DNA from: Acidobacteriota bacterium | GTDB lineage: Bacteria > Acidobacteriota > UBA6911 > RPQK01 > JAJDTT01 | NCBI GenBank assembly: GCA_028874215.1 | Contig: JAPPLF010000101.1 | Location: forward strand, 1-64,000 | DNA: 64,000 nucleotides | Reading direction: 5' to 3' | Part shown: in pieces, positions 1-64,000 of the stretch | How the letters are laid out: the number at the start of each line of letters is the position of its first letter | Position numbering within the stretch: the first letter of the stretch is position 1 | Made by a program: the position numbers and the translations under genes | The notes under the pieces: generated by a model | Database searches by the model: none | What the model was told of the DNA's origin: nothing | The model's input: only the letters and a program-made list of their open reading frames with translations

Positions 1-454
1 GCCCAAGCGCTAGGACAATGCTATGCTGATGCGAACACGGTAAAGTCGGGCTAGCCCTCGACCGCATCCGGCTCTATCGTGGTGGATGTGCTTGAGTACG
101 TCCTTTGTCTCCTCTCCAACCGGGGACGGCACACACCGTTTGCGCGGTCGGAAGTTCACTGCGGGAATGACCGAGGCAATAGTGGCCGGGGCCTTACCAT
201 TCATCGTCTTCGGTTCACGAAACATATGAACGGACAGGGGATAATCAGCTAGGCTTTTGTCCGTCAGGTCCAGCCCTTCGTCGAACAATCACTTTTCCAT
301 CATTTTCAGCAGAGACTTGTAGGTCGCACGTAACGCGCCAGATCGCGTCTGATAGCCGCACGCCAGCCGGCTTGCGCGCTGGAACACTCTTTTGTCCTGA
401 TCGGCCCAAGTCCTCCGACGCCTGCGGGTGTCTGCCACCACCATTCGTTGCCAC
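1..454. other. No supported gene
   Basis: Short open frames exist on both strands, but none has a recognisable domain, ribosome binding site or family resemblance. The segment may be debris of a mobile element, because the direct repeats at 455-493 border it. I see no promoter that clearly serves the operon starting at 686. Confidence 0.4.
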
Positions 455-493
455 ACTAACGCTGACAACCGGCCAAACTAACGCTGACAACCG
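455..493. repeat. Pair of 17-bp direct repeats, possible IS end
   Basis: The 17-mer ACTAACGCTGACAACCG occurs at 455-471 and again at 477-493, a 22-bp period. Read on the minus strand it begins with a TGTCAGCG-type sequence. IS21-family elements are known for multiple short repeats near their ends, so this could be a remnant end. No istA or istB gene is visible beside it, so the assignment is inference. Confidence 0.4.
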
Positions 494-523
494 ATTCCTC
501 ATAGTTCGCCTCCGGTAGGGTAA

Positions 524-595
524 ATACGGGGCAACTCAAAAATCTGAGCGTCAAACAGACAAAAGATTCAGCTCAAATGAGATTGCGCCCCGTAT
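524..595. repeat. 9-bp inverted repeat with long spacer
   Basis: ATACGGGGC at 524-532 is matched by its reverse complement GCCCCGTAT at 587-595, with 54 bp between. It lies about 90 bp before the first gene of the MoxR operon. It could be a leader structure or part of a decayed mobile element; the sequence alone does not decide. Confidence 0.3.
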
Positions 596-685
596 GGGTC
601 AAAATGTCCGGCGTAGTAGACTGGGCGAGAGCAATCGGATTCCGTCCAGGATGGCATCCTCCGGAGGAGGCGGGCCGCGGCCCCC

Positions 686-2977
686 ATGGAGCAGATTTTC
701 ACCTTTCTCTTCAAATACCGGCCCTTCCACTTCAGGGAGGGAGAGTTCCTCCTGCAGTGGCGCCTGGAAGGGTGGTTGTTGGCGATCCTGGTCTGCGCCG
801 TTCTGCTCGCAGCGTGGCTGCCCTATCGGGGATGGTTGGGCCGGGGCGCCCCGCGAGCGTGGATCCTGCCGGCCGCCAGAGCGGCTTTTCTCCTGGGCAT
901 CATGGTGCTGCTGATGCGGCCCAGCCTGGTCCTTTCCACCCTGGCGCCGCGGGAGAACGTGCTGGCTCTGCTGGTCGACAACTCATTGAGCATGGGGATT
1001 GCCGACGAAGAGGCGCCGCGGGGCGAGCCGGTTCGGACGCTGCTGGAGGCCGGCAGCCCGTTGCGCCAAGGTCTGGATGATCGATTTCGGCTGCTCCGCA
1101 TGGGGTTCGACGCCGAATCCCGCCTGCTGCGGGAGGACGGAAGGCTGGACTGGCGCGGGAGCCGCACCGACATCGCGGGCGCCCTCCGGGACGTTCTGAC
1201 CCGCACCCGGCACGAAGCCCTGGGTGGAATCGTCCTTTTCAGCGACGGTGCGGACAACGGCGTCGGCGGCTTCAAGGAGATCCTGGCCGATCTTCAGGCG
1301 CGAAGAATTCCGGTGCACACCGTGGGCGTGGGTCCCCGGGTCCAGGAGCCCGACCTGGAGCTGGCCCGGGTGAGCCTTCCGCGGATCCTGGTTCCCGAGA
1401 CCCGGACCATCGCCCGGGTCACGGTCAGGATCAACGGCTACCAGGGACGCGAGAGCCGCCTGGAGGTCTGGGAGGGAAACTCTCTGATTCAGGAACAGGA
1501 AGTGAAGCTGCCGTTTTCCCAGACGGCCCTGGTGGAAGTTCCCATGACCCCTCGAAGCCGAGGCATTCGAATCTACCGCTTCAGGATCCGGCCACTCGAC
1601 GATGAGGCCCTTCAGGAGAACAACGAACGGTCGGCGGTGCTTCACGTCCGGGACCTGGAGAACCGCATTCTGTACGTGGAAGGGCGTCCCCGCTGGGAAT
1701 ACAAGTTCATCCGGAGCGCGGTCTCCGGCGACCGTCACCTGCGGTTGGAGAGCCTGTTGCGAACCGCCATCAACAAGTACTACCGGCAGGGCATCGAGGA
1801 GGAGAGCACCCTGGCGGCCGGCTTTCCTGCGACCCGGGAGGAGCTGTTCTCGTACCGGGCCCTGGTGGTGGGGAGCGTGGAATCCTCCTTCTTCACGTAT
1901 CCTCAAATGGAGATGCTCCGGGAGTTCGTGGACAAGAGGGGCGGCGGGTTCCTCATGTTGGGAGGCAGTTCCTCTTTCTCCGCGGGGGAATACCAGAACA
2001 CGCCGGTGGAGGAGTTCCTGCCGGTCTGGATGCTGCCGGACGGAGACCGGGCGCCATCCGCCACCCTCTACCGGCGGGGGTCCGCCCGGGTCCGGTTGAC
2101 TCCCCAGGGGCTCCGGCATCCCGCCCTGCAATTGGGCGCCGGAGATGCGGTCAACCGGCGGCAGTGGGAAGAGATGCCCGACCTCAGGGACTGGAATCGG
2201 GTGGGGGAGCTCAAGCCGGGCGCCACGGTCCTGGCCCGCCTCCAGGATTCCCGGGACGGGACCGACGTCCCCTTGATGGCCTTTCAGCGCTATGGGCGGG
2301 GCTTGGCCATGGTCTTTCTCACCGGCAGCAGTTGGCGCTGGCAGATGCTTAAGGAACATGAGGACCGGTCACACCAGAACTTCTGGCAACAGGTCCTGCG
2401 CTGGCTCGTGAACTCGGCCAAGGATCCCGTGGAAGTGGAAACGGAACGGGAACTCTATTCCCAGGGGGAGGAGGTCAAGGTTCAGGCTCAAGTTTACGAC
2501 CCCACGTTCAACCCGGTCCAATCAGCCCGTCTGGCGGCGACCCTGGTCTCTCCGTCGGGCAATGAAACCGGGATCGATTTGGACTGGAGCCCCCGGGACG
2601 GCGGCATCTATGAAGGGGTGACCCGGCCCGTGGAAGAGGGGCTCCACCAGGTCCGATTGGAGGCGGAGGGGGTCCGCGGCGCGGATCTGATCTCCTATGG
2701 CGCCGGCGACGCCTACTTCCTGGCGCAATCCGGCCTCAGGGAGTTTCACGACGCCAGCCGCAAGGTCGAGTTTCTGAATTGGCTGGCCCAGGAGACGGGA
2801 GGCCACTATTACAGTCTGGATGACGTGGGGGATCTCCCGGAGGAGGTTTCCTACGTCGAATCCCAGACGTCCGTTCCCCAGACTCTGGAATTGTGGGACA
2901 TGCCCGCGAACTTCCTTTTTCTGGCGGCTCTGCTGCTGACGGAATGGGTGATGTGGCGGCGTCTGGGAGGGATGTAA
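686..2977 (+). CDS. Membrane vWA / glutamine-amidotransferase-like protein
   Basis: Inner-membrane protein of 763 residues. Two hydrophobic segments lie near residues 30-48 and 63-83, and a third at about 740-757. A vWA metal-binding (MIDAS-like) motif DNSLS sits at 98-102, followed by FSDGAD near 180. A glycine-rich stretch near 430 (RGGGFLMLGG) resembles the class I glutamine-amidotransferase-like fold seen in this family, but no catalytic Cys-His pair is evident. An AGGAGG-like site at 663-670 precedes the ATG by about 15 nt. It is the first gene of a nine-gene plus-strand operon with MoxR, DUF58 and BatA-like proteins, so a role in a MoxR-linked envelope assembly or stress complex is inferred. 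Confidence 0.8.
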   Translation: MEQIFTFLFKYRPFHFREGEFLLQWRLEGWLLAILVCAVLLAAWLPYRGWLGRGAPRAWILPAARAAFLLGIMVLLMRPSLVLSTLAPRENVLALLVDNSLSMGIADEEAPRGEPVRTLLEAGSPLRQGLDDRFRLLRMGFDAESRLLREDGRLDWRGSRTDIAGALRDVLTRTRHEALGGIVLFSDGADNGVGGFKEILADLQARRIPVHTVGVGPRVQEPDLELARVSLPRILVPETRTIARVTVRINGYQGRESRLEVWEGNSLIQEQEVKLPFSQTALVEVPMTPRSRGIRIYRFRIRPLDDEALQENNERSAVLHVRDLENRILYVEGRPRWEYKFIRSAVSGDRHLRLESLLRTAINKYYRQGIEEESTLAAGFPATREELFSYRALVVGSVESSFFTYPQMEMLREFVDKRGGGFLMLGGSSSFSAGEYQNTPVEEFLPVWMLPDGDRAPSATLYRRGSARVRLTPQGLRHPALQLGAGDAVNRRQWEEMPDLRDWNRVGELKPGATVLARLQDSRDGTDVPLMAFQRYGRGLAMVFLTGSSWRWQMLKEHEDRSHQNFWQQVLRWLVNSAKDPVEVETERELYSQGEEVKVQAQVYDPTFNPVQSARLAATLVSPSGNETGIDLDWSPRDGGIYEGVTRPVEEGLHQVRLEAEGVRGADLISYGAGDAYFLAQSGLREFHDASRKVEFLNWLAQETGGHYYSLDDVGDLPEEVSYVESQTSVPQTLELWDMPANFLFLAALLLTEWVMWRRLGGM

Positions 2978-3037
2978 GGGCCGGTGTCCGGATCAACTCC
3001 ACGGGAGACGTCCCCGAAAACCGTTGCGGCCGGCGGC

Positions 3038-4030
3038 ATGGGCCGGTTCCTTCCGCGACGCTCGATCTCCTCCCGGCTTGCGGCGCTTCTCGGGGTAATG
3101 ATCCTCTGCTCCTCTCCGATCCGGGGAGAGAGTTTCGACCGCATCAGCCTCATCGTCACGGGACTCGCCGGAATGCCGGAATACGGGGCCAATTTCGCCG
3201 ATTGGGCAAACCGCATGGAGGAGGCGTTTCAGGGAGAACGGTCCCGGGTGCTGCGAATCGACGGGAGCGTCCGGACCCGGGATGAGATCCTGCGGACCGC
3301 CAGGGAGGAGGTGAAAAAGCTCCCTCCCCACGGCGAGTGGTGGCTGATTCTCGTCGGACACGGCAACTACGACGGGCGGCGGTACAAGTTCAATATCAAG
3401 GGTCCCGACCTCACGGACCAGGACCTGGGACAGCTCCTGGAGGGACTGGACGGGCCCAGAGCGGTCGTCGTTGCGGGGACCAGCTCGGCCGGCGCGCTGG
3501 TTCCGGCGCTGCGAGGCGCCAATCGAGTGGTGGTGGCTGCAACGCGGGAGCGCGAGCGGCAACCACCCCTGTTTCCCCGTTTCTTCGCCGAGGCCCCGGA
3601 ATCGCCGGATGCGGACCGGGACAAGAACAATCGCGTGTCGCTGCTGGAAGCTTTTCTGTACAGCCGGCAAAAGGTGAGCGCCTGGTTCGAGGAAGCGGGC
3701 CGAATCCAGACCGAGCACGCCATACTGGACGACTCGGCCCGGTTTCAGTTGGCCAAGGAGGACGGCGATTCCCAGGCGGAGGTCCGGCAGGGAACCGGTT
3801 TGCTGGCCGCCGTCTGTTACCTGGACCCGGCGAGCGCGCCGGCCGAGCGACCGGAGGAAGGGAGCCGAGCGGAGACCCGGTCCCGGATCCAGCGGCAGAT
3901 CGACGAACTCAAGCTGCGCAAGGGAGAGTTCACGGAAGGTGAATATTTCCGGAGGCTGGAAGCGTTGATGGTGGAGCTGGCGGCCAACGAGGAGGCGGAA
4001 GGCGCCGCCGAAAAGGAGGACCAGCCTTGA
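3038..4030 (+). CDS. Legumain/caspase-like (C13-type) protein, catalytic Cys absent
   Basis: Secreted protein of about 330 residues from the ATG at 3038, which gives a clear signal peptide (MGRFLPRRS... then a hydrophobic stretch). An in-frame GTG at 2984 would add 18 residues in front of it and looks less likely. The central strand ends in LILVGHGNYDG (about 103-113), matching the His motif of C13/caspase-fold peptidases. The following strand, where the family normally carries the nucleophile, reads VVVAGTSSAGALV (about 143-155) with no cysteine. The ending region with NRVSLLEAF is typical of bacterial C13-like proteins. It is probably a non-peptidase caspase-fold protein, or one using another residue. 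Its stop overlaps the TTG start of the next gene. Confidence 0.6.
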   Translation: MGRFLPRRSISSRLAALLGVMILCSSPIRGESFDRISLIVTGLAGMPEYGANFADWANRMEEAFQGERSRVLRIDGSVRTRDEILRTAREEVKKLPPHGEWWLILVGHGNYDGRRYKFNIKGPDLTDQDLGQLLEGLDGPRAVVVAGTSSAGALVPALRGANRVVVAATRERERQPPLFPRFFAEAPESPDADRDKNNRVSLLEAFLYSRQKVSAWFEEAGRIQTEHAILDDSARFQLAKEDGDSQAEVRQGTGLLAAVCYLDPASAPAERPEEGSRAETRSRIQRQIDELKLRKGEFTEGEYFRRLEALMVELAANEEAEGAAEKEDQP

Positions 4031-6495
4031 GCAGACCGTGGGCGCCCACGGGGGGCGCCTCAGCACTTTTCCTTGGCACCCTTCTTCTGACGGGGCTTCT
4101 GGCGGCGGCCGGTTCCCGGCAGGAGTCCCCCGCCCCGCTGAAGGAGGTCTTGGAACTGATGGAGGCGGGGTCGTACCAGGCTGCCGGGGAGCGGCTCTCG
4201 ACCGGCGGAGACCGGAACCCCCATGTCCTGCGCCTCAGGCTGGAGCTTGCGGAGCGCGGCGGAGACGAGTCGGGGATGCGGCGCCTCGCCGGACGCCTGC
4301 TCGGCCTCTATCAATCGGGCGCTCTTCAATCCCCCGCGGAAATCGCCGAGGCCGCCTACGCCGCCCGGCAAATGGAGCAGTGGAAGCGGGCCAACCAACT
4401 CTACCTGGAGGCGGCTCGGGGCTCCGGGGTTCCTCTCTGGGTGTACGTGGACTGGGGCAACCTGTATCTGGAGAAGCACAACGGAGCCGAGGCCGAGTCC
4501 ATTTTCCGGGATGCCCTCAAGGCTCCTCAGCCGGACGGGTGGTCCCGCTGGGAAACGGACGACGCCCGGCTTGGCGTGGCCCGGTCCCTCAAGGCCCAGC
4601 AGATGAGCGGGGTGAACGCGGCGCTGGAACACGTCCTCAAAGAGAACCCGGGGAACCTGGACGCGCACGTCCTAAAGGGGTTGCTGGCCATGGAGGCGGG
4701 CGACTGGAAGGAAGCCGAAGAATGGATTGAGCGGGGACTGGACGAAAACCCCAACTACGTCCCCCTGCTGGAGCTCGAGTGCGTCCAGCTTCATTTCCGG
4801 GAGCAAAACGAGCGTTACGAGGAACGCCTGAAAAACCTCCTGGAGATCAACCCCCGCAACGGGAGCCTCTACCGGATCATGGGAGATTTCACCGCCCTCC
4901 GGCGCCGCATGGAAGACGCCATCGGCTACTACCGGGAGGCGGTGAGAAGAAATCCCAGGGAATGGCCGGCCCTCGCCTCGCTGGGCGTCAATCTGTTGCG
5001 AATGGCCCGGGAGGAGGAGGGCAAGAAGGTCCTGGAACGGGCCTACGAGAACGACCCCTACAACGTCTCCACCGTCAACACGCTGCGCCTGGTGGACAGC
5101 TTCGACCGGTTCGTCCGCAAGGAGACGCCCCGGTATTGGCTCCGGCTGCACCGGAAAGAGGCCGGGGCTCTGGGGCCCTATGTGCGGAGGCTTCTGGACC
5201 GGAGCATTTCCTTCCTGGAGAAAAAGTACCGGCACCGTGTCGACCACAAGTTCCTGGTCGAGTTCTATCCCGACCACGAAGACTTCGCCGTGCGTGCCCT
5301 GGGCCTCCCGGGACTGGGCGCGTTCGGAGCCACTTTCGGCCGCATCCTGGCCATGGACTCTCCCTCTGCGCGTCCCAAGGGAAGCTATCACTGGGGATCG
5401 ACACTGTGGCACGAGATGGCCCACGTGGTCATCCTCTCGCTGAGCCAGGACCGGGTGCCCCGCTGGCTCACCGAAGGGATCTCCATGATGGAAGAGCGCC
5501 TTGCGGGACCCGGCTGGGGCGATGGCTTGAGCCCGGCCCTGGTGAGAGCCTACGAGCGGGGAGAGATCGCTCCCGTGAAGGACCTGAACAAGGGATTCGA
5601 GAGTCCCCGGACTCGCGAGCACCTCCAGATCAGCTATCTTCAGGCCGGATTGGTGGCCCGGTACCTGGAGGACCGCCACGGGACCGAAAGGGTGCGGGCG
5701 CTGGTGGAGGGCTTTTCGCGGGGGCTCGACCTGGAGGAGTCGTTCCAGGAAGCGTTGGGGATCTCCCCGGCCGACTTCGACCGGGAATTTCAGAAAGAGC
5801 TGGACCGGACCCTGAAACCGCTGGTCGAACGCATGCGGCCCCCGGAGGTTCTGAGGGACCGGGCCAGGAGCCAGTCCCGGGACGAATATCTGAAAACTCT
5901 GCTGGAGGCGGCGAGCGAGGACGAGGAGAATTACTTTTTGAACCTGGCCCTGGGCGAGACGCTTGACGAGGCCGGCAGGAGCGACGAGGCCGTGCCCTTC
6001 CTGGAACGGGCGATTCGAACCTTTCCCGACTTCGCCACCCCGGAGAGCCCCTACGGGGTTCTGACCCGGATTCACCGGAGGAGCGGCGACACCTCCAAGC
6101 TGATCCGGATCCTGGAACAGTGGTACGGGGCGGCTCCGCAACTGGCGGAAAACGGCCTCGAGCTGGCCCGCCTGCTGGCTGACGCGGATCAGGACGAGCG
6201 GGCGGCCGGGGTGTTGGAACAGGTCCTTTTTGCCGATACGCTGAATCCGGAGGTTCACCGGTTGCTGGGCAGTCTTTACCTGGAACTGGGACGGGGACCG
6301 GAAGCGGCGGCGGAATACCGGGTCCTGTTGGAGCTGTCGCCGCTGGACACGGCGGACGCGCACTACCAGTTGGCCCGCGCCCTGGATCTGTCCGGCGACT
6401 CCGCTCAGGCCCGCCGCCAGGTGCTGCTGGCCCTGGAGATCGCGCCGGGTTACCGGGACGCCCAGAAGTTCCTGCTGGAGCTGGTCCGAAGATGA
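4027..6495 (+). CDS. TPR protein with peptidase MA-like HExxH domain
   Basis: Secreted protein of 822 residues. The start is TTG, overlapping the TGA of the preceding gene; no ATG or GTG lies before the signal peptide (ALFLGTLLLTGLLAAAG), so TTG is favoured and implies translational coupling. TPR-like helices occupy about residues 60-340. A gluzincin site WHEMAH is near 461-466 with the third zinc ligand probably the Glu of RWLTEGIS about 20 residues on, as in peptidase MA-like proteins. More TPR-like helices follow from about 620 to the end. The combination suggests a periplasmic scaffold with a metalloprotease embedded in it. Substrate is unknown. Confidence 0.75.
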   Translation: MSRPWAPTGGASALFLGTLLLTGLLAAAGSRQESPAPLKEVLELMEAGSYQAAGERLSTGGDRNPHVLRLRLELAERGGDESGMRRLAGRLLGLYQSGALQSPAEIAEAAYAARQMEQWKRANQLYLEAARGSGVPLWVYVDWGNLYLEKHNGAEAESIFRDALKAPQPDGWSRWETDDARLGVARSLKAQQMSGVNAALEHVLKENPGNLDAHVLKGLLAMEAGDWKEAEEWIERGLDENPNYVPLLELECVQLHFREQNERYEERLKNLLEINPRNGSLYRIMGDFTALRRRMEDAIGYYREAVRRNPREWPALASLGVNLLRMAREEEGKKVLERAYENDPYNVSTVNTLRLVDSFDRFVRKETPRYWLRLHRKEAGALGPYVRRLLDRSISFLEKKYRHRVDHKFLVEFYPDHEDFAVRALGLPGLGAFGATFGRILAMDSPSARPKGSYHWGSTLWHEMAHVVILSLSQDRVPRWLTEGISMMEERLAGPGWGDGLSPALVRAYERGEIAPVKDLNKGFESPRTREHLQISYLQAGLVARYLEDRHGTERVRALVEGFSRGLDLEESFQEALGISPADFDREFQKELDRTLKPLVERMRPPEVLRDRARSQSRDEYLKTLLEAASEDEENYFLNLALGETLDEAGRSDEAVPFLERAIRTFPDFATPESPYGVLTRIHRRSGDTSKLIRILEQWYGAAPQLAENGLELARLLADADQDERAAGVLEQVLFADTLNPEVHRLLGSLYLELGRGPEAAAEYRVLLELSPLDTADAHYQLARALDLSGDSAQARRQVLLALEIAPGYRDAQKFLLELVRR

Positions 6496-7232
6496 AGCGA
6501 TACGTTTCGTGGGCACTGCTGCTGGCCGCGCCGCTGCTCCTGAGCACCGGTCCGGAAGTCGCCGCGGACCCGGAGCCCAACGACTCCACCCTCTTTCAGT
6601 TCGTGCGGATCCGCTACAACGGATTCGTCTCGAGTTGGGGCGGTGGTCGGGGACGATGGGTCCCCCCCTGGATGCACGACTACCCTCGGGCCGAGCAGAA
6701 CTTCCTGAAGATCTTCATGGAGCTGACGGGAATCGAGACCACGCCCGAATCCTACCTGGTGCTGGATCTGAACGACCCGCGCATCATGAACTACCCGGCG
6801 CTTTACGTGAGCGAGCCGGGCTACTGGAACATCACGGACGAGGAGGCCGCCAATCTCCGCGAATACCTGCTGCGCGGGGGCTTCATCATCTTCGACGACT
6901 TCCGCGGCGCCAGGGAATGGCACAATTTTACGACCTGCATGCAGCGGGTCTATCCGGAGCGCGGCTTCGAGGAGCTGACGACGGATCATCCGGTGTTTCA
7001 CTGTTTCTACGACATCGACAGCCTGGACATGGTGCCGCCCTACAACGTCCCGGGAAAGCCCCGCTTCTACGGCCTGTCGGACGAGGAGGGGCGGCTCCTT
7101 GCCGTGGCCAATTTCAACAACGACATCGGAGACTACTGGGAGTGGTCCGACGATTCGCTGGTCCCCATCAGCGCTTCGAACGAGGCCTACAGATTCGGAA
7201 TCAACTATTTCGTATACGCCCTCACGCACTGA
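6492..7232 (+). CDS. DUF4159 domain protein
   Basis: Exported protein of 246 residues with an N-terminal signal peptide (WALLLAAPLLLSTG). The ATG overlaps the TGA of the preceding gene by ATGA. The phrase GGFIIFDDFRGAREWHNF near 130-147 and the early FVRIRYNG are characteristic of DUF4159, a family routinely found in MoxR/BatA-type operons of acidobacteria, planctomycetes and Bacteroidota. The fold resembles a glutamine-amidotransferase-like domain, but the biochemical role is not established. Position and overlap argue that it works with the flanking vWA and MoxR proteins. Confidence 0.85.
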   Translation: MKRYVSWALLLAAPLLLSTGPEVAADPEPNDSTLFQFVRIRYNGFVSSWGGGRGRWVPPWMHDYPRAEQNFLKIFMELTGIETTPESYLVLDLNDPRIMNYPALYVSEPGYWNITDEEAANLREYLLRGGFIIFDDFRGAREWHNFTTCMQRVYPERGFEELTTDHPVFHCFYDIDSLDMVPPYNVPGKPRFYGLSDEEGRLLAVANFNNDIGDYWEWSDDSLVPISASNEAYRFGINYFVYALTH

Positions 7233-7256
7233 ACGCGGGTCGGCGGAGGACCGAAC

Positions 7257-8282
7257 ATGCACGAACAGGACCGCACAACGGAGGTTTCCACCGCCGAGTT
7301 GATCGATTCCATGCGCGACTCGCAGACCCGCATCCTGACGGAGCTGCACAAGGCCATCGTGGGACAGGACCAGGTGATCGAAGAGGTGCTCATCTCCCTC
7401 TACGTGGGAGGGCATTCCCTCATCACCGGCCTGCCCGGCCTGGCCAAGACGCTGCTCGTGCGCAGCATCGCCAAGACCCTGGGCCTCTCCTTCAGCCGCA
7501 TCCAGTTCACGCCCGATCTCATGCCTTCGGACATCACCGGAACCGAGATCATCGAGGAGGACCGCGCCACCGGGAAGCGGGTGCTGCAGTTCGTGCCGGG
7601 GCCGGTCTTCACCAACATCCTCCTGGCCGACGAGATCAACCGGACGCCTCCCAAGACCCAGGCGGCCCTCTTGGAAGCCATGCAGGAACGGCGGGTCACG
7701 ATCCGGGGCATCACGCACGAATTGGACCTGCCGTTTTTCGTGCTGGCGACCCAGAATCCCATCGAGCTGGAGGGGACCTATCCGCTTCCGGAGGCCCAGT
7801 TGGACCGCTTCATGTTCAACATCCACATCGGCTATCTGAACGAGGAAGAGGAGATCCAGGTGGTTCTCCAGACCACCGGGGAGGGCGGGGAGGAGGTTCG
7901 GCAGGCGGTCACGGGGGAAGAGATTCTTCGCTTCCAGCGGCTGGTGCGCAAGGTGCCGGCTTCGGAATCGGTCAGCCGCTACGCGGTCCAACTGGTCCGC
8001 AGCACCCGTCCCGGGGACGAACTGGCGCCCGGCTTCGTTCGAGACTGGGTCAGCTACGGCGCCAGCCTCAGGGCTTCCCAGTACCTGATCCTGGGAGGGA
8101 GGGCGCGGGCCCTGATGAAGGGCCGCTACCATGTCTCCTACGAGGACGTCCGGGAGCTGGCCCTCTCGGTCTTCCGCCACCGGATCCTGATCAACTTCCA
8201 CGCCGAGTCGGAGAACGTGACCCCCGACCAGATCGTCCAGCGCCTTCTGGAGGCGGTTCCTCCTCCCGCCTCGGGACTGTGA
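7257..8282 (+). CDS. MoxR-family AAA+ ATPase
   Basis: Cytoplasmic ATPase of 341 residues. Walker A is GLPGLAKT (about 58-65), Walker B is ILLADE (about 121-126) followed by INRTPPKTQAALLEAM, and sensor 1 lies in LATQNPIELEGTYPLPEAQ, all diagnostic of MoxR. The C-terminal AAA lid domain follows. MoxR proteins act as chaperone-like ATPases that insert cofactors into, or remodel, vWA-domain partners, and here vWA and DUF58 genes flank it. It follows the DUF4159 gene by 24 nt and precedes the DUF58 gene by 27 nt, so it is the enzymatic core of the operon. Confidence 0.95.
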   Translation: MHEQDRTTEVSTAELIDSMRDSQTRILTELHKAIVGQDQVIEEVLISLYVGGHSLITGLPGLAKTLLVRSIAKTLGLSFSRIQFTPDLMPSDITGTEIIEEDRATGKRVLQFVPGPVFTNILLADEINRTPPKTQAALLEAMQERRVTIRGITHELDLPFFVLATQNPIELEGTYPLPEAQLDRFMFNIHIGYLNEEEEIQVVLQTTGEGGEEVRQAVTGEEILRFQRLVRKVPASESVSRYAVQLVRSTRPGDELAPGFVRDWVSYGASLRASQYLILGGRARALMKGRYHVSYEDVRELALSVFRHRILINFHAESENVTPDQIVQRLLEAVPPPASGL

Positions 8283-8309
8283 CCCGCTGGGGAATTCAAC
8301 CTGGAAACA

Positions 8310-9197
8310 ATGCAAGCCAGATTCATCGACCCGGCCCTGCTGGCCAAACTCGGCAATCTGCAGTTGGTGGCCAAAACCGTGGTGGAAGGGTTCATTCTGG
8401 GGATGCACCGTTCGCCCTACCACGGGTTCAGCCTCGATTTCGCCGAGTACCGGCAGTATGCGCCGGGAGACGACATCCGGACCGTGGACTGGAAGGTCTA
8501 CGGCAGGACCGACCGCTTCTACGTCAAGAAGTACGAAGGCGACACCAACACCCAACTGCACATCATCCTGGACGGCAGCCGAAGCATGTCATTCGCCGGC
8601 AACGGCCTGTCCAAGCTGGACTACGGACGCTTCCTGGCGGCTTCCCTGGCCTACCTGTCCGTCCGCCAGAACGACGCCACCGGGTTGGCCGTCTTCGATT
8701 CGGATGTCCTGGAGGCGGTGCCGCCGCGCGCCCAATACCGGCACTTCCTGTCCATTCTCCACCTCCTGGAGCGGCTCCAGCCGGGCGGACGAAGCCAGAT
8801 CACCGAATCGCTGGGCCAGGTCTCCCGCTTCATCCGCAAGCGGAGCATGGTGGTGATCATCAGCGACTTCTACCAGGACGCCTCCTCCCTTTCCCGGGCG
8901 CTCCACTACCTGCACCACCGGGGGAACGACGTGGTCCTGTTCCACGTTCTGGACCCGGTCGAGCTGGAACTCCCGCTGGAGGCCGTGAGAACCCTGGAGG
9001 ACCTGGAGACGGGCGAGCACCTTCCCTATGTTCCCGGAGACTCCCGGCAGGCCTATCTGGACCTGCTGGAAAACCACATCCAAGAACTCAGAAAAGAGTG
9101 CCGCGACATCTTCATCGACTACCAGTTGTTGAACACCCGGGAGCCGCTGGACCGGGCGCTCCGCTCCTACCTGGTGGCCCGCCGGAGGAAATACTGA
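8310..9197 (+). CDS. DUF58 domain protein (vWA-like)
   Basis: Protein of 295 residues with the DUF58 signature: Y.PGDDIRTVDWK at about 50-61, then KYEGDTNTQ, and the degenerate vWA strand IILDGSRSMS at about 86-95. No membrane segment is apparent. DUF58 proteins are almost always next to MoxR and are regarded as its partners; the gene order MoxR-DUF58-BatA-like seen here is the standard one. A palindromic hairpin lies directly downstream at 9210-9229. Confidence 0.92.
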   Translation: MQARFIDPALLAKLGNLQLVAKTVVEGFILGMHRSPYHGFSLDFAEYRQYAPGDDIRTVDWKVYGRTDRFYVKKYEGDTNTQLHIILDGSRSMSFAGNGLSKLDYGRFLAASLAYLSVRQNDATGLAVFDSDVLEAVPPRAQYRHFLSILHLLERLQPGGRSQITESLGQVSRFIRKRSMVVIISDFYQDASSLSRALHYLHHRGNDVVLFHVLDPVELELPLEAVRTLEDLETGEHLPYVPGDSRQAYLDLLENHIQELRKECRDIFIDYQLLNTREPLDRALRSYLVARRRKY

Positions 9198-9209
9198 TGG
9201 GCGCAGGAG

Positions 9210-9229
9210 GGGGGACTTTCCTGTCCCCC
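9210..9229 (-). repeat. Palindromic repeat, family member 1
   Basis: Stem GGGGGAC/GTCCCCC with loop TTTCCT on the plus strand (AGGAAA on minus). It lies between the DUF58 and BatA-like genes, 12 nt after the DUF58 stop. A CCTCC-like flank follows on the minus strand, as in the other members. Confidence 0.75.
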
Positions 9230-9288
9230 TCTTCATCTCTTCATTTTCGACCCCCCACCGGCACCGAAGCTTCTGACCTCGTAGAACC

Positions 9289-11316
9289 ATGCAATTCCTG
9301 ACCCCCCTCTTCTTCCTCGGAGCCTTGGCCGTGGCCGGTCCCATCCTGCTTCACCTGGTTCGCCGCGACCAGAGAAACCGCATGCTCTTCCCCTCCCTCA
9401 TGTTCCTGCGCCGGGTTCCCATCCAGGAGTACCGGCGCCGCAAGCTCCGCTACCTCCTGCTCCTCTTCCTGCGCTGCCTGGGCCTGCTCCTGCTAGTGGC
9501 GGCCTTCGCCTCGCCCGTGACCCATCTGGCCTGGTTCGGGGCCGTCAGCGGCCAGGTCTCCCGGTCGCTGGTGGTGCTGTTGGACAACTCCATGAGCATG
9601 GCCCGGCCCGGAGTCTGGGACCGGGCCCTGGAGAAGGCCCGCGCCAAGATCCGGTCGATGCAGGGAACGGACCAGGCCTGCCTGATCCTGTTCGCCGCCA
9701 AGCCGGCCGTCCTCTCGGCATGGGAATCCCGCTCCGCGCGATTGCTCCAGATCCTGGAGAGCCGGGCGGAGCCCTCTTTCGAGAGCACCTCGTACCTGGA
9801 GGGACTGCGGGCCGCCGCCCAACAGTTCGACGAGGAGGTGCCGGGACGCCGGGAGATCTACCTGATCACCGACCTTCAGCAGACGGCCATGCCCCGGGAC
9901 GTCCAGTGGTCGCTGGACGGCGGCGTGCGCCTGGAGGTGGAGGACGTGGGGGAGCCGTCCACCAACGTCTTCATCCAGGAAGCGGACCTGCAGCGGCTCG
10001 TGTATTCCCAAGAGTATCCGCAGCCGGTCCGGGTTCAGCTTCGCTCGTCTCCTCCCGGGTCCGTCCGCGGCGAGCTTCAACTCTTCGTCGAAGGGCGGAT
10101 GGTGGACCGCCAGTCCTTCGAGATGGACCAGGAGGGGTCGGCGCCTGTCACTCTCCGCCCCTTCGAGCTCAAGGAGGGCATCTTCCGCGGGCGGCTGGTG
10201 CTGGCCGTCGAGGACGCCCTGGAAGCGGACAACGTCTTCCATTTCGTCGTGGAGAGGACCACCCCCGGACGAATTCGGGTCCTCTCGGATCGGGGGGCCG
10301 GCTCCGTCTATCTGAGGAACGCCCTGGGGGCGGGCCGCAACCTGCCCTTCGCGGCGGAGTTCCCGGACCCGCGCGACACGGCGGAAATGGACCCGGAGCG
10401 GGTTTCCCTGGTCATTCTGGACGACCTGAGGACGCCTCCCCGCACCGATCGGCTGAGCCGCTACCTGGAGGCGGGAGGAGGCCTCATCGTGGCTCCGGGC
10501 AAGCGGGTCGATGGCCGCGCGTACAATCGCTCGGAATTTTTCCCCGCCCGGTTGGCCGAACCCCGGTTCGTCCGGGGCCGCGGACGGTCCTTCACCTCCA
10601 TCACCCAGGTGGACTGGAGCCATCCCGCCTTCGCCATCTTCCAGGACCTCCAGCGGACGGCCCTGGCGTCGGTTCGCTTCTACGGACATTGGAGACTTGA
10701 GCCGAGGGCGGATTCCCGGGTGCTCGGACGTTTCGACGAGGGCGATCCGGCGCTGGTGGAGGGACAGGCCGGCGCCGGAAGAGTCCTGGTCCTGGCCTAT
10801 CCCCTGGACCGGGTCTGGTCCGATTTTCCGTTGCGTCCGGCGTTCCTGCCCTTCTGGCAGAGCCTCGTGCATCACATGGGCGGGGTCCGGCAACAGGAAG
10901 CGGCCCTGCGAGTCGACCAGTCGCTGGCGCTGCGGGAGGAACCGGGGGCGGCCGAGTCCGGGAGCGGCGCACGATGGAACGTGCTGGATCCCCGGGGCCG
11001 GAGAGTGGTGGATCTGGACCAGCCCGCGCCCGCCGCCATAGATTTGCAGTTGCCGGGACACTATGAAATAAGAAAGGACAAGAAGACGGACTGGGTGGCG
11101 GTCAACCCCGATCCGAGCGAGTCCGATATCCAGCCTCTTCCCGTGGCCATGCTGCTGGACCGATTCCAGGCTGCAACCCTGGCCGCCGGTGAAGGCGTTT
11201 CCGGGAACGCCTCCGAAGCGGACGCGAGGGAGCCTCTCTGGTGGCTGTTCCTGCTGACCGCCGTCGTGGTCCTGGCGGCCGAGTCGGTGGTCGCCGGCCG
11301 CACCCGGCCGCGGTGA
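9289..11316 (+). CDS. BatA-like membrane vWA protein
   Basis: Protein of 675 residues beginning with the BatA N-terminal signature (FLTPLFFLGALAVAGPILLHL, shortened here, then RRKLRYLLLLFLRCL). Two membrane segments near 5-25 and 60-80 are followed by a vWA domain with LDNSMSMA at about 98-105 and a third membrane segment near 648-665. The middle resembles the glutamine-amidotransferase-like domain found in long BatA homologues. Like the first gene of the operon it should be anchored in the inner membrane with the vWA domain exposed. It is a likely client or partner of the MoxR protein encoded upstream. Confidence 0.88.
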   Translation: MQFLTPLFFLGALAVAGPILLHLVRRDQRNRMLFPSLMFLRRVPIQEYRRRKLRYLLLLFLRCLGLLLLVAAFASPVTHLAWFGAVSGQVSRSLVVLLDNSMSMARPGVWDRALEKARAKIRSMQGTDQACLILFAAKPAVLSAWESRSARLLQILESRAEPSFESTSYLEGLRAAAQQFDEEVPGRREIYLITDLQQTAMPRDVQWSLDGGVRLEVEDVGEPSTNVFIQEADLQRLVYSQEYPQPVRVQLRSSPPGSVRGELQLFVEGRMVDRQSFEMDQEGSAPVTLRPFELKEGIFRGRLVLAVEDALEADNVFHFVVERTTPGRIRVLSDRGAGSVYLRNALGAGRNLPFAAEFPDPRDTAEMDPERVSLVILDDLRTPPRTDRLSRYLEAGGGLIVAPGKRVDGRAYNRSEFFPARLAEPRFVRGRGRSFTSITQVDWSHPAFAIFQDLQRTALASVRFYGHWRLEPRADSRVLGRFDEGDPALVEGQAGAGRVLVLAYPLDRVWSDFPLRPAFLPFWQSLVHHMGGVRQQEAALRVDQSLALREEPGAAESGSGARWNVLDPRGRRVVDLDQPAPAAIDLQLPGHYEIRKDKKTDWVAVNPDPSESDIQPLPVAMLLDRFQAATLAAGEGVSGNASEADAREPLWWLFLLTAVVVLAAESVVAGRTRPR

Positions 11317-11348
11317 AGGTTCCGCTTGGAGCGGACCCGAGTCCAATC

Positions 11349-14300
11349 ATGCTGGAAATCATCTCAACGGTGAGGCGGAAGCTCCTGGGGGAGCGGTTGC
11401 TCAGAGGCCTCGCCGTCGTGCTCCTGGCCACCATCCTGGCTTCCGTCCTCTTCAGCTACGTTCTGGCCCAGCACAACTTCTCGGAGCCGGCTCTCTTCTG
11501 GGCCCGGTTGCTGGGGGGAGTGATTCTGATACTGCTGCTGGCAGGCGGCCTCCTGGCCCCGTTTCTGCGCCGCCGCTATTCCCCCGGGCGCCTGGCCCGT
11601 TTCCTGGAGGAACGGAATCCGCAACTGGAGCAAGGGCTCTCCACCGTCGTGGAGATCCGGGAGGGACAGGCGCCGACCGATCCCGAGCTGAGGCGCCTGC
11701 TGGAGAGTGACGTGAGGCGGAAGCTGTTCCGCGTCTCACAGCCCCGCTTCTACGATCCCCGGGGCAGCCTCCTCTCGCTGTTGACGGGGGCGGTTTCGGT
11801 GCTCCTCTTCGGCTACCTCTTCTTCGGAGGGCCCGAAGCCTATCGCTACACTCTGGACCGGCTATTCCTGGGCTGGACCGCCGACGGCACGCTCCCCCTC
11901 TACTCAATTCGGGTCACGCCCGGCAGCGCCACCGTCGCCAAGCACGCCGACGTGGAGGTCCGCGCCGTGCTGGCGGGCTTCGAGAGCCAACGGGTCAGTC
12001 TTCTCGTCCGGTACGGGGAAGATCCGTCGTGGGAGGAGGTCCGGATGCGGCCCGATCCGGACTCGGGAGGGTTCGTCTTCCTCTTTTTCGACATCCGCGA
12101 TCCCATGGACTACTTCGTGGAGGCCGACGGGATCCGGTCCGAGACCTTCTCGCTCGAGGTCTCGGAGATTCCCCGGGTCAACTCCCTCCAGGTCCGCCTG
12201 GTCTTTCCCCGGTACACGCGTTTGGAACCGGCCGTGCAGAAGGACGAGGGAGACATCGAAGCCCTGGTGGGCACCACCGCGCATTTTCGCATCGAGAGCG
12301 ACCAGCCCATCCGGGGAGCGCTCCTGAAGCTGGAGGAGGGCGGCTCCATCGGGCTCGAAGCGGACGGCTCCGGCGGATACCGGGGTTCCTTCAAGATCGA
12401 ACGCAGCGACTACTACCGCATCCACCTCCAGAATCAGGAGGAGGTGTGGAACCCCGGAACCAACGAGTACGTGATCCTGGCGGTGGAGGATCAGCCCCCC
12501 CGGATCGTCTTCAGGCAGCCCGGACGGGACCGGCGGGTGAGCAACATCGAAGAGGTCTTCATGGAGCTCCAGGCCGGCGACGACCACGGGATCCGGACCT
12601 TGGCGCTCCGCTACTCGGTCAACGGCGACGCGGAACAGGCCGTCGAGCTGACGCCGGTGGCCGGCGCGGGTTCATTCACCGTCAGCCACACCTTCTTCAT
12701 GGAGGAGCACGACCTGGTGCCGGGGGATTTCGTCTCCTATCACGCCCGCGCCTCGGACGCCGTCTCCCATTCGGATACCGACATCTTCTTCCTGGAGGTC
12801 CAGCCGTACGACCGGGAGTACTACCAGTCCCAGACCGGCGGGATCGGCCTTCCCGGCGGCGGCTCCCAGGAGCTGGAGCTGTCCAAGCGCCAGAAGCAGA
12901 TCATCATCGCCACTTTCAAGCTGCAGAAGGATCGGGCCTCGACGCCGGCGGAGGAGTTCAAGGAGCAGAGCCAGACGGCGGCTCTGGTGCAGCAGCGCCT
13001 CCGGGAGGAGGTCCAGGTGATCGCCGAACGTCTGGAACGCCGCCAGGCGGCCGCGTCCGACGAGCGCTTCGGCAAGATGAGGGAACGGCTGAGCGAGGCC
13101 ATGACCCACATGGAGCCGGCCCACGAACGGCTCAACGAGCTGGAGCCGGAGCAGGCCCTGCCCCATGAGCAGAAGGCGTTCCGCCAGTTGCTGAGCGCCG
13201 AGTCCCTGTTCAAGGAGATCCAGGTCTCCTTCGGCGAGTCCCAGGGAGCCGGCGGCGCCACTTCGGAGGAATTGGCCGATCTTGTGGACCTGGAACTGGA
13301 CCGCACCAAGAACCAGTACGAGACCATTCGCCAGAACCAGCAGTTCCGCCAGGAACAGCAGTTGGACGAGGCCCTGGAGAAGCTGAAGGAACTGGCGCGC
13401 CGCCAGGAACAGGCGGTGGAACGCTCGCGGCGCATGGCCGGCCGCGGCTCCGGCGCCGACCGGCTCACCGCCCAACAGCTCCGGGAGGAGATCGAGCGAT
13501 TGACCCGCCAACTGGAGCGGCTCTCCCGTCAGGAAGAACAGCGGGAGCTGTCCCGGGTCAGCAACCGGCTCCGGGAGGCGGCGCGCGACCTGGGGCAGGG
13601 CGGAAGCGGCCAGACCGGGGAACGGCAACAGATGCTCGCCGAGCGCGCGCTCGAGCGTATGAAAGAAGCCCAGGAGGCTCTGGAGAAGGCCCGGCAGGAG
13701 CAGATCTCGGAGAAAATCCGGCAGTTGTCCCAGGACTCCCGCCGCATGCTGCACCAGCAGGAAGGGACGCTCGAGGGGATGGATGGGGTTGAGAAACGGC
13801 TGAATCAGGGAAAGGTGGACCGGGAAACCATCAACCAGATACGAAGCCTGCTCCGTGAGAAGGGTGAACTCCAACAGGAGCTTTCCCGGGTGGAAGGGGA
13901 ACTGCACCAGACCGCCAAGCGGACCGCATCGCGGGAGCCTCAGGCGTCTCGCGAGCTGAAGCAGGCCGGGAACAAGATCCGGGACGACAGAATTTCCGAA
14001 AAGATGCAGGAGGGCTCCGAGTTGCTTTCCCGGGGCTGGGTCGATCTGGCCCGCGACCGCGAGGACGGGGTGACCAAGGGGTTGCAGGAGCTGGTGGAGA
14101 ACATCGACGAGGCGGCCAAGGCCTTGGGCCGGAAGGGGCCGCCCGGCGCCGAGGAGAGCCTGAAGCAGGCCGGGGAAGAGATCGCCGAGCTGGTGGAGGG
14201 CCTTGAATCGTTGCGCCGCCGCCTTTCTCAGGGCAATGCCGACGGGATGGAGGGTTCCGAGGGAAAAGAGGGTTCCGGCGAAGGCGACGGCGAGTTGTCC

Positions 14301-14750
14301 GGCCGGGAGGGATCCCAGGGCGAAGGAGATTCGGGGTCACGGCCCCAGGGCAAACCGGCGGACTCCAGGCAGGCCGGCAGCCGCGCCAACCTCTCCGGCA
14401 TCGACCCGCGCCAATTGAGACGGGAATGGCAGGAACGGCTTCAGGACGCCGAGTCCATATCCCGCCTGCTCCGGGAGGAGCATTCCCTGGGGAGGGACGC
14501 GGCGGCCCTGTCCCGGGAAATGCGGGAACTGGCTCTGGAGCGGATCTTTTCCGACCCGGAGGAGATCGCGCGGCTCAAGTCCAAGATCGTCCACGGCTTC
14601 CAACAGTTGGAACTGGAGATCAACCGCGCCCTGGACCGGGAAGAGGAGAACCTCGTATGGCTGTTCCAGGAGGAGGAGGTTCCCCCCGTGTTCCGCGATC
14701 GCGTCGAGGAGTACTACCGGACCCTCTCCAACGAACGCGGCGCCCGCTGA
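11349..14750 (+). CDS. DUF4175-like coiled-coil membrane protein
   Basis: About 1133 residues from the ATG at 11349; a longer in-frame start at 11241 would lie inside the preceding gene and its extension has no membrane-protein character. Three hydrophobic segments occur in the first 160 residues. A beta-rich region follows (about 200-480), then a very long Glu/Gln/Arg-rich helical region from about 530 to 1130 with strong coiled-coil character (for example RQEQAVERSRRM). This architecture matches DUF4175-family proteins of MoxR/BatA operons. A structural or tethering role across the periplasm is plausible. The TGA overlaps the ATG of the next gene by one base. Confidence 0.75.
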   Translation: MLEIISTVRRKLLGERLLRGLAVVLLATILASVLFSYVLAQHNFSEPALFWARLLGGVILILLLAGGLLAPFLRRRYSPGRLARFLEERNPQLEQGLSTVVEIREGQAPTDPELRRLLESDVRRKLFRVSQPRFYDPRGSLLSLLTGAVSVLLFGYLFFGGPEAYRYTLDRLFLGWTADGTLPLYSIRVTPGSATVAKHADVEVRAVLAGFESQRVSLLVRYGEDPSWEEVRMRPDPDSGGFVFLFFDIRDPMDYFVEADGIRSETFSLEVSEIPRVNSLQVRLVFPRYTRLEPAVQKDEGDIEALVGTTAHFRIESDQPIRGALLKLEEGGSIGLEADGSGGYRGSFKIERSDYYRIHLQNQEEVWNPGTNEYVILAVEDQPPRIVFRQPGRDRRVSNIEEVFMELQAGDDHGIRTLALRYSVNGDAEQAVELTPVAGAGSFTVSHTFFMEEHDLVPGDFVSYHARASDAVSHSDTDIFFLEVQPYDREYYQSQTGGIGLPGGGSQELELSKRQKQIIIATFKLQKDRASTPAEEFKEQSQTAALVQQRLREEVQVIAERLERRQAAASDERFGKMRERLSEAMTHMEPAHERLNELEPEQALPHEQKAFRQLLSAESLFKEIQVSFGESQGAGGATSEELADLVDLELDRTKNQYETIRQNQQFRQEQQLDEALEKLKELARRQEQAVERSRRMAGRGSGADRLTAQQLREEIERLTRQLERLSRQEEQRELSRVSNRLREAARDLGQGGSGQTGERQQMLAERALERMKEAQEALEKARQEQISEKIRQLSQDSRRMLHQQEGTLEGMDGVEKRLNQGKVDRETINQIRSLLREKGELQQELSRVEGELHQTAKRTASREPQASRELKQAGNKIRDDRISEKMQEGSELLSRGWVDLARDREDGVTKGLQELVENIDEAAKALGRKGPPGAEESLKQAGEEIAELVEGLESLRRRLSQGNADGMEGSEGKEGSGEGDGELSGREGSQGEGDSGSRPQGKPADSRQAGSRANLSGIDPRQLRREWQERLQDAESISRLLREEHSLGRDAAALSREMRELALERIFSDPEEIARLKSKIVHGFQQLELEINRALDREEENLVWLFQEEEVPPVFRDRVEEYYRTLSNERGAR

Positions 14751-16039
14751 TGCGCCCGGGCACTCCAACGGCCGCTTCCCCGTCCCCAATGAGAATATCG
14801 CGCCGCCGGGCACTGGCGAATCTGGGCGGAGGAGCCGCTCTCGCCTCGCTCTCGCCGCTGCTCTCGTGCGCCCCGGGCGGAGGACCGGGGGAATCCGGTT
14901 CCGAACGAATCCGGGTGCGGGAGCGGCAGTCGGGCGCCCCCGGTCTGGAACTCATCCTGGGACGGTCAAACGAGATCTTCCCGCGCCACTCGGAAGGGGA
15001 CCTGGTTCAACTTTCCGATGGACGCCTGCTGGCCGTCTGGTCCCGTTTCTCGGGGGCGAGCGACCATGCCAGATCCCAGATCGTGGGCCGATACTCGGAG
15101 GATATGGGCCAGAGCTGGGGACCGATCCATCCGGTGGCCTCCCTGAGCGAACCGGAGCACGCCGCCAACTCGAACCTCATGAGCGCCAGCCTCCTGCGTC
15201 TCTCCGGCACCGAAGAGATCCAACTGTTCTACATGGGCAAGGAGGAGACGGAGCCGGAGAACCCGGCCTTCCACCGCAAGATCCGCAGCAGCATTCACAC
15301 CCGGGTGTCCCAGGACGGCGTCAACTTCTCGAAGCCCGTTCGGCTCTCGGACCGGGACCACTACTACGTGACCAACAACGCCCGGGTCCTGCAGCTCTCC
15401 AGCGGCCGGATCCTGGTCCCCTCGGCCGTCGCCCTGGACCCGGGGAAGGAACTGGGCTGGGAGAAGCAGTCGGCCCTGGCGCACTACTCGGACGACGGCG
15501 GGAAGACCTGGACCCGCGGAGAGTCCTGCACCTTGCGCCGCGAGGACTACCCCGGCCATGAGTACTGGCAGATCACGCTTCAGGAACCGGGACTGGTGGA
15601 GCTGACCGACGGCCGGATCCTGATGGTGAACCGGACCAAGCTCAACCATCCCTACAAGTGTTTCTCGAGCGATTCGGGAGTGACCTGGAGCGACCCGGAG
15701 CCGATCCGGGAGATCGTCGCTCCCACCTCGCCCCAGACCCTGTTCCGGCTGCCCTCAGGGCGCCTGGCGATGATCTACAACAACAATCCCAAGGGAGCCG
15801 AGGCGAAATGGACCGAACGCCGGCCCCTGGCCTTCGCCGTCAGCGAGGACGAGGGGAACAGCTTCCGGTACGCCAAGACCATCGAGGAGGTGGAGGGACG
15901 CTGCTGGGCCTACCACTCGGTGCGAATCTATGGCGAGAACGTCTACCTCCTCTACTACGAGTGGCACCAGGGGCACCCCACCTTCTTCTTCTGCGACAAG
16001 AAGCTGTCCATCATCCCGGTGGAGTGGTTCGAGAGCTGA
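14750..16039 (+). CDS. Tat-exported sialidase/BNR-repeat protein
   Basis: Protein of 429 residues from ATG 14750, or 416 from ATG 14789, which lies directly before a twin-arginine signal (RISRRRALANLGGG) and lipobox-like LLSCAPG. Three Asp-box motifs are visible: SEDMGQSWG, SDDGGKTWT and SSDSGVTWS, the hallmark of six-bladed sialidase-fold proteins. Members act on terminal sugars or simply bind glycans; the specific substrate cannot be read here. It ends the MoxR operon and meets cinA tail to tail with a palindrome between. Confidence 0.8.
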   Translation: MRPGTPTAASPSPMRISRRRALANLGGGAALASLSPLLSCAPGGGPGESGSERIRVRERQSGAPGLELILGRSNEIFPRHSEGDLVQLSDGRLLAVWSRFSGASDHARSQIVGRYSEDMGQSWGPIHPVASLSEPEHAANSNLMSASLLRLSGTEEIQLFYMGKEETEPENPAFHRKIRSSIHTRVSQDGVNFSKPVRLSDRDHYYVTNNARVLQLSSGRILVPSAVALDPGKELGWEKQSALAHYSDDGGKTWTRGESCTLRREDYPGHEYWQITLQEPGLVELTDGRILMVNRTKLNHPYKCFSSDSGVTWSDPEPIREIVAPTSPQTLFRLPSGRLAMIYNNNPKGAEAKWTERRPLAFAVSEDEGNSFRYAKTIEEVEGRCWAYHSVRIYGENVYLLYYEWHQGHPTFFFCDKKLSIIPVEWFES

Positions 16040-16064
16040 TTCTCTCGCAACGTGAATTGGGATC

Positions 16065-16084
16065 CGGCGGTTAGGAAACCGCCG
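16065..16084 (+). repeat. Palindromic repeat, family member 2, overlaps the cinA stop
   Basis: Stem CGGCGGTT/AACCGCCG with loop AGGA, followed by CTCC. It sits between two convergent genes. Its minus-strand loop TCCT plus the next A's supplies the TAA stop of cinA, so the last residues of CinA are encoded by the repeat. Confidence 0.85.
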
Positions 16085-17324
16085 CTCCATCGTCGCCGCG
16101 GAGAAGGTACGTCCGGACCAGGTCGAGGGCATAGAGGCTCGTGCGGGTCCGGTCCGGACGGCCGCGGCCGGCCATCCCGAAACTGCGGGTTTGCATGGTC
16201 CGCCCGTCGGTGACGCAGAAAAAGGATTGGCCTTTCGCCAGGTTCCGGCTCCGATCCTCCGGGTCCGGAATCCCGTGCACGGCCAATCCCAGGTCGGCAT
16301 GGCAGACCGTCCTGAGGGCCCGCGCCAGTTCCCGGGTCCGGAGCTTCGGGTCCGGCATCGGCGCGTCGGATCCCGCCGCCTCCAGGACCCGACGGGCGGA
16401 ATCGGGATCGCCGGCGATGACCCCTTCGACAAAGCGATCCGGATCGGCCAGTTGCAACCGCTCCGCCACCATCCCACCGGTAATGTCCTCGTAGACGGCG
16501 ATCCTCAGATCGGCCCGCCGCAACAGCTCCCCCACCGAATCCTCCATGGATTCCTCGTCGGCGCCGAAAACATGGTGTCCCAACAGGCCGCGGACCTCCT
16601 CCTCCACTGGAGCGATCAACCGCGCGGCCGCTTCCCGGTCGCGGGCTTTGGCGGCGATTCTCACATCCACCTGGCCGGGATGAGCCAGAACTCCCACGGT
16701 GGGGTTGGTGGATTCGGTGATCAGGTGACCGATCAGGTGATCCACGTGGCTCTCCCCCATGGCGGAGACCTTGAGGATGCGATAGACGATGATGCGGTCC
16801 AGGCGAAAGCGTCTCCTGAGACGGGGAATCACCTCATTGTCGAAGAGCCATTTGAGCTCGTGAGGCACTCCCGGAAGAGCGATGACGACGCCTCGCGGGT
16901 CCTCCACGAGGAAAGCGGGGGCGGTGCCGTTGGGGTTGCGGATCGGCACGGCCCCCTGCGGAATATCGGCCTGACGCTCGTTGTTGGCCGTCAGGACAAA
17001 ACCCCGGTTGCGGAACCGGGTGTGGAGCTCCTGCAGCAGATCCGGGTCCCGGACCAGCGTCCGGCCCGTTACCCGGGCGATCACTTCGCGGGTCAGGTCG
17101 TCCCGGGTGGGACCCAGTCCTCCGCCGGTGATCACGATGTCGGACCGATCCAGGGCCCGGCCGATCACCTCCTCCATCCGGCCCGGGTTGTCCCCCACTA
17201 CGGTTTTGTAGAAGAGATCGACGCCCAGCCCGGTCAAACGATCGGCCATCCAGGCCGAGTTGGTATCGACGATCTGACCCAGGAGCAGTTCAGAACCGAT
17301 GGCGACGATCTCCGCGTTGGGCAT
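16071..17324 (-). CDS. cinA: CinA family nicotinamide-nucleotide amidohydrolase
   Basis: Cytoplasmic protein of 417 residues, the usual length of two-domain CinA. The N-terminal MoCF-like domain opens with AEIVAIGSELLLGQIVDTNS and contains ITGGGLGPTRDD (about 77-88). The C-terminal deamidase domain covers about 255-415. CinA hydrolyses the amide of nicotinamide mononucleotide in pyridine nucleotide salvage and was first named for competence induction. The stop codon lies inside a palindromic repeat, so the extreme C-terminus (GAAVS) may be repeat-derived. It is transcribed away from the tRNA gene. Confidence 0.93.
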   Translation of the reverse strand: MPNAEIVAIGSELLLGQIVDTNSAWMADRLTGLGVDLFYKTVVGDNPGRMEEVIGRALDRSDIVITGGGLGPTRDDLTREVIARVTGRTLVRDPDLLQELHTRFRNRGFVLTANNERQADIPQGAVPIRNPNGTAPAFLVEDPRGVVIALPGVPHELKWLFDNEVIPRLRRRFRLDRIIVYRILKVSAMGESHVDHLIGHLITESTNPTVGVLAHPGQVDVRIAAKARDREAAARLIAPVEEEVRGLLGHHVFGADEESMEDSVGELLRRADLRIAVYEDITGGMVAERLQLADPDRFVEGVIAGDPDSARRVLEAAGSDAPMPDPKLRTRELARALRTVCHADLGLAVHGIPDPEDRSRNLAKGQSFFCVTDGRTMQTRSFGMAGRGRPDRTRTSLYALDLVRTYLLRGDDGAAVS

Positions 17325-17431
17325 TGAGGTCTCCTTTTCGAGAATCCTGTTGCCGGGAATCTTGGGGCATCCCGTTCCCGCTGTCCAGATTTCGGAACCG
17401 GCAAGGAGCGGCGACGCCTACGAGGGGCTGC

Positions 17432-17437
17432 TATACT
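17432..17437 (+). promoter_or_regulatory. Putative -10 box of tRNA-Leu promoter
   Basis: TATACT lies 33 nt before the mature tRNA 5' end, a suitable distance for a start near 17444. No convincing -35 hexamer is visible at 17-nt spacing. Confidence 0.35.
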
Positions 17438-17469
17438 GCCAGACTTGAACGCCAGTTCCATCGAAGGGA

Positions 17470-17558
17470 GCCGGAGTGGCGGAATTGGCAGACGCACCAG
17501 ACTCAAAATCTGGCGGGTGGCGACACCCGTGGGGGTTCGACTCCCCCCTCCGGCACCA
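17470..17558 (+). tRNA. tRNA-Leu (CAA)
   Basis: A class II tRNA with a seven-pair acceptor stem GCCGGAG/CTCCGGC, discriminator A and encoded CCA at 17556-17558. The anticodon stem is CCAGA/TCTGG round the loop CTCAAAA, giving anticodon CAA (leucine UUG). A variable arm GGGTGGCGACACCC-type hairpin and the T arm GGGGG-TTCGACT-CCCCC follow. The gene reads towards the TonB receptor gene; a T-run at 17561-17566 could end the transcript. Confidence 0.96.
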
Positions 17559-17576
17559 ACTTTTTTGGGGGGGGCG

Positions 17577-17605
17577 TTGACTTCCCTTTTGTCTCTTGCT
17601 ATACA
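17577..17605 (+). promoter_or_regulatory. Strong sigma-70-type promoter
   Basis: TTGACT (17577-17582), a 17-nt spacer and TATACA (17600-17605) form a near-consensus housekeeping promoter. Transcription would start near 17612, leaving an untranslated leader of about 190 nt before the TonB receptor ATG at 17804. No known riboswitch fold was recognised in that leader. Confidence 0.6.
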
Positions 17606-17803
17606 AGTTCAAACGTGTGCATCCCAGTGCTACGTGCGTGCTCTTAAATGATGGGTAATCCGCACGACTTGGAATTTCGCTGCCTGATTTTTCCCAGCCG
17701 ACACCAACAGATTTGTGTCATGGCCCACAGTGACGGCCGAATTCCGGGCACCCGCAACGGACGAGAACACCTCGGTTCCGCAATACATTAAGTAGGAGGG
17801 TTC

Positions 17804-20800
17804 ATGAGACCGAAAATCCACCTGTTTACCTGCTGTCTACTGGTGCTGATCCTCGGCTTCCAGCTCGGTGGACCGGTTCAGGCGCAGCGCGCCCAGCAGG
17901 GCGCCGGAAACATCCAGGGGACCGTCACCGACGAATCGGGCGGCTTGATCCCGGGTGTGGAGGTGACCGCGCGAAACGTGGCCACCGGCATCGAGAGGAT
18001 GTCGGTGACCGGCGACAGCGGCTACTACCTGATCCAGGCCCTCGGGATCGGCGAATATGAGATCTCGGCCGGCTTGACCGGATTCAAGACCAAGGTCGTG
18101 ACCGGACAGCGAGTCACCTCGGAACTGACCCGGACGGTCGATATCGTGCTCGAGGTCGGCGACGTGACCGAAACGGTCACCGTCGCGGGTCAGGCGACAC
18201 TGGTCAAAATGACCGACACCACCGTGGCCCACGCCCAGGACTCGGAAGTGCTGGAAGTCCTTCCGGTCCACATGAGCTTCTTTGTCCGGCAGTCCATGGT
18301 GCTGATCAACACCCTGCCCGGTGTGATCTTCAAGCCCACCTGGGACGGGAACAAGGGGACCATCCACGGTGTGGGCGACAACGGACCCCACCGGAACCCC
18401 CTCGGGTACAACACCGACGGTCATCAGAGCAGCATCAACTGGCATCAGGGGCTGCGCGACGAAACGGGACCGGCTCCCGAGTTGATCGAAGAGTTCCGCA
18501 TCGAGACCAATCAGGACGCGGAGAAGGGGTTCAACTCCGGGGTGTCCGTCGAGATGATCACCAAGTCGGGGACCAACGAATTCCACGGGAGTGGTTTCCT
18601 GTTTCACCGCAACGACATCCTGGACGCGCGCCGGTGGACCGCCTCCGGGAAGGGCGAACAGATCCAGAACGAGTGGGGCTTCATTCTGGGGGGCCCCATC
18701 GTCCAGGACAAGGCCTTCTTCATGATGAACTACACCGGTTATGAGTGGTCCACGCAACCGAGCGGAAGGATCGGAACCGTCCAGACCGAACTCATGCGGC
18801 AAGGGAACTTCACCGAGATCCTCGGTGCATCCCTTGGGACCGACACCATGGGACGGGACGTCCGGGCCGGCATGATCTACGATCCCCTCACCACCCGGCC
18901 AGACGGGCAGGGGGGTTTCCTGCGGGATCCCTTTCCCAACAACACGATTCCCTCAAGCCGCATCGGCGGCGTCGCCAAGCACCTCCTGACCGCATATCCG
19001 GGACCGAACAGAGGCGGCGGATTGACCAACAACTACGAGGGCGAGGGTTCCAACATCTTCGACATCGACAAGGTCTATCTCAAGACCGACATCGAGCATG
19101 AAGACCACAAGGTCACCATCGGTTGGGAAGACACGCCGAATATGAAGCTGAGCTTCCTGTCGCCGCCGAATCGGCTGAACAGCGTCGCGGTCGAAAGCCG
19201 CGGCGTCCGGGTTCGCCTCAATCACCTTTGGACGGTAAATCCGTCTCTCCTCTTCAGCACCCGGCTCGGAATCAACCGGATCACCTACGGAGAGGGAAAA
19301 TTGCCGCCCGCCTCGGACCACTGTCCGGGTGGTTGCGTCCAGGGTGCGTTGACCACCGCGATTCCCAGACTAAGGATTCAGAGCGCGGTGGGAGGCGGTT
19401 TCGGCGACAACACCGACACGGCCCAACACTTCCAGTCGACGGTTCCCGTCTTCATGGACCTGTCCTGGACCAGCGGGAACCACAACGTGAAGGTCGGCGC
19501 CCAGCTCAGCATCTGGGCTGGAAAATTTCTCGTGGAAAACCACACGGCCGGCACCTACACCTTCCGCAACCGCACCAGCGGCCTGCCCGGTTATCCGGAC
19601 ACGGGTGACGGATTTGCCTCCTTCCTCATGGGCGACGTGGACGAAGTCCTCCAGGAGACCGCCAGCGCCCGGAAGGTCACCAGCTACAGTTGGGCCTTCT
19701 ACGTTCAGGACTCCTGGCGAACGACGCCGAAGCTGACCATCAACTACGGCCTCCGCTGGGAGATCCCCATACCTTTCCACGAGTCTCACCGGCGCTGGGG
19801 CCTCATGGACATCCACACTCCCAATCCGGAGGCGGGCGGCCTCCCGGGCGGCCTCACCTTCTACGGAGAGGGAGAGGGACGCAACGGGCGGGTCCGGGCG
19901 TTCAATGTCGGCTTCAGGAGTTTCGGGCCGCGGCTGGGTTTTGCCTATCAATTGAACGAAAAGACCGTGGCGCGGGCCTATTACGGACTGATGTACTTCC
20001 CCATGAACGGGGAAATGGGCAATGGCTCCGGCATGCCCAACCAGGGTTTCGGCGCCTCGGTGACCGCAACGACCCCGGACTTCGGTCTGACGCCGGCCCT
20101 CAATTGGGATCAGGGAATCAGCATTCTGCCCACCAACCTGCCTTTCCTGAATCCTTCCCTGATCAACGGCTCCTCGGTCGGTTTCGTGGACGTCAACGAG
20201 ACCCAGCAGGGGACCGCCCAGAGGTTGGGTCTGGCCATCGAGCGGGAGCTCCCCTGGGATATGGTGTTCACCGCCGAATACATCGGTCTCTTGGGCCACG
20301 GCGTCATCGGCACCCAGATCGCCCGTTACAACCAATTGCCCCTGAGCTATCTGGCTCTCGGCAACCTCCTGCTGCAGGATATCGATTCCCAGGCTGCCAG
20401 AGACGCCGGCTACACCCGGCCCTATCCGGGATTCACCGGGACCGTGGGGCAGTCCCAGCGGCGCTTTCCCCAGTACAACTGGGTGGCCCAGTTGAACTCC
20501 CACTCGGGTTTCAACCTATACCACTCGGGCATCTTCATACTGCAGAAGCGGTTCTCCTCCGGGTTGAACTTCATGTTGTCGCACACCATTGCCAAATCGC
20601 TGACCTCGGGGGACGTCCGGGAGAGGGGCAGCTTCGCGCCCCGCGCCGGTTCCTCCCTGCAGCATTGGGATACCTGGAGTTCCTCCAAGACGCTCGTGCC
20701 GTTCAACCGCTCTTGGGCGACCAAGGCGAGCTTTTCGTGGGAACTGCCCTTCGGAAGAGGCAAAGCCATCGGCGGCGGCGTTGGCCGATTGGGCAACCTG

Positions 20801-21274
20801 TTGGTCGGCGGCTGGAGAGTCGCCGGTCACATCGTCTACCACGCCGGCAATCCCCTGACCGTCGGGACGGGACAGTTCCTTCCCTATATGGGACCTGCGT
20901 GGGCGGTCTGGAATCACGGCGTCGGGGTCACGACCGGCGTCAATTGCGGCGACTACGATCCCAACCAGACGGGACGAGACCGTATCTTCAATCCCGCAGC
21001 ATTCAGCACCGCGCCCAATTTCACGTTGGGGAACTTCCGCGTCCATCCCAGTGCGCAAAACTGCGGATTCATGCAGGAAGACATTTCCATCATGAAGGAT
21101 TTCCAGATCAGCGAGGGCGTGAGTTTCCGCTTCGCGGCGGAGATGTTCAACGCCTTCAACCGGGTCAACTGGCGCGAGGCGGGCAACAACGTGGACAGTC
21201 CCCAGGGTTTCGGAAAAATCGGCAACACCTTGGATCCGCGGATCATTCAGCTCTACTGGAAGATCAACTTCTGA
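17804..21274 (+). CDS. OAR-type TonB-dependent outer-membrane receptor
   Basis: Outer-membrane protein of 1156 residues with an AGGAGG site 6 nt before ATG and a signal peptide ending near VQAQ. Residues 35-115 form a carboxypeptidase-regulatory-like domain (GNIQGTVTDESGGLIPGVEV). The plug follows, then a long beta-barrel ending in the aromatic residue of KINF, as outer-membrane proteins do. This Oar-like architecture is massively expanded in acidobacteria. The ligand is unknown; such receptors take up sugars, siderophores or peptides. No SusD-like partner lies next to it. It is probably driven by the promoter at 17577-17605 and possibly co-transcribed with the two following genes. Confidence 0.92.
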   Translation: MRPKIHLFTCCLLVLILGFQLGGPVQAQRAQQGAGNIQGTVTDESGGLIPGVEVTARNVATGIERMSVTGDSGYYLIQALGIGEYEISAGLTGFKTKVVTGQRVTSELTRTVDIVLEVGDVTETVTVAGQATLVKMTDTTVAHAQDSEVLEVLPVHMSFFVRQSMVLINTLPGVIFKPTWDGNKGTIHGVGDNGPHRNPLGYNTDGHQSSINWHQGLRDETGPAPELIEEFRIETNQDAEKGFNSGVSVEMITKSGTNEFHGSGFLFHRNDILDARRWTASGKGEQIQNEWGFILGGPIVQDKAFFMMNYTGYEWSTQPSGRIGTVQTELMRQGNFTEILGASLGTDTMGRDVRAGMIYDPLTTRPDGQGGFLRDPFPNNTIPSSRIGGVAKHLLTAYPGPNRGGGLTNNYEGEGSNIFDIDKVYLKTDIEHEDHKVTIGWEDTPNMKLSFLSPPNRLNSVAVESRGVRVRLNHLWTVNPSLLFSTRLGINRITYGEGKLPPASDHCPGGCVQGALTTAIPRLRIQSAVGGGFGDNTDTAQHFQSTVPVFMDLSWTSGNHNVKVGAQLSIWAGKFLVENHTAGTYTFRNRTSGLPGYPDTGDGFASFLMGDVDEVLQETASARKVTSYSWAFYVQDSWRTTPKLTINYGLRWEIPIPFHESHRRWGLMDIHTPNPEAGGLPGGLTFYGEGEGRNGRVRAFNVGFRSFGPRLGFAYQLNEKTVARAYYGLMYFPMNGEMGNGSGMPNQGFGASVTATTPDFGLTPALNWDQGISILPTNLPFLNPSLINGSSVGFVDVNETQQGTAQRLGLAIERELPWDMVFTAEYIGLLGHGVIGTQIARYNQLPLSYLALGNLLLQDIDSQAARDAGYTRPYPGFTGTVGQSQRRFPQYNWVAQLNSHSGFNLYHSGIFILQKRFSSGLNFMLSHTIAKSLTSGDVRERGSFAPRAGSSLQHWDTWSSSKTLVPFNRSWATKASFSWELPFGRGKAIGGGVGRLGNLLVGGWRVAGHIVYHAGNPLTVGTGQFLPYMGPAWAVWNHGVGVTTGVNCGDYDPNQTGRDRIFNPAAFSTAPNFTLGNFRVHPSAQNCGFMQEDISIMKDFQISEGVSFRFAAEMFNAFNRVNWREAGNNVDSPQGFGKIGNTLDPRIIQLYWKINF

Positions 21275-21342
21275 GGATCGCCGCCGACGGGCTGCACCAT
21301 GGAAACAGGGTTGTCACCATTCAGATGCAAAGGTCATAAACA

Positions 21343-21759
21343 ATGAAAGCCATCTCTTTGTTCCTTACGGTCCTCCTGGTCTTCTCGACGAGTCTGCAGG
21401 CTGGACCTATCCCGGCTCAGAAGGCGATTCACTCGGTATCGATCGAGGATCTGAAGGGCCAGATCTCGGAACGGACGGCCGAACGCGCCGAAAATATTCG
21501 TGAAGTTCAGACCCTGCTTCGCCACCAAGCGGTGCAGGATCGTCTGGGACACCTCTACGACCTGGAGCAGATCGCGGTCGCTGTCCCCACGCTGGACGAC
21601 GCGACGCTGGCCCGGCTGGCCCGGGAAAGCAAGCAGATGAACGAGCAGTTCCAGGCCGGCCTGCTCGGTCTGTCCTTCATGAGCTGGGTGGTCATCACCG
21701 GGCTCATCGTCTTCACCGTGCTCGTTCTGATTCACACGTACGACCGGGGCGAGCCTTGA
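21343..21759 (+). CDS. PA2779-like small membrane protein
   Basis: Small protein of 138 residues with a signal peptide (LFLTVLLVFSTSLQAGP) and a C-terminal membrane segment at about 107-130. The middle, with the LLRHQAVQDRL phrase followed by VPTLDDATLARLA, resembles the PA2779/DUF6627 pattern of a short helix pair before a membrane anchor. The similarity is recognised by pattern only. It lies 68 nt after the TonB receptor and before a GWxTD protein, so a role in the same envelope unit is inferred. A strong hairpin follows it. Confidence 0.55.
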   Translation: MKAISLFLTVLLVFSTSLQAGPIPAQKAIHSVSIEDLKGQISERTAERAENIREVQTLLRHQAVQDRLGHLYDLEQIAVAVPTLDDATLARLARESKQMNEQFQAGLLGLSFMSWVVITGLIVFTVLVLIHTYDRGEP

Positions 21760-21813
21760 CGCGTCACCGCGTGTAGACGCGCTCTTTGCTTTCCGCTCGG
21801 AAATCTCACCATC

Positions 21814-21842
21814 GGGCTGGCCGCGCATGCCGCGGCCAGCCC
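21814..21842 (+). terminator. 12-bp perfect hairpin, terminator-like
   Basis: GGGCTGGCCGCG at 21814-21825 pairs perfectly with CGCGGCCAGCCC at 21831-21842 round a 5-nt loop. It lies 55 nt after the PA2779-like stop and 75 nt before the GWxTD start. The T-rich run downstream is weak (GATATTTGTT), so it may also be an RNA-stabilising structure. Confidence 0.5.
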
Positions 21843-21917
21843 GATATTTGTTATAGTCGCCTGATACGGCGTTCGGTTCCGCTCGCGAGTCCGGGAACGC
21901 TTCGACCAGTCGCGATT

Positions 21918-23555
21918 ATGAAGAAGCAACACCACCCTCCGTTGCTGTCTCTGCTCCTCCTCATTGCGTCGCTTTCCTTTTCCGGCCCCGTGCTGGCCAA
22001 AGAAAAGGACGAGAAGAGAGACACCTCCGCCGTTCAAAAAGAGGAAGCGGAGGATTACTACCAGCGCTGGCTGAACCAGGATGTCACCTACATCATCAGC
22101 GACGAGGAGGAATCGGTCTTCAACAGCCTGACCAGCCCGGAGGAGAAGGAGTTGTTCATCGAACAGTTCTGGCGTCGCCGGGACCCGGACCTGAGGACGG
22201 CCATCAACGAATTCAAGGAAGAGCACTATCGGCGCATCGCCTACGTCAATGAGCGATTCTACGCCGGGGTGCCGGGCTGGAAAACGGACCGGGGGATGAT
22301 CTACATCCTCCATGGACCGCCTCATGAAATTGAGAGCTATGTGACCGGGGGCAATTACAATCGCTCCTTCAGCGAGGGCGGCGGCAGTACGGTGGTCCAC
22401 CCCTTGGAGGTGTGGCGCTACCGGCACCTCGAGGGTGTCGGGGACGACATCGTTCTGGAATTCGTGGACCGCACCTACACGGGGACGTACAAGCTGGCCC
22501 TTTTCCCCGACGAAAAGGACGCTCTGCTCCATTTCGACGGATATGGCCTGACCCTGTCGGAACAGTGGGGCATCAGCGACAAGCAGCATCGTCCTTCCCT
22601 GATCGGCGGCAGGAGCACCGCCTACGAAACCCGGCTCCACAACAACAACCCCTTCCAGCGCTACGAGATCTTCTCCCGGGTCATGGTCCCCAAGAAGATC
22701 AAGTACAAGGACCTCAAGGAGTTGGTCAAGGTGGAGATTGGTTTTTCCAACCTCCCCTTCCGAGTTCAAAGCGACTACTTCAAGCTCAACGACGGTCAGG
22801 TCCTGGTTCCCGTCACCGTCGAGATCCGAAACAAGTTCCTTTCGTTCGAGGCCGACGGCGAAGTACACTCGGCCCGGGTCGGACTCTACGGCGTCGTCAC
22901 CAGCCTCACCAACAAGTTCATCGAAGAATTCGATCAGGACCTGGTGATTTCGTTCGGACCCGAACGGCTGATGAGGGGCCTGGAGGGGCGGGCGACCTAC
23001 CAGAAGGTCCTGCTACTGGACAGCGGAACCCGGTACAAGCTCGACCTGATCATGAAGGACCTGACCAGCAACAACATCGGCGCCGTCAAGCACGGCATCA
23101 TCCCACCGTCCAGCATGCGGCAAAGGGAGAAGCTGAGCAGCAGCTCCATGCTGCTTTCCAATTACATGCAGGAGCTTCCCGAGGCGCCGGACCAGGACCA
23201 GATGTTCGTCCTGGGAGACGTCAAGATCCGGCCCAGTCTCGACAAGAGCTTTTCCAAGAAGCTCCCGCTGGGCGTCTACCTGCACCTCTACAATTTCGGC
23301 ATGGACCAAGCCTCAAATTCTCCCCAGATGCAGGTGTCCTACCGAATCTCCCGCGACGGCGAAGTCATCGGTGAAGCCACCGACAGCCGCGGAGAATCGG
23401 TCCAGTTCTTCTCCGACCGGAGAATGGTCCTGTTCAAGAGGCTGAGCCTGCGCACCCTGGAACCCGGCAAATACCGGCTCGAAGTCGAGGCCTGGGACCA
23501 GGTCAAGGACGTCAGGACCAGGATCCAGGAAAACTTCCAGGTCCAGGGAAGCTAG
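21918..23555 (+). CDS. GWxTD domain-containing protein
   Basis: Exported protein of 545 residues from ATG 21918, which is directly followed by a signal peptide (LLSLLLLIASLSFSGPVLA). An open frame from TTG 21786 would cross the hairpin at 21814 and is rejected. The family motif appears as GWKTDRGMIYILHGPP at about 124-139, preceded by the usual E.FWRRRDPD stretch. GWxTD proteins are common in acidobacteria and related phyla and have no established biochemical function. The C-terminal part is beta-rich with a motif KYRLEVEAWD near the end. A palindromic repeat follows 8 nt after the stop. Confidence 0.88.
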   Translation: MKKQHHPPLLSLLLLIASLSFSGPVLAKEKDEKRDTSAVQKEEAEDYYQRWLNQDVTYIISDEEESVFNSLTSPEEKELFIEQFWRRRDPDLRTAINEFKEEHYRRIAYVNERFYAGVPGWKTDRGMIYILHGPPHEIESYVTGGNYNRSFSEGGGSTVVHPLEVWRYRHLEGVGDDIVLEFVDRTYTGTYKLALFPDEKDALLHFDGYGLTLSEQWGISDKQHRPSLIGGRSTAYETRLHNNNPFQRYEIFSRVMVPKKIKYKDLKELVKVEIGFSNLPFRVQSDYFKLNDGQVLVPVTVEIRNKFLSFEADGEVHSARVGLYGVVTSLTNKFIEEFDQDLVISFGPERLMRGLEGRATYQKVLLLDSGTRYKLDLIMKDLTSNNIGAVKHGIIPPSSMRQREKLSSSSMLLSNYMQELPEAPDQDQMFVLGDVKIRPSLDKSFSKKLPLGVYLHLYNFGMDQASNSPQMQVSYRISRDGEVIGEATDSRGESVQFFSDRRMVLFKRLSLRTLEPGKYRLEVEAWDQVKDVRTRIQENFQVQGS

Positions 23556-23563
23556 GAGCATAG

Positions 23564-23585
23564 GAGGGGACTCTTCTGTCCCCTC
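23564..23585 (-). repeat. Palindromic repeat, family member 3; likely terminator
   Basis: Stem GAGGGGAC/GTCCCCTC with loop TCTTCT (AGAAGA on minus), then TTTGC. It begins 8 nt after the GWxTD stop and probably ends that transcript. Confidence 0.7.
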
Positions 23586-24066
23586 TTTGCACCCCGATCC
23601 CAAAAAATCGGCGGCTGGTAGTCACGGTAAGGAATCGTCAGGCAATTCCAGCCTGAATTTTCAATGCTGAAGTCGAGTAACTCCTTTATTTCCCGGCATG
23701 GACCGTGAGGATGATTCGGGCGACGACATAAATGTCTGTTTCTCCCGCACGGAGCGTTAACCGATTAACCCGCATTCCTCACCAGGCCGCTTTGCATATG
23801 ATGAGAAAGAGTATGTGTTTGAGCATTTACGAGATTTTTTCCGAGTTTTCTCCGGGACACACTGCGCTGAGCGCGCGCTCGCTGGTGAGAAATGCGGTTT
23901 GAAGGCACCAATGAAGCTCGTCTGTGGACAATTTGGAAAGTGGAATGCCAAGAGTCGAATTCATCGGAGCAGTTGGTGGCTTGGCCGGTGAGATCAGCAA
24001 CGAGTCGTGTACCGCACGTGTAGCTCCGAAAAGCCGTTCTGGTAGGGTAGAGTTCAGAGTGCAAGC
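23586..24066. other. 480-bp AT-richer gap before an acquired gene
   Basis: No gene is supported here; the open frames on the minus strand lack start signals and recognisable domains. Base composition is visibly richer in A and T than in neighbouring genes, which fits recent acquisition of this patch together with the AAA-ATPase/nuclease-like gene that follows. Confidence 0.45.
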
Positions 24067-25614
24067 ATGACGAGGCTTAAACTCCCCATCGGCATTCAGA
24101 CCCTCCGCAAGATTCGCGAGCAGAATCACTATTACGTCGACAAGACGGGCTACATTCGAACGCTCCTCGACGAAGGTTCGTATTTCTTCCTTTCGCGCCC
24201 TCGGCGATTCGGCAAGAGCCTGTTTCTGGACACGTTGAAGGAGTTGTTCGATGGCAACGAGCCGCTATTCATGGATCTGGACATCCACGATCACTGGGAC
24301 TGGTCGGTGCGCCATCCCGTCGTACGCCTGAGCTTCAGCACGGGAAACTTCAAGGAGCCGGGCTACCTTCACGCGAACTTGATGGCGCAACTGGATGCGG
24401 TTGCGGAAGAAGCTGGTGTCGTCGCTCGCTACGATACCGGGCCAGAGCGCTATGGCGATCTGCTGCGGGCGCTGCATCGACAGGCCGGCCGGTCCGTCGT
24501 GGTGCTGGTGGACGAGTACGACAAGCCGATCCTGGACGCTTTGGACGTACCCGACGTAGCCAGGGCCAACCGCGACTACCTGCGCGGCGTCTACGCGGCC
24601 ATCAAGGACAATGATTCGCACATCCGGTTCGTCTTCCTCACGGGCGTCAGCAAATTCTCCAAGGTGAGCCTGTTCTCCGGGCTCAACAATCTCAAGGACA
24701 TCACCCTCGACCCCCGCCACTCCTCGATCTGCGGTTATACCGATGCGGACCTGGATACGGTGTTCGGGCCGGAACTGCCGGGCCTTGACCGGAACAAGAT
24801 TCGTGACTGGTACAACGGCTATAGCTGGTCGGGTAGCGAGAAGGTGTACAACCCGTTCGACATTCTCCTGCTCTTCGACAGCCGAAAATTCAAGGCGCAC
24901 TGGTTCGAGACCGGTTCGCCGTCGTTCCTCGTCGAGACACTGCTCAATCGGCGGGTCGGATCGCTGGCACTCGAAGACATGATCGGCACCGACGGCCTTC
25001 TGTCCAGGTTCGATGTAGACGACATCGCCACCGAGGCCCTGTTGTTCCAAACCGGCTACTTGACGATCACCGAAGAGATGAATCTTGGCGGCAAGACCCT
25101 CTACCGGTTGGGCTATCCGAACCGAGAGGTGAAGCAGAGCCTGAACGAGCACCTGCTGCACGGCCTGGGGCCGGACCCATCGCGCCAGGGGGCGCACGAC
25201 ATCCGCCTGTACGAACTGCTAACCGCCAACGATTTCGTCGGCCTTGAGGCGCAGTTCCGAGCGTTCTTCGCCAGCATCCCTTTCGAGTGGCACATGAACA
25301 ATGCCATCGCCAACTACGAGGGTTACTACGCCAGCGTGTTCTATTCCTGGTTCGCGGCGCTGGGCCTCGACACGGCGGTGGAGGACAGCAGCAGCCGAGG
25401 TCGGATGGACATGGCGGTTCGCTTCAACGGCAACGTCTACGTGTTCGAGTTCAAGGTGGTCGAGTTGGCGCGTAAGGGCGCCGCGATGGCGCAGTTGAAA
25501 GAGAGGCGCTATGCGGAAAAATACCGGGGCCTGGGCCAGCCGATCTGGCTCGTCGCCGTGGAGTTCAGCCGGAAGGCTCGAAATCTGGCGTCGTTCGACG
25601 TGGAGCGTGCATGA
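24067..25614 (+). CDS. AAA-ATPase-like / PD-(D/E)XK nuclease-like protein
   Basis: Cytoplasmic protein of 515 residues. The opening (LPIGIQTLRKIREQNHYYVD shortened) and DKTGYI are typical of the AAA-ATPase_like (PF09820) domain. The P-loop is RPRRFGKSL (about 44-52) and the acidic strand VVVLVDEYDKPI is near 147-158. The C-terminus carries a PD-(D/E)XK-type core, MDMAVRFNGN then YVFEFKVV at about 447-465. These proteins are frequent, patchily distributed and thought to be mobile or defence-related; the exact role is unknown. AT-richer flanks and a broken neighbour suggest horizontal transfer. Confidence 0.85.
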   Translation: MTRLKLPIGIQTLRKIREQNHYYVDKTGYIRTLLDEGSYFFLSRPRRFGKSLFLDTLKELFDGNEPLFMDLDIHDHWDWSVRHPVVRLSFSTGNFKEPGYLHANLMAQLDAVAEEAGVVARYDTGPERYGDLLRALHRQAGRSVVVLVDEYDKPILDALDVPDVARANRDYLRGVYAAIKDNDSHIRFVFLTGVSKFSKVSLFSGLNNLKDITLDPRHSSICGYTDADLDTVFGPELPGLDRNKIRDWYNGYSWSGSEKVYNPFDILLLFDSRKFKAHWFETGSPSFLVETLLNRRVGSLALEDMIGTDGLLSRFDVDDIATEALLFQTGYLTITEEMNLGGKTLYRLGYPNREVKQSLNEHLLHGLGPDPSRQGAHDIRLYELLTANDFVGLEAQFRAFFASIPFEWHMNNAIANYEGYYASVFYSWFAALGLDTAVEDSSSRGRMDMAVRFNGNVYVFEFKVVELARKGAAMAQLKERRYAEKYRGLGQPIWLVAVEFSRKARNLASFDVERA

Positions 25615-25784
25615 ACGTGGCGGCCCGTCGGAACATGAGTTAAGAGTGAATCGATGAACACAGTCATGCTCGGCTTGCTGGCCGAGACTCCCGATCCATT
25701 CCGGCGGCCGAGGACCACTGGCATAACTTTTTTTGGAACTTCGGGTCAGAACCCGGCGTCGAACTGACTGCTGGAAAGCTATGA

Positions 25785-26009
25785 AACCCGGTTCAATGGG
25801 ATCCTCCAGCATTTGGGGCAGCGCCGGCAACCAGCGGCGGCAGTTTTCATCCGACGCTCAAGGCACGTGTGGGACGGCGCTTCGGCCATGCCGTGGTCAC
25901 CAGCACATTGGGAGGCCGGACGTCGTTCTCCGAGTCCTTCCGCATCCTCGGCATCAGGAAGGCATCGACCTTCCGCAGTTTCACGGCAAGCCTGGAAATA
26001 GGAAGGTAG
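25785..26009 (+). pseudogene. Fossil C-terminus of an ImmA/IrrE-type metallopeptidase gene
   Basis: A 74-codon open frame with no start, running from a stop at 25782 to a TAG at 26007. Its second half reads RVGRRFGHAVVTSTLGGRTS, then FSESFRILGIRKASTF. This matches by pattern the C-terminal tail of XRE/ImmA-IrrE antitoxin proteins, in which RF..AV..STLEGRTLYRDAFRLLG-type sequence is conserved. The catalytic HExxH domain is absent. It is therefore read as the 3' remnant of a toxin-antitoxin gene lying beside the acquired AAA-ATPase/nuclease-like gene. Confidence 0.45.
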
Positions 26010-26029
26010 ATCGCCTATCTCCTCGGCGG

Positions 26030-27745
26030 CTAGAAGCCGTTGCTCCAAGCCCCCGCTCCAACGCTGGGAAGCCCGGCCCAGTGATGAAAGGTCCGGCTAC
26101 GAGTATCCAGACCCAGAAAGACATTCAGGAAATCCTGACCCAACACTCTGAAACGAACCCCCACCCCAACGTCCTGAAACCACTCCGCCGCTCCACCTAA
26201 AAACGGCCTGCCCGAGACGAACGCCGTATCGCTGAAGACGAATCCCCCCACCTCGAGGAGCCCCCACCTCCACAGCCTCCGCCCCAGTTCCGCGCCCAGG
26301 AGAACAAAATCGCGCCCCATGGGACTGTTCCCTTTCCGGCTGTCCCGCAGTTCCGGATGAGCCTTGAGAGGCAACCGCGCGTCGGGCCCGATCCCGAAGA
26401 GAAAATAGTGATCCAGCGGCAGGTCCCGGCCGGAGACTCCACCCTGAATCGACAATCTCAACCGGGACTCCGTTTTCCTGGCCAGCGTCCAATCGATCCC
26501 CAAGCCCGACATCATCCTGTGGGAAGGATCCCCCCCTCCCGCGAGAGGCGAAAAGGCATCGAACCGGGCCATCCAACTCAACCGGGCGTTCTCCCCGGCG
26601 TCGAGGCCCCAAAGCTGATTCCATTCCAGTCCCGCGGCCAGAAGGTGAGGACTCTGTGTATGCTGGCTGGCGTCTCCGCCGAATCGAAATTCCTGGCGCT
26701 GGTATCCGCCGTGAAAAGCCAGGGACCTGCGTGCGGACATCAACCATTCGTAGCCGCCGAAGACCTTTTCCGTCCGGTAGTCATATTCCGTACCCGATGC
26801 GGTGTGGCTCCACTCCTCGTCCCGGACATCGAAGCCAAGACGCAACAGGTCGGAAGAAGACGAAAAAAACGGAAACCAGGCGGATGCTCCGGCCCGTTTC
26901 CGGGGAGCGTCCCACCGAGCCCCTCCCGCCAATCGCCGGCCCCGGCCGTCCCGCAACCCGAGACCGATCTCCCGATTGAAGACGGCTCGGGAGGAATTCT
27001 CGATCAGAAACCCGGTCTTGTTGGAAAAAGAGTCGCTGGCTGGAGGAAGGTCGACACTTAGATCCCAACGTCCCCCGGGCTGCGGGTCGAGCTGCCATCC
27101 GAACCGGGGTCCCAGCCTGAACCTGGTCTGGACCCAATACGCCTGTAGGAGCTGCCTCCGCTCCAGGACCTCCTCTTCATTGAATCGGAAGAGGGACTCC
27201 ACCAGTTTCGGCGCCGCGTCCTCGGAAGCCGCGACCTGGATCTGAGCGATTTGAGGCTCGCCCAGCAGATTCCAGTGGTGCAGAGCCTCCAACCGCCGGT
27301 CCTGGAGGTAGGAAAGGATGGCCAGGAAGCTCCGGGCGTAGCTGTTCTTCGGGTCCAGCTTCAGCGCTGTCCCCAGGCTGGCTCGGGCCTTGTCCCTCCG
27401 ATCCTGTTTGAAATAGACGCCGGCCAGCTCCGCATGGGCCGCCGCGTCGCCGGGCCTCAGGAGGACGGCGCGCTCCAGTTCCCGTTCGGCATCGGCCCAA
27501 CGCTCCTGCTTGGCCAGGGCCATGCCGAGCAGAAAGGTGGCCTCGCCGTTGGACGCCTCCTGTTGCAGAGCCTGCCGGAAGAGCAACTCAGCAGACTCGT
27601 ATCGCTCCGCCTCCAGTTCCGTTCGGCCGCGGGAGAGTAGCTCTTCCGTGCCGGAGGCCAGGCCGGCCGAAGCGAAAAGCAGGCTCAGCAATACCAAGAG
27701 GGAGACGCGGACGGAAATCGGCGCCGGCCGGAAGTGCCCGAGCAT
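26030..27745 (-). CDS. TPR protein with C-terminal outer-membrane barrel
   Basis: Protein of 571 residues with a signal peptide (VSLLVLLSLLFASAGLASG). TPR-like repeats occupy about 30-165 (ATFLLGMALAKQERWADAE and similar). The remainder, about 200-571, alternates polar and hydrophobic residues with many Trp/Tyr/Gly and ends in an aromatic residue (SNGF), as expected of an outer-membrane beta-barrel. The barrel assignment is inferred from this pattern. The gene is the last of a minus-strand set with a C39-like peptidase and an MBL-fold hydrolase, suggesting export or surface processing. Confidence 0.6.
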   Translation of the reverse strand: MLGHFRPAPISVRVSLLVLLSLLFASAGLASGTEELLSRGRTELEAERYESAELLFRQALQQEASNGEATFLLGMALAKQERWADAERELERAVLLRPGDAAAHAELAGVYFKQDRRDKARASLGTALKLDPKNSYARSFLAILSYLQDRRLEALHHWNLLGEPQIAQIQVAASEDAAPKLVESLFRFNEEEVLERRQLLQAYWVQTRFRLGPRFGWQLDPQPGGRWDLSVDLPPASDSFSNKTGFLIENSSRAVFNREIGLGLRDGRGRRLAGGARWDAPRKRAGASAWFPFFSSSSDLLRLGFDVRDEEWSHTASGTEYDYRTEKVFGGYEWLMSARRSLAFHGGYQRQEFRFGGDASQHTQSPHLLAAGLEWNQLWGLDAGENARLSWMARFDAFSPLAGGGDPSHRMMSGLGIDWTLARKTESRLRLSIQGGVSGRDLPLDHYFLFGIGPDARLPLKAHPELRDSRKGNSPMGRDFVLLGAELGRRLWRWGLLEVGGFVFSDTAFVSGRPFLGGAAEWFQDVGVGVRFRVLGQDFLNVFLGLDTRSRTFHHWAGLPSVGAGAWSNGF

Positions 27746-27794
27746 ACGCCGGACATTGTAGTCAGTCGCGATTTCGGTTGTTGCCGCAGCCGGC

Positions 27795-28484
27795 TCAGGA
27801 TGGAGTCTCGGGGATGACCAGAAGCGTCCAGTTTTCCAGCCGCGACCGCTGACGCGCCATTTCTCCCGCCGGCCGCCGCTGATAGGGTCCCTTTACGGGA
27901 TCGTGCACGATCCATTCCCGGCGGGATTCGTCCCAGCCCACCAGCACCACGTAGTGATTGTTGGTCGTCAGGATGGACGGGTCGATCACGGTGATCAGTG
28001 GCCGTCCCTGCCGCAGGTGATCGAGCATTTCGGTCGTGTCGCCGGCGAAGGAGTAGGCCTGGAACCCCTCCGCAGTAGCCAGCTCTTTCAGTTCGAGACC
28101 GCTCAGGCCCTTTTTCGGAAAGGGTTGGAAACGTCCCGCCAACTCACGGTGATCGGCCGGATGTTTCCAATAGCGCAGGAGCATGGCGAGCACGGCGGGA
28201 CCGCAGTAGTTCTCCGCCTGGCGGACATAGGGGACTTCCAGGAAGAATCCCTTGGCGGGCGATTCCTCTTCTGCGTGTACGGTGAGGACCGATAGGGCCA
28301 GCATCAGAATGGAAAGGGCCCAGGCCGGACGCCTCAACAATCCTGTCGGAAAACTGGTGGGAGCGGCGGCTTTCTTGCCGCAGATTCTCGGGAGTGCGGG
28401 CGAAAGAAAGAATGGGCGACAGGAAAGTCGCCCCTCCCAATGGGGGACACGAATGTCCCCCCTCCTGGCGGTTATCCGAATCAC
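27795..28484 (-). CDS. C39-like cysteine peptidase family protein
   Basis: Exported papain-like protein. The Cys site is ENYCGPAVLAMLL, the His site is NNHYVVLVGWD, and the Asp follows in VHDPVKG, so the Cys-His-Asp set is complete (Peptidase_C39_2 type). A GTG at 28484 overlaps the upstream stop as GTGA, but the first 45 or so residues would then translate two palindromic repeats ahead of the signal peptide. A TTG at 28340, directly before RRPAWALSILMLALSVLTV, gives about 181 residues and a normal signal peptide, and is probably the true start. Substrate unknown; bacteriocin-type leader cleavage is known for relatives, but no ABC transporter is fused. Confidence 0.75.
   Translation of the reverse strand: MIRITARRGDIRVPHWEGRLSCRPFFLSPALPRICGKKAAAPTSFPTGLLRRPAWALSILMLALSVLTVHAEEESPAKGFFLEVPYVRQAENYCGPAVLAMLLRYWKHPADHRELAGRFQPFPKKGLSGLELKELATAEGFQAYSFAGDTTEMLDHLRQGRPLITVIDPSILTTNNHYVVLVGWDESRREWIVHDPVKGPYQRRPAGEMARQRSRLENWTLLVIPETPS
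28414..28433 (+). repeat. Palindromic repeat, family member 4
   Basis: Stem GGGCGAC/GTCGCCC with loop AGGAAA, followed by CCTCC. It lies in tandem with the next member and inside the 5' part of the C39-like frame. Confidence 0.85.
28442..28461 (+). repeat. Palindromic repeat, family member 5
   Basis: Stem GGGGGACA/TGTCCCCC with loop CGAA, followed by CCTCC. The stem sequence differs from its neighbour at 28414-28433 while remaining self-complementary. Confidence 0.85.
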
Positions 28485-29221
28485 CCGAAGAGGTTCCTGG
28501 GAAGACCGGTCTGTTGGAACGCCTTGGCTCCCGCTTCGACGTGGCGCTTTCCGCGCTCCAGGGAGAATGCCAGATGCGACGGGAGCAGAGCGTCGAAGTC
28601 GTAGTTCAGCAGCTTTTGCATTGAGGCCGCGCAGTCCTGAATGCTCGAGTCACGGACGTTCTGGAGAACCACCGCACCGCCCCAGAACACCTGGTCACCT
28701 GCCATGAGATAGGTCCGGTCCCGTCCCTTCAGCAGGAGGGAATAGTGGCCGCTGCAGTGACCCGGAGTGGCGATGGACGTGAGTTCCAGACCTCCCACTT
28801 CGAACCGGTCCCCGTCCGCCATTTCCCCCTCGACGTCACAGGCCTCCCAGTGGAAGTCCGCCGGATAGAAGCCGAAGTCCTGTGCCCAGGCCAGACCGGT
28901 CTGTTCCGCATCCCCCTCGCGGATCGTCGGCGCGGCTTCTTTTCCGGCGATGACGGAGGCGCCCAGTTCGCGCTTCAGTTGAGCCAGCGCCCCCACATGG
29001 TCGGCGTGGTAGTGGGTGACGAAGATCCGGCGGATCTCCCCCGGATCCAGGCCGTCGTTCTCGATGTTGCGGAGGATCTTCCCGGGCCCGTCAAATCCGG
29101 CATCCACCAGGGCCAGTTCGCCGTCCCCCCGGATCACGAACACGTGGCAGTCCATTCGATTGGAGATGTTGAAACCGGTGTCGCCGCCGCCCACCAGATA
29201 GACGTCATCCGTCAGCTTCAT
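28481..29221 (-). CDS. Metallo-beta-lactamase-fold hydrolase
   Basis: Protein of 246 residues with the full zinc ligand set: THYHADHVG (HxHxDH) near 71-79, the next His in TPGHCSGHY, Asp in MAGDQVFWG and a final His in LLPSHLAF. No signal peptide is apparent, so it is probably cytoplasmic. Its closest functional groups would be glyoxalase II-like or quorum-lactonase-like hydrolases, but the substrate cannot be assigned. It follows the TPR gene by 44 nt and overlaps the next gene, forming an operon. Confidence 0.85.
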   Translation of the reverse strand: MKLTDDVYLVGGGDTGFNISNRMDCHVFVIRGDGELALVDAGFDGPGKILRNIENDGLDPGEIRRIFVTHYHADHVGALAQLKRELGASVIAGKEAAPTIREGDAEQTGLAWAQDFGFYPADFHWEACDVEGEMADGDRFEVGGLELTSIATPGHCSGHYSLLLKGRDRTYLMAGDQVFWGGAVVLQNVRDSSIQDCAASMQKLLNYDFDALLPSHLAFSLERGKRHVEAGAKAFQQTGLPRNLFG

Positions 29222-29265
29222 GTCGATCGGTCCTCAGCACAGGGAAGAAAACTGATTGCGGAGCG

Positions 29266-30270
29266 TCACTCCACCAGGGACGGCGCGGCGGTTTCCTTCG
29301 GCGCGGCTGCGTCGTACACCGCGGCCAGGCGGGAGTACTCCTGCTCCTTGGCGTCCATCTCCGCCTCGAGCCGCTTTCTCTCGTCCCGGATGATCTCGTT
29401 GGCGTTGGTCGAAGCCCATCGCGAGTTGGGAACGTTTTTCAGGCCGTCGTGGAGCCTCTGCACATGCCCCTTGGCCGAGTTGGCGGCCGGCCCTTCCACC
29501 ACCGCCGCGCGGGCATAGGCCAACAGGGCGGTATCGTAGTCGTGGGTTCGGGACGCGGCGAATCCGAGACGGAACGCGGCATAGCCGTGTCCGGGATTCA
29601 TCTTCAGAGTCTGTTTCAGGTGCTCCACCGCCTCCTCAAGGTCCGAAACCGGCTTTTTGGGAGACTTGGTCCACACTTCGAGGATCGAACGCCCCATTGC
29701 ATAATGTGCGTCCGCCGCCCAACCCTGCTTCATGGCGATCCAATCGGCCGTGTTCTGGCCCATCGGTTTCTCCAACTGATCCAACAAGCCGAGGGCCCGG
29801 GTGGCGTAATCGCTTGCCCGGTCGATCCTTTTGCTCTCGGAGTAGATATTGGCCAATGGCGCCAGCAGCTCGACCGTGTCGGGAAGCTCCAGCAGAGCCT
29901 CCTCTCCGTGCCGAATGAAACGATCGACATCGTTGCGCGAAAAAGCCGCGTTGGCAATCGCAAGGTGGGCCCACGCGGTCAATCCACTGTCGGGAAATTT
30001 CTTCAGGAATCTCTCTGCCAACCGGGACTGCTTGCGAACGTCGCTGGTCTCTCTGATCTCCTCCCACGCTCGGAATTCCTCTCGGGACCGGGGCTTGCCC
30101 ACGGTGCGGGCTTCGTCCAGCACCTGGTCTTCTACGAACTCCACCGGCGGGTCACCCTCGGATTGTTTCTTGTCCTGAGGCGAGAGCGGGCGGGCTGGAG
30201 TCGTGGCCACCGTCATGGCCAACAACAGAACGGAGGAAAGCAATCGTGGATTCTTTATCATGATGTCCAA
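29266..30270 (-). CDS. Secreted TPR protein
   Basis: Protein of 334 residues with a signal peptide (LLSSVLLLAMTVATTPARP) and repeated helical pairs typical of TPRs from about 85 to 270 (LAIANAAFSRNDVD, YAAFRLGFAASRTHDYD). The C-terminal 40 residues are charged and helical. An ATG at 30270 and another at 30261 both fit. It heads a minus-strand operon with the MBL-fold, C39-like and TPR-barrel genes, so it may act as a periplasmic adaptor. Confidence 0.7.
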   Translation of the reverse strand: MDIMIKNPRLLSSVLLLAMTVATTPARPLSPQDKKQSEGDPPVEFVEDQVLDEARTVGKPRSREEFRAWEEIRETSDVRKQSRLAERFLKKFPDSGLTAWAHLAIANAAFSRNDVDRFIRHGEEALLELPDTVELLAPLANIYSESKRIDRASDYATRALGLLDQLEKPMGQNTADWIAMKQGWAADAHYAMGRSILEVWTKSPKKPVSDLEEAVEHLKQTLKMNPGHGYAAFRLGFAASRTHDYDTALLAYARAAVVEGPAANSAKGHVQRLHDGLKNVPNSRWASTNANEIIRDERKRLEAEMDAKEQEYSRLAAVYDAAAPKETAAPSLVE

Positions 30271-30300
30271 ATCTACCGGATTTCAGGACTTCCGGCCACG

Positions 30301-30323
30301 GAGCGGCGGTTTCCTAGCTGCCC
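30301..30323 (-). repeat. Palindromic repeat, degenerate family member 6
   Basis: GAGCGGCGGTTTCCTAGCTGCCC keeps the 5' half, GAGCGGCGG and TTTCCTA, of the family, but the right arm has changed to AGCTGCC. It lies between the TPR gene and the DUF1501 gene, 34 nt before an intact copy. Confidence 0.55.
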
Positions 30324-30356
30324 GTTCCTCCTCGCTCCAATCATTATTCCAAGAAT

Positions 30357-30375
30357 CGGCGGTTGGAAACCGCCG
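30357..30375 (+). repeat. Palindromic repeat, family member 7
   Basis: Stem CGGCGGTT/AACCGCCG with loop GGA, followed by CTCC. It is the first of two adjacent intact copies downstream of the DUF1501 gene. Confidence 0.85.
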
Positions 30376-30384
30376 CTCCTTCTC

Positions 30385-30401
30385 GGCGATTGGAAATCGT
30401 C
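30385..30401 (+). repeat. Palindromic repeat, family member 8
   Basis: Stem GGCGATT/AATCGTC with loop GGA, followed by CCTCC. One position is a G-T (G-U in RNA) pair, which supports pairing in RNA. It ends 11 nt from the DUF1501 stop. Confidence 0.8.
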
Positions 30402-30411
30402 CCTCCAAGGT

Positions 30412-31896
30412 TCAAGCCAAAAGCTTGGTCACCACCTCGCCGCCCACGTCGGTCAGCCGGAAGTCTCGTCCCTGAAAGCGGTGGGTCAACCGGAGGTGGT
30501 CGATGCCGAAGAGATGGAGGATCGTGGCGTGGAAGTCATTGATGGAGACGGGCTCCTCCTCGACTCCCCAGCCGATGTCGTCCGTCCTGCCGATGACCTG
30601 TCCTCCCTGGATGCCACCGCCGGCCATGAAGACGCTGAAGGCGAAGGGGTGGTGATCCCGGCCGGTGTTGATTTCCTCTTCTCCTCCGTTGTTCTCCGCC
30701 AACGGGGTCCGGCCGAATTCCGCGGCCCAGACGACCAGCGTCTCGTCCAGCATGCCGCGCTGCTTCAAGTCCTGAATGAGCGCGGCCACCGGCTGGTCGA
30801 CGATCCCGCAGTTGGTGGGCAATTGTTTGTCCAGACTGCTGTGATGATCCCATGAGGCGTGATAGATGTTGACGAATCGTACGCCCCGTTCCACCAGGCG
30901 GCGGGCCAACAGGCAGTTGCGTGCGTAGCTGCCGAACACCCCATTGGTGAAGCCGCGTCCCCGACTGCCGTCGGGATCCTTCCGGTTGACCCCGTACATC
31001 TCCAAGGTCTTCTCGCTTTCCTGGGAGAGGTCGATGAGTTCCGGCGTCGCTGACTGCATCCGGTACGCCAGCTCATAGGAGGCGATTCGAGACAGGATCT
31101 CGGGGTCGCGGGCCTGCTTGTAGTGCTGCCGGTTGAGCTGTTTCAGCGCCTCCAGGCTCCGGCGCTGGCATTCGTGCGGCAGGCCCTCAGGATTGGACAG
31201 GTGCAGCACCGGGTCTCCCTGGTTTCGGAAGAGCACCCCCTCGTAGCTCGAAGGCAGGAAGCCGCTGGACCAGTTGGAGGCGCCGCCGCTGGTCCCCCTG
31301 CCGGCCGTGAGCACGACGTAGCCCGGCAGGTCCTCCGACTCGCTGCCCAGCCCGTAGTTGATCCAGGAGCCCATCGACGGACGGCCGAAGGTGGGCACTC
31401 CCGAATTCATCATCAACTGTCCCGGATGATGGTTGAAGGCCTCGGTGTGCATGGACCGGATCAAGGCGATGTCGTCGGCGCAGCCGCCGATATGGGGCAG
31501 GTATTCGGAGATCCTGATGCCCGATTCGCCATGTTTGGGAAACTTGGCATTGCTGCCCATCAGCACCGCCGACTCCTTTTTGATGAAGGCGAACCGGACC
31601 TTCTCCAGCATGGACTCGGGCATGGGTTGGCCGTTCAGCTCCGTCAGTTTCGGCTTGGGATCGAAGAGGTCGATCTGGCTGGGAGCGCCCGCCATGAATA
31701 GGAATATGCAGCTCTTGGCCTTGGCCGGGAAATGGGTCGACGTCATCTGCTGTCCCAGGGTTCCGGCGGCATTCGCCTGCCCCAGGAGTCCCTTCTCCGC
31801 CAGCATCGTCGTCAGCGCGATACCGCCCAGACCGCTGGCGCTGCTGGTCAGGAAGTCTCGACGCGATTCCAGAATTTTTTCCCTCAAAGAACTCAT
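30412..31896 (-). CDS. DUF1501 domain protein (Tat-exported)
   Basis: Protein of 494 residues with a twin-arginine-type start (LESRRDFLTSSASGLGG) and the DUF1501 core: IFLFMAGAPSQIDLFDPKP near 60-78 and the later VVWAAEFGRTPLAENNG near 398-414. DUF1501 proteins have an alkaline-phosphatase/sulfatase-like fold and are almost always paired with DUF1549/DUF1553 proteins, as here, where the partner ends 3 nt upstream. Their substrate is not known; polysaccharide-linked roles are proposed in planctomycetes. Confidence 0.9.
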   Translation of the reverse strand: MSSLREKILESRRDFLTSSASGLGGIALTTMLAEKGLLGQANAAGTLGQQMTSTHFPAKAKSCIFLFMAGAPSQIDLFDPKPKLTELNGQPMPESMLEKVRFAFIKKESAVLMGSNAKFPKHGESGIRISEYLPHIGGCADDIALIRSMHTEAFNHHPGQLMMNSGVPTFGRPSMGSWINYGLGSESEDLPGYVVLTAGRGTSGGASNWSSGFLPSSYEGVLFRNQGDPVLHLSNPEGLPHECQRRSLEALKQLNRQHYKQARDPEILSRIASYELAYRMQSATPELIDLSQESEKTLEMYGVNRKDPDGSRGRGFTNGVFGSYARNCLLARRLVERGVRFVNIYHASWDHHSSLDKQLPTNCGIVDQPVAALIQDLKQRGMLDETLVVWAAEFGRTPLAENNGGEEEINTGRDHHPFAFSVFMAGGGIQGGQVIGRTDDIGWGVEEEPVSINDFHATILHLFGIDHLRLTHRFQGRDFRLTDVGGEVVTKLLA

Positions 31897-31899
31897 GTC

Positions 31900-34800
31900 C
31901 TACTCCCGAGTGACAAACTCGTCCAGGTTGAGGATGGTGCGCGCCACCGTCGTCCAGGCGGCGGCCTGCTCCTGGGACAGCTCGCCGGGGAATCCCGGCC
32001 CCGCGACCTTGGCGGCCGACCCTTCCCCCGCTGCGAAGACCTGTTCCTGGTCGTCCAAAAGCTTCGTCAGAACGCTCATCTCGACCGGGTCCGGCTCTCT
32101 CGCCAACGCTCTCCGAAACGCGTAGCGGAGCCGGTCCTCGTCCGTGGACTTCACCTCGGTGATCTTCCTGGCGAACGACCGGGCGCAGTCGACGAAGACG
32201 TGATCGTTGAGCAGCGTCAGCGCCTGCAGCGGCGTGTTGGACCGGGTTCGGCGAATACAGGCGGTGTTGGAGTCCGGGCTGTCGAAGGTCATGAGCATGG
32301 GATACGGAACCGTGCGCTGAAAATGGATGTAGAGCCCGCGGCGGTACTTGTCTGTCCCCTGACTCTCGGGCCATTTGACGCCGGAACTGTACCCCACCTT
32401 CGCCACGTCTTCGGGCAGAGGCGGACGAATGCTCCGGCCGCCCACCCGGCGTTCCAACAGGCCTCCCACGGCCAGGAAGAGATCCCGGGTGACTTCCGAC
32501 TCCACGCGGAATCGGCTCTGCCGGGACAACCACACGTTGTTGGGATCGGTCTTGAGGAGTTCCGGATCTACTTGAGAGGACTGCTGATAGGTCGATGACA
32601 GAACGATCGTTTCGATCAGGTCCTTGCGGCTCCAACCCAGATTCACGAACTCGCGGGTGAGCCAGTCCAAAAGTTCCGGGTGGGAAGGCTTCTCTCCACG
32701 GGTCCCGAAATCGTCGCTGGTCGCCACCAGTCCCCGTCCGAAGAGCTTTTCCCAGATTCGATTGACCTCCACGCGCCCCGTGAGCGGATTGGACGGGCCC
32801 ACGATCCACCGGGCCAGGTCGAGGCGATCCGGCCGTTCTCCCCGCCAACGCATGGGAGGCAGCACGCCTGGAGTTCCCGGCATCACCTGCCGGCCCTTGC
32901 GCAGGAAATCGCCCCGGACGTGGATATGGGTCTTGGGCGGTTCCGGGTTCTGGGCGATGGTCTGGGCCAGCGTCTCGGGGACCTGAGGCATCGCCTTGTG
33001 ATGCCCTTCCAGTGCGGCGTGCCATTCCCGCATCCGCGGCTGCTGGTCGACGGCGTAGTCCAGCAGCAAGGCGGTCTGCTCGTCGGACCGGTCCCGCGGC
33101 TCCAGGGCCAGCACCCGCTCCACGTCGATGGGGACCAGGGACTGCAGCAACTCCCTCGGGGCCGTCGTCGCCGAAAGCCGGAACCGGCCCATGGTCCGGT
33201 GGTCGCCGAGGCGCTGCTCCAGCTTGAAATGGAAGGTGATTCCGGATGAAGAACCGGCGTCCTCCTTGAGGATCACGACAATCTGACGGTTGTGGTTGGG
33301 TCCGTCGAGCCCGCCCGGCGACCAACCGGTCACCTCTTCCCCGTCGACGGCTCGAGCAACCTCGAACCCGTCCAGCTCCTGCAATGCCACCGCCGAATCG
33401 ATCTCCAGCTCCTGGGGTTCCTTGCCCTCTTCACCCGTTGAAGCTTCAATGCCCACTTCCGAAAGCGCGAATTCTCCCTGGGCGGCCCGGCCCGGACCCG
33501 AATTCGGAAGCGTCGGGTCCTTGAGCGCCTCGATCCGGAACCCGGTGATTCCGGCCAGTGAGCTCCTCACCTCGACCTTGTAGTTGTTGTGGGCGGGATT
33601 GGCGCCCCGGGCCAACAGGCTGCCGTCCTCCTGCTTGACCAGCTCGGCCTCCTTGGAGTCGGTGGTGGTGAAGCTGACGGGATCGAGCACCTGCCACTGG
33701 CCCAGCAGAGGATACGGATTACGCGCCTCCCAATCGTCCAGCGTCGGGGCCAACTCCTCCTCCAGAGGCGTTCGCTCGGCCTCCATCTTCCCCATGAGCA
33801 TCTCCTGCCTCAGGTCCCATTCCCGCTTGGCTCGCCAATAGGCCGCCATCTCCGGTTCCAGGGTCGCCGGGAGGTTCTTTTCCTCCGCTTCGTTGAGAAA
33901 GGCGAAGAGTTCGTAATACTCCTGCTGAGAAAGGGGGTCGTACTTGTGGTCGTGGCACTGGGCGCAGGCCATGGTCAGGCCCAGAAAGACCGAGGCCGTG
34001 GTATTGGTCCGGTCCACGATCTGCTCGATGCGAAACTGCTCCTTGTCGACTCCCCCCTCGCGATTGGTGAGCGTGTTTCGGTGAAACCCGGTCGCCACGC
34101 GCTGTTCGATTCCGGCATCCGGCAGCAGGTCTCCCGCCATCTGCTCGATGACGAACCGGTCATACGGAAGGTCCCGGTTGATGGCCTCGATCACCCACTC
34201 CCGGTAGCGCCACGCGTGGGGGCGGACGCCGTCCTTCTCGAATCCGTCGCTGTCGGCATAGCGGGCCAGATCCAGCCAATGCCGGGCCCAGCGTTCCCCG
34301 TAATGGGGCGAGGCAAGGAGCTGGCGGACCAGACGTTCATAGGCATTGGGGAGCGGGTCGTTTACGAACGCCTCCACCTCGGCGGGGGTGGGCGGGAGTC
34401 CCAGCAGGTCCAGGTGCAGTCTTCGAACCAGGGTTTCCCGGGAGGCCCGGGACGAGGGCTGGAGTCCCCGTGTTTCCAGGGCTTCCAGCACGAACGAGTC
34501 GATGGGATTCCGAACCCGGTCCGGGTTGCGCGTCGCCGGGACTGCGGGGGCACTGATCTCCTGAAACGACCAATGGCCGTTCGCGCCCGCCTGCAGGTCG
34601 GCGCCGGCGACGTCAGTCTCCGCCGGCCAAGAGGCGCCTTCGTCGATCCAGGCGCGGAGGCGGTCGATGAGGACGGCGCTCAGCGGATCGCCTTGAAGCG
34701 GCATGATCATGCCGCCCTTCCCCGAAACCATCTGGATCAATCGGCTCGCCGAGCTGTCGCCCGGGACGATGGCGGGACCCGAGGCGCCACCCTTGAGGGC

Positions 34801-35001
34801 CGATTCCCGGAGATCGAGGCGCAGACCGCCGGACGCCTGCCCGGGACCGTGGCAATGGTGGCATCGCTGGCTGAAGATGGGCTCGATGTCACGCTTGAAA
34901 TCCGGTGCTTCGGCCGATTGATTCTGACCCAGGCCGGGCACTGCCACGAGCGCCAGGGAGAACAGAACCAGTCCTGAATACCACCGTCGATAAATCAGCA
35001 T
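31900..35001 (-). CDS. DUF1549/DUF1553 protein with planctomycete-type cytochrome c domain
   Basis: Exported protein of 1033 residues. After a signal peptide (VLFSLALVAVPGLG) comes a cytochrome c-like domain with CHHCHG (about 49-54). DUF1549 follows, with a second haem-type motif CAQCHDHKYDPLSQQEYYEL. A carbohydrate-binding-like insert spans the middle, then DUF1553 (about 720-990). This is the standard PSD1-type architecture. Together with the DUF1501 gene 3 nt downstream it forms a two-gene operon, divergent from the amidohydrolase gene at 35120. Confidence 0.92.
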   Translation of the reverse strand: MLIYRRWYSGLVLFSLALVAVPGLGQNQSAEAPDFKRDIEPIFSQRCHHCHGPGQASGGLRLDLRESALKGGASGPAIVPGDSSASRLIQMVSGKGGMIMPLQGDPLSAVLIDRLRAWIDEGASWPAETDVAGADLQAGANGHWSFQEISAPAVPATRNPDRVRNPIDSFVLEALETRGLQPSSRASRETLVRRLHLDLLGLPPTPAEVEAFVNDPLPNAYERLVRQLLASPHYGERWARHWLDLARYADSDGFEKDGVRPHAWRYREWVIEAINRDLPYDRFVIEQMAGDLLPDAGIEQRVATGFHRNTLTNREGGVDKEQFRIEQIVDRTNTTASVFLGLTMACAQCHDHKYDPLSQQEYYELFAFLNEAEEKNLPATLEPEMAAYWRAKREWDLRQEMLMGKMEAERTPLEEELAPTLDDWEARNPYPLLGQWQVLDPVSFTTTDSKEAELVKQEDGSLLARGANPAHNNYKVEVRSSLAGITGFRIEALKDPTLPNSGPGRAAQGEFALSEVGIEASTGEEGKEPQELEIDSAVALQELDGFEVARAVDGEEVTGWSPGGLDGPNHNRQIVVILKEDAGSSSGITFHFKLEQRLGDHRTMGRFRLSATTAPRELLQSLVPIDVERVLALEPRDRSDEQTALLLDYAVDQQPRMREWHAALEGHHKAMPQVPETLAQTIAQNPEPPKTHIHVRGDFLRKGRQVMPGTPGVLPPMRWRGERPDRLDLARWIVGPSNPLTGRVEVNRIWEKLFGRGLVATSDDFGTRGEKPSHPELLDWLTREFVNLGWSRKDLIETIVLSSTYQQSSQVDPELLKTDPNNVWLSRQSRFRVESEVTRDLFLAVGGLLERRVGGRSIRPPLPEDVAKVGYSSGVKWPESQGTDKYRRGLYIHFQRTVPYPMLMTFDSPDSNTACIRRTRSNTPLQALTLLNDHVFVDCARSFARKITEVKSTDEDRLRYAFRRALAREPDPVEMSVLTKLLDDQEQVFAAGEGSAAKVAGPGFPGELSQEQAAAWTTVARTILNLDEFVTRE

Positions 35002-35119
35002 AAGTTGCTCAACAATATGGATTTGGCGCGATTTTACCAGAACCCCCTTGAACCGGGAAGGAGAGAGGAGTACAGGTTACGAACGGGAAGGGAGTCCGAC
35101 CATTCAAGGAGGCTGGAAC

Positions 35120-36166
35120 ATGACACTTCAACAGGGATGGAGCCGCCGCAGGTTTCTCGGCACCGCTTTCGTCGCGCCGGCGATGCACCGGAGCTCATTC
35201 ACGACACCGGCGCCTCCCGAAAAGCCGGGTGGAAAGCCTGCACTGGTCATCGACAACCATGGACACGTCGGGGCCCTGAAGCCCGAGGATCTCGTGGAGG
35301 GCTACAATCCACAATTGGACCGCACCATCTTCCAGGTCACCGAATCCAAACTCGGGCTGTCTCCCCGCCAACTGATTGAAGTGATGGATACCCACGGAGT
35401 GGACATGGCGGTGCTCCACACGCTCAGAGTGTGGGCCAACAAGTACCAGGCCCGGGTCCTGCGGGAGTTCCCCAACCGATTCATTTCCGTGTGCAAGCTC
35501 GACGAGCAGAAAGCGTACAAGAGTGAACAAATCGACAAGCTTCATCGCTACGTCGGAGATTGGGGTTTCCGGGGGTTGTACTACGATCCTCCACCCGGCT
35601 CCGATGGCCACGACAGCCTGGCCACATCCAAATACGATCCCTTGTGGAAGGCGGTGGACTCACTGAAGATTACCGTCTCCTTCGTGACTTACACCGGCAG
35701 TCCCTCCATCGGCTACGGATCGAATTTCGAGAGCCTGTGGCCCATTCTCCTGCGGCTGCTGGAGAAATTTCCCGACCTTCCGGTCGTGATCGTCCATGGC
35801 ATCCCACCGCAGCCCTGCCTTCAACCGGACAACTCGGTCAAGCTCCCGGAAAAGGCCATCCGGCTGGTCAAGGAACACAACGTGATCCTTGGCATTCTGG
35901 CGGGACACCTGAACTATGGACCCAACGACGAAGTCCTCAAGAGCCTCTACGACAACTTCGGTCCAGGGAAATTGGCCTGGGGTTCGGAATTCGTCAAGAA
36001 GGGACTGAGCAGTCCAGCCGAGTACTCCCGGAGGTTCCACTACCTGCAAAACAACTGCCCCTACATGTCCCAGGAGGACCTGAGCCTCATCCTCGGACGG
36101 AACGTCCAGCGACTCTACCGCCTGGAGCCGAAGGCTGCCGGACTTCAGTCCCCGCCGCGAGCATGA
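35120..36166 (+). CDS. Tat-exported amidohydrolase-family protein
   Basis: Protein of 348 residues from ATG 35120, which has AAGGAGG 7 nt upstream. A twin-arginine signal (WSRRRFLGTAF) precedes an amidohydrolase_2-like TIM barrel. The first metal motif reads DNHGHVG near 49-55 (HxH), later VIVHGIPPQP (about 226-235) and the late Asp/Glu-type site WGSEFVKKGL. Relatives decarboxylate or hydrolyse aromatic and carboxylic substrates. It diverges from the DUF1549/DUF1553 operon with 118 nt between starts. Confidence 0.8.
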   Translation: MTLQQGWSRRRFLGTAFVAPAMHRSSFTTPAPPEKPGGKPALVIDNHGHVGALKPEDLVEGYNPQLDRTIFQVTESKLGLSPRQLIEVMDTHGVDMAVLHTLRVWANKYQARVLREFPNRFISVCKLDEQKAYKSEQIDKLHRYVGDWGFRGLYYDPPPGSDGHDSLATSKYDPLWKAVDSLKITVSFVTYTGSPSIGYGSNFESLWPILLRLLEKFPDLPVVIVHGIPPQPCLQPDNSVKLPEKAIRLVKEHNVILGILAGHLNYGPNDEVLKSLYDNFGPGKLAWGSEFVKKGLSSPAEYSRRFHYLQNNCPYMSQEDLSLILGRNVQRLYRLEPKAAGLQSPPRA

Positions 36167-36224
36167 ACGTCCGGAAAAGCTCGTCGGACGCACAACATCT
36201 ATCTTTTCTGTTTCCCCCTTAAAT

Positions 36225-36273
36225 GGCCAGGAATAGCAACATAAATGTATTTATATACTGGAAATTACTGGCC
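36225..36273. repeat. AT-rich nested inverted repeat
   Basis: GGCCAGGAAT (36225-36234) pairs with ATTACTGGCC (36264-36273) at nine of ten positions, and the perfect inner palindrome ATAAATGTATTTAT lies at 36241-36254. The intervening DNA is strikingly AT-rich for this genome. It follows the amidohydrolase gene and could serve as terminator, cruciform or binding site. Confidence 0.45.
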
Positions 36274-36325
36274 TTTTCCACCCTTTTATCCCCCTGATTA
36301 ATCACCCTTTTTGTATCAGCATTTG

Positions 36326-36344
36326 GATCTCCCTACGGGAGATC
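36326..36344. repeat. 8-bp hairpin GATCTCCC-TAC-GGGAGATC
   Basis: Perfect 8-bp stem with a three-base loop in the intergenic region before the PPC-type gene. It differs in loop and flank from the window's main palindrome family. It could be an operator for the promoter at 36390. Confidence 0.45.
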
Positions 36345-36389
36345 TCATTGGGGGGAAGCGGGGCGGCTGTCGGTGACGGACACCTCTGC

Positions 36390-36419
36390 TTGTTTTCCCC
36401 ACGGCTCCTGATGTAGAAT
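36390..36419 (+). promoter_or_regulatory. Putative sigma-70 promoter
   Basis: TTGTTT (36390-36395), an 18-nt spacer and TAGAAT (36414-36419) would start transcription near 36427, 27 nt before the ATG at 36454. Confidence 0.45.
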
Positions 36420-36453
36420 TTTGATCAGCAGTACGCCTAACGGAGATCTCTAC

Positions 36454-38313
36454 ATGCGATCCATTCCGGCCCTTCTGATTCTGGCTTTCCTTTCGGTTCA
36501 ACTCGAAGCCGCAGATCCGCCTGCCAGGCCCAAGCTGGTCTCCCTGTATCCCTTGGGAGGACAGGCGGGGGACACGCTGGAAGTCGAGCTCGTGGGCAAG
36601 CATCTGGACCCGCTCCAGGTGGCCTGGTTCCGTTACGATCAAGTGGAGGCGGAGGTCCTGAAGCTGGAACGGACCGAGGAAGTCGAAAAGGCCGGCGCCG
36701 GCCAGGAGCAGGGCGCCGAATCCAAGCCGTATCAGGGGAAATACCGGGCGCTTCTGAAAGTTCGTATCTCCCCCGACGCCGAATTGGGAGCCCACTACTT
36801 CCGCGCCGTGACCCCCGGCGGGATCTCCAACCCGCTGAGGTTCCGGGTCACTTCCGAGCCCAACGTGCTTGAAGTCGGCACCAAACACAACGAGTTGGAC
36901 ACTGCCCAGCCCATCGATGGCTTCCCGATCGTGATTCAGGGCAGCCTGCCGGAGCTGGGCGAGGTGGATTTTTACGCGTTGCAGGCCACCCGCGACCAGG
37001 TTCTCTGCTTCCAGGTGGACTTCTTCTCGAGCACCGCTCCGCTCGGCCTGTGGACGATGCGGCCGAAGCTGAGCATCCATGAGCGGGGAGGCAGCTGGTT
37101 CGATCCCGGCCGCGATCATCGACTGGTCATCAACGACCCCATGCAGCATCGGCCGACCTTGGCCTACAAATTCCCCAGGGACGGCGAATTCTTTCTGGCC
37201 GTGGCGGAGGTTTCGGGCAAGGTCGGGATGTTTGAGAATCCCGGCTACCAGTTGAAGGTCTTCCCCGGCGGGGCTGCCGGGGAGGCACCCTGTTCCTTCA
37301 CCGCGGATCGGCCCGCCCATGACGGACCCCTGCAATGGACCTGGGCGGGAGAAGCTGCCCAGGCCCTCGTGCCCACGGTGTCCGAACGGGACTTCGGCCG
37401 GAAGATCGAAGCGGATTGGATCGAGAGACTCCATGCCAGGGGCGTCCCGGAAGAAACCAACGAGGCGTCCGGCGGAGGCATCTCGTTCGAGTCTTTCGCC
37501 GAACAGGAGCCGAATGACCAGCCGGCACAAGCTCTCGACGTGGGAGCCATCCCCGCAGCTCTGGAAGGGACCATCGGCGGGCCGGGTGACATCGACACCT
37601 TCAAGTTCAAGGTGGCCGACGGAACCCTTGTCGCATTCGAGATCGAGACCCCGCTGAGGAAACCGTCATTTTTCGTCCCCTGGATGAAGGTCACAAACGC
37701 CGACGGCGAGGAAGTCGTGGAAAACCTCAACAAAGTGTGGGGCAGAAGCGGGAACTTCGTCGTCAAGCACCTGGAGGCGAAGACGGTCTACACCTTTGAG
37801 AAGGGGGGCGAGTACACCCTCCAGGTTCGCGACATCACATCCCGGAACGGAGGTTCCGATTTCAGGTACAGAGTGCTGGTCCGGGACCAGGTTCCGCACG
37901 TCGGATCGATCCGGCCTGAGGAAGATCACCTTCGGATCACGCCCGGCCAGGCCAGCACGTTGACGTTGTCCGTGGACCTGGAGGAGGGATTCCAAGGCGA
38001 CGTCCTGCTCAGCGTCAAAAACCTTCCGCCCGGCGTGAAGGCGTTTCCGGTCATGGCGCGTCCGAAGGAGAGCCGGTCAACGGAGGACCTGCCTCCATTG
38101 AGGGACCAGAAACGCTACAAGCCGGCCACGCAAAGGGCCATGATCGCGTTGATGGCCGACTCCAGCGCCTCGCCGAGCCGTACCCCCTGGCTCATCGATC
38201 TGACGGCCCGGCCCATCAACGGGGGAAAAATAGGAGAGGCATTCGCCATCGGCACGCTCCCGCTGCTGGTGGATGGGAGTGAGAAAGAGCGGCAGCTCGC
38301 CTCCAATCGGTAA
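36454..38313 (+). CDS. Exported PPC-like / Ig-like domain protein
   Basis: Protein of 619 residues from ATG 36454 with a signal peptide (ALLILAFLSVQLEA). The N-terminal part (LYPLGGQAGDTLEVELVGKH) is an Ig-like module common in planctomycete and acidobacterial surface proteins. Two bacterial pre-peptidase-C-terminal-like regions follow, each marked by an E-x-N-D-x..A phrase (NELDTAQPIDG, EPNDQPAQALDV) and GEVDFYAL or GDIDTFKFKV. It opens a three-gene unit with a DUF1549/DUF1553 protein and a DUF1501 protein and is probably a partner at the cell surface. Confidence 0.75.
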   Translation: MRSIPALLILAFLSVQLEAADPPARPKLVSLYPLGGQAGDTLEVELVGKHLDPLQVAWFRYDQVEAEVLKLERTEEVEKAGAGQEQGAESKPYQGKYRALLKVRISPDAELGAHYFRAVTPGGISNPLRFRVTSEPNVLEVGTKHNELDTAQPIDGFPIVIQGSLPELGEVDFYALQATRDQVLCFQVDFFSSTAPLGLWTMRPKLSIHERGGSWFDPGRDHRLVINDPMQHRPTLAYKFPRDGEFFLAVAEVSGKVGMFENPGYQLKVFPGGAAGEAPCSFTADRPAHDGPLQWTWAGEAAQALVPTVSERDFGRKIEADWIERLHARGVPEETNEASGGGISFESFAEQEPNDQPAQALDVGAIPAALEGTIGGPGDIDTFKFKVADGTLVAFEIETPLRKPSFFVPWMKVTNADGEEVVENLNKVWGRSGNFVVKHLEAKTVYTFEKGGEYTLQVRDITSRNGGSDFRYRVLVRDQVPHVGSIRPEEDHLRITPGQASTLTLSVDLEEGFQGDVLLSVKNLPPGVKAFPVMARPKESRSTEDLPPLRDQKRYKPATQRAMIALMADSSASPSRTPWLIDLTARPINGGKIGEAFAIGTLPLLVDGSEKERQLASNR

Positions 38314-38334
38314 GAGCTGCAAGGAACAGGCACC

Positions 38335-40932
38335 GTGAGTCTGCAAGAACCGAAATTCGCGAGCGGCCTCGGCGTATCCACAACGATCCTGCCGTTGGTG
38401 CTGGCCATCGTCCTGAGTCTGTCCGTTGCGTCTCCCCAGGGAGAGCCGTTGGCGCCGGCCAGCAGCCACGCCCTGACCCTGGTCTCCGTCGAAATGTTTC
38501 CCGAGAAGGTGGATCTGAGAGGAGCGGATCCTTCACAGCGGTTCGTGGTGCTCGGCACCTTCTCCGACGGGCTGCAGCGTGACGTGACCTCGCGCAGCAG
38601 TTTCCATGTGGACAACGACGAGGTCGCCAAAATCGACGGGACTTCCCGAATCGTCGGCGTCTCCGAGGGCGAGACGAGAGTCCGGGTGGAGGTCGAAGGC
38701 CACACGGCGGAAGCGGCCATCCAGGTTCAGGACCTGGTCCGGGAAAAGACCTACAGCTTCACCCGGGACGTGGGCTCGATTCTCACTAAGCACGGGTGCA
38801 ACAGCAGCGACTGCCATGGCGGCGTCAAGGGGCAGGGCGGATTCAAGCTCTCGCAGAACTCCCTCTACCCCGAGGATGATTACAAGTGGATCATGGAGGG
38901 CGGCACCTTCCATGTCCTCACCGACAAATCGGACGAACCGAAGGTCCCCCGGATCGACCTGAAAGAACCGGAGAAGAGCCTGCTGCTGATGAAGCCGACC
39001 ATGGCCATGGCACATGGAGGCGGACCCAGATTCGCTCTGGACTCTCCCGACTACCGGACCATTCTGGGTTGGATTCAAGCGGGGGCTCCTTTCGGCGATG
39101 CGGCCGACAAGGAATCCGCCGGAATCGACGGCGTGGAGGTGTTTCCCCACAAGTTCGTGCTGGAGCCGGGCGGGACCCAGCAACTGGTGGTAATGGCTCA
39201 CCTTTCGGACGGGCGGAGCCAGGATATCAGCGACCAGGTGCTCTACTCCTCCATCAATCCCGCGGTCGTGAGCGTGGGCAACGACGGGACGGTGAAGGCG
39301 GTCGGCAAGGGAGAGACGGCGATCATGATCCGCGCGGCCGGCCACGCGGTCAGTGCGCTCGCCGGCGTGATCACGGACCTGATTCCAGACTACCCGGCCG
39401 TTCCCGAAGAGAACTACATCGACGAATACGTCTTCTCCAAGCTCCGGCGCTTCAACATCGTTCCTTCCGGTCTTTCGAGCGATGCCGAGTTTCTGAGACG
39501 AGTGTGCCTCGATCTGGCGGGCACGATGCCGCCGCCCAACCGCGTCCGCGAGTTCCTGGCTTCCGAGGACCCGAAAAAGCGGGAAAAACTGATCGAGACG
39601 CTGCTCGACTCCCCAGAATACGTCGACTACTGGACGTATCGATTCTCTCAACTGTTTCGAGTGGGACGCCTGGTGAACGGCGGCACGACCGAGTTCAACG
39701 CGGCGTATTGGGAATGGATCCGGGACAGCGTCATCGACGGAAAACCGTACGACCAGATGGCTCGGGAACGGATCTCCGCCCAGGGATGGGACGGGCCCTC
39801 CCGGCATTTCACCCGGTTCGCTACCGAGAACGATCCCACCGGTCCCCAACAGGTGATGGGGGAGCAGATCCGGCTCTTCATGGGCCGCCGGCTGGATTGC
39901 GCCCAGTGTCACAACCACCCCTTCGACAGTTGGAGCCAGGATCAGTTCTGGGGGCTGACGGCTTTCTTCGGCAGCCTGGTTCAAGTCGGATGGTCTGACG
40001 AGACCGACATGGTGATCTTCGACAACCCCGCCGGCCGGGACTATGCATGGGGCCAGCCTGAGGAAGTCGCCAAGGTCATTCATCCGCGCACCAAGAAAGA
40101 AGTGAAAGCGACCCTGCCCGACGGCGCTCCTCTACCCGCGGACAGGCAGTTCGACCCGCGGATGGCCCTGGCGGAATGGATCACCGAACATCCCCACTTC
40201 GCGGAAGCGACGGTGAACCGGATCTGGAGTTATTTCTTCGGGCGAGGGATCGTCGATCCGGTGGATGACTTCCGGTCCACCAATCCCCCCTCGCATCCGG
40301 ACCTGCTCGCCGCCATGGCCGATGAATTCAGGAGCCAGGGGCACGATATCAAGAAGCTGATCCGGACCATCGTTCGCTCCCGGGCCTATCAGTTGACGTC
40401 GGTCCCCAACGAGACGAACCGGCACGACACCACGAATTACTCCCACTTCCAGCCCCGGCCGTTGGACGCCGAGCTGTTCCTGGACGCCATTTCCTTCGTG
40501 ACGGGCGTGACCGACGAGAAGTACCTGGATACGACGAGAGGCCATGAGCCGGTGGGAACCCGGGCCATGAACCTGAAAAACTGGTCCATCGACCATAGCA
40601 GTTTCATGGAGGTCCATGGCCGCTACGACCGGGCCGGCAAGCCGAACAAGCCCGGACCCACGCTGTTGCAGGCCCTGCACTCTTTTGCGGGCCGGACCTA
40701 CAACGAGAAACTGGGACGCGAGGGCGGAAGGCTGGACCGGATGATCCGGAGCGGCCACTCCAATGAAGAGATCGTGGAAGAACTTTATCTGTTAGCGTTT
40801 ACCAGATTCCCGAGCCGGGACGAACTCGATCGCCTGTTGCGGTTGCTTGAGGAGAGCCCCTCCCGGAAGACGACTCTGGAGGATCTGACCTGGGCTTTGA
40901 TCAGTTCCCGGGAGTTTGCGTATAACCATTGA
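38335..40932 (+). CDS. Ig-like / DUF1549 / DUF1553 haem-motif protein
   Basis: Exported protein of 865 residues starting with GTG at 38335, 21 nt after the previous stop. A Big2-like Ig module (about 45-130) precedes GCNSSDCHGG near 157, a CX4CH motif typical of this subfamily, and a second Ig-like module. DUF1549 (about 360-560) contains the canonical CAQCHNHPFD, and DUF1553 occupies about 600-860. It differs from the protein at 31900-35001 in its Ig modules and first haem motif. It is followed 43 nt on by a DUF1501 gene, so the operon pairs the same two families. Confidence 0.9.
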   Translation: MSLQEPKFASGLGVSTTILPLVLAIVLSLSVASPQGEPLAPASSHALTLVSVEMFPEKVDLRGADPSQRFVVLGTFSDGLQRDVTSRSSFHVDNDEVAKIDGTSRIVGVSEGETRVRVEVEGHTAEAAIQVQDLVREKTYSFTRDVGSILTKHGCNSSDCHGGVKGQGGFKLSQNSLYPEDDYKWIMEGGTFHVLTDKSDEPKVPRIDLKEPEKSLLLMKPTMAMAHGGGPRFALDSPDYRTILGWIQAGAPFGDAADKESAGIDGVEVFPHKFVLEPGGTQQLVVMAHLSDGRSQDISDQVLYSSINPAVVSVGNDGTVKAVGKGETAIMIRAAGHAVSALAGVITDLIPDYPAVPEENYIDEYVFSKLRRFNIVPSGLSSDAEFLRRVCLDLAGTMPPPNRVREFLASEDPKKREKLIETLLDSPEYVDYWTYRFSQLFRVGRLVNGGTTEFNAAYWEWIRDSVIDGKPYDQMARERISAQGWDGPSRHFTRFATENDPTGPQQVMGEQIRLFMGRRLDCAQCHNHPFDSWSQDQFWGLTAFFGSLVQVGWSDETDMVIFDNPAGRDYAWGQPEEVAKVIHPRTKKEVKATLPDGAPLPADRQFDPRMALAEWITEHPHFAEATVNRIWSYFFGRGIVDPVDDFRSTNPPSHPDLLAAMADEFRSQGHDIKKLIRTIVRSRAYQLTSVPNETNRHDTTNYSHFQPRPLDAELFLDAISFVTGVTDEKYLDTTRGHEPVGTRAMNLKNWSIDHSSFMEVHGRYDRAGKPNKPGPTLLQALHSFAGRTYNEKLGREGGRLDRMIRSGHSNEEIVEELYLLAFTRFPSRDELDRLLRLLEESPSRKTTLEDLTWALISSREFAYNH

Positions 40933-40975
40933 GCGCCTTTAGGCTTTTTTGAAGCCGCCCAAGGAGAAGCCAACG

Positions 40976-42352
40976 ATGTTGAGAAAAGCAGGTTGCCTGG
41001 ATTACCGGCTCGCCAGTCGAAGGGACTTCTTGCGATTGGGGTCTCTCAGCCTGCTGGGAGCCAACCTCACGCAATACCTTCAGTTCAAGAGCCTGATGGC
41101 AAGTGCGGGAGTGGATGTCGAGAAGGAGGCCACGGCGAAATCGATCATCGTGCTCTGGCTGGAGGGTGGAGCGAGCCACATCGACACGTACGATCCCAAG
41201 CCGAACAGCTCGTTCAAGCCGATTTCCACCAACGTTCCTGGGATTCAGGTGACGGAGCTCTGTCCTCTCGTCGCCCAGCAGATGGACAAGATCGCAGTCG
41301 TTCGGTCCGTCCGTACGGAGGAATCCAACCACCTCGAGGGCGCCCACAACGTGCTCACCGGACATCGTCCCAGTGCGGCCATGGCGTTCCCCAGCGTCGG
41401 TTCCATCATCACCAAGGAGTTGGGTCCCATAAACACCATGCCCCCGTACGTCCTGGCCCCCCAGTTCGACGTGGACCGGCAATACGAAGTGCTCTGGAAG
41501 AGCGCCCACCTGGGGGCGAAATACGACCCCTTGATCCTGGGCGACCCCACGGGGTGCAGCTTCAAGGACATCACCACGGTCTGCGACCCCGATTTCGCGG
41601 TCGCGGATCTGACGCTCCCCAAGGGATTGCCGGTGGAGCGGTTGGAGTCCCGGCTTTCGATGCTGGAGATGGTCGACTCCATCTACCGGAAGAAGGTGGA
41701 AAAGGCCGAATTCACCGCCATGGACGGTTTTCGTGAGCAGGCATTGCAGATGATTCTGAAGCCCGAGGTCCGGGAAGCGTTCGAACTGACGCGGGAGCCG
41801 GAAAAAGTCCGAAACGCTTACGGCCGAAACGGCTTCGGACAGAGCGTGCTCCTGGCTCGGCGCCTGGCGGAAAGGGGATCCCGTTTCGTGACGGCGGCCG
41901 GCTACAAGTTCAACGAGTGGGACACGCACGGCAACAACGACAAGCAGCACAAGGACGCGTTGGTTCCGCCCCTCGATCAGGCCCTCTCCGCCCTGCTGGT
42001 CGACCTGGACGAGCGAGGGATGCTGGATACGACCATGGTCATCGTCATGGGCGAGTTCGGACGGACACCGACCCACAACGCCAGCGGCGGACGGGACCAC
42101 TGGCCCCATGCCTGGACCCTGCTCATGTCCGGCGGCGGAGTCAAAGGCGGCATGGTGCTCGGAGCCAGCGATGAGAGGGGCGCCCACGTGGCGGAGCGCG
42201 AGGTTTCCATCGGAGACATCTACGCCACCGTCTACAAGGCGATGGGAATCGACTGGACCAAGGAGTACATGACTCCGGTCGGACGTCCCGTAAAGATTGC
42301 CAACTCCTTCGAGGACAAGACCGGGAAGCCCATCCCCGAACTGCTCGGCTAG
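40976..42352 (+). CDS. DUF1501 domain protein
   Basis: Protein of 458 residues from ATG 40976 with AAGGAG 9 nt upstream. A twin-arginine-like signal (ASRRDFLRLGSLSLLG) is followed by VLWLEGGASHIDTYDPKPNS (about 58-77) and VIVMGEFGRTPTHN (about 355-368), both core DUF1501 segments. It is the third gene of the PPC-like/DUF1549 operon. The stop TAG is directly followed by GAGGAGCGGCGG of a palindromic repeat. Confidence 0.9.
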   Translation: MLRKAGCLDYRLASRRDFLRLGSLSLLGANLTQYLQFKSLMASAGVDVEKEATAKSIIVLWLEGGASHIDTYDPKPNSSFKPISTNVPGIQVTELCPLVAQQMDKIAVVRSVRTEESNHLEGAHNVLTGHRPSAAMAFPSVGSIITKELGPINTMPPYVLAPQFDVDRQYEVLWKSAHLGAKYDPLILGDPTGCSFKDITTVCDPDFAVADLTLPKGLPVERLESRLSMLEMVDSIYRKKVEKAEFTAMDGFREQALQMILKPEVREAFELTREPEKVRNAYGRNGFGQSVLLARRLAERGSRFVTAAGYKFNEWDTHGNNDKQHKDALVPPLDQALSALLVDLDERGMLDTTMVIVMGEFGRTPTHNASGGRDHWPHAWTLLMSGGGVKGGMVLGASDERGAHVAEREVSIGDIYATVYKAMGIDWTKEYMTPVGRPVKIANSFEDKTGKPIPELLG

Positions 42353-42358
42353 GAGGAG

Positions 42359-42377
42359 CGGCGGTTTCCAACCGCCG
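42359..42377 (-). repeat. Palindromic repeat, family member 9
   Basis: Stem CGGCGGTT/AACCGCCG with plus-strand loop TCC (GGA on minus). It starts 7 nt after the DUF1501 stop, between convergent genes. Confidence 0.85.
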
Positions 42378-42403
42378 ATTCCCAAGGAACACTGAAGAAC
42401 AGA

Positions 42404-42423
42404 GGGGGACAGGAATGCCCCCC
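42404..42423 (+). repeat. Palindromic repeat, family member 10
   Basis: GGGGGACA pairs with TGCCCCCC round GGAA, with one A-C mismatch that a single transition would create. It is followed by CTTCC and lies before the stop of the multihaem TPR gene. Confidence 0.75.
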
Positions 42424-42435
42424 TTCCTTTCGCCT

Positions 42436-44724
42436 CTACGGGGCTCGATTCAATTCTCTCAACAGATCCAAGGCGGACTGGCGGATGGCGGGGTCCGGGC
42501 TCTCGGACGCCTTCCGCAAATGGGTCATCGCCTGTTGCAGATTCCCCGAGAGGGCGAGGACGGCACCGTAGCTGTAGTGCGTCCGATGATGGGCAGGGTT
42601 CAGTTCCAGGGCCTTCTCGAAATAGGTGACGGCCTCTTCGATCTTGCCATCTGACGCCAGAATCTCTGCCATCAAACTGTGAGCGTCCGGCCGGCTGGGG
42701 TCCAGCTTGAGAGCGTCGTCCAGATAGCTCCGAGCCCGCTCGTAGAGCCCCCTCTGGGCCAGGATGGCCGCATAGTCCAGGTAGATCTGCACGTCCGACG
42801 GATTGTTTTCGATAGCCCTCTCAAGATGAAATTCCGCCTCGCCCCAGTCTCCCCGAGCCACCAGGACGGTGGCGAGATTGTGATGGGCGGCCGGCAAATC
42901 CGGCTCCAGTCGGACAGCCTCGCGCAACACCGTTTCCGCCTCGCCGAACAGTCCCTTTTCAAGCAGAAGCGCTCCCAGGTTGCTGTGCGCCTCCGAGCGC
43001 TCCGGGTCCGGCTTGATGGCTTCCCTCAAGGTCTTCACCGCTTCGTCGACCCGCCCCGCTTCCCGGTGGAGGAGAGCCAGATCGTTGAGAATCGCTCCCG
43101 GCTCCGGATCGTTCCGTGACGCCCGCTCCAGGACGGTCACGGCCCGGGAAAGCTGGCCGGATCTGGCCAGGGCCAGTCCCTGGCGGTGAAGGGCGGTCCA
43201 AAAATCGGGCTGCCGGCGCAGGGCCTCCTCATACATGGGAATCGCCTTGGCGAACTGCCCCGTCTCGAAATAGGCCTCGCCCAGATGATGGTAAAACTCG
43301 GGCTCCGACGGCTGGTGGGTCTGGATCGCTCTCTCCAGATTCGCGATTCCCGCTTCCAGATTCGACTTGTCCTCCACTTGCGCCACGGCCAGATAGAGTT
43401 CCTTATCACGCGTTGCGACCCGGCTCGGATAGTAGAGCTTCACCTCTCCTCGATACGGCCTCCGGTAAAAGGGTTCCTCCTTCAATGGGGCCAGAAGATC
43501 CCGCTCCGGCTTGAAACGCTGGATGTAGTGATCGGTCATCACCGCATGAACGACGTCGTCGGTCCGGCGCTTCGGCATGTGACAGGTCAGGCATTCCGAC
43601 GACGAAGTGTGTTCCCTTGACGCGATCTGCTCGTCGAGCGCCGACGCGTGGCAGCTCCGGCAGACTTCCGCGTAATGGCGCGCGGCGGCCTCTCCCCGGG
43701 GGATGTCATGAGGATCATGGCACGTGACGCAGGTCATCGCTCCGCCGCTCTTCTGGAAACAGAGCGACTGTCGCAGCCGGTACGCCGCATTGACGATGAC
43801 GAACTTGTCGTCATGTCCGGCGCCCGGGGCATGATCGAAATGGAGGACGTAGTTCGCCAGTTCCTCGCCCGGCCGAAAGGAGAACACACCCCGCCCGTAG
43901 CGGTGAATGAACGGCGGCAGCCGGGCGCTGGTGGTCTCCAAATGGCACTGCATGCAGACTTCCATCTGCCGCTCCGGACTCATCCTTCCCGGGTTTTGAA
44001 TGCTGGCTCGAACCGCTTCCAACGAGCCGTCCTCCTTCTTTGCCACGGCGACGTGGTCCTGCCCGGGCCCGTGGCAGCGCTGACAGTCGATGCCTTCCGG
44101 GATGTTCCCCCTGAAATAGGAGGGCCGTCCGAAGGAGTCGCTTCCCGGCTCGATCTCCGGATACGCGTTGTGACAGAACATGCAGCCGTGATGGATTCTC
44201 CGCTGGAATCCATGGTGGGAACGGGAGTCGTAGCCGGGACTCATGGCCCAGAAAGACCCCTTTTCGCTGTACCAGCTCACCGGAAGCTCGAAAAGCTTGC
44301 CGTCGGGCGCGTGGTGGAGATAGGTCCGCGTCCGGTTGCCCGAGCCCACCACGAAGTGGATCTCCTTCTCCACCACGTTGACTTCCTTGCCGCCGTACCC
44401 GATCTGGTGGCGGCGCTGGAAGTAACGGCCGTCCCGCTCGAACATGGTGTAGTAGCGCTTCGAGGCCGCGTGGTAGTAGACGTTGTTCCCGGTCCAATCT
44501 TCGACCGCTTTTTCGGGCCGCATGCGATAGAAGGAGCGGCCCATCCCCGTATGTTGGTAGGTTTCGTAGATGTCCGAGTGGCAAGGCCGGCATGATTCGG
44601 CATTGACGTAGCCCGCATCTTTCCCGGCAACGAGAAGAGGTTCCGGGTCCTGACCGGAATGCCAGAAGGCGGCGCCGAGAATGAAGGCTGGAATCAGCAG
44701 AAGCAAGGCCGGGGAGGACTTCAA
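42436..44724 (-). CDS. Seven-haem cytochrome c with C-terminal TPRs
   Basis: Protein of 762 residues with an N-terminal membrane or signal segment (LLLLIPAFILGAAF). Seven CXXCH motifs appear in order: CRPCH, CMFCH, CQRCH, CMQCH, CVTCH, CRSCH and CLTCH, spread over about 47-376. The C-terminal 350 residues are regular TPRs (AYFETGQFAKAIPMYEEAL and others). Multihaem cytochromes fused to TPRs occur widely in acidobacteria and planctomycetes without defined redox partners. Electron transfer at the periplasm or cell surface is likely. It is convergent with the DUF1501 operon and divergent from the DUF6807 gene. Confidence 0.88.
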   Translation of the reverse strand: MKSSPALLLLIPAFILGAAFWHSGQDPEPLLVAGKDAGYVNAESCRPCHSDIYETYQHTGMGRSFYRMRPEKAVEDWTGNNVYYHAASKRYYTMFERDGRYFQRRHQIGYGGKEVNVVEKEIHFVVGSGNRTRTYLHHAPDGKLFELPVSWYSEKGSFWAMSPGYDSRSHHGFQRRIHHGCMFCHNAYPEIEPGSDSFGRPSYFRGNIPEGIDCQRCHGPGQDHVAVAKKEDGSLEAVRASIQNPGRMSPERQMEVCMQCHLETTSARLPPFIHRYGRGVFSFRPGEELANYVLHFDHAPGAGHDDKFVIVNAAYRLRQSLCFQKSGGAMTCVTCHDPHDIPRGEAAARHYAEVCRSCHASALDEQIASREHTSSSECLTCHMPKRRTDDVVHAVMTDHYIQRFKPERDLLAPLKEEPFYRRPYRGEVKLYYPSRVATRDKELYLAVAQVEDKSNLEAGIANLERAIQTHQPSEPEFYHHLGEAYFETGQFAKAIPMYEEALRRQPDFWTALHRQGLALARSGQLSRAVTVLERASRNDPEPGAILNDLALLHREAGRVDEAVKTLREAIKPDPERSEAHSNLGALLLEKGLFGEAETVLREAVRLEPDLPAAHHNLATVLVARGDWGEAEFHLERAIENNPSDVQIYLDYAAILAQRGLYERARSYLDDALKLDPSRPDAHSLMAEILASDGKIEEAVTYFEKALELNPAHHRTHYSYGAVLALSGNLQQAMTHLRKASESPDPAIRQSALDLLRELNRAP

Positions 44725-44807
44725 AACCGCCGTCAGGATAGCAAAAGCTCCGAGAATCGCTCAAACATGATTTTGTTGGTCCTACACTCCTCCCTGCCTT
44801 CTGGCCG

Positions 44808-45821
44808 TTGTATACTCAACGCCGACGCCAACCCCCACGGAGTTCAGAAGCGATCGCAAGCGTCTCGAATCGGCTCGGCATTTTCTCACTATTCGCGCTC
44901 CTGCTGTCCCTCGGCGGCACCGCTCTGGGAGCCAGGCTCGACGCACTCGACGCCAAGGAAACCGAAGAAGGCGTCTTGATCACGGACGGCGGCCAACCGG
45001 TCCTCTTCTACCAGCGGCGCACCAAATCTCATCAGGGCAAGATGCCCCGGGCCAACTACATTCATCCGCTGTACGATCTGGATGGCCAGATGCTGACGGA
45101 AGATTTTCCTGAGGACCATCTTCACCACCGGGGCGTCTTCCTCGGGTGGCACCAACTCACCGTGGACGGAAAGCCTGCGGGAAACCCGTGGCGGGCCGAG
45201 AACATGGAATTCGACGTGCGCGACGTGGAGGTCCTGTCCGATGACAAGAATCGACTGACTCTCGCCACCCATGTCTGGTGGAGATCCCATTTCCTGCGCG
45301 AATCCAATGGCGATCCCAAACCGATCGTTCGGGAAAAGGTGAGGGTTCGAGTCGGCGCCGTCCGGGACGACATCCGTCCCATCGACTTCGACATCCGGCT
45401 GCAAGCCATGGTCGATGGTGTCCGGCTGGGCGGGTCCGCGGGAAAGAAGGCCTATGGGGGCTTCACGATCCGGCTCGGCTTGCCGGAAGACACCCGTTTC
45501 ACCGGCGAATTCGGGCAGGTCGAGCCCATAGAAACTCCGCTGACCGCCGGCCGGTGGATGGATCTGACCGGCACGTTCGATTCCAACACGGGTCTCTCCG
45601 GATTGACCATCCTCTGCCATCCGGACACGCCGGGTACGCCCCGGCGCTGGGTCTTGCGCCGGGGCAGAAGCATGCAGAACCAGGTCTATCCCGGACGAAT
45701 TCCGGTCCCGATTTCCAAGGAGACACCGGTCCGGCTGCGATACCGGGTGCTGATCCACCGGGGTGAGCTGGCCCCGGAAAGAATCGCGGAAATGTTGCGG
45801 CAATATGGAGAGGATCAGTGA
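44808..45821 (+). CDS. DUF6807 (PmoA-like) secreted protein
   Basis: Protein of about 337 residues with a signal peptide (LGIFSLFALLLSLGGTALG). The region YIHPLYDLDGQMLTEDFPED then HLHHRGVFLGW is characteristic of the DUF6807 family, often labelled methane oxygenase PmoA but not a methane monooxygenase. The only upstream start is TTG 44808, which overlaps a TATACT sequence at 44811, so the start is uncertain. Family members occur in carbohydrate-utilisation clusters with oxidoreductases and sulfatases, as here. It diverges from the multihaem gene. Confidence 0.7.
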   Translation: MYTQRRRQPPRSSEAIASVSNRLGIFSLFALLLSLGGTALGARLDALDAKETEEGVLITDGGQPVLFYQRRTKSHQGKMPRANYIHPLYDLDGQMLTEDFPEDHLHHRGVFLGWHQLTVDGKPAGNPWRAENMEFDVRDVEVLSDDKNRLTLATHVWWRSHFLRESNGDPKPIVREKVRVRVGAVRDDIRPIDFDIRLQAMVDGVRLGGSAGKKAYGGFTIRLGLPEDTRFTGEFGQVEPIETPLTAGRWMDLTGTFDSNTGLSGLTILCHPDTPGTPRRWVLRRGRSMQNQVYPGRIPVPISKETPVRLRYRVLIHRGELAPERIAEMLRQYGEDQ

Positions 45822-45865
45822 TTTACGTCCCTCCGAAGCGGAGAGCCTCTCCTTCCTGATTCCCT

Positions 45866-46891
45866 ATGCAACCTCCAGCCTACAAGGTGGCTGCCGCTCA
45901 CGTGGCCCCGGTGTTCCTCGACCAAGAAGCCACGCTGGAAAAGGCCTGCGCCCTGATCGGCGAAGCCGCCCGCAACGGCGCTCAGCTCATCGTCTTTCCG
46001 GAGACTTACATACCGGCCTTTCCGCTCTGGTGCGCCCTGCAGGCCCCCATTGAAAACCATGCTCTTTTCTGCCAGCTCGCTGCCGGCAGTCTGCGGGTGG
46101 ACGGGCCTGAAATCGCCAAGGTTGCAGACGCGGCCCGCCGCAACGGCATTTTCGTCTCCCTGGGATTCAACGAGGTCTCGCCGATCAGCGACGGGTGCCT
46201 CTGGAACGCCAACCTCCTCTTGAGCGACCGGGGGGACCTGCTCTGCCACCACCGCAAGCTGGTTCCGACCTTCTACGAGAAACTGGTCTGGGCGCCCGGG
46301 GACGGCAGCGGACTTCAGGTGTCCGAGACCCGGCTGGGTCGAGTGGGGATGCTGATTTGCGGAGAGAACACCAATCCGCTGGCCCGTTTTGCCCTGCTGG
46401 CCCAGGGCGAACAGGTCCATCTCTCCACCTACCCGCCCATGTGGCCCACCCGAAATCCCGCCACCGGCGGCAACTACGATCTCAAGCAGGCGATACTGAT
46501 TCGGGCCGGCGCCCATTCCTTCGAAGGCAAGGTCTTCAACGTGGTGGCCTCCGGCTTCCTGGATACGGCGGCCCGGGAGCTTCTGGGCCGACTGACCCCG
46601 GAGGCGGGGAGCGTTTTGGACGGGAGCCCCAGAGGCATCTCGGTGGTCATGGGTCCGGAGGGAACCCCGGTCAGCCAGATTCTCCAGGACGAGGAAGGCC
46701 TCCTCTACGCCGAAATCGATCTCTCCCAAACGGTGGCTCCCAAGCAGATCCACGACGTGGTGGGCGGGTACAACCGGTTCGACGTCTTCAAGCTCACCGT
46801 GGACCGGTCCTTTAGATCGCCCGTCAACTTCGAAACCACAGACCCTCGTCTCGAATCGGTGGATGCCGACCCACTCGAAGAGGAGGAATGA
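45866..46891 (+). CDS. Nitrilase
   Basis: Carbon-nitrogen hydrolase of 341 residues without a signal peptide. The catalytic triad is visible: Glu in FPETYIPAFPLW (about 47-58), Lys in HHRKLVPT (about 130), and Cys in LICGENTNPLAR (about 161-172). The CGENTNPLAR sequence marks the true nitrilase branch, which converts nitriles to carboxylic acids plus ammonia, rather than the amidases. It lies 44 nt after the DUF6807 gene in the same direction. The physiological nitrile is unknown. Confidence 0.88.
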   Translation: MQPPAYKVAAAHVAPVFLDQEATLEKACALIGEAARNGAQLIVFPETYIPAFPLWCALQAPIENHALFCQLAAGSLRVDGPEIAKVADAARRNGIFVSLGFNEVSPISDGCLWNANLLLSDRGDLLCHHRKLVPTFYEKLVWAPGDGSGLQVSETRLGRVGMLICGENTNPLARFALLAQGEQVHLSTYPPMWPTRNPATGGNYDLKQAILIRAGAHSFEGKVFNVVASGFLDTAARELLGRLTPEAGSVLDGSPRGISVVMGPEGTPVSQILQDEEGLLYAEIDLSQTVAPKQIHDVVGGYNRFDVFKLTVDRSFRSPVNFETTDPRLESVDADPLEEEE

Positions 46892-46968
46892 CCAACGTGC
46901 CCGCGACGCCAATATTTCCTCGTCCTTTGCCGCTCTTTTCTCATTCCTCATTCCTGTAGACTGACGCA

Positions 46969-48375
46969 ATGATTCGACCAGCGAAGCAGCACTCCACATT
47001 CGGCCTTCTTGCATCGATCTCCTTCCTGCTCCTTGGTTTCGCTGCCTGCAGTCCTCCCGAGAGCGCCCCTGATGTCCAGACATCTGGTGAGACTTCGGAA
47101 AAGCCGAACATCGTCCTGATCCTGGCGGACGATCTGGGTTACGGAGACCTGGGCCTCTACGGCCATCCCGAGGCCAAGACTCCCAACATCGACCGCCTGG
47201 CCAAGGAGGGCGCGCATTTCACCCAGCATTACGCCAACGGGCCGGAGTGCACGCCGACCCGGACGGCACTCTTGACCGGGCGTTATCAGCAACGGGCCGG
47301 CGGACTGGAGTGCGCCATCGGCACCGGCAACGTGGGCCGTTACGACGACGCCATCCGGCTGGCCGAGCAACGGGAGTTGGGGCTTCCCGCCGAACTAACG
47401 GTGATGCCGGGAGCATTGAAGGAATCCGGCTATGTCTCCGGCACCTTCGGCAAGTGGCACCTGGGTTACGAACCGCATTTCAACCCATTGGAACATGGCT
47501 GGGACGAGTTCTTCGGCTACCAGGGCGGCAATGTGCACTACTTCAACCACCGGGAACTGAGCGACCTGCACGTCCTCTTCGACGGAAGAATGCCGGTCTA
47601 TCGGGAGGGTTACATGACCCACCTGATCACCGACGCATCCATCGACTTCCTCCAACGGAACAAAGACCGTCCCATGTTTCTCTATGTGGCCCACGAAACC
47701 CCTCACTTCCCGTTTCAGGGGCCCGAGGACCAGGACAAGGTGGTCACCAAGGAGAACTGGATGGAGAGTGACCCGGCCACCTACGTCGCCATGCTGGAGG
47801 ACATGGACTCGGAAGTCGGGCGGTTGCTTGCCGCCATCGACGACGCCGGGCTCCGGGAAAAGACCATCGTCATCTTCGTCTCGGACAACGGCGGACTGAA
47901 GGGGGCGGCCAACATGGCTCCCTTGCGAGGCGCCAAGGGGACGACGCTGGAAGGAGGCATCCGCGTCCCCCTCATCATTCGCTGGCCCGGCCGTATCGAA
48001 GCGGAGACCAGGAGCGAACAGGTCTCTGCGACCTTCGACCTGACTCGATCGTTCCTCAAATTGGCCGGGGCCGACGTGCCGGCGGAACGGCTGGACGGCT
48101 ACGACATCATCGGTCACGTGGCGGAGAACCGCGAAGATTTCGACCGCACCCTGTTCTGGCGCGGCCGCCGCGGCGACAGGACCTGGGCGGCCGTGCGCGA
48201 CAGCGACCTCAAGTACATCCGACTGATCGAAGGTGAGCGGACGGAGGAATGGATGTACAATCTCTCCACCGACATCCACGAAGAGAACGACCTGCTCGGA
48301 TCCAGATCGGAGGATGCCGATCGATTGAAGGGACTCCTTGGACAATGGGAGGCCGATATGAAGCCGGCGCGGTGA
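46969..48375 (+). CDS. Sulfatase (lipoprotein)
   Basis: Type I sulfatase of 468 residues. The signal ends in a lipobox-like LLGFAACS, so it is probably lipid-anchored. The N-terminal metal site is LILADDLGYGDLG (about 48-60). The formylglycine site is CTPTRTALLTGRY (C-x-P-x-R, about 88-100). Later VSDNGGLKGAANMAP and GKWHLGY provide the remaining site. Formylglycine-generating enzyme is needed but is not encoded in the window. Together with the second sulfatase at 51128 it points to degradation of sulfated glycans or sulfate esters. Confidence 0.92.
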   Translation: MIRPAKQHSTFGLLASISFLLLGFAACSPPESAPDVQTSGETSEKPNIVLILADDLGYGDLGLYGHPEAKTPNIDRLAKEGAHFTQHYANGPECTPTRTALLTGRYQQRAGGLECAIGTGNVGRYDDAIRLAEQRELGLPAELTVMPGALKESGYVSGTFGKWHLGYEPHFNPLEHGWDEFFGYQGGNVHYFNHRELSDLHVLFDGRMPVYREGYMTHLITDASIDFLQRNKDRPMFLYVAHETPHFPFQGPEDQDKVVTKENWMESDPATYVAMLEDMDSEVGRLLAAIDDAGLREKTIVIFVSDNGGLKGAANMAPLRGAKGTTLEGGIRVPLIIRWPGRIEAETRSEQVSATFDLTRSFLKLAGADVPAERLDGYDIIGHVAENREDFDRTLFWRGRRGDRTWAAVRDSDLKYIRLIEGERTEEWMYNLSTDIHEENDLLGSRSEDADRLKGLLGQWEADMKPAR

Positions 48376-48425
48376 CCGCGCCGATAAATTGTGTGTTTAC
48401 GGGTCCGTAGAGCGAGGATAAACCT

Positions 48426-49808
48426 ATGACGACGCAAGACAACAATCATGCCCAATCCGGCCAGGACACCACGGACTCGCGCCGGAACTTCATGAAATCG
48501 GTGGCGGCCGGAACCGTCGGTGCCGGATTGTCCCTGGGATTCAACGCGGCGAGCTATGCCAAGGTGAAGGATGCCAATGACCGCGTTCGAGTCGCCGTGG
48601 TGGGTCTGCGCGGGATGGGATGGGGTCACGTCACGGGCTACGCGGGACTCGAGAACGTCGAGGTGGCGGCCCTCTGCGATGTGGACGAGAACATCAGCGC
48701 CAAGCGGGTCAAGGAGATGGACGAAATGGGCTTGCCGCGGCCCGCAACCTATTACGACCTGCGCCACGTGCTGGACGATCCCACCATCGACGCCATCAGC
48801 GTGGCGACTCCGAATCACTGGCATGCCCTGGCCGGTTTCTGGGCGGCTCAGGCCGGCAAGCACGCCACCCTGGAAAAACCGGGCACCCACAACCATTTCG
48901 AGGGGCAGCAGCTCATCAAGGCGGCCAAGAGATACGACCGCCTGATTCAGCACCACGCGGAGCGCCGGACCTTCAAGGGCTACAAGGCCGCCATGAAGTT
49001 CCTGCACGAAGGCGGACTCGGCGAGGTCTACCTGGCGAAAGGGATGTGCTACAAGTGGCGCAACACCATCAAACGGAAAGGCCCCGAAGCCGTTCCCCCC
49101 GGCGTCCACTATGATCTCTGGCTGGGACCCGCGCCCAAGCGCGAGTTCACCCGGAACCGCTTCCACTACAACTGGCACTGGCACTGGGACTACGGCAACG
49201 GAGACATCGGCAACCAGGGCGCCCACCAGGTGGATATCGCGCGCTGGGGCCTGGGCGTCACCCTTCCGACCAAGATCTCTTCCATGGGCGGCCACTTCAT
49301 GTTCGACGACGACCAGGAGACCCCCAACACCCAGATGGCTCTCTTCGAGTTCCCCAGCGAAGAGGGGGGCGGCGACAAGAAAAAAATCATGCAGTTCGAA
49401 GTCCGCCACTGGGTCACCAACCACGAAGGGGGACTGGGGAAAGGGGCCGGCAACAACATCGGCAATCTCTTCTACGGCTCCGAAGGGTACATGGTGATCG
49501 ACGGAGGCGGGAACTGGCGAACCTACATGGGCAAGGGACGGGAACCGGGTCCGTCAGGCAGCGGAGGCGGAGACATGTTCCGCAATTTCGTGGAGGCCAT
49601 CCGCGCCAACGACCGCTCCATCATGGAAGGGGACATCGTCGAGGGCCATCACAGTTGCGCGCTGATTCACATGGCCAACACCTCGTACCGCCTGGGCAGA
49701 ACCCTGGACTTCGATCCCGTCACGGAGCGCTACCTCGGCGACGAGGAAGCCAACGCCATGCTGACCCGGAACTATCGTGCGCCCTACGTGATTCCGGAGA
49801 AGTTCTAG
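48426..49808 (+). CDS. Gfo/Idh/MocA oxidoreductase (Tat-exported)
   Basis: Protein of 460 residues. A twin-arginine signal (DSRRNFMKSVAAGTVGAG) precedes a Rossmann fold (VRVAVVGLRGMGWGHV, about 55-70). The family Lys lies in TLEKPGTHN (about 154-162). The GGGNW-type C-terminal domain follows. NAD(P)-dependent sugar oxidoreductases of this exported type are common in acidobacteria. It is transcribed with the sulfatase (50 nt upstream) and converges with the next oxidoreductase. Confidence 0.9.
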   Translation: MTTQDNNHAQSGQDTTDSRRNFMKSVAAGTVGAGLSLGFNAASYAKVKDANDRVRVAVVGLRGMGWGHVTGYAGLENVEVAALCDVDENISAKRVKEMDEMGLPRPATYYDLRHVLDDPTIDAISVATPNHWHALAGFWAAQAGKHATLEKPGTHNHFEGQQLIKAAKRYDRLIQHHAERRTFKGYKAAMKFLHEGGLGEVYLAKGMCYKWRNTIKRKGPEAVPPGVHYDLWLGPAPKREFTRNRFHYNWHWHWDYGNGDIGNQGAHQVDIARWGLGVTLPTKISSMGGHFMFDDDQETPNTQMALFEFPSEEGGGDKKKIMQFEVRHWVTNHEGGLGKGAGNNIGNLFYGSEGYMVIDGGGNWRTYMGKGREPGPSGSGGGDMFRNFVEAIRANDRSIMEGDIVEGHHSCALIHMANTSYRLGRTLDFDPVTERYLGDEEANAMLTRNYRAPYVIPEKF

Positions 49809-49857
49809 GACGGGGATCGGGAGAAAACGGCGGCCCGGGTAACACCGGCGGCGCTCG

Positions 49858-51018
49858 TCACACGCCGCGCTCCAGCGGATGCGTGCGATCCTTGAGCGGA
49901 AACGTCACCCGTGCGCCCGTCAACTGGGACTGGTAGACGGACGAGATCATCTCGGTGGTCCAGCGGCCGTCATACTCGGTGACGGCCGGTTCACGATCCT
50001 CCTCGATGGCCTGCAACAGGTCGGCCACCATGAGGGTGGCCAACTGGTCGGATCCGGCCCGCTCTTCCGCAGTGAGTTCGATGGGTTCCCACGCTCCGCT
50101 GTGCCAATCGGGAGAGCGAAGGATTGCCGCGCCTGATACGGTCGGCAGGTAGATCACACCCTTGCTGCCATAGAGGTAGATTCCGAAGCGCCGTCCCGTC
50201 TTGACGTCGTTTGCCTTGGATCCGAAGTAGGCATGGACGCCTTGACCCAGATAGAATATGGTGGCGACCTGGTCTCCCGCCAGCGCTCCCATGCTTCCTG
50301 GTCCCTGCTTCTCGCGGGCGTGGCTTCGTTCCATTTCGAACTCGTGGTCCGTGACGTGGGCGAACACCCATTTCGGGTTGCCGGCAAACATCCTCAACAA
50401 ATGCATCAGGTGGCACCCCAGCACCATCAGGTCCTCGCCGCCTGCGCGCCGGTCCTCCTTGCCGCGGGCGCGGATCTCCTGAAGCACGCCGATCTCGCCT
50501 TGCCGGACCATCTGCAGGACACGCCGCGTCATGGGCAGCGTTGCCGTCACGAAGCCAACCTGCACCTTTACGCCGCTCTTCCGGATAGCCTTTACCATGG
50601 CGTCCGCTTCCACCAGATCGCGTGCGAACGGTTTCTCCATCAGGATATGGGCGCCTGACTCGGCGGCGGCCGTGACCATCTCCAGGCGGTGGTCCAGGGC
50701 GTGGGGACAGATTGACACCAGGTCGGGATTCTCCTTGCGGAGCATTTCCTGGTAGTCGCGGTAGCCTTGCTTCGCTCCGGTGTGGGCCATGACCTCTTTT
50801 CGACCGGTGGCGTCCGGGTCGGCGACCGCTACGACGTCGATGGCGTCGAAGGGGTTGAAGGCTTCGTCCCAACCGTGACCGTAGCCGCCCACACCGGTGT
50901 GACCGATGACGGCGGCGCGGTATTTTCTGTTGGCCGAATAGAGATTGGCGGTGTTGCCGGTGAGGTGGGCTGCCGCCCAGGCTCCGGCGGTGGAGGTGAT
51001 GAAATGGCGTCTGTTCAT
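49858..51018 (-). CDS. Gfo/Idh/MocA oxidoreductase
   Basis: Protein of 386 residues with a Tat-like start (MNRRHFITSTAGAWAAAHL). The Rossmann motif is AAVIGHTGVGGYGHGW (about 35-50) and the catalytic-type Lys is in ILMEKPFARDLVEAD (about 130-144). It is the second exported Gfo/Idh/MocA enzyme in the cluster. It is downstream of the sulfatase at 51128 on the same strand, with three palindromic repeats in the gap. Confidence 0.88.
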   Translation of the reverse strand: MNRRHFITSTAGAWAAAHLTGNTANLYSANRKYRAAVIGHTGVGGYGHGWDEAFNPFDAIDVVAVADPDATGRKEVMAHTGAKQGYRDYQEMLRKENPDLVSICPHALDHRLEMVTAAAESGAHILMEKPFARDLVEADAMVKAIRKSGVKVQVGFVTATLPMTRRVLQMVRQGEIGVLQEIRARGKEDRRAGGEDLMVLGCHLMHLLRMFAGNPKWVFAHVTDHEFEMERSHAREKQGPGSMGALAGDQVATIFYLGQGVHAYFGSKANDVKTGRRFGIYLYGSKGVIYLPTVSGAAILRSPDWHSGAWEPIELTAEERAGSDQLATLMVADLLQAIEEDREPAVTEYDGRWTTEMISSVYQSQLTGARVTFPLKDRTHPLERGV

Positions 51019-51049
51019 ATTCTCCTCAGTGATGTGGAGGACTCGGAGT

Positions 51050-51064
51050 GGGGACTCCGTCCCC
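51050..51064 (-). repeat. Palindromic repeat, family member 11
   Basis: Stem GGGGAC/GTCCCC with plus-strand loop TCC (GGA on minus). First of three copies between the sulfatase and oxidoreductase genes. Confidence 0.75.
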
Positions 51065-51077
51065 CCTGCCCCCCTGT

Positions 51078-51097
51078 CGGCGGCAAGGATGCCGCCG
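51078..51097 (+). repeat. Palindromic repeat, family member 12
   Basis: Stem CGGCGGCA/TGCCGCCG with loop AGGA, followed by CTCC. Second of three adjacent copies; its stem differs at the last two pairs from members 2, 7 and 9. Confidence 0.85.
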
Positions 51098-51105
51098 CTC
51101 CTTTT

Positions 51106-51124
51106 CGGCGATTAGAAATCGCCG
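51106..51124 (+). repeat. Palindromic repeat, family member 13
   Basis: Stem CGGCGATT/AATCGCCG with loop AGA, followed by CTCC. It ends 4 nt before the minus-strand sulfatase stop. Confidence 0.85.
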
Positions 51125-51127
51125 CTC

Positions 51128-52456
51128 CTACTGGTCTACGTCCTGCTCCCAGTTCGCGTACAGGCGCTTGATTTCTTCCACGAGTTCCGGCTTTTCGTAG
51201 GTCAGTGTCTGACGCTCACTCGGATCGGTCCTCAGATCGAACAACATGTCCACCTGCTCAACGCCGTCCAGGACGTACTTCCAGTGCCCCTTGCGGACCG
51301 CCTTCTGTACGTAGCACTGCCAGTAGGGCCGCTGTGGATTGCATTCGCCCACGAACTTGACGCGCCAGAAGAAGGTGCGCTCCTGTGGAGGTTTCTCTCC
51401 GCTCAGGATGGGGAGGATGTCGATGCCGTCCAAGGTGCGTCCCTCCGGAGGGGCGCTCCCCGTGGCCGCCAGGATGGTGGCCGAATAATCCATGGTGATG
51501 ACCGCCTGATCGGAGGTCTTGCCGGCCGGGAGGCGCTTCGGCCAACGGACCAGGCCGGGGACTCGAATCCCGCCCTCCCACAATGTGGCCTTGTGATTGA
51601 AAAAAGGTGCGGTGCGCGAGAGGCGCTCGCCTCCGTTGTCGCTGGTGAAGATGACCAGGGTGTTGGAAGCCAGACCCTTCCGGTCGAGCACATCCAGAAT
51701 TTCGCCGACCCCGTCGTCGATTGCCTCGACCATGCCGTTGTAGTCCTCGCGGGTCCCTTCCAGCCGATTTTCCGCCGTCGCAACCCAGCGCCGGTTCGGT
51801 GGCTGGAACGGCCAGTGAGGTGCGTTGTAGGAGACGAAGAGGAAGAACGGCTTGCCCGCGTGGCGTTCGATGAAGTCGACGGACCGCTCGGTGATGAGAT
51901 GGGTCATGTACCCATCTTTCTTCACCGGTTTGGTGTTTTCGTAGAGATCGGGGAAACCTCTCTCCGGGATCACTTCGCGATGGGTGTAGAAATCGATGTT
52001 TGCACCCAGGAAACCAAAAAACTCATCGAATCCGTGGGCATTCGGTCCCGTCTCGGGGGTGATTCCCACGTGCCACTTCCCCATCAGTCCCGTCGCATAG
52101 CCGTTGTTCTTCACCATCCTGGCCACGGATGTCTCCGACGTGGACAGTCCCGGAGAACCCGCGCCCGCGAACGCCCATTCGATCCCACTACGCTGTTGGT
52201 AGCGTCCGGTAAGAAAAGCGATGCGCGTCGGCGTGCACACCGGGGCCGCCGCGTAATTGTCCGTGAGTTTGACTCCCTCCCGAGCCATGCGGTCCAGGTG
52301 AGGGGTTTGGAGATCCGTGGCGCCGTAGGGCCCCACGTCGCCATATCCCATATCGTCGACCAGAATGAAGATAACGTTCGGTTTGTCACCGGCTTCAGCG
52401 TCCGGCTGTATGGAGACGGCGAGCAAGAGACCGAATATCGTCGAGCACCACTTCAT
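51128..52456 (-). CDS. Secreted sulfatase
   Basis: Type I sulfatase of 442 residues from ATG 52456 with a signal peptide (STIFGLLLAVSIQPDAEA). The metal site is ILVDDMGYGDVGPYG and the formylglycine site CTPTRIAFLTGRY (C-x-P-x-R). FTSDNGGER and GKWHVGI complete the active site. The frame stays open upstream into the neighbouring gene, but that stretch is antisense to the oxidoreductase at 52580 and is not coding. It diverges from the isomerase/aldolase operon by 123 nt. Like the sulfatase at 46969, it needs a maturase encoded elsewhere. Confidence 0.9.
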   Translation of the reverse strand: MKWCSTIFGLLLAVSIQPDAEAGDKPNVIFILVDDMGYGDVGPYGATDLQTPHLDRMAREGVKLTDNYAAAPVCTPTRIAFLTGRYQQRSGIEWAFAGAGSPGLSTSETSVARMVKNNGYATGLMGKWHVGITPETGPNAHGFDEFFGFLGANIDFYTHREVIPERGFPDLYENTKPVKKDGYMTHLITERSVDFIERHAGKPFFLFVSYNAPHWPFQPPNRRWVATAENRLEGTREDYNGMVEAIDDGVGEILDVLDRKGLASNTLVIFTSDNGGERLSRTAPFFNHKATLWEGGIRVPGLVRWPKRLPAGKTSDQAVITMDYSATILAATGSAPPEGRTLDGIDILPILSGEKPPQERTFFWRVKFVGECNPQRPYWQCYVQKAVRKGHWKYVLDGVEQVDMLFDLRTDPSERQTLTYEKPELVEEIKRLYANWEQDVDQ

Positions 52457-52579
52457 TTGCGTTTTCCTCCTCCTGGATGACAACGGTAGTGCCGCCCGCA
52501 TCCTTGCTGGAGCGAGTATACGTTCTCGATGCAGCGAGGGCACGGGTGCAGCTATCGGCAACGGGCGCTTTCCAATAGA

Positions 52580-53638
52580 ATGAGCCTGAACCTGACCATG
52601 GCATTGAAAGCAGGAATCATCGGTACCGGGACCATCGCACTGGACCATGCCGTCACCTGCGTGCGTCACCCCATGGTCGAGTTGGCAGCGGCCTGCGACC
52701 TTTCCCCAGAGGCCTTGAACGTCTTCGGCGACCGATTCCAGGTCCCCAACCGCTACACCGACCTGGACCGGATGCTGTCGGAAGAACGGCTCGATATCGC
52801 CATCGTCGCCACCTGGGGCCCCGCCCATGCCCCGGTCAGCATCGCCGCGGCGAACTCGGGAAACGTCCGCGCCATCCTGTGCGAGAAGCCCATTGCCGGG
52901 GACGCCGCCGAATGCGAAGCCATGGTCGACGCCGCGCGCGGGAACGGCGTCATGCTGGTGGAAGCATTCAAGTGGCGGCACGATCCCCAACATGTCCGGA
53001 TCAAGGAGATCATCGACTCGGGCCGGATCGGGCGGGTCGTCTCCGTCCAGGCCACATTCTCCTCTCCGTTGGTTCGATTCTCCGAGCCGGACAACTGGCG
53101 CTACGACCGGCGGCGGGGCGGTGGATCCGTCTACGACACGGCGTGCTACCTGATTCATTTCTCGCGGTTCGTCATCGGCGAGGAGCCCCACCGGGCCTAT
53201 GCGGTGGGCCGGTTCATCGAGTCGGCCGATGCGGACATGACTGCCGTCATTCAGCTCGAGTTTCCGGGAGGCGCAACCGCCCAACTGACCACCAGCTATC
53301 AGTACGGCTACTGCCAGGCGACGGAGGTGCTGGGCCTGACCGGGTGGATCCGCGCCGACCTGCCGTTCGACCAGCGCAGCGTGAGGGAACAGGAGTTCGT
53401 CGAGAAGGAAGACCTGCCCGCCACCATCGAAGTCTTCCATGACAACTTCGACCACGAAGTCCACCGCTTCGACCCCGTGGACCAGTTTGCCCTGCAGCTC
53501 GACCATCTGGTGGAATGCCTGGAGACGAACACACCGCACCGGGTTACCCCGGAGTTCAGCCTCGGCAACATGAAGGTCATCGACGCCGTCTGTGAGTCCA
53601 TGAAGACAAGGAAACCCGTGGACTTGAAATCCAACTAA
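52580..53638 (+). CDS. Gfo/Idh/MocA oxidoreductase (cytoplasmic)
   Basis: Protein of 352 residues, without a signal peptide. The Rossmann motif is AGIIGTGTIALDHA (about 10-23) and the Lys site ILCEKPIAGDAAE (about 95-107). ATG 52580 is chosen, though ATG 52598 has a comparable context and no clear ribosome binding site precedes either. It starts a plus-strand operon with a sugar isomerase/epimerase 15 nt downstream, an aldolase and a dioxygenase-like enzyme, which suggests a pathway that oxidises, isomerises and cleaves a sugar or polyol. Confidence 0.85.
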   Translation: MSLNLTMALKAGIIGTGTIALDHAVTCVRHPMVELAAACDLSPEALNVFGDRFQVPNRYTDLDRMLSEERLDIAIVATWGPAHAPVSIAAANSGNVRAILCEKPIAGDAAECEAMVDAARGNGVMLVEAFKWRHDPQHVRIKEIIDSGRIGRVVSVQATFSSPLVRFSEPDNWRYDRRRGGGSVYDTACYLIHFSRFVIGEEPHRAYAVGRFIESADADMTAVIQLEFPGGATAQLTTSYQYGYCQATEVLGLTGWIRADLPFDQRSVREQEFVEKEDLPATIEVFHDNFDHEVHRFDPVDQFALQLDHLVECLETNTPHRVTPEFSLGNMKVIDAVCESMKTRKPVDLKSN

Positions 53639-53653
53639 AGGAGGGGTGCACCA

Positions 53654-54628
53654 ATGGCGTTCCAATACTCCGTCATCTCCGAGACCATCGGGAGAATCGG
53701 ACACTACATCCTCGAGACACCGCAGCCGATCCTGGAAGCCATCAAGCGGGCCGGGTTCGACGCCGTCGACCTGCCGGGCAATCCGCCGAAGCTCGATGTC
53801 GACAAGTTCCGGAGGTTGCTGGATTCCACGGGGCTGGAAGTCAACGAAATACTGGGCGCCTGGGCGTATCATCACGCCGGAGAAAGCAGGGACTTGGCCG
53901 GCGACGACGTACAAGCCCGGCAGAGAGGCATCGACTACGGCAAGGCCTGCGTCGACCTGGCGTCCGCCTTGGGGGCAAAGTACTACCAGATCTGCGCTTC
54001 CCAGACTCCCGTCCCCCAGATCCCCTTCCCCAAGCTGCCCATGCACGTTCTGAGAAGCAATTTTCTCGAAGGGGCCAGAGAAATCTGCGAATACGCGGGA
54101 GAGCGGGACATCACGGTTCTGTTCGAGCCGCTGAACCGCTATGAAGCCTATTCCGGCATCTTGACCTCCGTCTTCGACGCCATCAGCCTGATCGACGACC
54201 TGGGCCTGCCCAATATCGGCGTCCAGCCGGACATCTACCACATGAACATCTCCGAGGCCTCGACCACCAGCGCCCTCCTGGCGGCGGGCGACCGGATCAA
54301 GGTCATGCACGTGAACGAGACCAATCACTGCTTCCTGGGCGAGGGCCACGCCGACTATCCGGCCATCTTGAGCACCCTGAAGGAGATCGGTTTCGACGGA
54401 TACCTTTCCATTTACATGGGCCTGGTTCCCCCGGAAATCTCCTATCGGGCCGGCGTCAGCGAAGAGGCGGCGAGACCCGGCCTCCAGGAGTCTCTGGAGA
54501 GGCAGATCAATTTTCTGAAGGCGGTTGAAACTTCCGTCGACTACCAGCGGCGGCTCTACGGTTCGGGCGCCGGTTACGTCACCCGGGAGGGATCGGCGGA
54601 GGCGGGCAAGAGCGGGACGGAATATTGA
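53654..54628 (+). CDS. Sugar phosphate isomerase/epimerase (xylose-isomerase-like)
   Basis: Protein of 324 residues with AAGGAGG 10 nt before ATG. TIM-barrel signatures include VLFEPLNRYEAY (about 155-166), GVQPDIYHMN (about 193-202) and KVMHVNETNH (about 216-225), placing the expected Glu, Asp and His metal ligands. Members interconvert ketoses, including 3-keto sugars and tagatose-type epimers. The location between a Gfo/Idh/MocA gene and an HpcH/HpaI aldolase supports a carbohydrate role. Confidence 0.85.
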   Translation: MAFQYSVISETIGRIGHYILETPQPILEAIKRAGFDAVDLPGNPPKLDVDKFRRLLDSTGLEVNEILGAWAYHHAGESRDLAGDDVQARQRGIDYGKACVDLASALGAKYYQICASQTPVPQIPFPKLPMHVLRSNFLEGAREICEYAGERDITVLFEPLNRYEAYSGILTSVFDAISLIDDLGLPNIGVQPDIYHMNISEASTTSALLAAGDRIKVMHVNETNHCFLGEGHADYPAILSTLKEIGFDGYLSIYMGLVPPEISYRAGVSEEAARPGLQESLERQINFLKAVETSVDYQRRLYGSGAGYVTREGSAEAGKSGTEY

Positions 54629-54659
54629 AACCTTGCCACAACGAGACTATTTCTGAGCT

Positions 54660-55436
54660 ATGCAAACGAACCGCGCAAAGGAAAAACTGAATTCCGGGGA
54701 AGCCGCTCTCGGCACCTTCATGGGGCTGGGCAGTCCCAGCGTCGCCGAGCTGTTGTCGCAGGTCGGCCTCGACTTCCTGGTCATCGAAACCGAGCACAAC
54801 GGCCTGGACTCGGCCGAGATCGAGCACATGCTCATGGCCATCAAGGGGACCGGAACCGTACCCATCGTCCGCGTCCCCTCCCATGAGCAGGTCTTCATTC
54901 AGCGGGCCTTGGACATGGGCGCCATGGGCGTCATCGCCCCCATGTTGAGGACCGCGGCCGAGGCCGAGGCCCTGGTGGCTGCGACCCGTTACCCGCCGCA
55001 CGGGATCCGCGGTTGGGGCCCCATGCGCGCCAGCCAGTACACCATCGACAACGACGACTACATCAAGCGGGCCAATGACAACATCATTGTCGCCGCGCTG
55101 CTGGAGACCACGGAAGCGGTTGAGAACCTGGAAGAGATCACGTCGGTTCCGGGCTTCGACGCCCTCTATCTGGGGATGTGGGATCTCTGTTTCAACATGG
55201 GCTTCAATCCCATGGAGATGCCCTTCCCGGAGACGGACGCCGTGATCGAATACGCAGCGGAGATCGGGAAGAAGAACGGAGTCGCCATCGGGATCGGTTC
55301 CACGACGCCTGAGGAATTGAAACAGCGCATGGACCAGGGGCTGACCTTCCTGGGCTTCGGTCCCGACTACAGCCTGGTCCTGAATGCGGTCCGGGCCGGG
55401 GTCGACGTCTTTCACGGATCAGAGCAAGGGAGTTGA
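54660..55436 (+). CDS. HpcH/HpaI-family aldolase
   Basis: Protein of 258 residues. The family core is visible: LGTFMGLGSPSVAELL near 20-35, FLVIETEHNGLD near 40-51, PIVRVPSH near 72-79, and RYPPHGIRGWGPMRAS near 112-127. Class II aldolases of this type cleave 2-keto-3-deoxy or 4-hydroxy-2-oxo acids to pyruvate and an aldehyde. The usual metal-ligand Asp/Glu in the first motif is present as TEHN. It follows the isomerase by 31 nt and precedes the dioxygenase-like gene by 7 nt, so the operon is continuous. Confidence 0.85.
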   Translation: MQTNRAKEKLNSGEAALGTFMGLGSPSVAELLSQVGLDFLVIETEHNGLDSAEIEHMLMAIKGTGTVPIVRVPSHEQVFIQRALDMGAMGVIAPMLRTAAEAEALVAATRYPPHGIRGWGPMRASQYTIDNDDYIKRANDNIIVAALLETTEAVENLEEITSVPGFDALYLGMWDLCFNMGFNPMEMPFPETDAVIEYAAEIGKKNGVAIGIGSTTPEELKQRMDQGLTFLGFGPDYSLVLNAVRAGVDVFHGSEQGS

Positions 55437-55443
55437 AATCGCC

Positions 55444-56406
55444 ATGATGGAATATCGACCGCTGACGGATTCCACCGGGCATCTGGGCGACGCCGAGCGT
55501 CTTTCGGAAAACCTCGCCCAAGACGGCTACCTCCTGCTGCGGGGCCTGGTCGATCCGCAACGAGTGTCGCAGGTCAAGAAGGACGTCATGGGGGTCCTGC
55601 ACGAGACTCACATCATTGAAGAAACTGACACGGAAGATCCCATGTGGAGCGGGGGGCCCCACCCTTCCGAAGCGGAACACATGAGGTACTACGACAAGAT
55701 CGTGCGGCTCGACTCCTTCAACCGCCTGGCGGAGTCGCCGGAGATCGTCGCGGTCATGGAGAGCGTGGTGGGCGAAGCCGTCACGGTCTGGAAACAGCGG
55801 CTCATCCGGATCATGTTTCCGGATCCCGATGCGCCGGACGACGCCGGCGTGGGCACCCACCAGGACGGAGCCAGTAACCTCGGGTACCAGGCCGACCGGT
55901 TCTACACCTGCTGGTTGCCACTCATGGAAATCGACCCCAACATCGGGGGGCTGGCCATCGCTGTCGGTTCCCACAAGATGGGATTCCTGGAACACGCGGG
56001 CTCCAGTCCCAGCGATGCCAAGAAAGCGAGGTCCAAGGGATTCGGACTGGATTCGTCGGACTTCACCTGGGGCACCACCGACTACCATCCCGGAGACGCC
56101 ATCATCTTCGGCCATGTCACGGCCCATCGCGGACTGGTGAACCGGTCCGACCGGATTCGCCTCTCCTGCGACTTCCGCTACCAGTCCGTCAACGACACGG
56201 TCAGTTGGATCGCTCATACGCCGGGTCCCGACTGCCGGCGAGTCGCGCAGCAGATCGATGCCGTCGTCACCAGCCGGGCGCTTTACGTGACCACCCACGC
56301 GAACAAGGACACCCTGCAGGAAGTCCGCCGGCTTATGCTGGTGGAGAAGGCGACGACCCTGGAACGCGCCCAGGAACTCGTCGCCGAGGTTGGACAACGG
56401 AACTAG
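55444..56406 (+). CDS. Phytanoyl-CoA dioxygenase family protein
   Basis: Protein of 320 residues with two adjacent ATG codons (55444 and 55447). The Fe(II)/2-oxoglutarate facial triad appears as HQD in VGTHQDGAS (about 137-145) and the distal His in [14 protein letters not shown] (about 222-235). The 2-oxoglutarate-binding Arg is in [10 protein letters not shown]. PhyH enzymes hydroxylate unactivated carbons; the substrate here is open. It closes the sugar/aldolase operon; the following CRTAC1 gene starts 8 nt after its stop. Confidence 0.88.
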
Positions 56407-56414
56407 ACCCCTTT

Positions 56415-58127
56415 ATGAATGATTCCGAGGCCGAGACCTGCGACCTCGGCGTCTTCTCCATACGCCCTCCCCGGCTGCCGCTCCTCTTCCTGGCGGCGTT
56501 CCTGACTAGTGGATTGTCGGCGAGCGGAACCGCCGCGCCAAGAACCGATCTCTTCACCAAAATCCCCTCCTCCAGCAGCGGCATCGTCTGGGTGCACGAG
56601 AACGCCATGTCGGAGATGCGCCATCTCCCGGAAACGCTGGGGCCCGGCTGCGCCTTTTTCGATTACGACAACGACGGGTGGGTGGACCTCTACCTGGTGA
56701 ACACCGGTCCCTCCGATTTCTTCAAGCCCGGGAAGAGTCCCGGCAACGCACTCTACCGGAACAACGGCGACGGGACCTTCAGCAACATGACCCAAAAGGC
56801 GGGAGTCGCCGCCGGCAGTTTCGGAATGGGGGCCGCCGCCGCCGATTACGACAACGACGGAGACGCCGATCTTTACGTCACCGCCTACGGCCGCGCCATT
56901 CTCTACGAGAACCAGGGGGATGGAACCTTCCGGGACGTCACCCAAAGCGCCGGACTGGCCGCTCCCGGTTGGACGACCAGCGCCGCGTGGTTCGACTTCG
57001 ATGGCGACGGATGGCTCGACCTGTTCGTCTGCAGCTTCGTCAAATACCAGGTCGACAACCCGGTGCGATGCGGAAACAACCAGTTGGGCAAGAACTACTA
57101 CTGCATCCCCACCTTCTTCGAACCGACGCCGAGCCTGCTTTTCCGAAACAAAGGCGACGGCACCTTCGCCGACATCGGAGCCGCGAGCGACATCGGCCGG
57201 TCACTGGGAAAGGCGCTGGGGGTCGTCGCCACCGACGTCAACAACGACCGCAGGATGGATCTCTTCGTCGCCAACGACACGGTCCAGAACTTCCTCTTCG
57301 TCAACCGGGGAGACGGCCGGTGGGACGAGGTCGGCTTCCTCGCCGAGGTGGGGTTCAGCGCCAACGGGAAGGCGCGCTCCGGGATGGGCGTCGATGCCGC
57401 CGACTACGACCAGGACGGCCGGCAGGACCTGTTCGTGGCCAACGTGGACCAGGAGATGTTCGCCCTCTACCGGAATCAGGGAAACGAGTTGTTCCGGGAC
57501 CTCTCCCATCCCAACCAGGTGGCTCAGTCCACCCGGTTCCTGAGCGGCTGGGGACTGAAATTTCTGGACTTCGACGTGGATGGGGACATGGACCTGTTCC
57601 TGGCCAACGGGCATCCCGACGACATGATCGCCTCCTATTCCCTGCAGGTCACCTACGCCATGCCGCTGCTGCTTTTCGAGAACGTGGACGGCAAGTTCAG
57701 GGACATCAGCGAGGGGGCGGGCGCCGTCTTCGCGGAGAAGTATCCGGCTCGCGGGATGACGGTGGGCGATTTCGACAATGATGGGAGAGTCGACGTTCTG
57801 GTGGCCAACAACGGGCAGGCGCCCGTGCTGCTACGGAACCGGTGGGGGGACGGCAACCACTGGATCGGCTTGACACTGGTGGGCAGGAACTGCAATCGGG
57901 ACGCCATCGGTGCGGTGATCCGGTGGTCCGCCGGGGGAGTGGTCCGGAGCCGTTTGAAGACGAGTGGCGGTAGCTATTTGGCGTCCCATGATCCGCGCGA
58001 GGTGTTGGGGTTGGGCCAGGCGAGCAAGCTGGACTGGGTCGAGATTCATTGGCCGGCTCCCAGCGACCGGGTCCAGAGGCTCAAGAATCTGCCGATCGAC
58101 GCGTATATGACGATCACGGAGGAATAG
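56415..58127 (+). CDS. CRTAC1/ASPIC-UnbV FG-GAP repeat protein
   Basis: Secreted protein of 570 residues from ATG 56415 with a signal-like stretch ([18 protein letters not shown]). Repeated FG-GAP/calcium-binding motifs recur ([32 protein letters not shown]), building a seven-bladed propeller. The C-terminus is ASPIC/UnbV-like ([20 protein letters not shown] and ILGLGQ-type ending). CRTAC1 proteins are numerous in acidobacteria and usually lie beside TPR proteins; the function is probably surface binding. It is convergent with a second CRTAC1 gene, with two palindromes between them. Confidence 0.9.
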
Positions 58128-58138
58128 TGGGAGCGGAG

Positions 58139-58158
58139 CGGCGGTTTCCTAACCGCCG
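58139..58158 (-). repeat. Palindromic repeat, family member 14
   Basis: Stem CGGCGGTT/AACCGCCG with plus-strand loop TCCT (AGGA on minus). It starts 12 nt after the upstream CRTAC1 stop, between convergent genes. Confidence 0.85.
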
Positions 58159-58179
58159 ATTCATGGAATGAGGGGAAAC

Positions 58180-58198
58180 GGACGATTGGAAATCGCCC
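58180..58198 (+). repeat. Palindromic repeat, family member 15
   Basis: GGACGATT pairs with AATCGCCC round GGA with a single A-C mismatch, followed by CTCC. It ends 14 nt before the minus-strand CRTAC1 stop. Confidence 0.75.
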
Positions 58199-58211
58199 CT
58201 CCTCATTCTCC

Positions 58212-59951
58212 TCACTCGCAGATTTGCCCGCTTCCCCTCTGGAGCGTGACGTATCGATCGGCTTCTAGTCCGCTCCAACCTTCACACAGACCGTCGGGCC
58301 AATGGACCTCCACCCGGTCCACGTCCTTCGATGAACCCAACCCGAAGAGGATTCGGCTGTCGTTGGCGCTGAGATAGCTCCCGTCGGCGTGGCAGCGGCG
58401 CCACAGAGGCTTGCGGCCCTTCCGGAACAACGCGACCCGGGCTTGGTAGACGGTCAACGGAGTACCCCGCTCTCCAACCAGCCGGACGCCCAGCCAATGA
58501 TTGCGGGAGCCGATCTGGTTGAGCAGCAGGCGGGCCGGCCCGTTGTTGTTGGAAACGGCGATGTCCATGTCCCCGTCGTTGTCGATGTCGCCGAAGGCGG
58601 CGCCCCGGCTGACTTCCACGAGATCCAGCGCCGAACCCGCAACGTCGGATCCAACCTCCCGAGACCGGCCGGTACCGTCGCCCCGGAAGAGCTGGTTCTC
58701 CTGCGCGTACGGGTAGGGTGAATCGGCCGGCTGACGATCGTCCATGACCACGGCTCCATTGGCCACGAAGAGGTCCAGCCACCCGTCGTTGTCGTAGTCG
58801 AACCAGAGCGTGCCGAATCCGGAATAGGGGACACTTGGATTGGCCAGCCCGAAGCGGGAAGTGACGTCCGCGAATCCCGTTCGCCGTCCATTCAGATAGA
58901 GGGTGTTGGTCTCCTTCTTGTTGTGGGTCACGAAGAGGTCGTCGTCCCCGTCGCCGTCGAAATCGGCGGCCGTGACGCCCATGCCCGCCTCGGCCATGCC
59001 GTCGATGTTGTACGCGGTTCCGGACACCAGGCCCTGGTCCAGGAAGGTCCCGTCCCCCTGGTTGATCCACAACTGATTGGGGGTCCCGTCGTTGGCGACG
59101 TAGACGTCCACGCGGCGATCGAGATCCAGATCGACGGCCACGACCCCGAGACCGGCTCCGAAGGCCCGGCCCAGACCGGCCTCCTCCGACCGGTCGGTGT
59201 ATCTTCCGTCGCCTTCGTTGCGAAAGAGTCGGTCGGGCAACGGCTGGTAGACATCGGGTGCGCAGTAGTCCCGGCGCTCCCCGCCGCATCTGCGGTTCCC
59301 CTGGATGGTGAAGGAGACATAGTTGGCGACGTAAAGGTCCAGGTCGCCGTCGGAATCGTAATCGAGAAAGGTGCTGCTGGCGCTGTACCGGGGATCGTCC
59401 ACTCCGGCGTCGCGGGTCACGTCGATGAAGGTCCCGTCGCCTTCGTTGCGGTACAGAACATTGGAGCCGAAGTTGGTCAGGTAAAGGTCCAGGTCGCCGT
59501 CGTTGTCGTAGTCTCCGACGGCCATGCCCATGCCGTAGCCCGGATGGCCAACCCCGGCCTCACGGGTGACGTCGATGAACCGGAGCTTCCCAGTCGGAAT
59601 CAGTTCATTGCGGAACAGCCGGTTCCGGGGCGGCCCCTCTCCATAAAAGGGGAACGACGATTGGGACACCTCCTTCGAACGGTCCAGCATCGCTCCCTGG
59701 ACGAAATAGAGGTCCAGGTCCCCGTCGCCGTCATAGTCGAACATCCCCACTCCCGATCCCATGATCTCGGGTAAGAAATATTCGCCAGTCGCTCCAATGA
59801 AATGGTGAAAGTCCAGACCTGTCTCCCGCGCGGCTTCCCGAAAGACAGGTGGACCGGAAGCGGAAACGACCCGGGAGAGAAAACAGAAACCCAAGAGCCC
59901 AACGGTCACGGAAAATCGTACGGGAGCGGAAAGCGGCTTCCTAATTCCCAT
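58212..59951 (-). CDS. CRTAC1/ASPIC-UnbV FG-GAP repeat protein
   Basis: Secreted protein of 579 residues with a signal peptide (FSVTVGLLGFCFLSRVVSASG). FG-GAP/calcium motifs recur (MFDYDGDGDLDLYFV, VGDYDNDGDLDLYLT, DYDSDGDLDLYVANY) and the C-terminus is ASPIC/UnbV-like (NHWLGVRLVGERG, VEVHWPDGLCEGWSGLE). It overlaps the upstream TPR gene by 11 nt, so the pair is translationally coupled. It is a paralogue-like neighbour of the gene at 56415, arranged tail to tail. Confidence 0.9.
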   Translation of the reverse strand: MGIRKPLSAPVRFSVTVGLLGFCFLSRVVSASGPPVFREAARETGLDFHHFIGATGEYFLPEIMGSGVGMFDYDGDGDLDLYFVQGAMLDRSKEVSQSSFPFYGEGPPRNRLFRNELIPTGKLRFIDVTREAGVGHPGYGMGMAVGDYDNDGDLDLYLTNFGSNVLYRNEGDGTFIDVTRDAGVDDPRYSASSTFLDYDSDGDLDLYVANYVSFTIQGNRRCGGERRDYCAPDVYQPLPDRLFRNEGDGRYTDRSEEAGLGRAFGAGLGVVAVDLDLDRRVDVYVANDGTPNQLWINQGDGTFLDQGLVSGTAYNIDGMAEAGMGVTAADFDGDGDDDLFVTHNKKETNTLYLNGRRTGFADVTSRFGLANPSVPYSGFGTLWFDYDNDGWLDLFVANGAVVMDDRQPADSPYPYAQENQLFRGDGTGRSREVGSDVAGSALDLVEVSRGAAFGDIDNDGDMDIAVSNNNGPARLLLNQIGSRNHWLGVRLVGERGTPLTVYQARVALFRKGRKPLWRRCHADGSYLSANDSRILFGLGSSKDVDRVEVHWPDGLCEGWSGLEADRYVTLQRGSGQICE

Positions 59952-61389
59952 GGGAACTGGCCGCTCGTTCGAGCTCGTTCAGCAGACTCTCGATGTTGCG
60001 GGCGATTCCGGCCTGGTCCGGAGCGACAGCCTTCCGCTTCGCCAGAAGAGCATAGTGCTCCGCTTTCTCCAACTCGCCCAGTTGGGCATAGGCCAGCGCC
60101 AGGGTGTAGACGTGCAAGGGGTCGCCGTCGTTTTCTCCGTCGAGCGCCTTGTGAAGATGCCGGACGGCTTCTTCATACCGTCCCTGGGTCAGCAGCAGAC
60201 GCCCCAGGTTGAAATGCGGGAGCGGGAAATTGGGTTGGTGCCGGATGGCGAGACGCATGTGCTTCTCCGCCTCGGTGCTTCTGCCCAACTGGGCCAACAG
60301 GTGCCCCAAATTGCTGTGGCTGTCGGCGTGAAACGGGTTGATCTCCACGGCCTTTCGAAGTGCGGCAATGGCCTCGCCGGTGCGCCCCCGCCACCCCAGG
60401 TAGGTGCCGAAATTGTAGTGCGTCTTGTACAGGCCGGGATCGCCGGCGACAGCCGAACGATAGTGTTCCTCCACCTTGGCGGGGTTTCGGAGAGCGATGT
60501 ACAGAGAGACCAGGTTGGCGTGTGCGATGGAGTGGCCGGGCTCCAGCTTCAGCACTTTCTCGAAGGCGGCCGCCGCCTCCTTGTAATTCCGTTCCTCTCT
60601 GAAAACAAAGCCTTCCCGAAGAAAGTGTCCGGCACGGGATTCCAGGGCCTGGACGGCATCGAGCAGGGGATCCTCCACCGGCGGCTGTTTCGCCGAATGG
60701 CGCTGGAAATGGGAGAGATGCTCCTGCATTTTTTCCAGATTGCCCAGGCTCCGGTGCGCCAGCCCCAAGGCGTAATGGGCGGCGCCGTACCTGGGGAACC
60801 GGTCGACGGCCTTTTGGTAGTTCTCGACGGCTTCAGAAACCTCTCCCGCTTCCCAGGAGATCCGGCCCAGACCGGCCCAGGCCGAAGCGGACTCGGGGCG
60901 GTCCGTGACGATCCGGAGGTAGAGTTCCCGGCTTTCCTCCAACTCTCCCAGTTTCCGCAGCGCCTCGGCCAGCGCCAATCGTGCAGGCAGATAGTCCGGT
61001 TTGAGCTGGACCGCCAGTCGCAACGATGACGATGCTTCGGCCGGTTTTCCCAAGCGTCCCTGAATGATCCCGAGACAGTAGGCCCACGAAAACGAGCCGG
61101 GGTCCAGAATCCGGGCCCGCAGGTAGAAAGGTTCCGCGAATTCGTAACGTTGATGAGCATGCAGCAGCATGCCCATCCTGCCGTTGGCTTCCGCATCCCT
61201 GGGATGCAGACGGACCCGCTCGCCGGCGTCCCGGATCTGCTTCCGGCTCGTCGCGTCGAACTCGTCGAGCCGAGGAGCCAGATCGGGAACGGGAGGCAGC
61301 GGCTCGGTCTGCGCCGGACGGAACGGCGCAATCGAGGTCACAAGCAGGAGAACACCAAGAACCATACGAACCGGAGACTGTCGCTCCAC
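59941..61389 (-). CDS. Secreted TPR protein
   Basis: Protein of 482 residues from GTG 61389 or ATG 61365, with a hydrophobic start (MVLGVLLLVTSIAPF). Regular TPR units fill about 50-470 (AHYALGLAHRSLGNLEKM, THYNFGTYLGWRGRTGEAI). The last unit runs into the 11-nt overlap with the CRTAC1 gene. TPR-CRTAC1 pairing is recurrent in acidobacterial genomes, and the overlap here supports a functional pair. A lipid or protein partner is not evident. Confidence 0.8.
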   Translation of the reverse strand: MERQSPVRMVLGVLLLVTSIAPFRPAQTEPLPPVPDLAPRLDEFDATSRKQIRDAGERVRLHPRDAEANGRMGMLLHAHQRYEFAEPFYLRARILDPGSFSWAYCLGIIQGRLGKPAEASSSLRLAVQLKPDYLPARLALAEALRKLGELEESRELYLRIVTDRPESASAWAGLGRISWEAGEVSEAVENYQKAVDRFPRYGAAHYALGLAHRSLGNLEKMQEHLSHFQRHSAKQPPVEDPLLDAVQALESRAGHFLREGFVFREERNYKEAAAAFEKVLKLEPGHSIAHANLVSLYIALRNPAKVEEHYRSAVAGDPGLYKTHYNFGTYLGWRGRTGEAIAALRKAVEINPFHADSHSNLGHLLAQLGRSTEAEKHMRLAIRHQPNFPLPHFNLGRLLLTQGRYEEAVRHLHKALDGENDGDPLHVYTLALAYAQLGELEKAEHYALLAKRKAVAPDQAGIARNIESLLNELERAASSHGN

Positions 61390-61439
61390 TATCTCCTGTG
61401 CCGCAGACTGCTGGCCAAAGACGACCGCTCAGCGAGCCT

Positions 61440-62183
61440 TCAAGTGACCAATGGCCGGAATTCCGGGCCGTTCATGGGTTCGTGCTTGTCCCAACTGCCG
61501 CACATCTCGATCAATACCCGCTGCTTCGACGGCGCAGGCTGGGGATTCACCCGAACCACCCGTGCAGAGTATTCGGGAGTTTCGGCCATAGCCGCGACCA
61601 GATCCGCCACAAGGTAACGAGGCGCCCACCCGACCATATGGTAATCCGTCGTCTGAATCTGCACGGCCGTTGTGGACACCGGATTAGTCAGTTCCAATGT
61701 GACGTACAATTCTTCGCCGTCGGCCAACTGATCGATCCGCACTTGCGCCGATGGGTTGACGTGCCGCCATCCGTGCAAAAAGAAGCGGCAGGTGAAGCTG
61801 CCGTCGGAGCGCTTCACGAGTTTCGGGAAGACCTCGTAGGTGTCCGTCACGCGGCTGCCGCCATTCGCTGACAGAATCTCGACAGGGTCCGCCTTGGGAG
61901 AAAGATCAAGACTGCGCAAGTAGTCGGTGAAGTCCGGCCTCCTTCGATTCATCACCCGGTTCTGGAACACGGGAAAAAGCTCCGGAGATCGATAATCCGC
62001 CTTCAACTCGGGGAATTCGATCAACAACGGAAATCCCGACGTCTCTTTCGCCTGTTCGGCACCGCCAATGTAACGGAAGCGATACCGCGGGCGTTCGACG
62101 TCGGCGTCCAGACGACCGATGGGAAACCACCGCCGACTATGCGCCTTGTCCTGCCAAGCCAGATACAAGGTCCTTTCATTCAT
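61440..62183 (-). CDS. HIRAN-domain protein
   Basis: Cytoplasmic protein of 247 residues. The C-terminal half matches a HIRAN-type pattern (GEELYVTLELTNPVSTTAVQ followed by HMVGWAPRYLVADL, about 157-200). Upstream, YRSPELFPVFQNRVM and EILSANGGSRVTDTYEVFPK are segments shared by a family of bacterial HIRAN proteins whose role is unknown; HIRAN domains recognise DNA ends or damage. It overlaps an upstream reading frame as ATGA, which looks like the broken end of a partner gene. No such partner is intact here. Confidence 0.6.
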   Translation of the reverse strand: MNERTLYLAWQDKAHSRRWFPIGRLDADVERPRYRFRYIGGAEQAKETSGFPLLIEFPELKADYRSPELFPVFQNRVMNRRRPDFTDYLRSLDLSPKADPVEILSANGGSRVTDTYEVFPKLVKRSDGSFTCRFFLHGWRHVNPSAQVRIDQLADGEELYVTLELTNPVSTTAVQIQTTDYHMVGWAPRYLVADLVAAMAETPEYSARVVRVNPQPAPSKQRVLIEMCGSWDKHEPMNGPEFRPLVT

Positions 62184-62387
62184 CTGAAAATCTCCGACAA
62201 TTGTTCGACATTGTAGCGCATCAACTCAATCGCGAATTCTCGGGCTGTCGGCGACATCCAACCAGATCTTTCTCTTGCTCCCCATCTCTTCACCTTCACG
62301 ATTCCACTCCGGCAGTACTTCAATGACGGGGTAAGGATCGACTATCCTGGAAACATGGTCCTCGACCACGGCATCCTCCGAGTCCAA
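62180..62387 (-). pseudogene. Frameshifted small gene coupled to the HIRAN gene
   Basis: Two overlapping frames lie directly before the HIRAN start. The first (62226-62387, TTG start, 53 codons) contains WNREGEEMGSKRKIWL. The second (62180-62257, ATG) reads MSPTAREFAIELMRYN and VEQLSEIFR, and its TGA overlaps the HIRAN ATG as ATGA. Joining them by a one-base shift at about 62257 gives a continuous protein-like sequence ending at the coupled stop. A frameshift, sequencing error or programmed shift are all possible. I do not recognise the family. Confidence 0.4.
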
Positions 62388-62410
62388 TCGGTCCTTGACC
62401 GCCGGGGGCG

Positions 62411-63325
62411 TCAGGGCTGCGCCTGACCACCAACGGACTGCGGACCCTCCCGCTGACTCCGGTAGATCCGGTCCAGCCGCAGGAATTCGCCCCGTGCCCG
62501 TTCCGCTTCCGCTTTGCGGCCGGCCCTCGCGTAGGCCCGGGCCAGAGCGAAGTGCATCTCGGGGTCCTCGGGTTTCAGTTGGACTCCGACTTCCAATTCC
62601 TGGACGGCTCGTTCGACCTGTCCCGTCTCCAGAAGAACCCGGCCCAGGACCTTTCTGGATGTGAAGAAGTTCGGCATCAGCCCGTGGGCCCTTTCCGCCA
62701 GAGGCAGAGCCTCCTGGTACATGCCCTGACGCAGGTATTCCATGGCGATCTGGAGGAGACTCGGCACATGATCGGGATCCTTCTTCAACTCCTGCTGGAA
62801 CTGCTGGACCGCCACCTCCGGCTTACTTCCCATGAGGAATGCCCCATAGGCATAGTGCACGTTGGATTCGCCGGGGTAGCGGGATACGAGCTCCTGATAG
62901 GCCCGATCGGCGCTTTCTGCTCGCCGGGCCGCCGTCTCGTAGGCAGCCCGCCCCGCCAGCATGACGAGTTCGCGTTTGGCCGGCGGATACTCGGAAGGCA
63001 GATACCGCATCCTCAGGATGGACAGCCCCAGGGCCTCGACCACCTTCGGACTGGTGTTGTTCTGATAGACGAACTGCTGCAACGCCTCGTAGGCCGATTC
63101 GAATTGCTCCATCCGGGTCATCAGGATGGCGCTGTGGAAGCGCACGACTGCCGCGATCTTGTTGATATCGGTGCCGACGATGCGCCCGATGGCGGTGAGA
63201 TCGTCGGGCTCCTCGGCAGCCGTCTGTCCGAACGATCTCGAACCGGCTACGGCCAACAACAACACCAGAAGGGCCGCGGCACCGGGTCTCCTACAACTTG
63301 GAGCTCCTGTCACTGTCCGGTTCAT
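62411..63325 (-). CDS. Secreted TPR protein
   Basis: Protein of 304 residues with a signal peptide (AAALLVLLLAVAGSRSFG). TPR-like helical pairs extend from about 55 to 290 (YAYGAFLMGSKPEVAVQQF, MHFALARAYARAGRKAEAE). No other domain is recognised. It diverges from the BNR lipoprotein at 63493 and follows the HIRAN unit's promoter side; a partner protein is not evident. Confidence 0.75.
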   Translation of the reverse strand: MNRTVTGAPSCRRPGAAALLVLLLAVAGSRSFGQTAAEEPDDLTAIGRIVGTDINKIAAVVRFHSAILMTRMEQFESAYEALQQFVYQNNTSPKVVEALGLSILRMRYLPSEYPPAKRELVMLAGRAAYETAARRAESADRAYQELVSRYPGESNVHYAYGAFLMGSKPEVAVQQFQQELKKDPDHVPSLLQIAMEYLRQGMYQEALPLAERAHGLMPNFFTSRKVLGRVLLETGQVERAVQELEVGVQLKPEDPEMHFALARAYARAGRKAEAERARGEFLRLDRIYRSQREGPQSVGGQAQP

Positions 63326-63492
63326 CAGAAGAAGATCGAAATAGAAGGGAAGACACGGTTCGCGCTCAAGTTAGCAAGCATCCCCATGCAGGACAAGTCG
63401 GGCTGCGAAGCCGGATTTCGAGTCAGGTTGTGCCGGGACCGGCGAGCCCATACACTGAACCCCAACGTTCACTTCCTTTCCCCGGAGGAAAC

Positions 63493-64000
63493 ATGGCTTC
63501 ACTGATTCGCCGCATCCCCACCATTATCCTGCTTCTGACTGTCGCCGCCTGCGCGCCGACGGAAACCGCTCAGGACGACCAGGCTCTCGATCCCCAGCGG
63601 TTGGTCCTCAAGGTCGACAAGGAGGTCAGCATCATCAAGCCCGGCCATGAGACCGGCCTGGCCCATGAAATGGTGGGCATGGTCCGCCATCCCGATGGGA
63701 CCATCTACGTGAACACCATGACCCAGGGAACGGGTGAGGCCCTGGGATATTTCAAGAGCACCGATCAGGGCGAGACCTGGGAGCCAGTGCGGCTGAACAT
63801 CTCTGACGCTCCGCCCGGCCAACGTCTGATCGGTTCGGGAGTCACTCGTGACGGACGCCTCTGGCTCCTGCATCAGAGCACCCCGAAAGAGCTATTCGTC
63901 TCCTGGTCCGCCGACGTCGAGACCTGGAACACGACGCCCATCGACTTCCGGCCGCTGGGTTCCCGGGGCATGGAGCATCCGTACGTCTACTGCTACAACG
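63493..64000 (+). CDS. Sialidase/BNR-like lipoprotein, truncated by window end
   Basis: The gene starts with ATG 63493 (GGAGG 7 nt upstream) and runs open to the end of the window, 169 residues visible. A short lipoprotein signal ends LLLTVAACAP. One Asp-box-like motif (STDQGETWEP) is visible near 97-106, and a second degenerate unit (SWSADVETWNTTP) follows. It probably belongs to the same broad sialidase-fold group as the gene at 14750. Only a partial product can be judged. Confidence 0.7.
   Translation, partial: MASLIRRIPTIILLLTVAACAPTETAQDDQALDPQRLVLKVDKEVSIIKPGHETGLAHEMVGMVRHPDGTIYVNTMTQGTGEALGYFKSTDQGETWEPVRLNISDAPPGQRLIGSGVTRDGRLWLLHQSTPKELFVSWSADVETWNTTPIDFRPLGSRGMEHPYVYCYN

Follow-up and report, generated by a model that had tools for sequence, protein, structure and literature searches.

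GGAG-footed hairpins in an Acidobacteriota genus as a probable REP variant linked to RAYT transposases

The window analysed here is a whole stretch of 64,000 nucleotides at the start of contig JAPPLF010000101.1 of an Acidobacteriota bacterium (genome G000 below), and it carries a dispersed set of short hairpins, 15 of which had been listed in an earlier note on the same DNA. The described hairpin is present at all of the 15 coordinates, two of them being degenerate (23564 and 30301), but one further good copy at 28360-28383 had been overlooked. The design given there, a stem around a GGA-type loop and then CTCC, is real, but it was mostly read on the non-native strand, where it is the reverse complement of a GGAG foot, a stem and a TCC, TCCT or TTCC loop. 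On the native strand, the unit consists of 5'-GGAG, followed directly by a hairpin with a 7-8 bp stem and a pyrimidine loop (TCC, TCCT, TTCC or TTCT), for example GGAG-CGGCGGTT-TCC-AACCGCCG. In fact, GGAG is the commonest 4-mer ahead of 7-bp hairpins in the window (13 cases), and the same 4-mer leads among the feet of the 518 perfect hairpins in 464 kb of genome sequence, where it stands at 43 of them with 4.2 expected; GGAA comes second there, and both GGAA and GGGG occur as foot variants. The copies in the window are the following.

9206..9229, + strand: GGAG-footed REP-like hairpin, stem GGGGGACT with a T-T mismatch at pair 8, loop TTCC
16065..16088, - strand: GGAG-footed REP-like hairpin, stem CGGCGGTT; absent from the orthologous interval of G002, which has a different REP-like hairpin elsewhere
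23563..23585, + strand: degenerate GGAG hairpin, GAGGGGAC/GTCCCCTC
28360..28383, + strand: GGAG-footed REP-like hairpin, stem CGGCGGCT; forms the left arm of an inverted doublet that spans 78 bp (28360-28437)
28414..28437, - strand: GGAG-footed REP-like hairpin, stem GGGCGACT; forms the right arm of doublet 28360-28437
28442..28465, - strand: GGAG-footed REP-like hairpin, stem GGGGGACA; head-to-tail with 28414, with a different stem
30300..30326, + strand: degenerate GGAG-footed REP-like hairpin, 3' arm decayed
30357..30379, - strand: GGAG-footed REP-like hairpin, stem CGGCGGTT, perfect consensus
30385..30406, - strand: GGAG-footed REP-like hairpin, partly decayed; carries the G-U pair already seen in the earlier note
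42355..42377, + strand: GGAG-footed REP-like hairpin, stem CGGCGGTT; forms the left arm of an inverted doublet that spans 73 bp (42355-42427)
42404..42427, - strand: GGAA-footed REP-like hairpin, stem GGGGGGCA/TGTCCCCC
51045..51064, + strand: hairpin GGAGT-GGGGAC-TCC-GTCCCC, identical in G000, G002 and G003
51078..51101, - strand: GGAG-footed REP-like hairpin, stem CGGCGGCA; G003 has stem CGGGGGTT at the same position
51106..51128, - strand: GGAG-footed REP-like hairpin, stem CGGCGATT; G003 has stem CGGGGACA at the same position
58135..58158, + strand: GGAG-footed REP-like hairpin, stem CGGCGGTT; forms the left arm of an inverted doublet that spans 68 bp (58135-58202)
58180..58202, - strand: GGAG-footed REP-like hairpin, stem GGGCGATT, one pair mismatched; forms the right arm of doublet 58135-58202

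A DUF1501 protein is also encoded in the window at 30415-31896, with about 40 homologs in the genome at E below 1e-60.

On a larger scale, some 86-87 hairpins are dispersed over ~470-473 kb of genome sequence, far above chance and mostly close to stop codons, and by extrapolation we infer about 1,000 genome-wide; these copy numbers come from pattern and covariance-model (CM) searches plus 473 kb of genome sequence. With a single consensus and up to three mismatches, the genome gives 172 matches and the reversed control none. Many copies form inverted doublets of 68-81 bp with GGAG outermost and partly shared cores, the two arms usually being unlike in stem (as CGGCGGTT with GGGCGATT), and other copies form head-to-tail runs at 27-28 nt spacing, again with different stems among the members. 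The idea of one stem per genome was dropped, since many stems coexist. As to gene context, 50 of the 86 copies in 473 kb are intergenic according to rough ORF calls made by a simple heuristic, compared with about 10% of random positions; convergent gaps are in excess (30% vs 17%) and divergent gaps in deficit (10% vs 17%). Moreover, about half of the tandem and convergent copies start within ~16 nt past the upstream stop codon, which bears out the closeness to stop codons that had been pointed out before.

There are two Y1_Tnp genes in the genome, and one of them, on contig C53, is the single true RAYT there. It has the HUH motif MPNHVH, a single catalytic Tyr in YIRENP and homology to TnpAREP, its best PDB match being E. 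coli TnpAREP 4ER8; it scores above the cut-off of Pfam Y1_Tnp, and reaches 75.1 bits with NCBIfam REP_Tyr_transpos, for which the cut-off is 80. GGAG hairpins lie both upstream and downstream of this gene. The second, divergent Y1_Tnp gene (L002, on C11) has no GGAG hairpins around it and was ruled out as the partner. Orthologs of the RAYT are present in all four genomes of the genus that were compared, one or two in each and 64-72% identical, and 7 of the 7 copies are flanked by GGAG hairpins whose stems are specific to the copy: CGGCGGTT/GGGCGATT in G000, CGGCGTST on G001 C22 and on G002 C15, GGGGGACT/AGGGGGTT on G001 C110, GGGCGGCT at the second copy on G002 C15, GGGGGACA on G003 C444, and GGGCGGTT/CGGCGACA on G003 C477. 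Hairpins and RAYT genes are associated in each of the four genomes. Several stem types of G000, for example GGGGGACA, have no matching resident RAYT, and so are relics or trans-mobilised. At L111 (G002 C15:79521-80073), RAYT homology runs over two frames and is probably decayed; the locus is flanked by REP-like hairpins with stems GGGCGGCT/GGGCGACT/CGGCGGCT.

The distribution of the hairpins follows that of these genes. With a CM search that scored up to 150 candidates per genome, the four genomes G000-G003 have at least 189, 176, 207 and 216 matches respectively, and the 36 other relatives next to none, except 21 weak matches in G019; of the 40 relatives searched, only those in this genus have many copies. 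Counted genome-wide with up to one mismatch, the stem types differ among G000, G001, G002 and G003: CGGCGRTT has 71, 44, 32 and 27 copies, GGGGGACW has 48, 155, 56 and 53, and CGGCGTST has 3, 123, 56 and 6, so that the last is amplified only in the two species having the RAYTs L084 and L085, which are supported sisters.

Around the window, the four species are colinear at an identity of ~90%, and individual sites are seen to turn over. The cluster at 30300-30406 is missing from G001 and G003, which have an interval of ~60 nt there, and the doublet at 58135-58202 is missing from G002; the stems at 51078 and 51106 are replaced in G003 by others, still perfect, that match the RAYT types of G003 itself; the ortholog of 42355 in G002 is an unrelated CGGCGTCT-type array, and that of 86153 an unrelated element, neither core being alignable. 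Altogether 5 of the 13 clean G000 clusters on C101 are empty in G002, and the flanks are intact around empty or replaced sites. Such turnover is the behaviour of mobile DNA and not of a fixed RNA element. A REP-like mobile unit was among the readings offered earlier, and it is the one that the data uphold, by the RAYT flanked by the same hairpins, the inverted doublets, the empty orthologous sites and the abundance that follows RAYT lineages. Two observations may be added for single sites. The hairpin at 51045-51064 stays unchanged while its neighbours are replaced, and may be of greater age or under a constraint of its own. At the ortholog of window 58120-58213 in G002 (L302), the site is occupied by a different palindrome, GTAGGGGCAAACCCTTGTGGTTGCCC, with a GTAG foot, which represents a second family of REP-like elements in these species, and a rare one (one match in 464 kb of G000 and two in 219 kb of G002).

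It had also been claimed that the stems covary, and that compensatory change argues for selection on RNA or cruciform structure. The covariation is real: over 44 distinct copies, the 8-pair stem is paired in 95.5% of cells, where shuffles give 77.3%, its covariation score is 0.519 against 0.213 when shuffled and at most 0.155 with slid partners, and both-sided changes occur at pairs 1, 4, 6, 7 and 8. The conclusion drawn from it is not needed, however, because orthologous stems and cores are swapped wholesale rather than compensated base by base; the stems are REP subfamilies, each beside its own RAYT copy, and the covariation reflects these subfamilies more than the compensatory evolution of one RNA. 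In-place compensatory evolution was considered at 42355 and 86153 and rejected, as the cores there do not align between species. Nevertheless, if recognition by the RAYT required single-stranded DNA folded into a hairpin, there would still be selection on pairing.

That the hairpins are RNA elements selected as transcription terminators or as stabilisers of mRNA 3' ends, with stems covarying for RNA structure, is a reading for which one could cite, besides the strong covariation, the enrichment just past stop codons, the convergent excess and divergent deficit, and the retention of some copies between orthologs, as at 28360-28465 and 51045. We consider it very unlikely. A T-rich tract (8-mer) on either side accompanies only 6-7 of the 86 hairpins, so the U-tract of an intrinsic terminator is lacking in more than 90% of copies, and terminators, which had been proposed before, were rejected for this reason together with the gain and loss of copies between close species. 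Presence, absence and wholesale stem replacement between ~90% identical species and an abundance tracking RAYT lineages also speak against it, inverted doublets and RAYT flanking would be unexpected for terminators, and placement at gene ends is also the published pattern of REPs (PMC3733652). The hairpins may nevertheless have some side effect at the 3' ends of mRNAs. A slightly smaller, quite low probability goes to a purely mutational origin of the covariation, in which template switching, hairpin-templated repair or gene conversion would perfect the palindromes without any selection on structure. The orthologs of 51078 and 51106 would fit it, as they differ at several pairs yet stay perfect next to an unchanged hairpin; but the new stems of each species match the stem type beside its own RAYT, which is to be expected when resident REPs re-insert or serve as donors for conversion, and decayed copies with unrepaired arms do exist (30301 and 30385). 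Such a route could contribute alongside the explanation preferred here.

Compared with known systems, the nearest are the GTAG REPs with their RAYT/TnpAREP genes, or REPtrons, of E. coli, Pseudomonas and Stenotrophomonas (PMC3733652, PMC3686654, PMC8266576), which likewise have a tetranucleotide foot with a 6-9 bp hairpin, a high copy number, gene-end bias, alternative-stem subfamilies and a flanking RAYT gene; for GTAG REPs, subfamilies with alternative complementary stem residues, the gene-end bias and the RAYT association are established (PMC3733652). The present hairpins share with REPs a palindrome directly 3' of the foot, many copies largely at gene ends or intergenic, and a cognate RAYT flanked by the same repeats, but the foot is GGAG, with GGAA and GGGG variants, and not the defining GT[A/G]G, because of which we speak of a variant; besides, the RAYT here has Arg in place of the His101 of E. 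coli. The 68-81 bp doublets agree with the established REPINs (PMC3116915) in being RAYT-linked, dispersed units of two inverted REPs around a short core, whereas their arms are usually unlike in stem. The REPtrons of TnpAY1 class 3 and subclass 2.6, which have atypical feet (PMC6006769), also combine a RAYT-like gene with flanking hairpins lacking GT[A/G]G; class 3, however, is reported to have the foot CnGA and the motif Y----Q (PMC6006769), in contrast with GGAG and YIxxNP here, where the W-x(6)-R-x(2)-R region is intact. CGTC REPs and Rickettsia RPEs (PMC3733652) are also short tagged palindromes, but they are tagged by CGTC, which by foot composition is not the tag of our hairpins, and have no dedicated transposase (PMC3733652). 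GGAG feet were not found in the text of PMC3733652, PMC6006769, PMC2817692 and PMC3686654, though other literature may have them.

Considering all this, it is highly probable that the hairpins are a GGAG-footed variant of REPs, many arranged as REPIN-like doublets, most likely copied by the RAYT, with stems marking RAYT-linked subfamilies. The RAYT (TnpAREP, an HUH/Y1 transposase) would most likely recognise the single-stranded GGAG-plus-hairpin DNA of these non-autonomous elements and copy them to new sites, mostly intergenic gene ends, and each stem subfamily would be tied to a RAYT lineage present now or formerly in the genus; association, co-distribution and the turnover of sites are what the data show, and both the catalysis and the mobility driven by it are what we infer. 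The foot, we propose, would be recognised via the H101-equivalent residue, with His going along with T (GTAG) and Arg with G (GGAG) at position 2. More generally, covarying palindromes can mislead, as they do here, where strong covariation comes from mobile-DNA families that follow their transposases and not from one conserved RNA.

The relation between foot and residue was followed among remote relatives of the RAYT, which have flanking hairpins of their own with feet GTAG, GTGG or GGAG and again pyrimidine loops. In E. coli TnpAREP, H101 is reported among the residues contacting the GTAG guide and noted to be sometimes Arg (PMC6006769). At 117 RAYT loci, where feet were called automatically with hand corrections for L139, L105, L272 and L161, the residue aligned with H101 and foot base 2 correlate: Arg goes with G at 68 loci, His with T at 42, Arg with T at 6 and His with G at one. 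With 7 exceptions among 117, namely the lone His with a G foot (L245) and the Arg with T feet at no fewer than six loci, this is no strict code; even so, residue 101 is the best predictor of foot base 2 among all alignment columns (accuracy 0.90), and a Pagel test for the pair gives LR 33.9 with p 8e-7, the LR being 19 for residue 98, 12 for residue 103 and 2 for residue 95. The fitted rates suggest that His changes to Arg first, and the foot from T to G afterwards. A change of Q95 to E as the foot determinant was rejected, for the paralogs in the genus with GGAG feet keep Q, and the Pagel LR is 2.

That residue 101 causes the foot preference would be our reading of these sequence comparisons. 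Alternatively the elements may be just the same and the correlation may come from phylogenetic hitch-hiking, another part of the RAYT setting the foot. Residues 98, 108 and 112 correlate too, and well-supported independent switches are few: the RAYT tree is poorly resolved, with 3 of 3 well-supported contrasts concordant in a first set and one supported contrast in a larger one, too few for a sign test to be made. Against this stand the rank of residue 101 as the top column while also being one of the few guide-contacting residues in E. coli TnpAREP (PMC6006769), its having the largest Pagel LR among the residues tested, and the small nested switches that are concordant (L146 vs L143; L189 vs L148), so that hitch-hiking appears to us rather improbable, if a serious competitor. 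With regard to the wider claim, we incline slightly towards GGAG-footed REPs being a large class, overlooked until now, that extends over Verrucomicrobiota and other phyla and whose RAYTs would obey a near-one-residue rule: at the second base of the foot, His101 would demand T and Arg101 permit G, the protein changing first and the foot after it. REP surveys used GT[A/G]G feet, and GGAG-footed systems would have escaped them; the very survey that noted H101 or Arg limited its REP search to GT[A/G]G (PMC6006769). A natural series of RAYTs in which a foot base changes along with one contact residue makes the choice of REP by RAYT testable by a single point mutation.

Separately from the above, some 49 out of 196 domains of related RAYTs are embedded in frame in long host ORFs (> 600 aa), and in most of the ORFs scanned host domains are found on both sides of the RAYT domain. 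The hosts are often essential or restriction enzymes, and include LeuRS (L119, L121, L123), PriA (L175, L260), tRNA nucleotidyltransferase (L164, L168), HsdR (L114, L115, L117, L185), Eco57I/MmeI-type methylases (MTases; L087, L120, L132, L142, L163, L172), AMP-binding/acetyl-CoA-synthetase-like proteins (L236, L248, L252, L253, L255), MetH (L184), XseA (L154) and UxaC (L173). Intragenic REPs are known (PMC3733652); for complete RAYT genes lying in frame in essential enzymes, no description was found in the literature searched. These in-frame RAYTs, transposase genes read through together with their REPs, resemble inteins in placement only, and they may merit a study of their own.
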